From positions 1-36,453 of the forward strand of contig JAAXJC010000028.1 of the NCBI GenBank assembly GCA_012270045.1: DNA of 36,453 nucleotides. Reading direction: 5' to 3'. Position numbers and translations under genes: made by a program. This DNA is from Luminiphilus sp. (GTDB lineage Bacteria; Pseudomonadota; Gammaproteobacteria; Pseudomonadales; Halieaceae). Shown here one piece after another: positions 1-36,453 of the stretch (the first letter of the stretch is position 1; each line of letters starts with the position of its first letter). The notes under the pieces are model-generated. The model searched no databases. It was not told the DNA's origin and saw nothing but the letters and a program-made list of their open reading frames with translations.

Positions 1-687
1 CGACAGAAGGTGCTGGAAGTGAAAGCCATGGATATGCCGGTCGTTGTTTCCATGGGGGGTGTGGCGGCATCGGGGGGCTACTACATCGCTGCGGACGCCG
101 ACGAAATCTGGGCTCATTCGGGAACGATCACCAGAACCATTGGTGTCTTCGTTGCCTTTCCCACCGTTGAAAAGCTGAATGACTGGGCCGGCATCACACC
201 CGATGGTGTCAGCACATCGAAGCTGCCCATGGCCGCCCGGTTTGACACAGGGGTTAACCAGGAGGGCAGGAGAATCATTAACAGCATTATCGCCAATATC
301 TACGACGACTTTGTCACCCTGGTAGCTTCCGGGCGCGGCAAGACCTGGGAGGAAATCAACGGGATTGCCGGTGGCAGGGTCTGGAGTGGTGAGGACGCGC
401 TGGGCATAGGGTTGGTTGATGCCCTGGGCGGCCTGCGCGCCGCCGTCGATGCCGCGGCGGCCCGTGCCGAGCTCGATGAGTTTGACACGCTGTATTTTGG
501 CACCCCCATCAGCCCCGAACAGCAGCTGCTTGAGCAGCTTGGGCGTGAACTCGGGCAGGTCTATGTGCCCGGGCGTTCCATTGTGGCGCGGCTGTCCGAA
601 CAGCTGGCGCCCTACCTGCGCCTGGCTGACAGCCTTCAGGACCCCGGTAACATTTATGTTCGTTGCCTGGAGTGCGGGTCCTACTAG
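1..687 (+). CDS. sppA: Signal peptide peptidase SppA, C-terminal part (5' end outside window)
   Basis: Membrane-bound serine protease (peptidase family S49) that degrades cleaved signal peptides in the inner membrane. The reading frame is open from base 1, so the N-terminus lies upstream. The visible 228 residues carry the second S49 domain. The nucleophile motif AASGGYYIA puts the catalytic Ser at codon 70-72, as in the C-terminal half of the E. coli 67 kDa enzyme. The GTITRTIGVF and DGVSTSK segments and the block VWSGEDALGIGLVDALGG also match the family. The partner Lys of the Ser-Lys dyad would lie in the missing part. The stop TAG overlaps the next gene's likely GTG by one base, suggesting coupled translation. 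Family assignment is firm; full length cannot be judged. Confidence 0.93.
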   Translation, partial: RQKVLEVKAMDMPVVVSMGGVAASGGYYIAADADEIWAHSGTITRTIGVFVAFPTVEKLNDWAGITPDGVSTSKLPMAARFDTGVNQEGRRIINSIIANIYDDFVTLVASGRGKTWEEINGIAGGRVWSGEDALGIGLVDALGGLRAAVDAAAARAELDEFDTLYFGTPISPEQQLLEQLGRELGQVYVPGRSIVARLSEQLAPYLRLADSLQDPGNIYVRCLECGSY

Positions 688-1394
688 TGTTCGAAAAAGT
701 GGACCTGGAAACAGCAACGACCCCGGCCCGGGCGGCGGCGACGCTTATAGTCGTTCGCGAGGCGTCAGCTGGATTGGAGGTACTGCTGCTGCGACGTAAT
801 CCGGACCTGAAAGTTATGGCTGGGGCCTGGGTATTTCCCGGGGGCAAGGTGGACGCCGACGATGCGGGAAGCGATGCCCTGTCCAGGGCCCGCAGCGCGG
901 CCATACGGGAATTGGCTGAAGAAACCGGTCTGTCCGCGCAGTCCGATTCGCTGCTCCAGTTCTCCAGGTGGTTGACCCCCGAGGTGGTTCGTCATCGCTT
1001 CGACACCTACTTTTTCCTGGCGCCCCAAAGTCCGGCTGCGGCGGTGCAGGTTGATGGTGGTGAAATCGTAGAACACCGTTGGGTGCGGCCCGAAGACGCG
1101 GTGGCCGAGCAGGCCGCGGGCGCGCTGAAGATACCGCCGCCCACGCTGGTGTCCCTGACCGATCTGGTAGGGCACGACAGCGTGGCAGGTTTGGTAGCCG
1201 CAGTAGAAAAACGATCACCCCCGTACTTTTTCCCCCGAATTACCGAGCTGGGGGATGATCATGTTTTTTTATATCCTGGGGATTCGGGTTACGAGGCCTC
1301 GGACCCGGCCCGGGTTGCCTGTCAACACCGAACCACGATGCGGGACGGTAGGTTCAGTTACCGACGGGATTTTAGTTGGCCGGATCGGGACTGA
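687..1394 (+). CDS. Nudix hydrolase (NUDT19-like, with extended Nudix box)
   Basis: About 235 residues. It probably hydrolyses a nucleoside diphosphate-linked substrate in the cytosol; the substrate cannot be read from sequence. The Nudix signature is recognisable: PGGKVDADD followed by RELAEETGL, the latter fitting REUXEEXGU exactly. The usual GX5E spacing is stretched by roughly ten residues between the two halves. Such insertions occur in NUDT19-type proteins, some of which act on CoA derivatives, but that activity is only a suggestion here. The start is uncertain: TTG 663 and GTG 672 lie inside sppA. GTG 687, overlapping the sppA stop and 14 bases after GGAG, is the best compromise. The 3' end overlaps the convergent lipoprotein gene by 23 bases. 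Confidence 0.85.
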   Translation: MFEKVDLETATTPARAAATLIVVREASAGLEVLLLRRNPDLKVMAGAWVFPGGKVDADDAGSDALSRARSAAIRELAEETGLSAQSDSLLQFSRWLTPEVVRHRFDTYFFLAPQSPAAAVQVDGGEIVEHRWVRPEDAVAEQAAGALKIPPPTLVSLTDLVGHDSVAGLVAAVEKRSPPYFFPRITELGDDHVFLYPGDSGYEASDPARVACQHRTTMRDGRFSYRRDFSWPDRD

Positions 1395-1968
1395 CCGCCG
1401 GCAGGCGGTGAATGCTTGCTGCCATTTGCCTGCTGAAATCTTCCAGCAGCTGGTTGTAAGCCGAAGCGATGTCACTGCCCTGCAGGCTGTCTGACAGCGG
1501 CGTTTGCAGGCTGATGAGTTCACTGGCAAAGGCGCCGTCCCTATGGGTCAGCACCGTCTCTGCCACCAGGGTGGCTTCCCCGGGAACACTGCGTAAATCC
1601 TGCACCTTGATGCGTATGGTGATGTCGGGTGCTTGTCGGCTATTCCAGGGATAGGGCCGAATATCATTGGTGGGCAGCATCCGGCTCAGATTCAGGGTAA
1701 CTACTCGGGCAATAGCGGCATCCAGGGGCTCAACCCATTTTTCCCCCCCGTCGACGGTCACCGCACTGCCGCGGGAATCCCGAACCAGGTTTGATCGGGA
1801 CAGGTACTCGGGGGCTGCCACCGGCATGACACCAATCGAGGGGCCCGGTTCCCCGCTAGCCGTCGCGGCGGTGGCGTCAAGTCGGTAGTACACGGGTGGT
1901 GGCGTGCTCTGGCAGGACAGCAGCAACAGCGCCATCATTGCCAACAGCCATCGTTGGGTGCTTGTCAT
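1372..1968 (-). CDS. PqiC-like auxiliary lipoprotein of an MCE-type ABC transporter
   Basis: A 198-residue outer-membrane-type lipoprotein. The N-terminus is a lipoprotein signal with lipobox LLLLSC, placing the lipidated Cys at residue 19. The mature part fits the ABC-type transport auxiliary lipoprotein family (PqiC/DUF330-like): YYRLDA near the start, a GVMPVAAPEYLSRSNLV stretch, and a C-terminal helix. Family members sit at the outer membrane and receive the end of an MCE protein tube that moves lipids across the periplasm. The start ATG overlaps the stop of the MCE gene (ATGA) and has a strong AGGAGG just upstream inside that gene, so the two are translationally coupled. It is the last gene of the leftward transport operon. 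The role comes from family and context. Confidence 0.87.
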   Translation of the reverse strand: MTSTQRWLLAMMALLLLSCQSTPPPVYYRLDATAATASGEPGPSIGVMPVAAPEYLSRSNLVRDSRGSAVTVDGGEKWVEPLDAAIARVVTLNLSRMLPTNDIRPYPWNSRQAPDITIRIKVQDLRSVPGEATLVAETVLTHRDGAFASELISLQTPLSDSLQGSDIASAYNQLLEDFSRQMAASIHRLPAVSPDPAN

Positions 1969-2942
1969 GGTTCCTCCTCGTCCGGGCGGCCCAGCAGTAG
2001 CGACTGGGGCGACTCCTCCAGACTGCGCGTCAGGGAGTTCAGCGACCTGCTGGCCCGGGAGATCTCTGACAGGGTCATGTTCAGGTTGTACAACGTCGGT
2101 GAATCCGGTTCCAGGAACTGGGCGGCATTGGCAGCAGCCCGGTCTACGCTCTCCAGGGCCTGCTGCACCTGGCTGATGGCCTGCCGTGTTTCATCTGCAA
2201 TCAGCGGAATCTGCTGCTCTGCCACCTGTGCCGCGGCCGCGGTGCTGCTGAGTGTGGCCTCCAACTGGGGCTGAAGCTCGGTCATCATCTGCTCCAGGGT
2301 TCCTCCCACCTGGGTGACGGTTTGCAGTGCCCTGTTGGTATTTTCCGGAATCTGCTGAAACGCGTCGCTGGTGGTCAGTGCTCGAATGGCCTCAGCCGTG
2401 TCCTGCAGATTGGCGGCGAGACTGCGGAAATTCAGTGTGTTGACGTCCATGACCAGTTGGTCGAAGGGTGAGGGGATGGTTGGAATCTCGAAATAATCGG
2501 ACTCGGGAGCCCGAATCTGCACATCGGTCTCGGGGAAAAAGTCCAGTTGCACGAACAGCAGTCCGGTCAGGAAGCTTGAATTGTTGAGCTGTGCCCGCAG
2601 CCCCGAGTTGATCAACTCCGGCCCCAGGGTGGCATCACCATCCGCCACGGCGGCGACTGCGGCTCTGTTGATCACGGCCTCCACCTCCATCCAGAGTCGC
2701 AGTTCGTCCGCATGCTGCAGGCGAACACGTATGTCGGTCACCTGGCCAATATTGGCGCCTCGGATAGCCACCGGCGCGCCTTTGTTGAGGCCATAGACGG
2801 AACCATCGAACACCATGATGACGGTCTGGGAATTTGCTGCGTCATAGCCCCGGCCGGCCACCAGCAGGGTGGCCACGACGGCTATCGCCAGGGCGGAAAG
2901 AATGAAGGCCCCCAGCAGGGTATGGGCGGTTTTTTCCTGCAT
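1965..2942 (-). CDS. MCE (MlaD-family) lipid-binding protein
   Basis: About 325 residues, anchored in the inner membrane by one N-terminal helix (residues 8-30) with the rest periplasmic. An MCE domain follows (about residues 35-115), with the typical VYGLNKGAPVAIRGANIGQV segment. The C-terminal half is a long Ala/Gln-rich helical region, probably coiled coil, ending with SLLLGRPDEEEP as in many MCE proteins of transport operons. It would form the ring or tube carrying lipids between the permease and the outer-membrane lipoprotein. I place the start at the ATG at 2942, which has GGGAGG about 11 bases upstream. An in-frame ATG at 2978 would add 12 polar residues and overlap the ATPase gene. 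It is longer than E. coli MlaD (183 aa) and far shorter than PqiB. Confidence 0.88.
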   Translation of the reverse strand: MQEKTAHTLLGAFILSALAIAVVATLLVAGRGYDAANSQTVIMVFDGSVYGLNKGAPVAIRGANIGQVTDIRVRLQHADELRLWMEVEAVINRAAVAAVADGDATLGPELINSGLRAQLNNSSFLTGLLFVQLDFFPETDVQIRAPESDYFEIPTIPSPFDQLVMDVNTLNFRSLAANLQDTAEAIRALTTSDAFQQIPENTNRALQTVTQVGGTLEQMMTELQPQLEATLSSTAAAAQVAEQQIPLIADETRQAISQVQQALESVDRAAANAAQFLEPDSPTLYNLNMTLSEISRASRSLNSLTRSLEESPQSLLLGRPDEEEP

Positions 2943-2949
2943 GTTCCGG

Positions 2950-3714
2950 TTAGCCTCCCGCAGCCGCTTCAGCAACACCCCGGTTCAAAAACTCCCGGAC
3001 GACCGCGTGTTCACTGTGTGTTTTGAGATGCAATGGTGGCCCTTGGTCCAGTAGCGTACGGCTTTCATTGTCGAGATAGATGGACTGGGTGGCAATGGCA
3101 AATATGCTGTCCAGTTCGTGTGTCACCATGACAACGGTAGCGCCCATACTTTCTGCGAGGGTGGCAATGAGGTCATCCAGCCGTCGTGAACTGATCGGAT
3201 CCAGGCCGGCGGAAGGTTCATCAAAGAACAGGAATTCCGGGTCCAGCATAATGGCTCTGGCGAGCGCGGCCCGTTTACGCATACCGCCACTGATCTCCGA
3301 GGGGAAGTAATTCTGATATCCCTCCAGGCCGACCAGGGACAGTTTCAGGCTGATAAGGTCAGCCCGTTCACCGGCGCTCATGCTGGTGTACAGCTCAAGC
3401 GGTAAGGACAGGTTTTCTGCCAGTGTCATGGCGCTGATCAGTGCGCCCTGCTGGAAGGTGACACCCCAGTTCATGCGCATTTGGCGCTGCCGGGCGGGTG
3501 AGGCGCTGGTGTAGCTGTGTCCGTCATACTGGACCTCGCCCCGGGCGGGGTGCTCCAGTCCCAGCATATTCCGTAGCAGCGTACTTTTGCCGCAGCCGCT
3601 ACCGCCCATAATAACGAAGACGTCACCGGCAGCGACCGTGAAGGTGAGATCCCGCTGGATGACGCGTTCACCATAGGCCAGCGTGAGATCAGTGACTTCA
3701 ATTGCAGCGCCCAT
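2950..3714 (-). CDS. MlaF-like ABC transporter ATPase
   Basis: A 254-residue cytoplasmic ATPase that powers the MCE lipid transporter. All ABC motifs are visible: Walker A GGSGCGKST (residues 37-45), Q-loop in VTFQQGALI, signature SEISGGMRKR (139-148; the SGGM variant is typical of the Mla/Ttg2 branch), Walker B FLFFDEP (161-167) with Glu166, and switch His199. It lies between the permease, whose stop is one base from this start, and the MCE protein. I therefore infer a permease-ATPase-MCE complex like MlaFED. Substrate and direction, phospholipid or another hydrophobic molecule, cannot be read from sequence. The start has only a weak Shine-Dalgarno, consistent with coupling to the permease gene. 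Confidence 0.93.
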   Translation of the reverse strand: MGAAIEVTDLTLAYGERVIQRDLTFTVAAGDVFVIMGGSGCGKSTLLRNMLGLEHPARGEVQYDGHSYTSASPARQRQMRMNWGVTFQQGALISAMTLAENLSLPLELYTSMSAGERADLISLKLSLVGLEGYQNYFPSEISGGMRKRAALARAIMLDPEFLFFDEPSAGLDPISSRRLDDLIATLAESMGATVVMVTHELDSIFAIATQSIYLDNESRTLLDQGPPLHLKTHSEHAVVREFLNRGVAEAAAGG

Positions 3715-3715
3715 G

Positions 3716-4840
3716 TCAGATGTCCAAAAGTTGGCAGGTGATGTTTACCAGCGCATCGGCGATGATGAGATACACCATGGCCACCACCACCGCTTCGGTC
3801 GTTGCTTTACCCACTCCTTCTGAGTTGCGGCCTGAGTTGAGCCCGGCCCGGCAACCAGCGATACCGACCAGGGCGCCAAACAGGACGGCTTTAACCAGGC
3901 CGACGACCAGATGGGATGGATACAGCGCCACCTGCACTTCAGACCAGTATTGGAGTGGCGTAACACCGAGTCCGCTGGACACCAGCCCGCCGCCCAATAT
4001 GCCAAGGACATTGGCAAACAGGGTCAACAGGGGGGTCATGACAATAATGGCCGCCACCCGGGGCAGGACCAGGAACTCCATGGGTGACACCCCCAGAATC
4101 TCTATGGCATCGACCTCTTCGTTGACGCGCATGGTGCCCAGTTGTGCGGCGTAGGCTGCGCCGGTTCGGCCCGCCAGAATAATCGCCGTCATCAGCGGCC
4201 CCATCTCCCGCAGTACACCGACGGTTACAAGATCGGCGACATATATCTCGGCTCCGAATTGCTTGAGTTGTACGGCCCCGAGATAGCCCAAAATCAGACC
4301 CACCAGGAAACTGGTCAGGCTGATGATGGGGAGGGCGTTGGGGCCTGTCTGGTAGCAGAAGTAAAGGAAGTCCCTGAACCTGCCCCTGCCTGAGCCGGTA
4401 ACCAGCCCCAGCCCGGACAGCACCAGGGCGCCGACAAACTCAGCCAGGTTGGCTACCTCACTGCCAACGGCTCGACTCGCGACCCGGGGGTCCAGCCTGG
4501 ACCAGAGTGTGGCGCGGGAGTTACCGCCTTGCTGGTCTTCCGGGCGCGCACCGGGGACCGCATCGGCCAGCACCAGTAACTTGCTGACTCCGGGGGGCCA
4601 ATCCTCCAGAAGCTCCAGGTCCTGGGCGTTAGCCCGTGCCCGCAGTGCGATGGCGGCCTGGACCAGTGTGGAATCCCAGTCATCGACCTCGCTGGCGTCG
4701 ATTTTCAGGGTGCTGAGGCTACCGATATCGGCCAGCAGGGTGGCGGGGTCCAAGTGCGATGTTTCCCTGCTCCAACTGCCCCTGAGTACGACCAGCATTT
4801 GCCGGTCATCGCGGGTTATCTGCAGGGCATCGTCGCGCAT
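3716..4840 (-). CDS. MlaE-family permease with fused N-terminal STAS domain
   Basis: A 374-residue inner-membrane permease. Residues 1-95 look like a STAS domain (EVDDWDSTLVQAAI corresponds to the usual conserved loop and helix). In E. coli the equivalent is a separate protein, MlaB, that binds and stabilises the ATPase. Residues 125-374 form the MlaE fold with several membrane segments and the conserved cytoplasmic segment GTMRVNEEVDAIEILGVSP, which docks on the ATPase. The fusion means no separate mlaB gene is needed, and none is seen. No soluble MlaC shuttle is present either, while a PqiC-like lipoprotein is, so this is a distinct MCE system from E. coli Mla. Such STAS-permease fusions are known elsewhere. 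It follows the DUF3806 gene by 10 bases. Confidence 0.91.
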   Translation of the reverse strand: MRDDALQITRDDRQMLVVLRGSWSRETSHLDPATLLADIGSLSTLKIDASEVDDWDSTLVQAAIALRARANAQDLELLEDWPPGVSKLLVLADAVPGARPEDQQGGNSRATLWSRLDPRVASRAVGSEVANLAEFVGALVLSGLGLVTGSGRGRFRDFLYFCYQTGPNALPIISLTSFLVGLILGYLGAVQLKQFGAEIYVADLVTVGVLREMGPLMTAIILAGRTGAAYAAQLGTMRVNEEVDAIEILGVSPMEFLVLPRVAAIIVMTPLLTLFANVLGILGGGLVSSGLGVTPLQYWSEVQVALYPSHLVVGLVKAVLFGALVGIAGCRAGLNSGRNSEGVGKATTEAVVVAMVYLIIADALVNITCQLLDI

Positions 4841-4850
4841 AATCCGACGG

Positions 4851-5411
4851 TTAGCGCCAGTTGGCGCCGGGCAACTTGGCTAGCGTCCGTTCGAGATTGC
4901 TTTGGTAGATGTCCTCAACAGCCCGTTCATGTCCCGCCTCCCAGCGGCGGGATATCATCGTGACCGGGAACAGAAATGTTTCGCTCTCCCGGTAGCGCAG
5001 CGCCCGTGATCGACCGGCACGATCCCGGTAGACCACCCAATCCATGTTAAGCTCCGCCGCGAACAGGTCGCCCAGGACCACCCCGAGGGCTTGCAGTTGC
5101 AGACTGTCATCCGCGGTGACCAGACCCCGGTCCAGGATGCGCTGCAGCGTGACGAGATCCCGGTCTGGCTGTCCCGTGAGTTGTGCCCCCAGGCGATTGG
5201 CCCAGGCCTCTACATCGGCTCGCTGTGCGGCCATGAATTGCTGGTCAATGGCGCTCAACGGTTCGATGCGTCGATCGACGGTTTCCGGCGAGAAGGAACC
5301 CTGCGCCCAGGCCGGTGTCCCAAGAAACAGTAGAAATAGGGTCAAGGCGGATAAACATAGCCTTGCCGCCGGTTGTATCGAGTGAATTGAAATGGATAAT
5401 TGCGCGATCAT
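4851..5411 (-). CDS. DUF3806 secreted protein heading the MCE operon
   Basis: About 186 residues. The ATG at 5411 gives a clean Sec signal peptide (hydrophobic core LSALTLFLLFLG, likely cleavage after AWA, residue 36). Upstream in-frame codons would run into dapA and spoil the signal, so the longer frame to 5546 is rejected. The C-terminal half carries the pattern of DUF3806: LGVVLGDLFAAELNMDWV, then ALRYRESETFLFPVTMISRR. The biochemical function of DUF3806 is not known to me. The protein is probably periplasmic. Its gene lies 10 bases before the STAS-permease gene in the same direction, so it is probably co-transcribed with the MCE transporter. A role in that pathway is a guess from position. 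The ribosome binding site is weak. Confidence 0.72.
   Translation of the reverse strand: MIAQLSISIHSIQPAARLCLSALTLFLLFLGTPAWAQGSFSPETVDRRIEPLSAIDQQFMAAQRADVEAWANRLGAQLTGQPDRDLVTLQRILDRGLVTADDSLQLQALGVVLGDLFAAELNMDWVVYRDRAGRSRALRYRESETFLFPVTMISRRWEAGHERAVEDIYQSNLERTLAKLPGANWR
5373..5400 (+). promoter_or_regulatory. Candidate sigma-70 promoter for dapA
   Basis: TTGTAT (5373-5378) and GATAAT (5395-5400) are separated by 16 bases. The -10 matches five of six consensus positions and the -35 three. Initiation near 5407 would give a leader of about 47 bases to the dapA ATG. The element lies inside the signal-peptide codons of the divergent DUF3806 gene. A short inverted repeat, TGCCA-N2-TGGCA at 5425-5436, sits between it and dapA and could be an operator. 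All of this is pattern matching only. Confidence 0.35.
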
Positions 5412-5453
5412 GAATGAAGCGGGCTGCCAGATGGCAAAGTTGGACACTTTTCT

Positions 5454-6326
5454 ATGATAACCGGAAGTATTGTTGCGCTGGTAACGCCCATGTCTCCCAA
5501 CGGCGAGGTGGACAGCGAGGCGCTGTCGAAGCTGATTGAATATCACATCGACTCGGGTACCTCAGCATTGGGTATCGCCGGAACGACTGGCGAGAGCGCA
5601 ACCCTGACCATGAAGGAGCATGCCGATGTTATCCGCTTTGCTGTCGAGTGTGCTGCGGATCGGATACCGGTGATAGCCGGTACTGGCTCAAACTCCACCC
5701 ACGAGGCCATTGAACTGACCGTTGCCGCCGCCGAAGCGGGGGCACATTCGGTTCTGCTGGTCACCCCTTATTACAACCGGCCTCCCCAGGAAGGCCTCTA
5801 CCAGCATTTTTGCCAGGTGGCCGGGTCGGTCAATATCCCCATCATCTTGTATAACGTGCCGGGGCGCACCGGAGTGGATCTGAGCAACGATACCGTCATG
5901 CGTCTCAGTGAGGTGGGTAATATCAATGGCCTCAAGGATGCCACCGGGGATGTCGCTCGGGGCGCAGACTTGATCGCCAGACTACCCGACACCTTCGCTG
6001 TTTACTCCGGGGACGACGCAACCGCCCTGGAATTAATGCGCCACGGAGCCAAGGGCAATGTATCCGTGACCGCCAATATTGCCGCGGCCCAGGTGGCAGA
6101 TGTATGCAGGCTGGCCCTGGCTGGAGATTTCCCAGCCGCCGCCGCTATAGACAGCCAGCTCTCCGCGTTAAATGACGCATTATTCATTGAGTCCAATCCT
6201 GTCCCTGTGAAATGGGCCATGGCAGAATTGGGCATGGTTCAGGAGGGCATACGTTTGCCGCTGGTTACGCTTTCGTCCGATCATCACGCAGCGCTTCGCG
6301 CCGCCATGCAGCAGGCTGGATTATGA
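5454..6326 (+). CDS. dapA: 4-Hydroxy-tetrahydrodipicolinate synthase DapA
   Basis: A 290-residue cytosolic enzyme condensing pyruvate with aspartate semialdehyde, the committed step of diaminopimelate and lysine synthesis. The active-site set falls at the same numbers as in E. coli: Thr44-Thr45 in GTTGES, Tyr107 in YYNRPPQ, Tyr133 in YNVPGRTG, Arg138, and the Schiff-base Lys161 in GLKDATGD. The length is normal. The ATG at 5454 is the first residue expected by homology, although no good Shine-Dalgarno is visible. It is followed by bamC with an ATGA overlap, the usual gammaproteobacterial linkage. The rest of the succinylase branch (dapD, dapC, dapE) is some 6-10 kb away in the opposite direction. 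Confidence 0.98.
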   Translation: MITGSIVALVTPMSPNGEVDSEALSKLIEYHIDSGTSALGIAGTTGESATLTMKEHADVIRFAVECAADRIPVIAGTGSNSTHEAIELTVAAAEAGAHSVLLVTPYYNRPPQEGLYQHFCQVAGSVNIPIILYNVPGRTGVDLSNDTVMRLSEVGNINGLKDATGDVARGADLIARLPDTFAVYSGDDATALELMRHGAKGNVSVTANIAAAQVADVCRLALAGDFPAAAAIDSQLSALNDALFIESNPVPVKWAMAELGMVQEGIRLPLVTLSSDHHAALRAAMQQAGL

Positions 6327-7363
6327 CAGGTTCCAGAGTGGGGTTGCTGTTATTGCCATGGGTACTGGTGCTGGGCGGTTGCAGCTGGATTTACGGTGAG
6401 GACGGATTGTTCCCCGATAACACCGATAGGTATCAGGAAGCTCCCGAACTGGCAGTGATTGAGGTCCCCGACGATGTCAACACAGTGGCCCTGGACGCCA
6501 CCTACCCGATCCCTGATGTGCAACAGAGTTTTTTGTTGGAGAGTGAGTTCGAGGTACCCCGGCCGACGCCCCTGACGGGCTCCAATGCTTACGACACGGT
6601 GCGTATCCAGCGACTGGGCGATGAAAGCTGGGCGCTGGTGGCGGTTGCCCCGGGGCAACTCTGGCCCCAGGTACGGGCCTTTCTGACCTCTTCCCAGATC
6701 GGTGTCGCCGGATCAGACGCCGAGTCCGGGTTGATTGATACCCAGTATGTCACTCTCCAGGATCGACCCCTGCCAACCCGATTTCGTTTCCAGGTTGATA
6801 CCGGAGTGCAGCGCAACACTTCCGAATTACACATTGTGCAACAGAACCAGTCCGGCACCGATGCGCCCTGGCCGGCGGCGTCAGATGACCTGGAACTTGA
6901 GCGCACCATGCTGCGCAACATAGCCCAGTTTATTGCCAACAGCGCCGAGGCGGCTCCCGTTTCGATGATGGCGGACCGGGCCATGGGGGATCAGGGCCGC
7001 GTGACCCTTGAGGACAGCGAAACCCAGACCCGACTGGTGTTGTTGCTGCCCTTCAACCGGGCCTGGGCTTCCCTGAACAAGGCGCTGCCAGAGGCGGGCT
7101 TTGCCATTGATGACAAAAACCGATCCGAGGGCCTGTTCTACCTCACGTTTGTGGGGCCCCAGGAAGAGGGCGATGGCGGTTGGTTCGACTGGATGTGGGG
7201 CGGCGAGGATGAGCATCCTCTGGCCGACCAGCAGTATCTGCTGAAAGTGGCATCGGTTGAGGAAAGCCGCATGGTGATTTCCCTGATGGCGAGCGATGGC
7301 GGGCCGGTCGAGCGCAGGGATCAGCAGGCCTTGTTGACCCTGGTCAAAGGCACTATCAACTGA
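6323..7363 (+). CDS. bamC: Outer membrane protein assembly factor BamC (lipoprotein)
   Basis: A 346-residue lipoprotein subunit of the BAM complex that inserts beta-barrel proteins into the outer membrane. The start ATG overlaps the dapA stop (ATGA). It gives a lipoprotein signal with lipobox VLGGC (Cys20), so the upstream in-frame extension from 6212 inside dapA is rejected. After the Cys there is a flexible N-terminal region, then two helix-grip-like domains (about residues 95-215 and 225-340). The match to E. coli BamC (344 aa) rests on length, architecture and the dapA-bamC linkage more than on sequence identity, since BamC diverges fast. The loop GPQEEGDGGWFDWMWGG in the second domain is acidic and aromatic. 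Confidence 0.87.
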   Translation: MTGSRVGLLLLPWVLVLGGCSWIYGEDGLFPDNTDRYQEAPELAVIEVPDDVNTVALDATYPIPDVQQSFLLESEFEVPRPTPLTGSNAYDTVRIQRLGDESWALVAVAPGQLWPQVRAFLTSSQIGVAGSDAESGLIDTQYVTLQDRPLPTRFRFQVDTGVQRNTSELHIVQQNQSGTDAPWPAASDDLELERTMLRNIAQFIANSAEAAPVSMMADRAMGDQGRVTLEDSETQTRLVLLLPFNRAWASLNKALPEAGFAIDDKNRSEGLFYLTFVGPQEEGDGGWFDWMWGGEDEHPLADQQYLLKVASVEESRMVISLMASDGGPVERRDQQALLTLVKGTIN

Positions 7364-8163
7364 TGCGTTTTGCTTCCCTGGGCAGTGGTAGCCAGGGGAA
7401 CTCGACCCTGGTCGCCGCAGATGACACGCTATTGATGGTGGATTGTGGCTTTACACCCAAGGAGGCGGAGGCCCGACTGCAACGGGTGGGTGTAACTCCC
7501 GCCTCACTGGATGCCATCCTTGTCACCCACGAGCATGGCGACCACTGTGCCGGTGTTGCGAGCCTGTCAAAGCGGCACGGTATTCCTGTTTATCTAACCC
7601 ACGGCACAGCCGCCACCAATCGTTTGTCGGGTTGCCATCAGCAGGTATTGGTGAACGCAGGTGCCCGCTTCAGCATCGGTTCCATCACCTGTTCCGCAGT
7701 GCCGGTGCCTCACGATGCCCGTGAGCCGGTGCAATTCAGGTTCGATGCCGGCGGTTGGTCCCTTGGCATCCTGACAGACCTGGGAAGCATTACCCCGCAC
7801 CTGGTGGCCAGCTTTTCCGGCTGCGATGGCTTGCTGCTGGAGTTTAATCACGAGCTGGATTTGCTGATGCAGGGGCCCTATCCGGGCACCCTAAAGCGAC
7901 GGGTGGCCGGGGATTTTGGCCACCTGAACAATGCCCAAGCGGGGCATCTACTGTCCCAGTTGGATAATCGAAGGCTCAGAATCCTGGTCGCCGGGCACCT
8001 CAGCCAACAGAACAATACCCCCGAGCACGCTTTGGCTGCGCTGGCGGGTGTGGCGGCTCATCACGGGGCCAGGATTCAGGTGGCTTCTCAGGATTCCGGT
8101 TTTGACTGGCTCTCGCTGCTGGAGGAGGCCGAGCCCTCATTATCAGCTGCGGTGGGTACTTGA
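7363..8163 (+). CDS. Metallo-beta-lactamase-fold hydrolase (YycJ/WalJ-like)
   Basis: A 266-residue cytosolic hydrolase with the metallo-beta-lactamase fold. The metal-binding motif THEHGDH supplies His56, His58, Asp60 and His61. FASLGSGSQGNSTLV at the N-terminus and DCGFTPKEAEARL are typical of the YycJ/WalJ group. Later candidate ligands are His (VPVPHDA), Asp (LTDLGS) and a C-terminal His in VAGHLSQQNN. Related proteins have been linked to nuclease or DNA-repair activities, but the substrate is unproven here. The start overlaps the bamC stop (TGATG). In Pseudomonas the same dapA-bamC-hydrolase order continues into purC; here the run ends, and the 3' end overlaps a convergent acyltransferase gene by 76 bases. 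Confidence 0.9.
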   Translation: MRFASLGSGSQGNSTLVAADDTLLMVDCGFTPKEAEARLQRVGVTPASLDAILVTHEHGDHCAGVASLSKRHGIPVYLTHGTAATNRLSGCHQQVLVNAGARFSIGSITCSAVPVPHDAREPVQFRFDAGGWSLGILTDLGSITPHLVASFSGCDGLLLEFNHELDLLMQGPYPGTLKRRVAGDFGHLNNAQAGHLLSQLDNRRLRILVAGHLSQQNNTPEHALAALAGVAAHHGARIQVASQDSGFDWLSLLEEAEPSLSAAVGT

Positions 8164-9002
8164 TGCTTCCAGCGACGGTTGCTCCATAACCAGTCATCGG
8201 GGCATTCCCTGATCGATGCCTCGGTGAGCTCCGCGTAGCGCTGCAAAATACCGTCCTCCCCCATCTCGACCGGATCGCGGCAAATTTCAATCAACTCTAT
8301 GTCGAAGTAGCCCCGCCGCAGCCGCCGGCACCGGGCATAGGCCACCGGGAACCCTGTTGCCTTTGCCAGGGTCGCCGCCCCGGAGAAAAAAGCGGTCTGG
8401 CGATTCAGGAAATGAGTGACGTAGACGCGCTCCCGTGCTCCCGGGGACTGATCGGCGAGCATGTAAATCAACCGGGGTGTGCGCCTGTGGCGAATAAAAT
8501 TTCTGGCCGTTTCTCGCATCTCGATAGCGCTCGCGCCAAAGCGACCCCGGGCCCGGAGACTGAATTCATCTGCCGCCGCGCTGTGCAGGCGTTTGTAGAC
8601 AAAAGCCATGGGCATGTCGTACTGGGCCGCCGCGCGATGCAACATCCATTCCCAGTTGCCCTGGTGGGCGAGCATGACCAGAACCGACTGCTGCCCCTGT
8701 TGGCTCAGGTCTTCCAGCAATTCCGGGTTACTGATGGTCATTCGGTCGGTGAAGAAGGATTTCGGCTGCCTGGACCCAGAAATAATCTCAACAGTCGTAT
8801 CACAAAGGTTGCCGTAGAAAGTTCGCCGGATGTCCCTGCGCCAGTGCTCAGATGCATCGGGAAAGGCCTGTTTCAGATTGTCTTCAACGGTTTGGCGTCG
8901 GTAACGAATGACATGTTGCAGCAGCACAGCCACGCAGTTGGACAGTCCGTAAAGCCAGGCCAGGGGCAGCCTGGCAAGCCCGCGGTACAGCAGCCCGGTC
9001 AT
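8088..9002 (-). CDS. Lipid A biosynthesis acyltransferase (LpxL/HtrB family)
   Basis: About 304 residues. Members of this lysophospholipid-acyltransferase-like family sit on the inner membrane and add a secondary acyl chain to Kdo-lipid A from acyl-ACP. The catalytic HX4E box is HQGNWE (His113, Glu118). The motif around YMLADQSPGARERVYVTHF and the FFSGAATLAKATGFPV block also fit. I start at ATG 9002, which overlaps the stop of the LRR gene (ATGA); the longer frame reaching 9083 is inside that gene. The C-terminal tail is a Ser/Glu-rich low-complexity stretch encoded opposite the end of the metallo-hydrolase gene. Which secondary position and chain length it uses cannot be determined, so I give no LpxL or LpxM symbol. 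Confidence 0.9.
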   Translation of the reverse strand: MTGLLYRGLARLPLAWLYGLSNCVAVLLQHVIRYRRQTVEDNLKQAFPDASEHWRRDIRRTFYGNLCDTTVEIISGSRQPKSFFTDRMTISNPELLEDLSQQGQQSVLVMLAHQGNWEWMLHRAAAQYDMPMAFVYKRLHSAAADEFSLRARGRFGASAIEMRETARNFIRHRRTPRLIYMLADQSPGARERVYVTHFLNRQTAFFSGAATLAKATGFPVAYARCRRLRRGYFDIELIEICRDPVEMGEDGILQRYAELTEASIRECPDDWLWSNRRWKHQVPTAADNEGSASSSSESQSKPES

Positions 9003-9502
9003 GGTCCGGAACCCTCTGACGCCAGGCAATGGTTGGGCAGGGTCAGTTGGGCCACGCCGTCCAGGAGCCCGGGCCTGGGGCACTGCAAGTCGGTATTGCC
9101 AGCCAGGTCCAGCAGGGTTAGCTGTGCCAGTTGTCCCAGCGGCACGGGGTCCACCACCTCGTTGTCATCCAGCCAGACCATTTCCAATTCACCAAGCTGG
9201 CCCAGCTCTACAAGATTGCGGATGCGGTTGTCGGAAAACTTCAGCTGCGTCAAAGCGGCGAACAGTCCCAGCCCCTCCAGTGATGCAATGCCCGCGCTGC
9301 TACAGTTGAGAACACGGAGCTGCAGCGGGTCAGCTATTCGCTGATCACCGATGTGTTGACTCAAGCAGCGCTGCAAAGCCGGATCTGCAACCTCGAAGTC
9401 ACTGAACGGCCGCACGGGGCCATAGACCTGTCGGTCATTGACCGTCACATCATAATTCTGGCAGGCCGCCAACAGCAGGCACAGCAACAGGGCGCGACGC
9501 AT
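8999..9502 (-). CDS. Small leucine-rich-repeat lipoprotein
   Basis: A 167-residue lipoprotein. The ATG at 9502 has a strong purine-rich Shine-Dalgarno (GGAGAGGAG) five bases upstream and opens a lipoprotein signal with lipobox LLAAC (Cys14). The longer frame to 9583 is rejected. From about residue 65 the chain has four consecutive 22-residue leucine-rich repeats of the LxxLxLxxNxIxxLxxLxxL kind (for example LTQLKFSDNRIRNLVELGQ), like the SDS22/internalin class, followed by a partial capping repeat ending in Cys. LRRs are binding modules; the ligand is unknown. The stop overlaps the acyltransferase start (ATGA), so the two are co-translated. It is probably anchored in the outer membrane, but no protein partner can be named. 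Confidence 0.82.
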   Translation of the reverse strand: MRRALLLCLLLAACQNYDVTVNDRQVYGPVRPFSDFEVADPALQRCLSQHIGDQRIADPLQLRVLNCSSAGIASLEGLGLFAALTQLKFSDNRIRNLVELGQLGELEMVWLDDNEVVDPVPLGQLAQLTLLDLAGNTDLQCPRPGLLDGVAQLTLPNHCLASEGSGP

Positions 9503-9560
9503 GGGGACTCCTCTCCGGCTCCACGTATAACGCCAACAAGATTTATCCTGACACACAGCT

Positions 9561-10673
9561 ATGGTGCAAAAAACCGGAGACACGAAACGGCGGAGTGGCG
9601 AGCCTGGCGCCGCGAGTCGGCAACTGCTTCAGCAGTTGGAGTCCTCGCTGCAGAAACACTGGCGGCTGGGTCAGAATATGGTGCTCTGCTGGGCCCCGGA
9701 TCCGCGCGGGGTCCTCACCCTGATGGTGCCCCATTACTTTTTGGGCAACCTAACTGCTGCAGACGGGGATGAATCGGGGGACAAGGAGGCTTTCGTCAGT
9801 GAGGTGATTGGCGGTTCACGACTCAAGAGCCACCAGGAAATTTTCCGCATTGCCCAGCGGCTGGGTGTCTCAACCAGCTTTATCAAACTCGACAGTGTCC
9901 TTGGGGAGGATCCGGAGACCCTGGCGGCAGCAGATGCAATGATTTCGAGTTACGGCATCAGCTATGTGGCGTCCCGGGCAGTACTGCTGTTCGATATTGC
10001 CGAATTTTCATTGTTCACTCCCTTTGAGCAAGCCAGCCAGTTGAATTCCCTGTCCTATTCAATGAACTCTGCCTACAACAAGCTGCAGCGTCAGGGAGTC
10101 GATGTAAACTTTGCCCGCACTACCACCGGTGACGGCTACTACGTCTGGAACCGTGATCTCGGTCCTTACCCCGACCTCGATCTGCTGTCCTTTCTGCTAC
10201 TGATCCTCATTGACAATGCGGTGGCGCGGGATCGTGCCTCCGGCAACACCGTGCCATTAATTCGGTCGGCGTTTCATATTGGCAGTCACTACGAGCTGTT
10301 TCAGGCCGAGGGCGTGAATCCGTCGGTGTTCAGTTACATCGTCGGGGATGTCACCATCAAATTGGCGCGGATGTTGGACAATGCCAGGGCGGGGCAGATT
10401 GTTCTGGGCGAGTTTTATGCCGCCCTGCCAGACCAAGACAGCCCCTGCGGCCCCGAGGAATTCATCAGCAGGGCGATTGATGAGCTCAATGATCTCGCCA
10501 AAATCAGGATAGCGGACCAGCCCCTGCGATCCATCGAACGGGTTGCCGGCGCGGAGCAGCACCTGGAAAAACTGACGATTGTCGACAAGCACGGCCTTGA
10601 GTTGCAGGCGCGCAACTTGGAGTTGGCAGTAGCTCTGGGGGATGATCGTTTTCAGGTGGGTAATTCGGGCTGA
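9561..10673 (+). CDS. Class III nucleotidyl cyclase-like protein, catalytic site incomplete
   Basis: A 370-residue protein with no signal peptide and no clear membrane segment, apart from a hydrophobic helix within the fold (LLSFLLLILI). Residues 138-290 follow the class III adenylate/guanylate cyclase pattern: AVLLFDIAEFS with metal-type Asp145, RTTTGDGYYVWN with Asp191, FHIGSHYELF, and YIVGDVTIKLARML followed by GQIVLGE. In active cyclases the fourth block reads GDAVNLAAR, giving a transition-state Asn and Arg. Here the Asn position is Ile266 while Arg270 remains, so ordinary cyclase activity is doubtful. The first 135 residues resemble no sensor domain I know. It starts 58 bases from the divergent LRR gene, and rsmJ follows two bases after its stop. 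The start ATG lacks a Shine-Dalgarno. Confidence 0.7.
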   Translation: MVQKTGDTKRRSGEPGAASRQLLQQLESSLQKHWRLGQNMVLCWAPDPRGVLTLMVPHYFLGNLTAADGDESGDKEAFVSEVIGGSRLKSHQEIFRIAQRLGVSTSFIKLDSVLGEDPETLAAADAMISSYGISYVASRAVLLFDIAEFSLFTPFEQASQLNSLSYSMNSAYNKLQRQGVDVNFARTTTGDGYYVWNRDLGPYPDLDLLSFLLLILIDNAVARDRASGNTVPLIRSAFHIGSHYELFQAEGVNPSVFSYIVGDVTIKLARMLDNARAGQIVLGEFYAALPDQDSPCGPEEFISRAIDELNDLAKIRIADQPLRSIERVAGAEQHLEKLTIVDKHGLELQARNLELAVALGDDRFQVGNSG

Positions 10674-10675
10674 CG

Positions 10676-11461
10676 ATGACGAATAGCGAGCCGATCTCTG
10701 CGGGTATGGGGTCCGGGCCTGTCGCCGTCGTGCCGGCGGAGCGCGGCGCCGAAGCCCGGGCGCGGGCCGTTGCCCGGCAGCTCGATGTTGCGGTGCAGCG
10801 GGATAATCACCAGACGGCATCCGTCATCCTTTATGTGGGCCATGATGATCTCTGGTTGCAGCGGGCCGACGTTGCCCAGGCAAGTCCTGTGCGGGTTGAT
10901 TTTGCATCGCCCAGACTGCAGCACCGGCGTCGCAGTGGACACAACGAATTGCTGGGTCGTGCCGTGGGTGTCAAGGCGGGAGAAAGTCCGCGGGTAGTCG
11001 ATGCCACGGCGGGCCTGGGCAGGGACGCCTATGTACTCGGCGACCTCGGATGTGAGGTTACGCTGGTAGAGCGATCACCGGTATTGGCGCTGTTGCTGGC
11101 CCATGCGCTGGAGCGGGCGCGCATCAGCAGCGTGGAATCGGTGCGGGCTGCGGCGGCCAGGATGTGCCTCAGACAGGCTGACAGCTGCTCCCTGGCGGTG
11201 CCGCAGGGCGTGGTGATTTACCTGGATCCGATGTTTTCCCAACGCCGGGGCAGCGCCGCTGCGAAGAAAGATTTGAGTGTTCTGCAGGCTCTGCATTCGG
11301 CCACAGATAACGAGGACAGCCAACTGTTCGAATGGGCAATGGCGCAACCCGCCCGGCGGGTGGTGGTCAAGCGCCCTTCCAAGGCGCCGCCACTGCAGCA
11401 GCGGCAACCCTCACATGCAATCATGGGTAAGGCGATCCGGTTCGATGTTTATGCGCGATAG
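10676..11461 (+). CDS. rsmJ: 16S rRNA (guanine1516-N2)-methyltransferase RsmJ
   Basis: A 261-residue cytosolic SAM-dependent methyltransferase modifying G1516 of 16S rRNA. The SAM-binding motif I is VVDATAGLGRDAYVLGDLG (from about residue 107) and the acidic end of motif II is VTLVERSP. The catalytic-type motif is YLDPMFSQRRGSAAAKKDL (from residue 182), which closely matches the DPMFPxRxxSAxxKK pattern of the family. VVVKRPSKAPPL near the end is also characteristic. The length is close to E. coli RsmJ (250 aa). The start follows the cyclase-like gene by two bases. The N-terminal 20 residues are divergent, and an internal ATG at residue 11 is an alternative start. Confidence 0.94.
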   Translation: MTNSEPISAGMGSGPVAVVPAERGAEARARAVARQLDVAVQRDNHQTASVILYVGHDDLWLQRADVAQASPVRVDFASPRLQHRRRSGHNELLGRAVGVKAGESPRVVDATAGLGRDAYVLGDLGCEVTLVERSPVLALLLAHALERARISSVESVRAAAARMCLRQADSCSLAVPQGVVIYLDPMFSQRRGSAAAKKDLSVLQALHSATDNEDSQLFEWAMAQPARRVVVKRPSKAPPLQQRQPSHAIMGKAIRFDVYAR

Positions 11462-11470
11462 GAGCACACT

Positions 11471-11848
11471 GTGACAGGCCTGGTACTAGAGGGAAGGGAC
11501 GCTACCGGGGACCTCGTTCTCGACAGCGTGGTCAGGGATACGGTCACTGAAGGACAGGCCTGTGACCGCATCAGGCAGTGTTCCGGGTTGGCCCGGGTAA
11601 CCCTGCGGTTGATCCCGGGTGAGGTCGCTTCAGCATTCAGCCCCGACCAGGAGTTGCGTTTGTTGAACGCCTGGGTCCGTTCTTCATGGATGATTGTGCG
11701 CTCACTCTCGGTACTCGACCAACACCGGGAGGCGGAAGTGATCATTGAAATTCCGCAGCACGATTCACCGCTGACCGAAGGGGTGGTCTCGTTCTGGTCA
11801 GCGATGCGGACAGCGGGAGTCCCCATCGACCGGATTGCCCGATACTGA
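11471..11848 (+). CDS. Hypothetical protein, 125 aa, unrecognised
   Basis: I do not recognise this protein. It starts with GTG 11471, preceded by GGAG seven bases upstream and nine bases after the rsmJ stop, so it is probably the last gene of that operon. There is no signal peptide or membrane segment. The chain alternates predicted strands (LVLEGRDATGDLVLDSVVRD, RVTLRLIP, EAEVIIEIP) with a helix around RLLNAWVRSSWMIVRSLSVL, suggesting a small alpha/beta cytosolic domain. Two Cys residues (CDRIRQC) are spaced CX5C. The base composition resembles its neighbours and the ribosome binding site is good, so it is likely a real gene rather than noise. It ends 12 bases from the convergent dapE. Confidence 0.6.
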   Translation: MTGLVLEGRDATGDLVLDSVVRDTVTEGQACDRIRQCSGLARVTLRLIPGEVASAFSPDQELRLLNAWVRSSWMIVRSLSVLDQHREAEVIIEIPQHDSPLTEGVVSFWSAMRTAGVPIDRIARY

Positions 11849-11860
11849 GACCTTTTGGGG

Positions 11861-13009
11861 TCAGCTGCCCAGCAGGCGCACCAGAATGCCGTGGTAGATG
11901 GCAGTCAGCCTGGGAATATCAGCCACAAGGATGTGTTCATCGATCTGATGGATGGATGCGTTAACCGGGCCCAGTTCGACGATTTGGGCGCCGGTTCGGG
12001 CAATAAATCGTCCGTCAGAGGTGCCGCCGCCGGTTGACAGTGCAGGCCTATGCCCCGTCACCGCCGCTATGCTCTCGGCGGCCGCATCGACCAGGGCCCC
12101 CGGCTCGGTCAGGAATGGCTGCCCGCTGACCTGCCACTCGATATCAAAATCCCTGGCGTGTTCGCTGATGATCTGCTCACAGCGTTGGCGGATGGCTGCC
12201 TCGCTGGTTTCCGTGGAGAAGCGCACATTGAACTGGGCGGATAGCTGTCCCGGGATGACATTGGTGGCGCCGGTGCCGGCATTGATGTTGCCAAACTGAA
12301 GGCGGGTGGGCTCAAAAAATTCGTTGCCCTCATCCCAGGGCTCGTTTACCAGGGCCTGCAGTGCCGGCAGCGCAGTGTGAATAGGATTGTCCGCCAGCTG
12401 GGGGTAGGCAATATGTCCCTGCAACCCGCGGATGGTCAGCAGACCATTGATGGAGCCGCGGCGACCGTTCTTCACCACATCGCCCAGTGCTTTGCTGCTT
12501 GAGGGTTCACCCACAATGCACCAGTCCAAGCGTTCCCCACGGTCCTGCAGAACATCCACGACCCGGGTCGTGCCATCCCTGGCCGGTCCCTCTTCATCAG
12601 CGGTGATCAGAAAAGCAATGCGTCCCGCGTGTGCGGGATGGTCGGTGACGAAGGCTTCAGTGGCGACGACCATTGCCGCCAGGCTGGCCTTCATATCCGC
12701 AGCACCCCGGCCGTACAGTAACGCCCCATCCTCGCTGGGTGTGAACGGTGGATACCGCCAGTTTTCCGCGGGTCCCGGGGGCACCACATCAGTATGGCCG
12801 GCGAACACCAGGGTTGGGCCACTGCTGCCACGGCTGGCCCAGAGATTATCCACCTCGCCAAATCGCAGCTGTTCACAGGCGAAGCCCACAGCAGCCAAAC
12901 GCCCGCCCATGATCTCCTGGCAGCCGGCATCTGACGGTGTGACCGAGGGCCGGGCCATCAGTTCCCGGGTCAGGGCGATGGCGGCATCGCCGTGCTCAGT
13001 TGTTGGCAT
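11861..13009 (-). CDS. dapE: Succinyl-diaminopimelate desuccinylase DapE
   Basis: About 382 residues. This cytosolic dinuclear zinc M20 peptidase-family enzyme releases succinate from N-succinyl-LL-diaminopimelate. Metal and catalytic residues are visible: His72 and Asp74 in GHTDVVPPG, Asp105 in GRGAADMKA, the Glu139-Glu140 pair in TADEEGPA, Glu168 in VGEPSSS, and the C-terminal His in [24 protein letters not shown] before it is also conserved. The start is taken at ATG 13009, whose product begins close to the E. coli N-terminus; an in-frame ATG at 13030 would add seven residues. The start lies inside the end of dapD (14-base overlap). It is the last gene of the leftward run. Confidence 0.96.
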
Positions 13010-14006
13010 GCAGGCTCTCATTGAGCTCAATGGCGGAGCGGTTGGTGAGGCACTCCACAGTACCGGTGGTGCTGTTTCTTCTAAAAAGCAGATCGGACTT
13101 TCCGGCCAGGTCCCGGGCGGATACTGTCTCGACGGGCTTGCGGGCCCCGTCCAGTACCGTGACTTTTGTGCCAGCCGTTATGAAAAGCCCGGCTTCGATG
13201 GTGCATCGGTCTCCCAGGGGAATGCCGAGGCCGGCATTGGCCCCTATAAGGCACTCGCGCCCCACAGAGATCACAATGTTGCCGCCACCGGAGAGCGTTC
13301 CCATGGTCGAGCATCCACCCCCGAGATCCGAGCCTGCGCCGATCCAGACGCCGGCCGAGATACGTCCCTCGATCATGCCGGGCCCCTCAGTGCCCGCGTT
13401 GAAGTTGATAAAGCCCTCGTGCATCACCGTCGTGCCCTCACCGAGGTAGGCGCCAAGCCTGACCCGGGCCGTGTGGGCAATGCGCACACCACTGGGGACC
13501 ACATAATTGGTCATCTTGGGGAATTTATCGACACTGGCAATTTCCAGCACCGACCCCCTTAGCCGAGCTTCCAGCTGACGCTGCGGCAAATCGCTGAGGC
13601 AGACCGCGCCCTGATCTGTCCATGCCACATTGGGCAGCAGTCCAAAGACACCCTCGAGGTTGGTTTCGTGGGGTCGCACCAGCCGGTGGGACAGTAAATG
13701 CAATTTCAGGTAGGCATCTTCGACCGTTGCCGGTGGCGCATCGTCGATCAGTGTCGTGGCGACGACTGTGCGGTTACTCTCCTTGAGCTGGTTTGCCAGT
13801 CGGGCCTGCTCGGTCGCTCCGCAGCGGCTGAATGCAGCTTCAAGCTCATTGAGCTGGGCTGCATCGACCGGGCCACCTGTTTCCCTGACGCACTCTGCGA
13901 TTTCGGCCTCGAGGTTGCTGAGAGGTTGCGGGTAAAAAACCTCAAGTGTTTCCCCGGCACTATTGTGGGTGGCGATACCCAGGCCAAAGCCATGCACTGC
14001 ACTCAT
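12996..14006 (-). CDS. dapD: Tetrahydrodipicolinate N-succinyltransferase DapD (long form)
   Basis: A 336-residue cytosolic trimeric enzyme transferring succinyl from succinyl-CoA to tetrahydrodipicolinate. The C-terminal half is a left-handed beta-helix of hexapeptide repeats ([20 protein letters not shown] and onward). [20 protein letters not shown] and [14 protein letters not shown] match the long DapD form found in Pseudomonas (about 344 aa) rather than the 274-residue enteric type. A strong AGGAGA lies five bases before the ATG at 14006. The upstream neighbour is yffB and the downstream one dapE, with which it overlaps, so succinylation and desuccinylation enzymes are co-expressed with the DapC aminotransferase further upstream. 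Confidence 0.96.
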
Positions 14007-14033
14007 TATCGTCTCCTGTAATGCCCGACCAGC

Positions 14034-14384
14034 TCAGTGGTTGAAGCGTTGGTCGTAATCTGAAGGGGTGAATCCAACGACTGTGTCACCCCGGTGAACC
14101 AGAACGGGTCGCTTGATCAATGTGGGATTGTCCAGCAGCACGGGCAGCACCTCACCGTCGATAACCGCCTGACGTTGTTGCTCCGGCAGGTTTTTCCAGG
14201 TGGTACTGCGCCTGTTGACCAGTTTGTCCGGCCCGACGGCGGCGATCCACTCCCCCAACAGCTCCGCCGTTGGCAGGGTCTGGCGGACATCGACGAAGGT
14301 ATACTCGATGTCCTGTGTCTCCAGCCATCGCCTGGCCTTTTTGACGGAATCGCAGTTGCTGATGCCGTAGATTATCGGATTCAT
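14034..14384 (-). CDS. yffB: ArsC/Spx-family protein YffB
   Basis: A 116-residue cytosolic protein of the thioredoxin-fold ArsC/Spx family. The N-terminal block is IYGISNCDSVKKARRWL with a single Cys11, and the later block NPTLIKRPVL is the family hallmark. YffB proteins resemble arsenate reductases but lack demonstrated arsenate activity; glutathione-dependent thiol chemistry has been proposed. AGGAG five bases before ATG 14384 gives a strong ribosome binding site. The gene sits in the dap cluster directly upstream of dapD, a position known for yffB-like genes in gammaproteobacteria, with no evident link to lysine synthesis. The symbol is by homology; the physiological role is open. Confidence 0.9.
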   Translation of the reverse strand: MNPIIYGISNCDSVKKARRWLETQDIEYTFVDVRQTLPTAELLGEWIAAVGPDKLVNRRSTTWKNLPEQQRQAVIDGEVLPVLLDNPTLIKRPVLVHRGDTVVGFTPSDYDQRFNH

Positions 14385-14420
14385 GGGAGCTCCTGGAGTT
14401 TGGCGACAAGCCTAGCAGAA

Positions 14421-15104
14421 TTAGGCTTTTCTGATTTTTTTGGGGTGTTTGCGCTGGGGGTAACAGGTTCGGCATATTTCGCACACTCTGCCGTCGCAGC
14501 CGCGGGCGGTGCAGTATTCACGACCATAGAAAATGATCTGCAGATGCAGGTCATTCCATCGGTGTTCCGGAAATACCTTTTTTAAATCTCTCTCGGTCTC
14601 CACCACGTTGCGCCCCCGAGTGAGGCCCCACCGCTGGGCCAGCCTGTGGATGTGGGTGTCCACCGGGAAGGTCGGTAAACCAAACGCCTGTGCCATTACC
14701 ACGCTGGCGGTTTTATGACCGACACCGGGCAGGGCTTCCAGTGCCTGGAAGGTCTCGGGTACCTGCCCTGCGTGGTCGGCGAGCAGCAGTTCGCTCAAGC
14801 GTTTTATCGCTTTGGCTTTCTGGGGTGACAGGCCGCAGGGCCGAATAATCCCCTGAATAGTGGCGACGTTTAAGCGCGCCATGGTGGCGGGGGTAGCGGC
14901 CCGGGCAAACAGTGCCGGGGTCACCTGATTGACCCGCTCATCGGTGCACTGGGCACTCAACAGCACGGCGATCAACAGGGTATAGGGGTCGCTGTGGTCC
15001 AGGGGAACGGGAGGTGCGGGGTAGAGCTGGGCCAGGCGCCTGTCTATGAATTCAACCCGCTGCTGTTTGTTCATGTTCTGTTGTTGTGTGGCTGGGCTAT
15101 CCAT
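14421..15104 (-). CDS. nth: Endonuclease III Nth with unusual cysteine cluster
   Basis: About 227 residues. This base-excision repair glycosylase/AP lyase removes oxidised pyrimidines. The helix-hairpin-helix LPGVGHKTA carries the catalytic Lys (residue 131) and PVDTHIHR the catalytic Asp (149). LLSAQCTDERVNQVTPALF near the N-terminus is typical. The C-terminal iron-sulfur region reads C-X4-C-X4-C-X2-C-X2-C (residues 198-214) instead of the standard C-X6-C-X2-C-X5-C, and ends in a basic tail. ATG 15104 is five bases after the dapC stop with a purine run upstream. ATG 15116 and ATG 15074 are in frame too, and the last aligns best with the E. coli start. The stop lies inside a small inverted repeat. 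Confidence 0.93.
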   Translation of the reverse strand: MDSPATQQQNMNKQQRVEFIDRRLAQLYPAPPVPLDHSDPYTLLIAVLLSAQCTDERVNQVTPALFARAATPATMARLNVATIQGIIRPCGLSPQKAKAIKRLSELLLADHAGQVPETFQALEALPGVGHKTASVVMAQAFGLPTFPVDTHIHRLAQRWGLTRGRNVVETERDLKKVFPEHRWNDLHLQIIFYGREYCTARGCDGRVCEICRTCYPQRKHPKKIRKA

Positions 15105-15109
15105 CGGGG

Positions 15110-16300
15110 TCACCATCCCTGCTGCAGGCAGTGGACTATACGCTCCGCGGCCTCAACGCAGATGGTTTCCTCCGCCACCAGGGCGATCCGTACCCTGCCG
15201 GCGCCCGGGTTCATGCCAGCAACCGGTCGCCCCAGGTATTGCCCCGGCAACACCGCGACGTTACAGCGTGCCAGCAATTGGGTGGCAAATTCAGTGTCAT
15301 CTACCGGAGTCTGTGGCCACAGGTAAAAGCCCGCTTCGGGATGATCAGTGGCAAGTACCGGGGACAGCAGAGGCAGCACCTTGTTGAATTTGGACCGATA
15401 ATGCGCCCTGTTGCTGAGAACGTGGTGCTCGTCGCGCCAGGCCACCGCGCTGGCGGCCTGGTGATGGGGCGGCATGGCGCAGCCGTGGTAGGTTCGATAG
15501 CGCAGAAACCGAGCAATGAGGTCGGCGTCCCCGGCGACAAAACCCGAGCGCAGCCCGGGTAGATTGGAGCGCTTGGACAGGCTGTGGAACACCAGGCAGT
15601 TGCGGTAGTCCGAGTAGCCCATTGCCGCCGCGGCAGTCAGCAAACTGCCAGGGGGCTTGTCCTCGTCCGGGTAGATTTCGCTGTAGCACTCATCACTGGC
15701 AATGACAAAATTGTGCTCTCTCGCCAATCGAATCAGATTTTGCAACTGCTGCTGGGGAATGACTGCACCCGCAGGATTACCCGGGTTACACAGGTACAGC
15801 AGCTCGACCTTTGCCCAATCCCGGTCCGAGAGTTCCGAAAAGTCGGGCTGAAAGTCCGTTTCGGCCAGCACCGGCACGAAGGTCGGGGTGGAGCCGGCCA
15901 GTAACGCTGCGCCTTCATAGATCTGGTAGAACGGATTGGGGCAGACCACGGCGCCATCGGTCCCCGGGGTCACCAGTGCCTGTGCAATGGCAAACAGTGC
16001 CTCCCGGGTGCCGTTGACCGGCAGTACCTGTCGGTAGGGGTCGAGGGGCGGGAGGCCAAAGCGCTTGGCCAACCAATCGGCAATGGCCGAGCGAAGATCG
16101 TCCGAGCCCGCAGTGGACGGATAACTCCCAGCCTTATCGAGGGCCAGCGCCAGTGCCTCAAGCACGAAGCTCGGTGCCGGGTGTCCCGGCTCGCCGACAG
16201 TGAGCGTGATCCTTGGCTGGTCACCGGGTTTGACGCCCTCAAACAGTTGCGCCAGCCGCTGGAAAGGGTAGGGCTGCAGTGCCTCAAAACCGGGGTTCAT
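15110..16300 (-). CDS. dapC: Succinyldiaminopimelate aminotransferase DapC
   Basis: A 396-residue PLP-dependent class I/II aminotransferase making N-succinyl-LL-diaminopimelate from the keto precursor with glutamate as donor. PLP-site residues are visible: Asn175 in CNPGNPAGA, Asp203 and Tyr206 in ASDECYSEIY, the Schiff-base Lys243 in HSLSKRSNLPGLRSGF, and a C-terminal substrate-carboxylate Arg in GAGRVRIALV. The specific name rests on the family-level match and on the glnD-dapC-dapD-dapE context. The start ATG overlaps the glnD stop (ATGA). It supplies the aminotransferase step between the DapD and DapE reactions encoded downstream. Confidence 0.94.
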   Translation of the reverse strand: MNPGFEALQPYPFQRLAQLFEGVKPGDQPRITLTVGEPGHPAPSFVLEALALALDKAGSYPSTAGSDDLRSAIADWLAKRFGLPPLDPYRQVLPVNGTREALFAIAQALVTPGTDGAVVCPNPFYQIYEGAALLAGSTPTFVPVLAETDFQPDFSELSDRDWAKVELLYLCNPGNPAGAVIPQQQLQNLIRLAREHNFVIASDECYSEIYPDEDKPPGSLLTAAAAMGYSDYRNCLVFHSLSKRSNLPGLRSGFVAGDADLIARFLRYRTYHGCAMPPHHQAASAVAWRDEHHVLSNRAHYRSKFNKVLPLLSPVLATDHPEAGFYLWPQTPVDDTEFATQLLARCNVAVLPGQYLGRPVAGMNPGAGRVRIALVAEETICVEAAERIVHCLQQGW

Positions 16301-18936
16301 TGCCGGTTCACTACACCGCTGTCCAGTGACGCTTTGATCGCCTGGTCCAGGTCACCCAGCAGTTCAGGATCGCTGATGCTGGTGCCATCTTGTGCGGTGA
16401 TGAAGAACACATCCTCCACACGTTCGCCCAGGGTCTGAATCTTTGCCGCCTGAATGGCCACACCATGTTGCATGAAGACCTCGCCGATATTGGCCAGCAG
16501 GCCGGGACGATCCGGTGTGGCCACCTCCAGCACAGTCCAGCCACGGTGTTCATCCTGGCGGATGGTGGTCTCGGTCGGTACGACAAATGATTTCTGCCGT
16601 CGGGGGGTCCTGCGGGTCACAGTTCTTATCTGGTTGCGCATCAGGGCTCCGGTCAGCACCTCGCTGATACCGTTAAGGGTGTGGGCATCACCGGGAAGCG
16701 GGTTGCCATCCGCCTGCAGGACGTAAAAAGTGTCCAGAGTTGCGCCGTCATTGCCCAGGTAAACCCGGGCGTCATTGACACTGAGGTCCAGGAACTCCAA
16801 CTCCGCGCAGACCCGGGCAAACAGATCGGGTTGATCCGGTGCGTGGATGAAGATCTGGGTTGCGTTGGCTACGGTCGAGTCACTACTTTGGCGCACCAGC
16901 ACAAGGGGAGTATCGAGGTCGCTGTGATCGGCAATGGCTTCGGTGTGCCAGGCGATGTCATCGGGCCGTTCCCTGATGAAATAGTCGTCGCCCCTGCGCG
17001 CCCACACGGGTTCTATATCCTCTTTGGTGAAACCCCGGTATTCCAGGAGTTCCGCCGCGGCAGCACGGGTTGATGCCACCACGCTCTGTCGATCCACCGG
17101 ATTGTCGAGGCCCCGGGACAGGGCGCGCCGTGTCTCGGTGTAGGTCTGTCGCAGCAGGGTGCTGCGCCAGGCATTCCACAACTCCGGGTTGGTGCCGTGA
17201 ATGTCGGCAACCGTCAGCGTGTAGAGATAGTCAAGGCGCTCCTGGGTCACCACATGGGCGGCAAACCGCTGGATTTCATCGGGGTCGGAGATGTCCTTGC
17301 GTTGGGAAAATGAACTCATCAGCAGATGGTTCTTGACCAGCCACACCACCAGTTCAGTGTCTTCCCTGTTGAGGCCGTGGCGCTCACAAAAACCCTGGGC
17401 GTCGACCGCCCCCAGTTCCGAATGATCCCCGCCCCGGCCCTTGCCTATATCGTGGTAAAGCGCCGCGATATAGAGCAGTTCGGGCGCCCGCAGGCGCTGG
17501 GCAATGCGAGTGGATACGGGAAACTTATCGGTGTAGTCCGCGCGCATAAAGCGCCGTGTATTGGCGAGTACTTCCAGGGTATGGGCTTCCACCGTGTAGG
17601 CGTGGAACAGGTCGAACTGCATCTGGCCGACGATACGTCCGAACTCGGGCAGATAGCGCCCCAACAGGCCGTGTCGCGCCATGCGGCGCAGCTGTAGCGT
17701 TACGCCATGGGGTGACCGCAACAGTTCCATGAACAGGGCCTGGTTGTCGGGGTCGGCCCGGAACCCGGGGTCGATGCAATCGTGGGCTGCGCGCAACAAC
17801 CGCCAGGTGCCAGGGGCTATGCCCACAATGCTTGGGTTGTTGGCCAATATGACGAACGCCTTCAGGAGGTTGGCTGGATGCCGAGTAAAGATGTCATCGT
17901 GGCGTGCCGACAGCAGACCGCCCTTGACCTCGAAATCTTCGTTGATGGGCAGGGGCCGCCGGTCCTCCTCGGGGTGCAGGATCTCCCGGTCAAAGGCCTG
18001 CATGATCAGTTCGCGCAATTGGGCCAGGGCCTGCGCCCATCGGTAGTAGACCTGCATGAACTGTTCCACCGCCAGTTTTTCGCCGTCCACCATTTCCCAA
18101 AGTTGAGCCAGTTTTTGCTGCTGTTCAAAGAGCAGTCGGTCTTCGCCACGACCATTGTTCGCATGCAGTGCAAAGCGCACCTGGCCGATGAAGTTCTCTC
18201 CCGCTTCGAGCATGCGTTTTTCATCGCTGTTCAGGAAGTCCGCTTCATCGAGGTCTTCAAGGGCAACACCATAATGGCGCCTGGCTATCCAACCGATGAC
18301 CTGAATATCCCGCAAACCACCGGGCCCGTTTTTGACATGGGGTTCCAGGTTGTTTTCGGTATTACCGAAATGATCGTGTCGGGCCTCTGTCTCCTCCAGT
18401 TTGGCGCTGTAGAACTGTTTGCTGTCCCACATTTGGTCATTGGCAATGACTCCAGCGAGCTGATCGAACAGGGACGAACTGCCGGTGATGCAGCGAGATT
18501 CCAGCAGTGACGTAAAGATGGTGAGGTCATCGCCAGCCAGAGACCCGCATTCCTCCAATGTTCGAACGCTGGATCCCACCTTCAGTCCCATATCCCAAAG
18601 GTTGCGCAGGAACTCGGACAGCCTGGCCGCGGTATCGTCGTCCGGGGACTGGTTAACCAGTATGAGCAGGTCGATGTCGGAGAAGGGGTACAGTTCGCCC
18701 CGGCCATAGCCGCCAACCGCAGCCAGGCACAAATCGTTCCGATCCCCCAGGTGGCACTGCCAAATGTGGCACAGGATGTTGTCCACAGCGGACGAGCGCT
18801 CCGCCAGCAGCGGTCGTACCGGCTGGGTCGGATGAAATCTGCCGGCAATGTCCTCGGTAACCTGTGTCAGGTAATTCTGGCAGTCCTGAACCGGGTTACC
18901 CGAATCGGGAACTGGGCTGCTGATAACTGGGGGCAT
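16297..18936 (-). CDS. glnD: [Protein-PII] uridylyltransferase/uridylyl-removing enzyme GlnD
   Basis: An 879-residue cytosolic bifunctional nitrogen sensor that uridylylates PII proteins when glutamine is low and removes UMP when it is high. Domains in order: nucleotidyltransferase with GGYGRGELYPFSDIDLL (Gly75 to Asp87/Asp89); a linker with VKNGPGGLRDIQ; an HD hydrolase domain with YHDIGKGRGGDHSE (His495, Asp496) for UMP removal; and two ACT domains (about 692-765 and 799-870) that bind glutamine. The ATG at 18936, five bases after the map stop, is preferred; the longer frame to 19020 lies inside map. Length matches the family (E. coli 890 aa). Catalytic motifs for both activities are intact. 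Confidence 0.97.
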   Translation of the reverse strand: MPPVISSPVPDSGNPVQDCQNYLTQVTEDIAGRFHPTQPVRPLLAERSSAVDNILCHIWQCHLGDRNDLCLAAVGGYGRGELYPFSDIDLLILVNQSPDDDTAARLSEFLRNLWDMGLKVGSSVRTLEECGSLAGDDLTIFTSLLESRCITGSSSLFDQLAGVIANDQMWDSKQFYSAKLEETEARHDHFGNTENNLEPHVKNGPGGLRDIQVIGWIARRHYGVALEDLDEADFLNSDEKRMLEAGENFIGQVRFALHANNGRGEDRLLFEQQQKLAQLWEMVDGEKLAVEQFMQVYYRWAQALAQLRELIMQAFDREILHPEEDRRPLPINEDFEVKGGLLSARHDDIFTRHPANLLKAFVILANNPSIVGIAPGTWRLLRAAHDCIDPGFRADPDNQALFMELLRSPHGVTLQLRRMARHGLLGRYLPEFGRIVGQMQFDLFHAYTVEAHTLEVLANTRRFMRADYTDKFPVSTRIAQRLRAPELLYIAALYHDIGKGRGGDHSELGAVDAQGFCERHGLNREDTELVVWLVKNHLLMSSFSQRKDISDPDEIQRFAAHVVTQERLDYLYTLTVADIHGTNPELWNAWRSTLLRQTYTETRRALSRGLDNPVDRQSVVASTRAAAAELLEYRGFTKEDIEPVWARRGDDYFIRERPDDIAWHTEAIADHSDLDTPLVLVRQSSDSTVANATQIFIHAPDQPDLFARVCAELEFLDLSVNDARVYLGNDGATLDTFYVLQADGNPLPGDAHTLNGISEVLTGALMRNQIRTVTRRTPRRQKSFVVPTETTIRQDEHRGWTVLEVATPDRPGLLANIGEVFMQHGVAIQAAKIQTLGERVEDVFFITAQDGTSISDPELLGDLDQAIKASLDSGVVNRQ

Positions 18937-18941
18937 TGCGT

Positions 18942-19721
18942 TCAGCAGGGCAGTGTTTCGGGGCTTCGCCGGGTAAAGACTTCGCAGCCGTCCGCGGTGA
19001 CTGCCAGGGTATGTTCCCATTGGGCGGACAGGCGGCCGTCACGTGTGGTCACAGTCCAACCGTCCTTGGTATTCAGCTTGGTATGGCGTTTGCCCGCATT
19101 GATCATGGGTTCAATGGTGAAGGTCATGCCTTCCTGCAGGACTTCGCCCCTGCCCGGTGACCCGTAGTGCAGGACCTGGGGCTCTTCGTGGAAAATTCGC
19201 CCGATGCCGTGACCGCAGTACTCCCGGACCACCGAGTAGTAATTTTCTTCCGCATGCTGCTGGATGACATGGCCGATATCCCCCAGCGTTGTACCCGGTC
19301 GAACAATGGCGAGGGCCTTGTAGAGGCACTCCTGGGTTATTCGCATCAGGCGCTCGGCGTGGGGGGCAACGTCGCCGACGCCCACCATGATGCTGGTATC
19401 ACCATGCCAGCCATCTTTTATCACCGTGACATCGATATTGATGATGTCGCCGTTGCGCAGCTTTTTGCTGTCAGAGGGGATGCCGTGACAGATGACATCA
19501 TTGATCGATGTACAGATGGACTTTGGGAAGCCATGGTAGTTCAGGGGTGCGGGTATGGCGTTCTGGACATTCACGATGTAGTCGTGGCAAATGCGATCAA
19601 TCTCACCGGTGGTCATGCCGACTTCTATCTGGGGTTCGATCATTTCCAGGACTTCCGCGGCGAGCCTACCGGCGACACGCATGCCGGCGAGCTCCTCGGG
19701 TGTTTTCGGCGTGACGGACAT
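18942..19721 (-). CDS. map: Methionine aminopeptidase type I
   Basis: A 259-residue cytosolic dinuclear metalloprotease removing the initiator methionine from nascent proteins. The five metal ligands fall at or next to the E. coli numbers: Asp97 and Asp108 (NIDVTVIKDGWHGDTS), His171 (GHGIGRIFHEEP), Glu204 (FTIEPM) and Glu236 (WEHT). His79 in CHG is the conserved substrate-side His. The start at ATG 19721 aligns with the E. coli N-terminus (SVTPKTPEELAGMRVAGRLA); an in-frame ATG at 19733 adds four residues. Neither start has a good Shine-Dalgarno. It is the first gene of the leftward run and diverges from rpsB, the usual gammaproteobacterial arrangement. Confidence 0.97.
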   Translation of the reverse strand: MSVTPKTPEELAGMRVAGRLAAEVLEMIEPQIEVGMTTGEIDRICHDYIVNVQNAIPAPLNYHGFPKSICTSINDVICHGIPSDSKKLRNGDIINIDVTVIKDGWHGDTSIMVGVGDVAPHAERLMRITQECLYKALAIVRPGTTLGDIGHVIQQHAEENYYSVVREYCGHGIGRIFHEEPQVLHYGSPGRGEVLQEGMTFTIEPMINAGKRHTKLNTKDGWTVTTRDGRLSAQWEHTLAVTADGCEVFTRRSPETLPC

Positions 19722-19754
19722 GTTGGGTAACATCTCGGAAATCTTCGGGCGGGT

Positions 19755-19783
19755 AGTGTAACCAAAGCAGCGGCCGCTGTCCC
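19755..19783 (-). promoter_or_regulatory. Candidate sigma-70 promoter for map-glnD-dap operon
   Basis: On the minus strand GGGACA (19783-19778) and TACACT (19760-19755) lie 17 bases apart, each matching four of six consensus positions. Initiation near 19748 would leave a leader of only 15-27 bases before map. It is nearly back-to-back with the rpsB promoter. Confidence 0.4.
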
Positions 19784-19789
19784 TCGCAC

Positions 19790-19818
19790 TTCACTGGCTA
19801 CCCTGTTTGTGGTATAAC
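19790..19818 (+). promoter_or_regulatory. Candidate sigma-70 promoter for rpsB-tsf
   Basis: TTCACT (19790-19795) and TATAAC (19813-19818) lie exactly 17 bases apart, and the -10 is preceded by TGG, an extended -10 element. The -10 matches five of six positions and the -35 four. A GC-rich discriminator (GCGCGCC) follows, which is typical of stringently controlled ribosomal promoters. Start of transcription is expected near 19825. Confidence 0.6.
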
Positions 19819-19824
19819 GCGCGC

Positions 19825-19969
19825 CTCGCTGGAATGAGTCCGGCGACTCGCGGCTGTTTTGCGCGAGCCATGACCGACACACGCACGTCAATAAACCCGG
19901 GCCGGGTGCCGTTAATCGGTTGGACCCTGGGTGACTTGCGGAGGCTTAACCCAACTTTAGGACATCGCT
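19825..19969 (+). promoter_or_regulatory. rpsB leader, probable S2 autoregulatory region
   Basis: About 145 bases of untranslated leader between the inferred promoter and the rpsB ATG. It contains a perfect small hairpin GAGTC-CGGC-GACTC (19836-19849) and several GGGT/ACCC complementary stretches closer to the start codon. The ribosome binding site AGGA lies seven bases before ATG. In gammaproteobacteria the rpsB leader is known to be structured and to mediate feedback repression by S2. Whether this leader has the same fold needs covariance comparison; I infer it from position and structure potential. Confidence 0.45.
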
Positions 19970-20734
19970 ATGACACAGGTAAGCATGCGCGATCTGCTGC
20001 AGGCAGGCGCACACTTTGGGCACCAGACCCGCTTCTGGAACCCAAAAATGGATCAGTTCATTTTTGGCGCACGCAACAAAATCCACATCATCAATCTTGA
20101 GCACACGGTGCCAGCGTTCAATGAGGCCCTGCAGCACGTTCAGCGGCTGGCCAGTAACAAGAACAGCATCATGTTCGTAGGAACCAAGCGGGCAGCCGGC
20201 AAGGTCATTGCCGAGGAAGCCAGCCGCTGTGGTATGCCCTATGTCAGCCATCGCTGGCTGGGCGGTATGCTGACCAACTACAAGACCGTGCGATCTTCCA
20301 TCAAGCGCTTGCGCGAGCTCGAGGAGCAGGAATCCGACGGCACCTTTGCCAAGCTGACCAAGAAAGAGGCGCTGATGCGCACTCGGGCAAAGGATAAATT
20401 GGAGCGCTCGGTGGGTGGTATCAAGGAAATGAGCGGTCTCCCGGATGCACTGTTCGTAATCGACGTCGACCACGAGCGTATCGCTATTACTGAAGCCAAC
20501 AAGCTGGGCATTCCGGTCATCGGCATTGTTGACACCAACAGTGATCCCGACGGCATCGACTATGTTGTGCCGGGTAATGACGACGCGATCCGTGCCATCA
20601 AGCTGTATGTCAAAGCTGTTGCCGATGCGGTAATGGCGGGCAAGGCGGAGCGGGGCGAAGTGCCTGCCGCTGACGAGTTTGTTGAAGTCGAAGCGCCCGT
20701 CGAGGCTGACGAGTCGGCGGAAGCTGACAGCTGA
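19970..20734 (+). CDS. rpsB: 30S ribosomal protein S2
   Basis: A 254-residue component of the small ribosomal subunit. The N-terminus [20 protein letters not shown] and the blocks [50 protein letters not shown] and [20 protein letters not shown] are near-universal S2 signatures. The C-terminal tail is acidic and Ala-rich ([15 protein letters not shown]), longer than the conserved core. AGGA precedes the ATG by seven bases. It is first in the rightward cluster and is followed by tsf, with structured RNA between them. Confidence 0.99.
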
Positions 20735-20739
20735 GTAAG

Positions 20740-20786
20740 TTGCCGCGTTCAGCGCGGCAATTACCATCAACAGGGCCCCGGCCCTG
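20740..20786 (+). terminator. Two hairpins between rpsB and tsf (probable partial attenuator)
   Basis: Just after the rpsB stop, TTGCCGCG-TTCAG-CGCGGCAA (20740-20760) forms a perfect 8-bp stem. A second hairpin, CAGGGC-CCCG-GCCCTG (20771-20786), follows ten bases later. Neither has a proper T-run, so full Rho-independent termination is unlikely. The pair could reduce read-through into tsf or mark an RNA processing site, giving S2 and EF-Ts different expression levels from one transcript. Confidence 0.55.
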
Positions 20787-20848
20787 TCCCACACTATTCA
20801 TGGAAGGTCGGTTGGGTAGAGCCGATCAGGCTGATTGAGGAACTAATT

Positions 20849-21706
20849 ATGTCTGCACAATTGGTGAAGGAGCTGAGGGAGCGCACCGGACTCGGGCTCC
20901 TGGAGTGCAAAAAAGCGCTGAAAGAGGCGGATAACGATATAGAGGTGGCTATAGAAGCCCTGCGCAAATCAAGCGGGATGAAGGCGGCCAAAAAAGCGGG
21001 CCGTATTGCGGCAGATGGTGTCGTCACCACGCGTATCGCGGAAGACGGCAGCTACGGCGTTCTGGTCGAGGTTAACAGCGAAACTGATTTTGTAGCCAGG
21101 GACGAAAACTTCCTGGGTTTCGTGGCCACGGTCGCGGATACGCTTTACCAGCAGCGGTCAGCTGAGCTGGACGCCATCACCTCCGGTGAGATTGAGGAGG
21201 CGCGACAGGCTCTGGTACAGAAAATCGGCGAAAATATCGGCGTTCGGCGTGCTTCACTGGTCACGGCAGACAGCGGTGTCGTGGGCAGCTATGTGCACGG
21301 CAACAACCGTATTGCGGTGCTTGTAGAGTTGCGCGGCGGCGACCAGGACCTGGCCAGGGATGTGGCCATGCACGTGGCCGCAGTCAATCCCCAGGTGGTC
21401 TCTCCGGGCGATATGCCCGAAGCCCTGCTGGACAAGGAGCGTGAGATTTTTACCGCCCAGGCCCAGGAGTCGGGCAAGCCCCCGGAAATCATCGAAAAAA
21501 TGATCGGTGGGCGCATCAAGAAGTACCTCGCCGAGAACAGCCTTACCGAGCAGGCCTTTGTTAAAGACCCCGACGTTACCGTTGGCAAGCTGGTCGCTGG
21601 AGCCGGGGCTGAAATTGCATCTTTTGCCCGTTTTGAAGTGGGTGAGGGCATAGAGGTCGAGAAGGTGGACTTTGCCGATGAGGTGGCTGCCCAGTTAAAC
21701 GGCTGA
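20849..21706 (+). CDS. tsf: Elongation factor Ts
   Basis: A 285-residue cytosolic guanine-nucleotide exchange factor for EF-Tu. The N-terminal UBA-like domain (residues 1-54) carries [20 protein letters not shown]. The exchange motif [11 protein letters not shown], which contacts the EF-Tu nucleotide site, follows at about residues 78-90. The remaining dimerisation-type domains are complete, and the length matches E. coli (283 aa). GAGG lies eight bases before the ATG. It is co-transcribed with rpsB across the two intergenic hairpins. Confidence 0.99.
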
Positions 21707-21730
21707 GGCCGCGCTTGGGCGGTCAAATCT

Positions 21731-21833
21731 GGCGGCAAGGCCGGTGCGGTGAGAAATTGTGGTTATATGTCGCTTGCCGCCCCGGGTCAGGGAACTATCA
21801 CCCTGACGGGGGGCTCCATCCTCCGTTAGGATG
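21731..21833 (+). promoter_or_regulatory. Three-hairpin leader upstream of pyrH
   Basis: The 154-base gap between tsf and the pyrH GTG holds three successive inverted repeats. GGCGGCAAG (21731-21739) pairs perfectly with CTTGCCGCC (21773-21781) over a 33-base loop. GTCAGGG (21786-21792) pairs with CCCTGAC (21801-21807). CATCCT (21817-21822) pairs with AGGATG (21828-21833). The C- and G-runs around 21779-21814 could form alternative pairings. No convincing promoter or T-run terminator is seen. The region could terminate, attenuate or process the transcript before the pyrimidine gene; the function is unknown. Confidence 0.45.
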
Positions 21834-21860
21834 ATGCCGAGAACACAGAGGGACCGGCCA

Positions 21861-22577
21861 GTGGCCAGTGAGAAAATTTACAAGCGAATCCTGCTCAAAC
21901 TCAGTGGCGAGGCCCTGACCGGGGACGAGGCCTTCGGCATCGACCCCAAGGTGCTGGATCAGCTGGCATTGGAGGTTGGGCAGCTTGTCGGTATCGGCGT
22001 CCAGGTGGGGCTTGTTGTCGGTGGCGGTAACCTGTTCCGCGGGCGAGCGCTGCAGGCGGCGGGCCTGGACCGGGTGGCCGGCGATCACATGGGCATGCTG
22101 GCGACGGTGATGAACGGCCTCGCCATGCGTGATGCCCTGGAGCGATCCAACATAGCAACCCAGGTCATGTCGGCCATTCCCATGAGTGGGGTGGTGGATC
22201 ACTACGACAGGCGCAAAGCGATCAGGGCGTTGTCCAATGGCGACGTGGTGATTTTTACCGCCGGCACCGGCAACCCGTTTTTCACCACCGATTCCGCGGC
22301 CTGTCTGAGGGGCATTGAAATCGACGCCAATCTGGTTTTGAAAGCGACCAAGGTTGACGGGGTTTACAGTGCTGACCCTATGAAGGATGAGAACGCGATC
22401 CGCTATGAAGAGCTGACCTTTGACGAGGTGCTCGATCGCAAGCTGGAGGTCATGGATCTGACGGCGATTTGCCTGTGCCGCGATCACGATCTGCCGGTTC
22501 GGGTTTTTGATATGGCACAGCGCGGGGCACTGCTGAGCATTGTCAGGGGTGGATCAGAGGGCACCCTGATCAGTTAG
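21861..22577 (+). CDS. pyrH: Uridylate kinase PyrH
   Basis: A 238-residue cytosolic hexameric UMP kinase of the amino-acid-kinase fold, making [15 protein letters not shown] at the N-terminus is the phosphate-binding motif. [30 protein letters not shown] and [13 protein letters not shown] are family signatures, and [10 protein letters not shown] is the C-terminal nucleotide-binding segment. GTG 21861 is the likely start: AGAGGG sits eight bases upstream, and the product then begins [15 protein letters not shown], as expected. The upstream ATG at 21831 falls in the third leader hairpin and would add ten residues. The length equals the family norm (E. coli 241 aa). Confidence 0.97.
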
Positions 22578-22620
22578 GTGAGATTTTTTCGGGCACTGTG
22601 TATGGGTGGGGACAAGAGCC

Positions 22621-23178
22621 ATGATTGATGATATTCACGCCGAGGCTGGCGAGCGCATGGGCAAGGCGCTGGAGGCACTGGGGCATCATTTCAACAAAAT
22701 CCGCACCGGCAGGGCCCATCCCAGCCTGTTGGATGGTATCCGGATTGAGTATTACGGCGCAGACACCCCGCTGAACCAACTCGCCAACATCAACGTTGAA
22801 GATGCCAGGACACTGGCCGTGATGGCCTTTGACAAGAGCATGACCCCCGCCGTTGAGAAGGCCATCATGAAGTCTGATTTGGGCCTGAATCCAGCTACCG
22901 CCGGGGATGTCATCCGCATCCCAATGCCCATGCTGACCGAGGAGACCCGGCGAGGTTTTATCAAGCAGGCCAAGGCTGAAGCGGAGTCGGCGCGGGTGTC
23001 CATACGCAACGCCCGTCGGGACGCCAACGGCATGCTCAAAGAATTGCTGAAGGAGAAGGACATCTCCGAGGATGATGAGCGTCGGGCACAGGACTCCATC
23101 CAGAAACTGACGGATAGCTACGTGGCCAAGGTAGAGGATGCCCTGACTGCCAAGGAAGCCGACCTGATGGAGATTTGA
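22621..23178 (+). CDS. frr: Ribosome recycling factor
   Basis: A 185-residue cytosolic factor that, with EF-G, splits the post-termination ribosome. The length is identical to E. coli RRF. The blocks [48 protein letters not shown] and the C-terminal [20 protein letters not shown] are diagnostic. The ATG at 22621 aligns with the E. coli start, with a G-rich ribosome binding site about nine bases upstream; a GTG five codons earlier is rejected. It lies 43 bases after pyrH. Confidence 0.99.
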
Positions 23179-23209
23179 TGGCGATGGCCCGGCCTTTGAG
23201 AGCGCAGCG

Positions 23210-23992
23210 ATGAACAAGCCATTTGAGCCTGGCGTTGTCAACTTGCGTGCGGTTCCGCGCCACGTCGCCATTATCATGGACGGTAATGGTCGCTGGGCCG
23301 ATCAGCGCGGGTTGCCAACCCCGGCTGGGCATCGGGCCGGTGTTGAGGCTGTGCGTTCGACCCTGGAGGCCTGCCAGCAGCAGGGCATTGAGGTGCTCAC
23401 CCTGTTCGCGTTCAGCAGTGAAAATTGGGGGCGACCCGAGGGCGAAGTCAGGGCGCTGATGGCGTTGCTGTGCAACTACTTGCGACGTGAAGTGCAAAAG
23501 CTGAACAAGGACGACATTCGCCTGCGGTTCATAGGTCGACGGGATCGACTCAGCCCTCGCCTGCAACGTCTGATGGAGCGCAGTGAGAAAGCGACCGCTG
23601 ATAACCGGGGTGCAACCCTGGTGCTGGCTGTGGATTATGGCGGCCGTTGGGACCTGACCCATGCCATGCGCCGCATTGCCAGTGAAGTTGCTGCGGGCAA
23701 GCTGCAACCCGATGATATCGGGGAAGCGGATGTGGGCGGGATGCTGTCACTGGGCGATTTGCCGCCACCGGATCTCTGCATTCGTACCGGCGGTGACAAG
23801 CGTATCTCCAACTTTTTGCTGTGGCAGTTTGCCTACGCCGAACTCTATTTCAGCAATTTATTGTGGCCGGATTTCGACGGCCATGCCCTGGCAGACGCGA
23901 TCCGTGACTTCAGGGTGCGAGAGCGCCGCTTTGGCGTCCGCAACGTCACCGGGGTTTTGCAACAGTCGATGGACAAGCCCCGGAGCCTTTGA
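23210..23992 (+). CDS. uppS: Undecaprenyl diphosphate synthase (isoprenyl transferase)
   Basis: A 260-residue cytosolic cis-prenyltransferase that elongates farnesyl diphosphate with isopentenyl units to the C55 carrier used for peptidoglycan and O-antigen. HVAIIMDGNGRWA contains catalytic Asp24. FAFSSENWGRP and the C-terminal RTGGDKRISNFLLWQFAY are hallmark motifs binding substrate and magnesium. GAGAG lies seven bases before the ATG. Its stop lies just before or within the start region of cdsA. Its IPP substrate comes from the pathway containing Dxr, encoded two genes downstream. Confidence 0.98.
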   Translation: MNKPFEPGVVNLRAVPRHVAIIMDGNGRWADQRGLPTPAGHRAGVEAVRSTLEACQQQGIEVLTLFAFSSENWGRPEGEVRALMALLCNYLRREVQKLNKDDIRLRFIGRRDRLSPRLQRLMERSEKATADNRGATLVLAVDYGGRWDLTHAMRRIASEVAAGKLQPDDIGEADVGGMLSLGDLPPPDLCIRTGGDKRISNFLLWQFAYAELYFSNLLWPDFDGHALADAIRDFRVRERRFGVRNVTGVLQQSMDKPRSL

Positions 23993-23994
23993 GG

Positions 23995-24831
23995 GTGCTG
24001 CGACAGCGGGTCATTACCGCCATTGTCCTGGCAGTGATTTTTCTGGCCGCCGTGGCCACCCTGCAGCTCGAAGCTCTCGCGCTTATTTTTGGTCTGGTAG
24101 CGGTGGCCGGCGTATGGGAGTGGGGTTTCCTTGCCGGTTGGCGCGTGCCCTGGCAACGGGGCCTGTATGCAATGTGCTTTGCTGTAGGACTGGTTCTGTT
24201 GTGGTCCGTGTATGGGTTCAAGGGCGCTCCCGGACCCGAAGTGTTTCAGCCCTGGTTGGGCGTTGCCTGTCTATTCTGGTCGGTCACCCTGTTGTTGGTT
24301 GAAAGCTACCCGGGTGCTTCGTGGCTTTGGCGCAACACGGTGGCTTCTTCCCTGATGGGTTGGCTGATCCTGGCAGGGGCCTGGCTGGCAACCCTGTTTC
24401 TGCTGACACTACCCGCAGGCAATGTGTTGTTGGTACTGCTGGTGCTGGCAGTGGCCACTGCTGACATTGGTGCATACTTTACCGGTCGCCAGTGGGGTCG
24501 GCACAAACTCGCCCCCAGCGTGAGTCCGGGGAAGACCTGGGAAGGGCTGTGGGGTGGCCTGGCCGGGGTTATGGCCCTGACGCTACTGGTGATAGCCCTG
24601 TTGCCCCAGCATCTTTCACACCTGACTACCCAGACGCTGATACTGATTGGACTGGCGCTGACCGGGGCATCGGTGCTGGGCGATCTGACCGTCAGCATGG
24701 TCAAGCGAGCCAGCGGCGTTAAGGATTCCGGCTCGTTGTTGCCCGGCCATGGCGGACTGCTGGACCGAATTGATGGCCTATGTGCTGCCGCCCCGGTGTT
24801 TGCCCTGGGCCTGATCTTGGCGGGCTACTGA
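23995..24831 (+). CDS. cdsA: Phosphatidate cytidylyltransferase CdsA
   Basis: About 278 residues. This integral inner-membrane enzyme makes CDP-diacylglycerol from phosphatidate and CTP, the branch point of phospholipid synthesis. Hydrophobic segments cover most of the chain (about eight). The family signature near the C-terminus is SMVKRASGVKDSGSLLPGHGG followed by LLDRIDG. GTG 23995 has GGAG nine bases upstream and starts MLRQRVITAIVLA. A TTG at 23989 overlapping the uppS stop is possible but is too close to that Shine-Dalgarno. The length is normal (E. coli 285 aa). Confidence 0.97.
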   Translation: MLRQRVITAIVLAVIFLAAVATLQLEALALIFGLVAVAGVWEWGFLAGWRVPWQRGLYAMCFAVGLVLLWSVYGFKGAPGPEVFQPWLGVACLFWSVTLLLVESYPGASWLWRNTVASSLMGWLILAGAWLATLFLLTLPAGNVLLVLLVLAVATADIGAYFTGRQWGRHKLAPSVSPGKTWEGLWGGLAGVMALTLLVIALLPQHLSHLTTQTLILIGLALTGASVLGDLTVSMVKRASGVKDSGSLLPGHGGLLDRIDGLCAAAPVFALGLILAGY

Positions 24832-24832
24832 T

Positions 24833-26023
24833 ATGCAGCAGGTGCTGGTCTTGGGTGCCACGGGATCCATTGGTCTCAATACGCTGGACGTGCTGGCCCG
24901 GCATCCGGACCGCTTTGGTATCCACACACTGACCGCGAACCGCTCCGTGGACAAAATGGTGGAGTTGGTAGCCAGCTACCAACCCAAGTGCGTCATCATG
25001 GCCTGCCCTGATGCCGCCGCCGAGTTGGAAAGGCGACTGTCTGACCGGGCGGTTACATCCGTCCTGTCGGGGCAGGCAGCTCTGGAGCAGGCGGCCTCGT
25101 CCCCGGATATAGACGTTGTGATGGCCGCAATAGTGGGCTTTGCGGGGCTGCGCCCGACACTGGCGGCGGCGCGCCACGGTAAGCGACTGCTGCTGGCCAA
25201 CAAAGAGGCCCTGGTCAGCGCTGGCAGCGTATTCATGGAAGCCTGTCGGCAGGGTGGGGCGACCCTGCTACCCATCGACAGTGAACACAACGCCATGTTC
25301 CAGTGTATTCCCGCCAGCGTGGGAGGCCGTCCTGACACTCGTGCAGTGGAGAAGATACTGCTGACGGCCTCTGGAGGGCCGTTCCGGGGCCGCTCCCGGG
25401 ACGAGCTACAGGCGGTTACCCCGGATCAGGCCTGCGCTCATCCCAATTGGTCCATGGGTCGCAAGATTTCGGTGGATTCAGCCACCCTGATGAACAAAGG
25501 ACTGGAACTGGCGGAAGCCTGTTGGCTGTTTGATTGCACACCCTCAGATATTGACGTGGTGGTGCACCCCCAAAGCATCATCCATTCACTGGTCCGTTTC
25601 GCCGATGGCTCTGTGCTGGCGCAAATGGGTAATCCGGACATGCGCACCCCCATTGCCTACGGCCTGTCATGGCCGGACCGTATCGCTGCCGGCGTCCAGG
25701 CACTGGATCTTGTGGCGGTGGCGAGGCTGGATTTCCAGGCTCCGGATCTGGATGCCTTCCCCTGCCTCCGATTGGCCCAGGAAGCCATTACTGTGCCGGG
25801 TGGCATGTGCATTCTCAATGCAGCCAACGAGGTCGCGGTCGCCGCCTTTCTTGCTGGCGAGGCTGGGTTCACTGACATCGACCGGGTGATTGAACGGACG
25901 CTGGAGGTCGTGCCCGCCGCGGACTGCTGTGATTTGGCGGCGGTGGAGGCTTTGGATGCCGCAGCTCGGGCCTCTGCCCGGGAAGAATTGGCTCAACTTG
26001 CTGGCGCACGGGGAGGTGCCTGA
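24833..26023 (+). CDS. dxr: 1-Deoxy-D-xylulose 5-phosphate reductoisomerase
   Basis: A 396-residue cytosolic NADPH-dependent enzyme (IspC) making methylerythritol phosphate, the first committed step of the non-mevalonate isoprenoid route. The NADPH site is LGATGSIGLNTLDVL. Metal ligands are Asp149 and Glu151 in PIDSEHNAMFQ and Glu225 in ATLMNKGLE. LTASGGPFRG and HPNWSMGRKISVDS form the substrate site. The length matches E. coli Dxr (398 aa). It starts one base after the cdsA stop. Together with uppS, its position links isoprenoid supply to cell-envelope genes. Confidence 0.99.
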   Translation: MQQVLVLGATGSIGLNTLDVLARHPDRFGIHTLTANRSVDKMVELVASYQPKCVIMACPDAAAELERRLSDRAVTSVLSGQAALEQAASSPDIDVVMAAIVGFAGLRPTLAAARHGKRLLLANKEALVSAGSVFMEACRQGGATLLPIDSEHNAMFQCIPASVGGRPDTRAVEKILLTASGGPFRGRSRDELQAVTPDQACAHPNWSMGRKISVDSATLMNKGLELAEACWLFDCTPSDIDVVVHPQSIIHSLVRFADGSVLAQMGNPDMRTPIAYGLSWPDRIAAGVQALDLVAVARLDFQAPDLDAFPCLRLAQEAITVPGGMCILNAANEVAVAAFLAGEAGFTDIDRVIERTLEVVPAADCCDLAAVEALDAAARASAREELAQLAGARGGA

Positions 26024-26027
26024 TCCC

Positions 26028-27380
26028 ATGGATCTGATTTGGACTATTGCCAGTGCCCTCGTCACCCTGGGTATTCTGGTGGCTTTTCACGAGTACGGGC
26101 ATTTTTGGGTGGCCCGCCGCTGCGGCGTCAAGGTGCTGCGGTTTTCCATTGGTTTCGGCACGCCCCTTTGGCGGCGTCGGGACAGTGAGGGGACGGAGTA
26201 TACGGTGGCCGCCATCCCCCTGGGGGGCTATGTCCGTATGCTTGATGAACGCGAGGGGAATGTGGATCCCAGCGAGGCGCACAGGGCTTTCAATCGGCAA
26301 CCTGTTTGGAACCGGATTGCCATAGTGAGTGCAGGCCCAGTGGCCAACTTTTTACTGGCTATCCTGGTGTTTTGGGGCCTGTTTCTGAGCGGTGAGCGGG
26401 GATTGGTGCCGGTCGTGGACAGCGTCGTACCCGAGTCACCGGCCTACTTCGCCGGTGTGGAACCGGGCCAGGAAATCACCGAGGTCGATGGACGCGCCAC
26501 GCCTACGGTCAACGCCCTCAGCTTCAGGTTACTGGAGCGACTGGGGGATACCGGATATATCGAACTGGCGGTCAGGTACCCCGGCTCCGATGTGGAATAC
26601 CGGTCCAATGCCCCGATAGACCGCTGGCTTGCGGGCTCGGAAGTGCCCAACCCCATTCTGGGTTTGGGCATTGAGCTCGAATTCCCGCCTCTGTTACCCA
26701 TTGTGGACAGCGTTGTTGCCGGCGAACCCGCTGAGGCCGCCGGATTTCTGCCGGGGGATCGGGTAATGAGCGCTGACGGAACGGCCATGCCCCTGTGGTC
26801 TGATTGGGTTGATTACGTTCGCGCCCGGCCCGGGCAGACTCTGGAAGTGGTGGTGGCGAGGGAAGGTGTGCAGCGGCAATTGTCGGTGACCACGGCGCGG
26901 AAGGTAGCCGAGGGGGAGGTCATTGGCAGTGTCGGGATGGCGGTCAGGCCCCCGGAAATACCCGAATCCAGCCTGCGCAATTTCGAAAGAGGGCCCGTTG
27001 AGGCTCTGCTGGCCGCATTACAGAGGACCCTCGATTTGGTGCTGTTTACCTTCGAGTCGATTGTCAAAATGATTCAGGGCTTGATTTCCACCGCCAATCT
27101 GTCCGGACCCATCACCATTGCCCAGGTGGCGGCTTCCTCGGCTGAATCGGGCTGGCAGTCCTGGCTGGGCTTCCTGGCTTTGCTGAGCATCTCCCTGGGC
27201 GCCCTGAATCTGTTGCCTATCCCGGTACTGGACGGGGGGCACCTGCTGTTTTACCTGATTGAGGCCCTGACTGGTCGCCCTGTGCCGGAGCGGGTTCAGG
27301 GGCTGGGCTATCAAATGGGACTAATAATGGTGATGAGTCTGATGGCTTTTGCCCTGTATAATGATTTCAGCAGGCTCTGA
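26028..27380 (+). CDS. rseP: Site-2 protease RseP
   Basis: A 450-residue inner-membrane zinc metalloprotease, the same length as the E. coli protein. It cuts anti-sigma factor RseA within the membrane after DegS cleavage, releasing sigma-E in response to outer-membrane protein stress. HEYGH (His21, Glu22, His25) lies in the first membrane helix, and the third zinc ligand Asp402 is in PIPVLDGGHLL, the same number as in E. coli. Two PDZ domains lie in the periplasmic part (about residues 125-195 and 215-300). The true start is ATG 26028, with GGAGG 11 bases upstream and four bases after the dxr stop; the frame upstream is inside dxr. Confidence 0.98.
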   Translation: MDLIWTIASALVTLGILVAFHEYGHFWVARRCGVKVLRFSIGFGTPLWRRRDSEGTEYTVAAIPLGGYVRMLDEREGNVDPSEAHRAFNRQPVWNRIAIVSAGPVANFLLAILVFWGLFLSGERGLVPVVDSVVPESPAYFAGVEPGQEITEVDGRATPTVNALSFRLLERLGDTGYIELAVRYPGSDVEYRSNAPIDRWLAGSEVPNPILGLGIELEFPPLLPIVDSVVAGEPAEAAGFLPGDRVMSADGTAMPLWSDWVDYVRARPGQTLEVVVAREGVQRQLSVTTARKVAEGEVIGSVGMAVRPPEIPESSLRNFERGPVEALLAALQRTLDLVLFTFESIVKMIQGLISTANLSGPITIAQVAASSAESGWQSWLGFLALLSISLGALNLLPIPVLDGGHLLFYLIEALTGRPVPERVQGLGYQMGLIMVMSLMAFALYNDFSRL

Positions 27381-27403
27381 GGATGGTTCCCGGAGCTTGC
27401 TGG

Positions 27404-27426
27404 GGTACCCAACCCGGTTCGGTACC
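27404..27426. repeat. 23-bp imperfect palindrome between rseP and bamA
   Basis: GGTACC at 27404-27409 and again at 27421-27426 flank AACCCGGTT (27411-27419). The 23-bp element reads as its own reverse complement except at the centre and one symmetric pair. It lies 64 bases upstream of the bamA start, in the 109-base intergenic region. It could be a protein-binding site or an RNA hairpin in the leader. Nothing in the sequence names the factor. Confidence 0.5.
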
Positions 27427-27489
27427 GTGTATGGCTTTAGTACCCTGTTTGCCCCCTGGCGTGGGTTATCGTGGAGAAGAAACCCTCTG

Positions 27490-30111
27490 ATGCACCCTAT
27501 TGATATCCATAATCCGGCAGGGCGATTGCTGCTGTTAGTGATGGTCGCGGTATTGCTGTGCCTGCCGCTACAGTCCCGGGCCCAGTCCGAGGCGTTCACA
27601 ATCAGCGACATTCGGGTCGAGGGACTGCAGCGTATTTCTCCTGGAAGTGTTTTTGCAGCCTTGCCCGTTGGGGTGGGCGATGTCGCCGATACCTATGCCA
27701 TCAGGGCAGCGGCAAAAAACCTGTTTGCAACCGGGAACTTCGACGATATCTCCATCGGGCGGGACGGCTCGGTGTTGGTGGTTACGGTAGCCGAGCGGCC
27801 CAGCATTAGCGAAATCACCATTGACGGCAATAAAGCCATTGAAACTGAGGCGTTACTGGACGGCCTCAAGGGCGCTGGATTGTCCGTTGGCAATGTGTTT
27901 CAACGCTCTACCCTGGAGGGGATGCAACTGGAGCTCCAGCGCCAGTATGTACTGCAGGGACGATACGACGCGCGAATTGAGGCGGAGGTTATTCCCGAGC
28001 CCAGGAACAGGGTGTCAATCGCCATCGATGTCAACGAGGGCACGGTGGCATCGATCAAACACATCAATGTGGTGGGTAACACCATTTACGACGACGAGGA
28101 ATTGAGGGACGTATTCGAACTCAAGACCACGGGCTGGTTTTCTTTCTTTACCAGTGACGACAAGTATTCCAAGGAAAAACTGACCTCCGATCTTGAGGCC
28201 CTGAGTTCCTACTACCTGGACCGGGGTTATCTCGAGTTCAACATTGATTCAACCCAGATAGCCATATCCCCTGACATGGAAGCGGTTTACATCACCGCCA
28301 ACATTACCGAGGGTGATCGCTTCACCGTCAGCGAGGTGGGGCTCTCCGGCGACCTGGTGCTACCCGAGTCTGACCTGGAGCGTTTCCTGTTAGTCAGGGA
28401 AGGGCAGGTCTATTCGCAAACCCTGGTGACCACTACCGAGGAATACCTGACCCGTCGTTTGGGTAATGAGGGGTACAACTTCGCCACGGTTACGGGCATT
28501 CCTGAAGTCGAGGACGACGGTAAGGTCAAAATCAAGTTCTTCGTTGATCCGGGTAAACGGACCTACGTGCGACGCATAGATTTTAATGGCAACCTCGATA
28601 CGGCGGACGACGTGCTGCGCAGGGAAATGCGCCAAATGGAATCAGCGCCAGCCTCGGCTGCCGCCATTGAGCAGGGCAGGGTGCGTTTGCAGCGTCTGGG
28701 GTTCTTCAAGACGGTGGAAGTCGAAACCAACGAAGTGGCCGGTCACGACGACCTGATTGACGTTGACTATACCGTTGAGGAGCAGTCCTTTGGCTCCATT
28801 GGCGGGAGTATTGGTTACGCCCAGGACGCGGGTTTGATTCTCGGCCTGAACCTGCAGCAGAACAACTTTCTGGGTACCGGCAAGCGGGTGGGTATCAGCC
28901 TGAATTCATCCCGGTACCAGGATGTCATCAGCCTCAACTACACCAATCCCTATTTTACCGAGGACGGGGTCAGTCGCGGCTTCAGCGTGTTCTACCGCAA
29001 GACTGATCTTTCCGAGATTAATGTCGCCAGTTACACCACAGACACCGTGGGTGCCAACATGAATTTTGGCTATCCCATCAGTGAAACCCAGCGCCTTGGA
29101 TTTTCCTTTGGTGTGGCCGACACCAAAATTACTGCCGGTCAGTTTGCGGTTCAGGAAATCAAGGCCAGTCCCCGTCTGGACCCGTTTGTAGAGAACTGGT
29201 ACGAGAGCACCCTGCAGGCGGACGGCACCTATGCTGCGGCGGAGGTGCTCCGGCCGATCAGCGAACTGCCTATTACAGCCCTGACCATTCCCGACCAGTT
29301 GGGGTTCCTGGACCTGAATGGAGACGAGTACCTGAACTGGACTGTCACGGGTTCCTGGCTGCAGTCGACCCTGAACCGGGGTCAGCTGGCGACCCGGGGT
29401 GTATCCCAGTCGGTGGCCCTGGAAGTCTCCATGCCGTTCTCGGACCTGGAGTTCTACAAATTGACCTACCGCGGAGAGATTTACCTGCCGCTGTACCGTG
29501 AGTTTACTTTGCACTTCCGTGGTGAACTGGGTTATGGGGGGGGTTACGGTGATACCAGTGAGCTGCCGTTTTACGAGCACTTCTTTGCCGGTGGCTTTGG
29601 TTCCGTACGGGGCTACGAAGCCAATACGCTCGGTCCCCGCAGCACGCCTCCCGTCACTTACTCATCCAGTTCGCCGATCACGCAGATTGATGAAAACGGC
29701 AATCCGACCCAGATAGGCGGCCCGACCGGACGTGATTTTGGCTACGTGGTCGATCCCGCAACGGGCAAAATAGTGGTGCAACCCATTGCCAGTCGCCCCG
29801 ACCCCTTCGGTGGCAACGTCCTGGCCGAGGGCAGCGCCGAGTTGCTGTTCCCCATGCCGTTCATCAAGGACAGAAGTTCACTGCGGTCGGCATTTTTCTT
29901 TGATATTGGTAATGTTTTCAATACCAATTGCCGCAGTAATCAGGTCAACTGTTTCGACATTGATGCCGGGGAGCTGCGTTACTCAGTGGGCGTGGGTGTT
30001 ACCTGGTTGTCCGGTTTCGGCCCGCTGACCTTCAGCCTGGCGAAACCGCTCAACGCCAGCGAGATTGATGAGCGGGAAGTGTTCCAGTTCACCCTGGGTA
30101 GAAGTTTTTAA
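27490..30111 (+). CDS. bamA: Outer membrane protein assembly factor BamA
   Basis: An 873-residue Omp85 protein, the central pore of the BAM complex. It has a signal peptide (cleavage after SRA, residue 31), five POTRA repeats (about residues 34-440, first strand FTISDIRVEGLQRISPGSV) and a C-terminal beta-barrel ending in FQFTLGRSF with the expected terminal Phe. The conserved loop-6 motif is VRGYEANTLGPR (Arg707). It is some 60 residues longer than E. coli BamA; the excess lies in barrel loops near residues 555-605 and 720-775. ATG 27490 gives a clean signal peptide, with GGAGAAG upstream; the longer frame from 27349 starts inside rseP and is rejected. Skp, which delivers its clients, follows. 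Confidence 0.98.
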   Translation: MHPIDIHNPAGRLLLLVMVAVLLCLPLQSRAQSEAFTISDIRVEGLQRISPGSVFAALPVGVGDVADTYAIRAAAKNLFATGNFDDISIGRDGSVLVVTVAERPSISEITIDGNKAIETEALLDGLKGAGLSVGNVFQRSTLEGMQLELQRQYVLQGRYDARIEAEVIPEPRNRVSIAIDVNEGTVASIKHINVVGNTIYDDEELRDVFELKTTGWFSFFTSDDKYSKEKLTSDLEALSSYYLDRGYLEFNIDSTQIAISPDMEAVYITANITEGDRFTVSEVGLSGDLVLPESDLERFLLVREGQVYSQTLVTTTEEYLTRRLGNEGYNFATVTGIPEVEDDGKVKIKFFVDPGKRTYVRRIDFNGNLDTADDVLRREMRQMESAPASAAAIEQGRVRLQRLGFFKTVEVETNEVAGHDDLIDVDYTVEEQSFGSIGGSIGYAQDAGLILGLNLQQNNFLGTGKRVGISLNSSRYQDVISLNYTNPYFTEDGVSRGFSVFYRKTDLSEINVASYTTDTVGANMNFGYPISETQRLGFSFGVADTKITAGQFAVQEIKASPRLDPFVENWYESTLQADGTYAAAEVLRPISELPITALTIPDQLGFLDLNGDEYLNWTVTGSWLQSTLNRGQLATRGVSQSVALEVSMPFSDLEFYKLTYRGEIYLPLYREFTLHFRGELGYGGGYGDTSELPFYEHFFAGGFGSVRGYEANTLGPRSTPPVTYSSSSPITQIDENGNPTQIGGPTGRDFGYVVDPATGKIVVQPIASRPDPFGGNVLAEGSAELLFPMPFIKDRSSLRSAFFFDIGNVFNTNCRSNQVNCFDIDAGELRYSVGVGVTWLSGFGPLTFSLAKPLNASEIDEREVFQFTLGRSF

Positions 30112-30140
30112 TTTTCAAGTTTTGTGAAGGGAGTTTTGCC

Positions 30141-30662
30141 GTGAAGCCATTAAATACATTTCTGTTGTCTCTGGTGCTGATAGCGCTGCCCGGTTTGGCG
30201 TTGGCCCAGGGCAAGATAGCGGTGGTCAATCTTGAGGAGGCGATTCTGCAGACGGATCTCGCCCAGCAGCGTCTGGCGGAATTTGAGAAAAATGAGGATT
30301 TCACCAGCGACAAGGAAGAGTTTGAGAACCTGCGCAAGGAGCTCGATCAGTTGGTGCAGGACTTCCAGCGCGATCAGGCGGCCATGAGTGAAGACCAGAT
30401 GGTGGCTGCCCGGCAGAAGATGGCCAGCAAGAATTCCGATCTGGAGTACGTGGCCAAAAAATTGCAGAGCATGCAGCAGCAGAACGCCCAGCTTGTTTTC
30501 CAGGAATTGGCACCCAAGGCCCGACAGGTACTGAGCGATATCATTACCACTGAAGGTATTGGGCTGTTGCTGCAGCAGCAGACCGTCATTCACGCTGATT
30601 TGGGCTACAGCATCACGGCCAAGGTGACCGACAAGCTCAATCAGTTACCCGCTGACGAGTGA
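30141..30662 (+). CDS. skp: Periplasmic chaperone Skp (OmpH family)
   Basis: A 173-residue periplasmic trimeric chaperone that holds unfolded outer-membrane proteins for BamA. The signal peptide ends at LALA before QGKIAVVNLEEAI. The middle (about residues 45-120) is a long charged coiled coil forming the tentacles, and the C-terminal strand segment closes the body. The start is GTG with GGGAG seven bases upstream. The length fits the family (E. coli 161 aa). The TGA stop is in the same frame as lpxD, whose TTG start lies four codons later. Confidence 0.94.
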   Translation: MKPLNTFLLSLVLIALPGLALAQGKIAVVNLEEAILQTDLAQQRLAEFEKNEDFTSDKEEFENLRKELDQLVQDFQRDQAAMSEDQMVAARQKMASKNSDLEYVAKKLQSMQQQNAQLVFQELAPKARQVLSDIITTEGIGLLLQQQTVIHADLGYSITAKVTDKLNQLPADE

Positions 30663-30674
30663 AACCCGTTTACC

Positions 30675-31715
30675 TTGCTGAAGCTGGGTGACATAGCGGA
30701 GCGACTGGGTCTCGAGTTTCGGGGGCAACCCGAAACGGTGGTGAGGGGCGTAGCGCCCTTGACCACTGCAGATGCAGAGCAGCTCAGTTTTGTTGTCGGC
30801 AAAAATCATTTGCCGATGGTGGCCGAGACCCAGGCCGCTGCGCTCATTCTTCGGGATGAATGGGTGGACCATTGGTCCGGGCCGACCCTGCTCAGCGATG
30901 ATCCCTACCTAACTTTCGCCAGGGTAACCCAGCTGTTCGATAACCGGCCACCGGGTACGGGCAGCGTTCACCCGACCGCAGTAGTGCATCCATCAGCGCA
31001 GCTGGGTTCTGCTGTCAGTATTGGGCCCCACGCCGTCCTGGAGGAAGGGGTTGTCATTGGCGATGGCGCGGTTATCGGTGCCGGAGTCTACCTTGGCCAC
31101 CAGTCCCGTATCGGCAAGGGCACCCGCATCTATCCCAACGCTGTGATCTACCACGATGTGGTTGTTGGTGAGGACTGCGTGATACACGGCAACGCCACAA
31201 TTGGCGCGGATGGCTTCGGCTTTGCCCCCAGCAAAGACGATGGTTGGGTCAAAATTATCCAGATGGGGGGTGTTCGCCTCGGCGACAGGGTGGAGATCGG
31301 TGCCAGCACTACCATTGATAGAGGCGCCCTGGATGATACGGTGCTGGAGGATAACGTCATCATCGATGATCAGGTGCATATCGGACATAACGTTACCGTG
31401 GGCGCCCGCACCGGTATGGCGGCCTGTACCGGCATTGGTGGCAGCACTGTCATCGGCAAGGACTGCACCCTCGCCGGCATGGTCGGTGTCGGTGACCACC
31501 TCCGCATTGTCGACAACGTTCATGTCAATGGCCAGGGGCGGGTGAGTAAATCCCTGGAGGAGCCCGGTTTATATGCATCGGGCACCCCGATCCAACCCTA
31601 TCGGGACTGGAGTAAGAACGCTGTCCGCTTTGAACAGTTGGCCACGTTGGCGCGTAGGGTGGCCGCACTTGAGAAACAGCTGGCAGACGCGGATCCGGAC
31701 AAGGAGCAGCCATGA
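30675..31715 (+). CDS. lpxD: UDP-3-O-(3-hydroxyacyl)glucosamine N-acyltransferase LpxD
   Basis: A 346-residue cytosolic trimeric acyltransferase adding the N-linked hydroxyacyl chain in the third step of lipid A synthesis. An N-terminal uridine-binding domain ([10 protein letters not shown] to about residue 95) is followed by a left-handed beta-helix. The catalytic His is the second one in [10 protein letters not shown] (residue 238). [19 protein letters not shown] and [11 protein letters not shown] are conserved. The start must lie after the in-frame skp stop at 30660-30662. The only usable codon matching the family N-terminus is TTG 30675, without a visible Shine-Dalgarno, so coupling to skp translation is likely. 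The C-terminal helix is highly charged. Confidence 0.96.
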
Positions 31716-32146
31716 TTATGGATATCGCCGATATCAGGGAGCATTTGCCCCACCGCTACCCGTTTCTGCTGGTTGACCGTGTCGTGGCGCTGGAGTTGGG
31801 TGAATCCATCCACGCCTATAAAAACCTGAGCATCAATGAGCCTTTCTTCGACGGACATTTTCCCGATGAACCGGTTTTCCCCGGGGTTTTGCTTGTAGAA
31901 GCGATGGCACAGGCCGCGGGCCTTCTGGGTTTCAAGACCATGGGTAAAAAGCCCAGCGATGGGGCAATCTACTATTTGGTCGGCGTTGACGGACTGCGCT
32001 TCAAGCGTCCCTGTGTGCCGGGAGACAGGGTCGAGCTGTTCGCGAAAATTATCAGTGAGCGGCGAGGTATCTGGAAATTTGAAGTCCGGGCGGAAGTTGA
32101 CGGGGCACTGTGTGCCGCAGCCACCATTCTCTGCGCAAATCGATAA
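31712..32146 (+). CDS. fabZ: 3-Hydroxyacyl-[ACP] dehydratase FabZ
   Basis: A 144-residue cytosolic hot-dog-fold dehydratase of fatty acid elongation that competes with LpxA and LpxD for 3-hydroxyacyl-ACP. [13 protein letters not shown] is the N-terminal hallmark. The catalytic His49 is in [16 protein letters not shown] and Glu63 in [11 protein letters not shown]. The start ATG overlaps the lpxD stop (ATGA); a second ATG two codons later is equally possible. Its place between lpxD and lpxA is the standard one and ties lipid A to fatty acid synthesis. Confidence 0.99.
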
Positions 32147-32149
32147 GTT

Positions 32150-32920
32150 GTGATTCACCCGACCGCCATCATTGACCCACAGGCCAGCATCGCAGAGGGG
32201 GTGACGGTTGGGCCCTACTCGGTCATTGGACCGGAAGTCAGCATCGCTGCAGATACTGTCATCGAGCCCCACGTCATCATCCGGGGCCCTACCCGTATTG
32301 GCGAACGCAATCACATCTACCAATTCAGCACCGTCGGGGAGGCGACACCCGACCTCAAGTATCGGGATGAGCCGACCGAGCTGATTATTGGCAATGACAA
32401 TATTATCCGTGAGAACGTCACCATACACCGGGGCACGGTACAGGATCGGGGTATAACCCAAATCGGCGATCACAACCTCATTATGGCCTATGTGCATATT
32501 GGCCATGACAGCGTCGTCGGTGATCACACCATTCTGGTCAACAACACCGCATTGGCGGGGCACGTGATCGTGGGTGACTGGGCGATACTGAGCGGCTACA
32601 CCCTGGTCCATCAGTTTTGCAAGATTGGCGCGCACAGCTTCAGCGGTATGGGCACCGGAATCGGCAAGGACGTACCGGCCTATGTCACGGTGGCGGGAAG
32701 TCCCGCTGAGGCGAAGACCATCAATGCCGAGGGTTTGCGTCGGCGGGGTTTCGAGAATCATACAATTGCCGAGCTGCGCCGGGCCTACAAGATTGTCTAC
32801 CGCCAGGGGCTGACCCTGGACGCGGCATTGCAGCGCTTGGAGGGCATGGTGAAAGAGACGCCGGCGATCCAGGCGCTGATCGATAGTCTGCTCAGTTCAG
32901 AGCGTGGGATTGTCCGCTGA
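32150..32920 (+). CDS. lpxA: UDP-N-acetylglucosamine acyltransferase LpxA (Met-type acyl ruler)
   Basis: A 256-residue cytosolic trimeric acyltransferase for the first step of lipid A synthesis. It is a left-handed beta-helix of hexapeptide repeats with catalytic His119 in VHIGHDSVVG, plus His138 (LAGH) and His154 (LVHQF). VTIHRGTVQ is diagnostic. The position equivalent to Gly173 of the E. coli enzyme, which sets C14 specificity, is Met167 (SGMGTG), as in Pseudomonas aeruginosa (Met169), whose enzyme uses C10. I infer a preference for 3-hydroxydecanoyl-ACP. The start is GTG three bases after the fabZ stop, with no clear Shine-Dalgarno. Confidence 0.97.
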   Translation: MIHPTAIIDPQASIAEGVTVGPYSVIGPEVSIAADTVIEPHVIIRGPTRIGERNHIYQFSTVGEATPDLKYRDEPTELIIGNDNIIRENVTIHRGTVQDRGITQIGDHNLIMAYVHIGHDSVVGDHTILVNNTALAGHVIVGDWAILSGYTLVHQFCKIGAHSFSGMGTGIGKDVPAYVTVAGSPAEAKTINAEGLRRRGFENHTIAELRRAYKIVYRQGLTLDAALQRLEGMVKETPAIQALIDSLLSSERGIVR

Positions 32921-32937
32921 CAACCGGTACCGACGTC

Positions 32938-34068
32938 ATGCGCCTGGGGGTGCTCGCGGGGGAGGCCTCCGGCGACATTCTGGGAGCCGCAGTAGCCGCT
33001 GAGCTGAGCAGCCGACACGGTCGACTGGAACTCCAGGGTATCGGTGGTGAACGGCTTGCCGCCCAGGGCTTGCAGACCCTGCACCCCATGGACCGACTTG
33101 CCGTGTTCGGTATCGTTGACCCCCTGAAGCGGCTGCCGGAATTGTTGCGGGTCCGGCGGCAGGTTTTCCGGGCGCAGGCCGAATGGCAACCCGACCTGTT
33201 TCTTGGCATCGACAGCCCCGACTTCAATCTGGCGCTGGAGGCGAAGTTAAAAGCCGGTGGGGTTAAAACCGCCCATCTGGTGAGCCCTTCCGTTTGGGCC
33301 TGGCGCCCCGGGCGTGTTCATAAAATTGCCCGGGCTGTTGATCTGATGCTGTGCCTGCTGCCCTTCGAGCCTGGCTTTTACCGGGACGCGGGCGTGCCCG
33401 CCGTCTGTGTGGGGCATCCCCTCATAGAGGAACTGGCTTTAATGGCCCCCAGGGACACCATCCGAGCGGAGACGGGTTTGCAGCCCTCGGATTCCGTATT
33501 GGCAGTGCTGCCCGGTAGCCGGGCCGGGGAAGTTGCCGCCCTGATGCCGGTGTACGCCGATACCATGGTACGACTCGCGGGGCGCCACAAGCACCTGCGC
33601 TTCCTTATTCCTGCGGCCAATGAGGCGCGGATGGAGCAGATCAGGTCGGCACTTCGGGGCTTTGATTTGCCGGTGACCCTTACCCTGGGCAGCGGCCGTG
33701 AAGTCATGTGTGCCAGCGATGCCGTGCTGCTGGCGTCCGGGACCGCGACGTTGGAGGCCATGTTATTGCGGCGCCCCATGGTCATTGCCTACCGCATGCC
33801 CTGGCTGTCCTGGCAAATACTGTCCCGCATGGCAGTCACCCCTTTCGTGGGCCTGCCCAATGTGCTTGCGGGTCGACAGGTGGTGCCGGAACTTCTACAG
33901 GAGGCCGCTGCACCCGAAATGCTTGCCCAGCAGGTTGAGGCGGTGCTGGCCCGTGGTAATGAGACCCAGCTGCCTGTTTTTGAGGAGTTGGCGGCCCAGA
34001 TTGGCGGGGGATTTGCCGGCCGGGCTGCCGATGCCATCGAGTCTTTGACCGGGGGCCGCGGTGCCTGA
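32938..34068 (+). CDS. lpxB: Lipid-A-disaccharide synthase LpxB
   Basis: A 376-residue GT19 glycosyltransferase joining UDP-diacylglucosamine with lipid X on the inner face of the inner membrane. [15 protein letters not shown] at the N-terminus, [33 protein letters not shown] and [20 protein letters not shown] are signature blocks. The donor-site motif [15 protein letters not shown] and the [20 protein letters not shown] block follow. The length is normal (E. coli 382 aa). It starts 17 bases after lpxA, and its end overlaps rnhB by eight bases. LpxH, LpxC and LpxK are not in this window. Confidence 0.98.
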
Positions 34069-34675
34069 TCTGTTCTCCGGCGTGGAAAACCGAGGGCGCT
34101 ACCGCTGTATTGCCGGGGTCGATGAAGTCGGTAGGGGGCCTCTGGCGGGTGATGTGGTGGCCGCCGCGGTGATCCTTGGAGATGACGTCCCCGAAGGGGT
34201 CACCGATTCAAAAAAACTCACTGCCAGGCGCCGGGAGCAACTGGCGGAGGCTATCAAGGAGTCAGCCCGGGGCTGGAGTATTGCCAGGGCATCGGTTGAT
34301 GAAATTGACTCCCTGAATATTCTCCAGGCCTCACTGCTCGCCATGCACCGGGCCGTCACCGCGCTGGCGCAGCAGCCCGATCTGGTCCTGGTGGATGGTA
34401 ACCACCTGCCACGGTGGTCCTACGAAGCTCAGGCGGTCATCGGCGGCGATGCCCTGGAGCCCGCCATCGCGGCGGCGTCCATTCTTGCCAAGGTGCAGCG
34501 GGACAGCGAGATGGCGGCCTATGACAGTCAGTATCCCGGCTACGGGTTTGCCCGGCACAAGGGTTATCCGACCAGGGAGCACATGGCGGCTCTGGCGGCG
34601 CTGGGTGCAACGCCACTGCATCGAAAAAGCTTTGCGCCCGTCCGGCGCTTGCTTGCTCCAGCCAACCTCAGCTAG
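34061..34675 (+). CDS. rnhB: Ribonuclease HII
   Basis: A 204-residue cytosolic endonuclease that incises at ribonucleotides embedded in DNA and degrades RNA in hybrids. The active site is visible: Asp21 and Glu22 in [12 protein letters not shown], an Asp in LVDGNHLP, and the conserved [12 protein letters not shown] block. [14 protein letters not shown] and [16 protein letters not shown] also fit. The start is GTG 34061 inside the end of lpxB. The length is normal (E. coli 198 aa). The lpxB-rnhB-dnaE order is standard in this class. Confidence 0.98.
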
Positions 34676-34684
34676 CGTGCTCAC

Positions 34685-36453
34685 ATGAACGAGTTTGTCC
34701 ACCTGCGTCTGCACACCGAGTTTTCCCTGGTCGATGGCCTGGTGAGAGTTCCCCAGCTGATGAGTGAAGTGGCTGAGCTGGGTATGCCTGCGGTCGCTGT
34801 GACCGATGCGACTAATTTTTACGGCCTGATCAAGGCCTATAAAGCCGCCCAACGCGAGGGGCTGAAACTGCTGGTCGGGGTCGACCTTTGGGTGGAAGAT
34901 CCCGAGGACCGAGACCGGCCCAAACCAGTCTGTCTGCTGGCCATGGACGATTCCGGCTACCGGAACCTGACCCTGTTGATTTCCCGAGCCTGGCGAGAGG
35001 GTCAGTACCACGGTTCCCCCAGGGTGGCCCGGGAATGGCTCGATGAGCACGCCGCGGGAGTGCTGGCCCTGTCGGGGGGTTGTTACGGCGAGATAGGCCA
35101 GTTGCTTGCCAACGGGCACACGCAGGAGGCCAGGGCGGCACTGCAGCAGTGGATGACGACGTTTTCCGACCGCTTTTACCTCGAGGTGCATCGCACAGGC
35201 CGGCCCGGCGAGGAGGACTACCTGCATGCCGTGGTCGAGTTGGCTGCGGAGACGGGTTGCCCGGTGGTAGCGACCAACGATGTGCGTTTCATTGCGGCCC
35301 ACGAGTTCGAGGCCCATGAGGCCCGAGTGTGTATTGGCGACGGGCGCACCCTGGATGACCCCCGGCGGCCGCGGCTGTACTCCGACCAGCAATATCTGCG
35401 CTCGTGTGAAGAAATGATTGACCTGTTCAGCGATTTGCCCGAGGCCATCGCCAACACCGTGGAGATAGCCCGGCGATGTTCGGTCACCATACCCCTGGGA
35501 GAGGCGAGTCTGCCTGATTTCCCGGTCCCCGAGGGCACAGCCATAGAGGACTATCTGAGTCAGGTATCCCATGAGGGCCTGGTACACCGCCTGAAACAGA
35601 CGAATGTGGTTGCGGCAGAGACCGTCCAGCGTTATCGCGAGCGCCTGGACTATGAATTGGGCGTTATCAATGAAATGGGCTTTCCCGGTTATTTCCTGGT
35701 GGTGATGGATTTCATCCGGTGGGGTAAACAGCAGGGGATTCCTGTTGGTCCGGGTCGGGGTTCGGGCGCCGGTTCCCTGGTGGCCTACGCCCTTGAGATT
35801 ACTGACCTTGACCCGCTGACCTACGACCTGCTGTTTGAGCGGTTCCTGAACCCCCAGCGGGTATCGATGCCGGACTTCGATGTTGATTTCTGCATGGATC
35901 GCCGGGACGAGGTGATCGAGTACGTTGCGGAGACCTATGGGCGGGAGGCGGTGTCCCAAATCATCACATTTGGCACCATGGCCGCGAAGGCGGTCGTCCG
36001 TGACGTCGCGCGGGTCCAGGACAAGCCCTACGGCCTGGCGGACAAAATGTCCAAATTGATTCCCTTCGAGGTGGGTATGACCCTCGAGAAGGCCCTGGAA
36101 CAGGAGGAGGCACTGGGGCAGTTGCTCTCCGAGGACAGTTCCGCCCAGGAAATTTGGGACATGGCGATACAGCTCGAGGGCGTTACCCGTAACGTCGGTA
36201 AGCATGCGGGAGGGGTGGTGATCGCCCCTTCGCAATTGACCGACTTTTCACCTCTGTACTGTGACGAGGACGGCGGGGGGCTGGTCACCCAATATGACAA
36301 GAACGATGTTGAAGAGGCGGGGCTGGTTAAGTTTGATTTTCTTGGCCTGAGAACGCTGACCATCATCGATTGGGCCGTGGCCATGATCAACGACAGGGGT
36401 ACAGGACCCAACGGGGGAACACTGGATATCGGCAATATCCCCCTGGATGATTC
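34685..36453 (+). CDS. dnaE: DNA polymerase III alpha subunit DnaE, N-terminal part (3' end outside window)
   Basis: The frame opens at ATG 34685, nine bases after rnhB, and stays open to the window end (589 codons of about 1160 expected). It is the catalytic subunit of the replicative polymerase. Residues 1-280 form the PHP domain (HLRLHTEFSLVDGL, MPAVAVTDATNFYG). The polymerase palm follows, with GPGRGSGAGSLVAYAL and catalytic Asp399 and Asp401 in MPDFDVDFCMDRRDEV. The third catalytic Asp is Asp551 in LVKFDFLGLRTL. VTRNVGKHAGGVVIAP is also conserved. No strong Shine-Dalgarno is seen. The fingers, beta-binding and tau-binding parts lie outside the window. Confidence 0.98.
   Translation, partial: MNEFVHLRLHTEFSLVDGLVRVPQLMSEVAELGMPAVAVTDATNFYGLIKAYKAAQREGLKLLVGVDLWVEDPEDRDRPKPVCLLAMDDSGYRNLTLLISRAWREGQYHGSPRVAREWLDEHAAGVLALSGGCYGEIGQLLANGHTQEARAALQQWMTTFSDRFYLEVHRTGRPGEEDYLHAVVELAAETGCPVVATNDVRFIAAHEFEAHEARVCIGDGRTLDDPRRPRLYSDQQYLRSCEEMIDLFSDLPEAIANTVEIARRCSVTIPLGEASLPDFPVPEGTAIEDYLSQVSHEGLVHRLKQTNVVAAETVQRYRERLDYELGVINEMGFPGYFLVVMDFIRWGKQQGIPVGPGRGSGAGSLVAYALEITDLDPLTYDLLFERFLNPQRVSMPDFDVDFCMDRRDEVIEYVAETYGREAVSQIITFGTMAAKAVVRDVARVQDKPYGLADKMSKLIPFEVGMTLEKALEQEEALGQLLSEDSSAQEIWDMAIQLEGVTRNVGKHAGGVVIAPSQLTDFSPLYCDEDGGGLVTQYDKNDVEEAGLVKFDFLGLRTLTIIDWAVAMINDRGTGPNGGTLDIGNIPLDD

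Follow-up and report, generated by a model that had tools for sequence, protein, structure and literature searches.

A five-gene operon in a Luminiphilus genome very probably consists of two units that became neighbours: an Mpc-type lipid transporter, and an independent secreted DUF3806 protein behind whose gene the transporter cassette would have stood since the Halieaceae ancestor, to be deleted later in Luminiphilus. The operon lies in a stretch of 36,453 nucleotides (GenBank assembly GCA_012270045.1, contig JAAXJC010000028.1), hereafter the window.

The DUF3806-mpc locus and its parts

Reading-frame and Pfam analysis of the window revealed five adjacent genes, all on the - strand, with near-zero gaps (in operon order 10, 1 and 7 bp, with the last two genes overlapping by 4 bp). 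A preliminary description made from the sequence alone had reported five leftward genes with gaps of 10 bases or less, and its coordinates agreed exactly with our ORF calls. The first gene (4851-5411) encodes a 186-aa DUF3806 protein (PF12713, E 1.6e-24; 85.9 bits vs a curated cut-off of 21). It is followed by genes for an mpcE-like permease of 374 aa with an N-terminal STAS domain and an MlaE domain (3716-4840; PF02405, 9.9e-73), an mpcF-like ATPase of 254 aa (2950-3714; PF00005, ABC_tran, 6e-30), an mpcD-like protein of 325 aa with one MCE domain and a long C-terminal tail (1965-2942 from its ATG, the longer alternative being a GTG at 2978; PF02470, 1.9e-9) and an mpcA-like (PqiC-like) lipoprotein of 198 aa (1372-1968; PF03886, ABC_trans_aux, 2.3e-26). 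Tail to tail with the lipoprotein gene lies a NUDIX gene (663-1394, + strand), identified by Pfam profile search. On the other side, dapA (5454-6326, + strand; PF00701, 2e-99) is divergent from DUF3806, with the two start codons 42 bp apart, and bamC, encoding the NlpB/DapX lipoprotein, lies downstream of dapA (6323-7363, + strand, provisional start codon; PF06804, 7.6e-33). A stretch within the first 14 codons of DUF3806 (5371-5404) is at least 80% conserved across a 40-locus alignment that includes the window, and this DNA, which reads TTGTAT-N16-GATAAT on the + strand, is a putative dapA promoter. This site was not among the matches of a consensus scan of the window; that scan gave 3 promoter and 6 terminator sites vs 1.9 and 3.7 expected by chance, and none of these was used.

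Mpc is a Mla-Pqi chimeric system, described in its available text as mpcEFDA of Brucella abortus (PMC12436622). By homology of their parts, genes 2-5 of the window operon are assigned to an Mpc-type lipid transporter, which explains the mixture of Mla-like and Pqi-like parts that the preliminary description had noted. ORFs, Pfam and STAS matches uphold that mixture, as well as the DUF3806 gene at the head of an MCE operon and the STAS-permease fusion. The four genes are adjacent and in the order that Mpc requires: permease, ATPase, MCE protein, lipoprotein. As in Mpc, STAS is fused to the permease N-terminus, according to STAS_2 matches in an alignment and a fold match. Alone, the window permease matched STAS_2 at E 0.0044, below the curated cut-off, and at a threshold of E 1 STAS_2 was found in 25 of 26 aligned permeases, the window's among them (best 7e-11). 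The AlphaFold2 model of the permease (mean pLDDT 74.9) matches MlaE and STAS chains, and Foldseek matched the N-terminal part of this predicted model to short chains of MlaFEB complexes and to SpoIIAA-type antagonists (STAS-type matches at E 0.02-0.3, probability mostly 1.0). For the ATPase, the top NCBIfam model was MlaF, at 170 bits and under its cut-off of 441. The MCE protein matched the PqiB structure 5uvn (E 6e-10) and, over nearly its full length (312 aa, E 1.2e-7), PDB 13HR chain I (13hr_I), known by its molecule name alone ('Mce/MlaD domain-containing protein'); the latter match spans the tail and the C-terminal ...GR. In Mpc, this protein has about twice the length of MlaD and a helical needle at its C-terminus, for which the tail of the window protein is a candidate. 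The lipoprotein matched the PqiC structure 8q2c (E 1.3e-6) and has the lipobox LLLLSC, read by eye; it is PqiC-like, with a putative outer-membrane location. ORFs and Pfam revealed neither MlaC nor MlaA among the operon's genes. The earlier statement that there is no MlaC-like shuttle is thus correct for the operon but not for the genome, where a gene for MlaC (G000:C153) and one for MlaA (G000:C28) both lie outside the operon.

While the parts are recognized by homology, what we propose for the complex, its direction and its cargo draws on Mpc, Mla and Pqi. The STAS-permease and the ATPase would form an ABC pump of the inner membrane, the MCE protein would provide a ring and a periplasmic needle, and the PqiC-like lipoprotein would cap the needle at the outer membrane. 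We propose that lipids would move along this continuous bridge, and hence without a shuttle.

The DUF3806 protein has a signal-peptide-like N-terminus (...LGTPAWA/Q, by eye) with no lipobox cysteine in it. Its predicted fold is that of the C-terminal part of BT_1490 (PDB 3HLZ; Z 17.2, rmsd 1.9, 129 residues), and the profile match between the two has E 2e-4. BT_1490, a solved structure, has an extra N-terminal half beyond DUF3806, with no function given for either in the sources consulted. Fold matches below 3HLZ (next Z 4.4) were treated as chance, a PDB sequence search with the window DUF3806 alone returned no match, and a literature search found no paper on DUF3806.

The cassette in Luminiphilus and other Halieaceae

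Among 36 Luminiphilus genomes, DUF3806 is present in 33, an MlaE-type permease in 1 and an MCE domain in 1. In most of the cassette-less congeners, NUDIX comes next after DUF3806. Between these two genes, truncated mpcA relics were found in 3 of 38 intergenic stretches searched, with best E values of 7e-15 (L107), 7e-13 (L109) and, more weakly, 3e-5 (L113). In the same 38 stretches, a reversed query reached 0.005 at best, and permease, ATPase and MCE queries gave no match at 0.05. These relics mark the deletion of the cassette in Luminiphilus. A clade of the window, G034, L026 and L027 sits inside the genus with a support of 100, and this tree implies ~5 independent cassette losses if there was no regain.

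Fewer events would be needed under another history: a single loss at the root of Luminiphilus, a return of the cassette to its former site in the ancestor of the window / HTCC2080 group through recombination with another member of the Halieaceae, and a second loss in the HTCC2080 group; the conserved flanking genes would give such recombination something to act on. Three results argue against this history, which we consider unlikely. In the cassette tree (where support, 100, is given for the Halieaceae clade as a whole), the window and G034 make up a branch that is long and lies deep within that clade, and they are not nested in one genus. In its identities to other genera, the cassette is comparable to the genes that flank it. 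Finally, the weak L113 relic belongs to another clade and would need an older cassette.

DUF3806 beyond the cassette

The preliminary description had suggested that DUF3806 could be an accessory periplasmic subunit of the transporter. We surveyed DUF3806-MCE co-occurrence and found DUF3806 mostly apart from MCE operons, the outcome that the preliminary description had named as speaking against this role; the subunit proposal is thus not supported. In an order-wide sample of 293 genomes, DUF3806 occurs in 69 (12 in Halieaceae and 57 outside). All 11 permease-bearing Halieaceae genomes of this sample, our own included, have the permease directly after DUF3806; the twelfth Halieaceae genome with DUF3806 (G016) gave no permease match. 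Outside the family, no MlaE-type gene was found near DUF3806 in any of the 57 genomes, within the 2.2-6.3 kb read, and DUF3806 is divergent from dapA in 43 of them. A close Mpc-type permease (E <= 1e-70) was found in 21 genomes outside Halieaceae; DUF3806 is absent from 20 of these and lies on another contig in the remaining one (G106). Four more DUF3806 genomes (G126, G135, G163 and G291) have a weaker permease match (E 6e-55 to 8e-50 and 3e-48), and there, too, permease and DUF3806 are on separate contigs. A phylum-wide sample contained DUF3806 in 6 of 398 genomes, our own included; the four of these outside the order showed no dapA, MlaE, ATPase or MCE match in ~3.2 kb. At L200, L202, L207 and L217 (where dapA is not nearby), ORF lists read by eye revealed no partner gene common to the DUF3806 neighbourhoods. 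Many of the relatives are incomplete MAGs (54-100% complete), and DUF3806 served as the bait that brought up 80 named loci, which therefore cannot show its loss.

Selection was compared on mature DUF3806. Among 13 hand-picked Mpc-less pairs, 12 were computable and gave a dN/dS of 0.03-0.25; five Mpc-bearing pairs gave 0.11-0.23, and the values were mostly above those of DapA and BamC. These sequence comparisons indicate that DUF3806 is under purifying selection also without Mpc, with no visible relaxation.

DUF3806 could still have been recruited in Halieaceae as an Mpc accessory subunit while retaining an earlier function independent of Mpc, to which it would owe its survival elsewhere. It looks secreted, and so would be in the right compartment, and it is the first gene in every permease-bearing Halieaceae genome of the order sample. 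We nevertheless consider this quite unlikely: no MCE domain was matched in the assemblies of 32 of 33 DUF3806-bearing congeners, selection persists without Mpc, and nearly all close Mpc-type genomes of other families lack DUF3806. A subunit would be expected to occur wherever Mpc does and nowhere else, and DUF3806 does not show this pattern. Because relatives without the machine keep DUF3806 intact, it is probably a neighbour rather than a machine part, although the complete linkage among the family's genomes in the order sample (11/11) and the 10-bp gap in the window would also fit a functional link.

We thus favour two units turned neighbours. DUF3806 would be an independent secreted protein that needs no MCE machine and, in much of the order, is encoded divergently next to dapA-bamC; a role in periplasmic envelope housekeeping linked to dapA is weakly suggested. 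In the Halieaceae ancestor, the mpc cassette would have been placed behind it and, judging from the 10-bp gap in the window, mpc is probably transcribed through DUF3806. At 25 named loci from other genera, 14-165 bp separate DUF3806 from the closest candidate start of the permease gene, and read-through is therefore less certain there. The cassette would later have been deleted in Luminiphilus, probably repeatedly, leaving DUF3806 intact. The genus alone, where 26 of 27 loci lack a permease in the stretch examined (for L023, just ~0.35 kb behind DUF3806), had suggested that a foreign MCE cassette was inserted recently, and solely in the lineage of the window. We rejected this reading as extremely improbable after the order survey found the same site and order in 10/10 sampled genomes of other Halieaceae genera. 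Named strains of, e.g., Haliea and Halioglobus share this arrangement (cultured strains with the cassette include Haliea salexigens, L158, and Halioglobus pacificus, L172), and the mpcA relics in sister genomes also speak against a recent insertion.

Other lipid-transport genes and known systems

MlaA and MlaC are kept in Luminiphilus and by members of some further families of the order, while MlaFED was not found in them. mlaC stands alone at what appears to be the usual mla locus, beside murA, and no match to an MCE domain of any kind was obtained in 35 of 36 congeners. HTCC2080 (G016), a cultured Luminiphilus lacking the cassette, gave matches to MlaC and MlaA but none to an MCE domain. This lone set raises a concrete question, namely where MlaC delivers. 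Tentatively, MlaC might pass its lipid to an inner-membrane acceptor of a non-MCE kind or, in the species of the window, to Mpc; if true, either route would add a new branch to lipid traffic. YhdP was found in 31 of 36 congeners and TamB in none of the 36, nor in our own genome. TamB absence does not track Mpc loss, because the Mpc-bearing window genome and G034 also lack it. Luminiphilus offers a natural experiment: some close relatives have an MCE system and others have none, deletions have left scars, and YhdP is mostly kept.

PA3211-PA3214 is presumably a similar operon in Pseudomonas; among the matches listed, the literature on it was mostly unrelated. Our literature searches found no paper combining MCE, MlaE, a STAS domain and PqiC, no further paper since 2024 like the Mpc one and, among the matches listed, no mention of Luminiphilus or Halieaceae.

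The window system shares with Mla (MlaFEDB-MlaC-MlaA) an MlaE-type permease, an MlaF-type ATPase, an MCE protein and a STAS domain. Unlike Mla, its STAS domain is fused to the permease, its MCE tail is long, it has a PqiC-like lipoprotein and its operon lacks a shuttle. The operon is not of the mlaFEDCB type (with shuttle MlaC and separate MlaB), and the genome has one MlaE-family match. With Pqi (PqiABC), the window shares the PqiC-like lipoprotein and an MCE domain whose closest sequence match is an MCE domain of PqiB. Unlike in Pqi, its core is an ATP-driven MlaE/MlaF instead of PqiA, and its MCE protein has one MCE domain vs three in PqiB, as given in the available text of PMC12436622; the combination of PqiA and multi-MCE PqiB was not found, and the entire genome has one MCE domain match.

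The mixture of Mla and Pqi parts is already published, in the text available to us, as the Mpc system (PMC12436622), and so is not new. In that text, the four genes of B. abortus Mpc and their order agree with those of the window, a likeness judged by content and order rather than by comparison with the Brucella sequences. Like the window, it has a STAS-permease, a MlaF-like ATPase, an MCE protein with a long tail (331 aa vs 325 aa in the window), a PqiC-like lipoprotein and an operon without MlaC (PMC12436622, available text). Unlike B. abortus, for which that text reports no detectable MlaC homologue (PMC12436622), the window genome has MlaC and MlaA elsewhere. Also unlike Brucella Mpc, the window cassette lies in Gammaproteobacteria, beside dapA and with a DUF3806 gene at its head. 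Our findings would widen the range of Mpc-type lipid bridges to include Halieaceae and further families of a single gammaproteobacterial order, and they set DUF3806 apart from MCE function.

The five-gene set and the distribution of DUF3806

The window spans all of contig C159 in a draft genome of 3.36 Mb and carries a five-gene set on the minus strand (1372-5411). ORF calls gave intergenic gaps of 10, 1 and 7 bp followed by a 4-bp overlap, and Pfam confirmed each gene, which bears out a preliminary description of five leftward genes with gaps of at most 10 bp. A DUF3806 (PF12713) gene heads the set and is followed by a cassette encoding a permease, an ATPase, an MCE protein and a lipoprotein. 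The permease had also been described as a STAS fusion. The STAS part of the window protein alone matched weakly (E = 0.0044), but the fusion is supported by STAS matches in 25 of 26 aligned permeases of the window and its relatives (E ≤ 1, best 7e-11) and by fold comparison. The window genome holds one MlaE-family match and one MCE match.

The proposal that DUF3806 is an accessory periplasmic subunit of the transporter fared poorly in a co-occurrence survey. Among 293 genomes drawn evenly from the order, 69 carry DUF3806, 12 in the window's family (Halieaceae) and 57 outside it. Within the family, the permease lies directly behind DUF3806 in all 11 permease-bearing genomes; the twelfth DUF3806 genome, that of HTCC2080 (G016), gave no permease match. 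Outside the family, an MlaE-type match was found in none of the 57 DUF3806 neighbourhoods (2.2-3.3 kb read for 18 and 3.0-6.3 kb for 39). dapA is divergent from DUF3806 in 43 of these genomes, spanning nine families, and the other 14 neighbourhoods showed neither dapA divergence nor an MlaE-type match. Among the 21 genomes of other families with a close Mpc-type permease, DUF3806 gave no match in 20, and in the remaining one (G106) it lies on a different contig from the permease. Four genomes with a weaker permease match (G126, G135, G163 and G291) likewise carry DUF3806 on another contig. Within the window's genus, DUF3806 is present in 33 of 36 genomes (the three lacking it are 68-82% complete), while a permease and an MCE domain were each found in one of 36, both in G034.

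History of the cassette

Among the best 80 of 197 relatives by DUF3806, the closest matches to the protein in named records belong to Luminiphilus and other Halieaceae, and dapA is divergent in all 80 loci. The cassette is present in 26 (23 complete, two cut by a contig end, and L105) and absent from 45 in which the sequence behind DUF3806 runs to 1.5 kb or more; nine were too short to judge. All 10 sampled genomes of the family's other genera share the order dapA / DUF3806-permease-ATPase-MCE, their loci stopping short of the lipoprotein gene. Together with the 80-locus survey, this order is thus best read as ancestral, with the cassette later lost. dapA-DUF3806 also occurs without the cassette in eight named loci that do not belong to the Luminiphilus set (L152, L164, L165, L167, L173, L179, L180 and L182), so loss or original absence extends beyond Luminiphilus.

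A lipoprotein query was run on 38 intergenic stretches between DUF3806 and a NUDIX gene, and its E-values apply to that small set. Loci L107 (8621-8812, E = 7e-15) and L109 (8606-8812, E = 7e-13) retain the last 65-70 lipoprotein codons, the rest of the gene being missing, and L113 gave a weaker 27-residue match (E = 3e-5); the best reversed-query match had E = 0.005. These truncated mpcA remnants, weak in L113, are scars of cassette loss. Further decay in L110 was seen by eye only. The window genome and G034, the two that bear Mpc, are nested in the genus tree, forming a clade with L026 and L027 (support 100), so that several losses, or loss and regain, are needed; L113 groups in another clade, alongside L111. 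On the cassette tree, the window and G034 form a deep branch within Halieaceae.

DUF3806 is still under purifying selection in lineages without Mpc, where dN/dS was 0.03-0.25 (12 computable of 13 pairs); it was 0.11-0.23 in five Mpc-bearing pairs. Values for DapA and BamC were mostly lower.

The DUF3806 protein and its neighbours

An AlphaFold2 model of DUF3806 (57 sequences, mean pLDDT 84.9) matches Bacteroides BT_1490 (3HLZ; Z 17.2, rmsd 1.9 over 129 residues), and a profile search recovered the same chain (E = 2e-4). The protein looks secreted, judging its N-terminus by eye, and a literature search on the name DUF3806 found no paper in the library searched. Because DUF3806 is most consistently accompanied by the divergent dapA-bamC unit, we would tentatively guess at a role in envelope housekeeping. 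In the window, 42 bp separate the start codons of dapA and DUF3806; across the 43 loci of other families with dapA linkage, the distance between the aligned dapA and DUF3806 regions is 151-1023 bp. The DNA at 5371-5404, within the first 14 DUF3806 codons, shows strong conservation (CGCAATTATCCA, ACAACC) in 40 loci from the Luminiphilus set. On the plus strand this stretch reads as a putative dapA promoter, TTGTAT-N16-GATAAT. On the other side, 10 bp separate DUF3806 from the permease in the window and in L105. In other genera, 25 named loci leave 14-165 bp between DUF3806 and the closest candidate start of the permease, which counts against a tight operon everywhere.

Lipid-transport genes and the Mpc system

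In the window genome, mlaC lies on contig C153 (2142-2954). Pfam identifies its neighbours as murA on one side and, on the other, a Na/Ca-exchanger gene and then a SIS-CBS gene, which we take to be murA, yrbG and kdsD of the usual E. coli mla locus. This locus has no room for mlaFED, and the MlaA gene lies on another contig (C28, 1827-2393). Across the genus, MlaC was found in 30 of 36 genomes and MlaA in 28, and 23 of 35 congeners without an MCE match have both, including the single-contig genomes G006 and G031. A lone mlaC by murA, with neighbours recognised by eye only, also occurs in G006, G031, G046, G048 and G054 (L230, L231, L232, L233 and L235); in G052 (L234) MlaC sits elsewhere. G046, G048, G052 and G054, from other families and 96-99% complete, have MlaA and MlaC with no MCE match. 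In the window genome, many congeners and some other families of the order, MlaFED was not found where mlaC stands alone by murA and MlaA is kept. TamB was detected neither in the window genome nor in its 36 congeners, and 14 of 21 genomes of other families have it; YhdP, found in 31 of 36 congeners as well as in the window genome, may carry lipid traffic otherwise shared by MCE systems.

The cassette is present in many Halieaceae, and permeases matching that of the window at E ≤ 1e-70 occur in 21 more genomes of the order. ATPase and MCE genes adjoin the permease in all 19 of these genomes whose locus was read, and the lipoprotein was found in both genomes checked (G043 and G044; L101 and L102). 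The window MCE protein has a near end-to-end match to a solved single-MCE long-tail protein (PDB 13hr_I; eight chains listed). In the mechanism we propose, mpc would be transcribed from the DUF3806 promoter, the STAS-permease and ATPase would form an ATP-driven pump, the MCE protein a ring and needle, and the PqiC-like lipoprotein a cap, with lipid flowing through the bridge.

Genes 2-5 equal mpcEFDA of Brucella abortus in content and order, as that system is described in PMC12436622 (2025), which names it "Mla-Pqi chimeric" (Mpc). Its parts there are an MlaE-like permease with an N-terminal STAS domain, an MlaF-like ATPase, an MCE protein with an extended helical tail and a PqiC-like lipoprotein. 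The abstract gives Mpc as conserved in Hyphomicrobiales, and a word search of the main text did not find "gammaproteobacteria". The B. abortus proteins co-purified as a single complex. For the window set, the analysis shows gene content, order, domain identities, distribution and relics.

Follow-up and report, generated by a model that had tools for sequence, protein, structure and literature searches.

Whether a class III nucleotidyl cyclase can do without its transition-state asparagine is the question raised by a gene in the window analysed here, a 36,453-nucleotide stretch of DNA from Luminiphilus sp. Active class III cyclases are commonly recognised by this asparagine, whose presence or absence serves to class a member as alive or dead; an enzyme that has lost it is generally assumed to be crippled in catalysis. 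The original prediction described a cyclase-fold protein that retains both metal-type aspartates and the arginine of the catalytic pair, with an isoleucine in place of the asparagine. A family with a fixed Ile or Val at this position and the rest of the core catalytic residues retained constitutes a natural test of the asparagine rule in scattered gammaproteobacterial lineages.

Gene product and predicted structure

The gene is an intact ORF with an ATG start, encoding a protein of 370 amino acids on the forward strand (Table 1). Neither Pfam nor NCBIfam contains a match for this protein, and the Pfam search gives no hit to PF00211 (Guanylate_cyc), a family that one relative matches with an E-value of 0.0069. 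Sequence searches of the PDB with either the protein or the family profile return nothing relevant, no match to plasmid or viral carriage is found, and no description of the family was found in the open-access literature. The cyclase-fold protein family is thus far undescribed, yet strongly conserved.

The class III assignment comes from structure prediction, with weak support from sequence. An AlphaFold2 model built from 15 sequences has a mean pLDDT of 82 and a pTM of 0.81. When this model is searched with Foldseek, the catalytic domains of class III nucleotidyl cyclases rank first, and a second structure aligner matches such domains across residues 130–358. No unrelated fold is the best match, in keeping with the fold originally proposed. 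Alignment of the family with canonical cyclase profiles by hhalign is collinear and low-scoring, and pairs Ile266 with the Asn of the GDxVN motif and Arg270 with its Arg. Since this alignment is collinear but weak, the residue correspondence is based on motif spacing and a predicted helix (residues 263–273) together with the alignment, and on this basis Asp145, Asp191, Ile266 and Arg270 sit where they had first been placed. A one-residue register shift, which would bring the invariant Thr265 near the Asn position, is possible; Arg270 would then be out of step.

The N-terminus had been described as unfamiliar and free of any known sensor domain, and this description holds. Its roughly 132 residues contain no known domain by sequence in Pfam and NCBIfam, and comparison with the PDB gives no credible fold among the matches listed (best Foldseek E-value 0.57, best Z-score 2.6), which is no proof of a new fold. 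Residues 1–134 were also predicted alone from 51 sequences, giving a confident model (pLDDT 91). In a profile search of 274 genomes, the domain is confined to the cyclase-fold family, and from this sequence distribution the N-terminal part is judged to be a family-specific accessory domain.

Table 1. Coordinates of the cyclase-fold gene, its domains and key residues, and the gene downstream. Residue counts refer to the alignment of 104 family members.
Feature	Position	Strand	Support
Whole gene, stand-alone class III cyclase-fold protein	9561..10673	+	ORF, translation, relatives, model
N-terminal domain, residues 17–132, family-specific	9609..9956	+	Model pLDDT 91; no credible PDB match
Predicted class III nucleotidyl cyclase-fold domain, about residues 133–358	9957..10634	+	Foldseek E 3.6e-9; Z up to 15.2
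Asp145, first metal-type aspartate	9993..9995	+	104/104 kept
Thr187, base-selecting Lys position of ordinary cyclases	10119..10121	+	Ser 83, Thr 18 of 104
Asp191, second metal-type aspartate	10131..10133	+	104/104 kept
Tyr259, second base-selecting residue position	10335..10337	+	Phe 73, Tyr 26 of 104
Ile266, transition-state Asn position	10356..10358	+	Ile 98, Val 6, Asn 0 of 104
Arg270, transition-state arginine position	10368..10370	+	104/104 kept
Asp342-Lys343-His344, invariant triplet, last hairpin	10584..10592	+	104/104 kept
rsmJ, 16S rRNA methyltransferase, downstream neighbour	10676..11461	+	PF04445 E 1.2e-60

Active-site residues across the family

Conservation was counted in an alignment of 104 family members from scattered gammaproteobacterial families. 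Asp145, Asp191 and Arg270 are invariant, as are Gly190, Gly192, Tyr194, Trp196, Val264, Thr265 and the Asp342-Lys343-His344 triplet, whose lysine may, judging by its position, correspond to the Lys that binds phosphate in class III enzymes. The retention of both aspartates and the arginine without the asparagine is therefore not confined to the window protein: position 266 is Ile or Val in all members, whereas ordinary class III cyclase domains from the same class have Asn in 26 of 26 cases. Because the three catalytic-type residues never vary while position 266 is uniformly aliphatic, this pattern is not due to chance. Whether Ile266 is fixed among homologues had been posed as a check, and the answer is a choice of two residues, Ile in the great majority and Val in the remainder.

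The base-selecting positions 187 and 259 are non-canonical, with Ser or Thr at the former in 101/104 members and Phe or Tyr at the latter in 99/104. These residues fit neither the usual ATP nor the usual GTP signatures of class III enzymes. Because the Asn and base-selecting positions do not match, the protein does not qualify as an ordinary class III cyclase, though its predicted fold is the same and it may well work like one. Several invariant residues of the family (Tyr194, Trp196, Tyr244, Glu245, Thr265, Asp342 and His344) lie outside the canonical cyclase motif, and could point to another reaction on an NTP, such as hydrolysis or nucleotidyl transfer, instead of cyclisation; the closest folds among the matches listed are nevertheless cyclases, and the chances of such a reaction appear slim.

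Distribution, descent and selection

A search of 58 relatives finds full-length copies of the gene in 15, and copies that are broken or eroded in three further members of the genus. Positive genomes number 9/369 in an even sample of the class and 5/398 in a sample of the phylum, each count taking in the genome of the window itself. Scanning 84,980 species genomes yields 422 relatives, and the best 80 of the 422, those nearest the query, are mostly from Woeseiaceae. Since Pfam misses the family, these members are likely to be missing from counts of cyclic-nucleotide signalling in bacteria.

Two long outgroup branches and the remainder of a tree built from 38 representatives share the Asn loss. 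The two deep outgroups, at approximately 30% identity, have Val and Ile at position 266. Given that these outgroups and the 104 aligned members all lack the Asn that every ordinary cyclase examined keeps, the loss, as judged from sequence, most likely occurred when the family arose. The original observation is true of the window protein but not peculiar to it: the loss would be ancestral to the whole conserved family, a family trait and not a local lesion, which is a stronger statement than the one first made.

Close pairs have dN/dS values of 0.014–0.110, which points to strong constraint on the gene. A decaying pseudogene in the window's genome was considered and rejected, the ORF being intact and dN/dS among close relatives being 0.01–0.11.

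In two genomes of the genus (G018:C5, L017; G020:C82, L018/L020), the gene has been eroded in place at the site syntenic with 9561–10673, where only short remnants lie between a leucine-rich repeat (LRR) lipoprotein-like gene and rsmJ, which is intact. The copy in a third genome (G002; L016, L019) is full-length but interrupted by frame breaks. The remnants in G018 and G020, at the same site and beside an intact rsmJ, indicate that some species can do without the gene. Two copies are present in genome G068: a typical one (L025) and a very divergent paralogue (L032, G068:C9) that still keeps both Asp residues and the Arg and has Val at the Asn position.

Genomic context

The operon partners originally named were an rRNA methyltransferase and an unknown small protein. 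The former is RsmJ, whose gene begins 2 nt downstream of the cyclase-fold gene and is probably co-transcribed with it, yet without a functional link. The latter is a 125-aa ORF (11471–11848, forward strand) between rsmJ and dapE, which has no family match in Pfam or NCBIfam. Its matches in the nearest relatives reach only about 32%, and it therefore evolves much faster than its neighbours. On the other side is the small LRR lipoprotein-like gene (8999–9583, reverse strand), kept across the genus. The ORF start listed for it overlaps that of the cyclase-fold gene; translation probably begins further downstream, at the MRRALLLCLLLAAC signal.

Within the genus, the gene order is acyltransferase, LRR lipoprotein-like gene, the divergently oriented cyclase-fold gene, rsmJ and dapE. 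In Woeseiaceae, the neighbours, named by reading their sequences, are threonine dehydratase, FAD-linked oxidase and ilvD genes, a setting of amino-acid metabolism, divergent from the cyclase-fold gene, with pheST/infC beyond, and elsewhere outside the genus the gene is found near unrelated genes. Because the linkage to rsmJ is conserved only within the genus and the neighbours differ outside it, the linkage is probably incidental. While the partners were correctly recognised, they carry little functional information, and the operon as a clue to function was rejected.

At least one ordinary PF00211 cyclase is found in every family-positive genome tested, 15/15 in the relatives set and 13/13 in a second set (one genome being common to both), against a baseline of 38/56 in the even class sample; genome size and descent confound this comparison. 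The co-occurrence fits a role in cyclic-nucleotide signalling, and it also fits a heterodimer, in which the family protein would provide the metal-binding Asp pair and an ordinary class III cyclase the Asn, the Arg and the base-selecting residues. The C1 half of mammalian adenylyl cyclase is the model for such an Asp-supplying subunit. The family gene of genome G417 adjoins an ordinary class III cyclase gene in convergent orientation (G417:C49, L030:485–1390), but this adjacency is a single instance. Moreover, Arg270 is invariant and would be needless in a C1-type subunit; a heterodimeric arrangement seems improbable. Three genes of the window's genome also encode a cNMP-binding domain, and one of them lies about 1.1 kb away from the ordinary cyclase domain of that genome.

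Proposed function

The reading preferred here, with a probability of roughly one half, is a nucleotidyl cyclase that binds metal and an NTP, recognises its substrate in an altered way and is probably a homodimer. An NTP and two metal ions would be bound at the interface of a head-to-tail homodimer, Asp145 and Asp191 coming from one chain and Arg270, perhaps with Lys343, from the other. An aliphatic residue would lie beside the ribose where the Asn stood, as Leu may do in the Xanthomonas campestris protein XC_0250. The enzyme would still cyclise nucleotides, at a modest rate or with an unusual preference of base, and the N-terminal domain may be its regulatory or dimerising part.

The predicted fold argues for this reading, as does, at the level of sequence, the invariance of the Asp145/Asp191/Arg270 set down to approximately 30% identity. 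The strong purifying selection also counts in favour of a cyclase, as the metal ligands should be lost from a protein that no longer binds. The presence of ordinary cyclases in all family-positive genomes tested is consistent with a cyclic-nucleotide context, and XC_0250 offers support by analogy: because that protein is active with Leu at the Asn position, a missing Asn alone does not mean inactivity (PMC3770947). On the other side are the Asn of all 26 ordinary cyclases and base-selecting residues suited to neither ATP nor GTP, which by sequence comparison speak against a cyclase, and no cyclic-nucleotide receptor is linked to the gene.

The main rival is a pseudocyclase, which would bind an NTP and metal, change conformation and regulate a partner while making no cyclic nucleotide. 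The family-wide absence of Asn, the altered base-selecting residues and the dispensability of the gene in G018 and G020 all suit such a protein, as does the mycobacterial Mclx3, a described protein without the same Asn (PMC4452763). However, the other catalytic-type residues are all invariant, which is stricter than binding alone requires, and the activity of XC_0250 weighs against it as well; overall, a pseudocyclase is considered somewhat unlikely. The original prediction had named both a nucleotide-binding regulator and a cyclase with altered chemistry; the XC_0250 result removes the lost Asn as sufficient grounds for inactivity (PMC3770947), and the cyclase is the more probable of the two. 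A more ambitious form of the cyclase reading is improbable: the active site would be rebuilt, with an aliphatic residue for the Asn and Ser/Thr and Phe/Tyr in the base pocket, the product would be an unusual cyclic nucleotide, and control would lie with an N-terminal sensor domain of a previously unknown kind.

Comparison with known systems

The closest systems are class III cyclases of the PF00211 type (mycobacterial Rv1625c, P. aeruginosa CyaB and the eukaryotic guanylate cyclase 3et6), with which the predicted catalytic domain shares its fold (Z 13.8–15.2), the two metal-binding Asp residues, the N-x3-R spacing with the Arg kept, and the helix bearing positions 266 and 270. The family differs from them in having Ile or Val for the Asn, altered base-selecting residues, no Pfam match, an N-terminal domain of its own and a long family-specific insertion between residues 245 and 258.

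Pycsar PycC pyrimidine cyclases likewise have the class III fold, kept metal-binding Asp residues and non-canonical base-selecting residues (PMC11224242). No PADLOC PycC model matches the 15 family members scanned, whereas ordinary cyclases do match these models. A class-wide search for true PycC proteins, intended as a comparison for the Asn position, gives only weak matches that seem to be ordinary cyclases. No cyclic-nucleotide-sensing effector is recognised in the conserved neighbourhoods, whose genes were searched in part against family libraries. A role in defence was rejected, since there is no relevant PADLOC match and weak CsaX/Cas8a matches look like chance.

Mclx2 and Mclx3 of M. 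tuberculosis contain cyclase domains without the transition-state Asn, but unlike the family described here they are multi-domain proteins with AAA/NB-ARC and LuxR parts (PMC4452763). XC_0250 of X. campestris, compared by its published description, is a precedent. It keeps the two metal-binding Asp residues, has Leu157 for the Asn and Ala161 for the Arg, makes cGMP in vitro, loses activity in the L157A mutant, and is linked to the cGMP receptor gene XC_0249 (PMC3770947). The aliphatic residue in place of Asn and a non-canonical base-selecting residue are shared with the present family; in contrast, the Arg is kept here, the cyclase domain of XC_0250 is N-terminal (residues 1–220), and the residue spacing differs. 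The XC_0250 precedent makes a missing Asn less surprising in the family described here.
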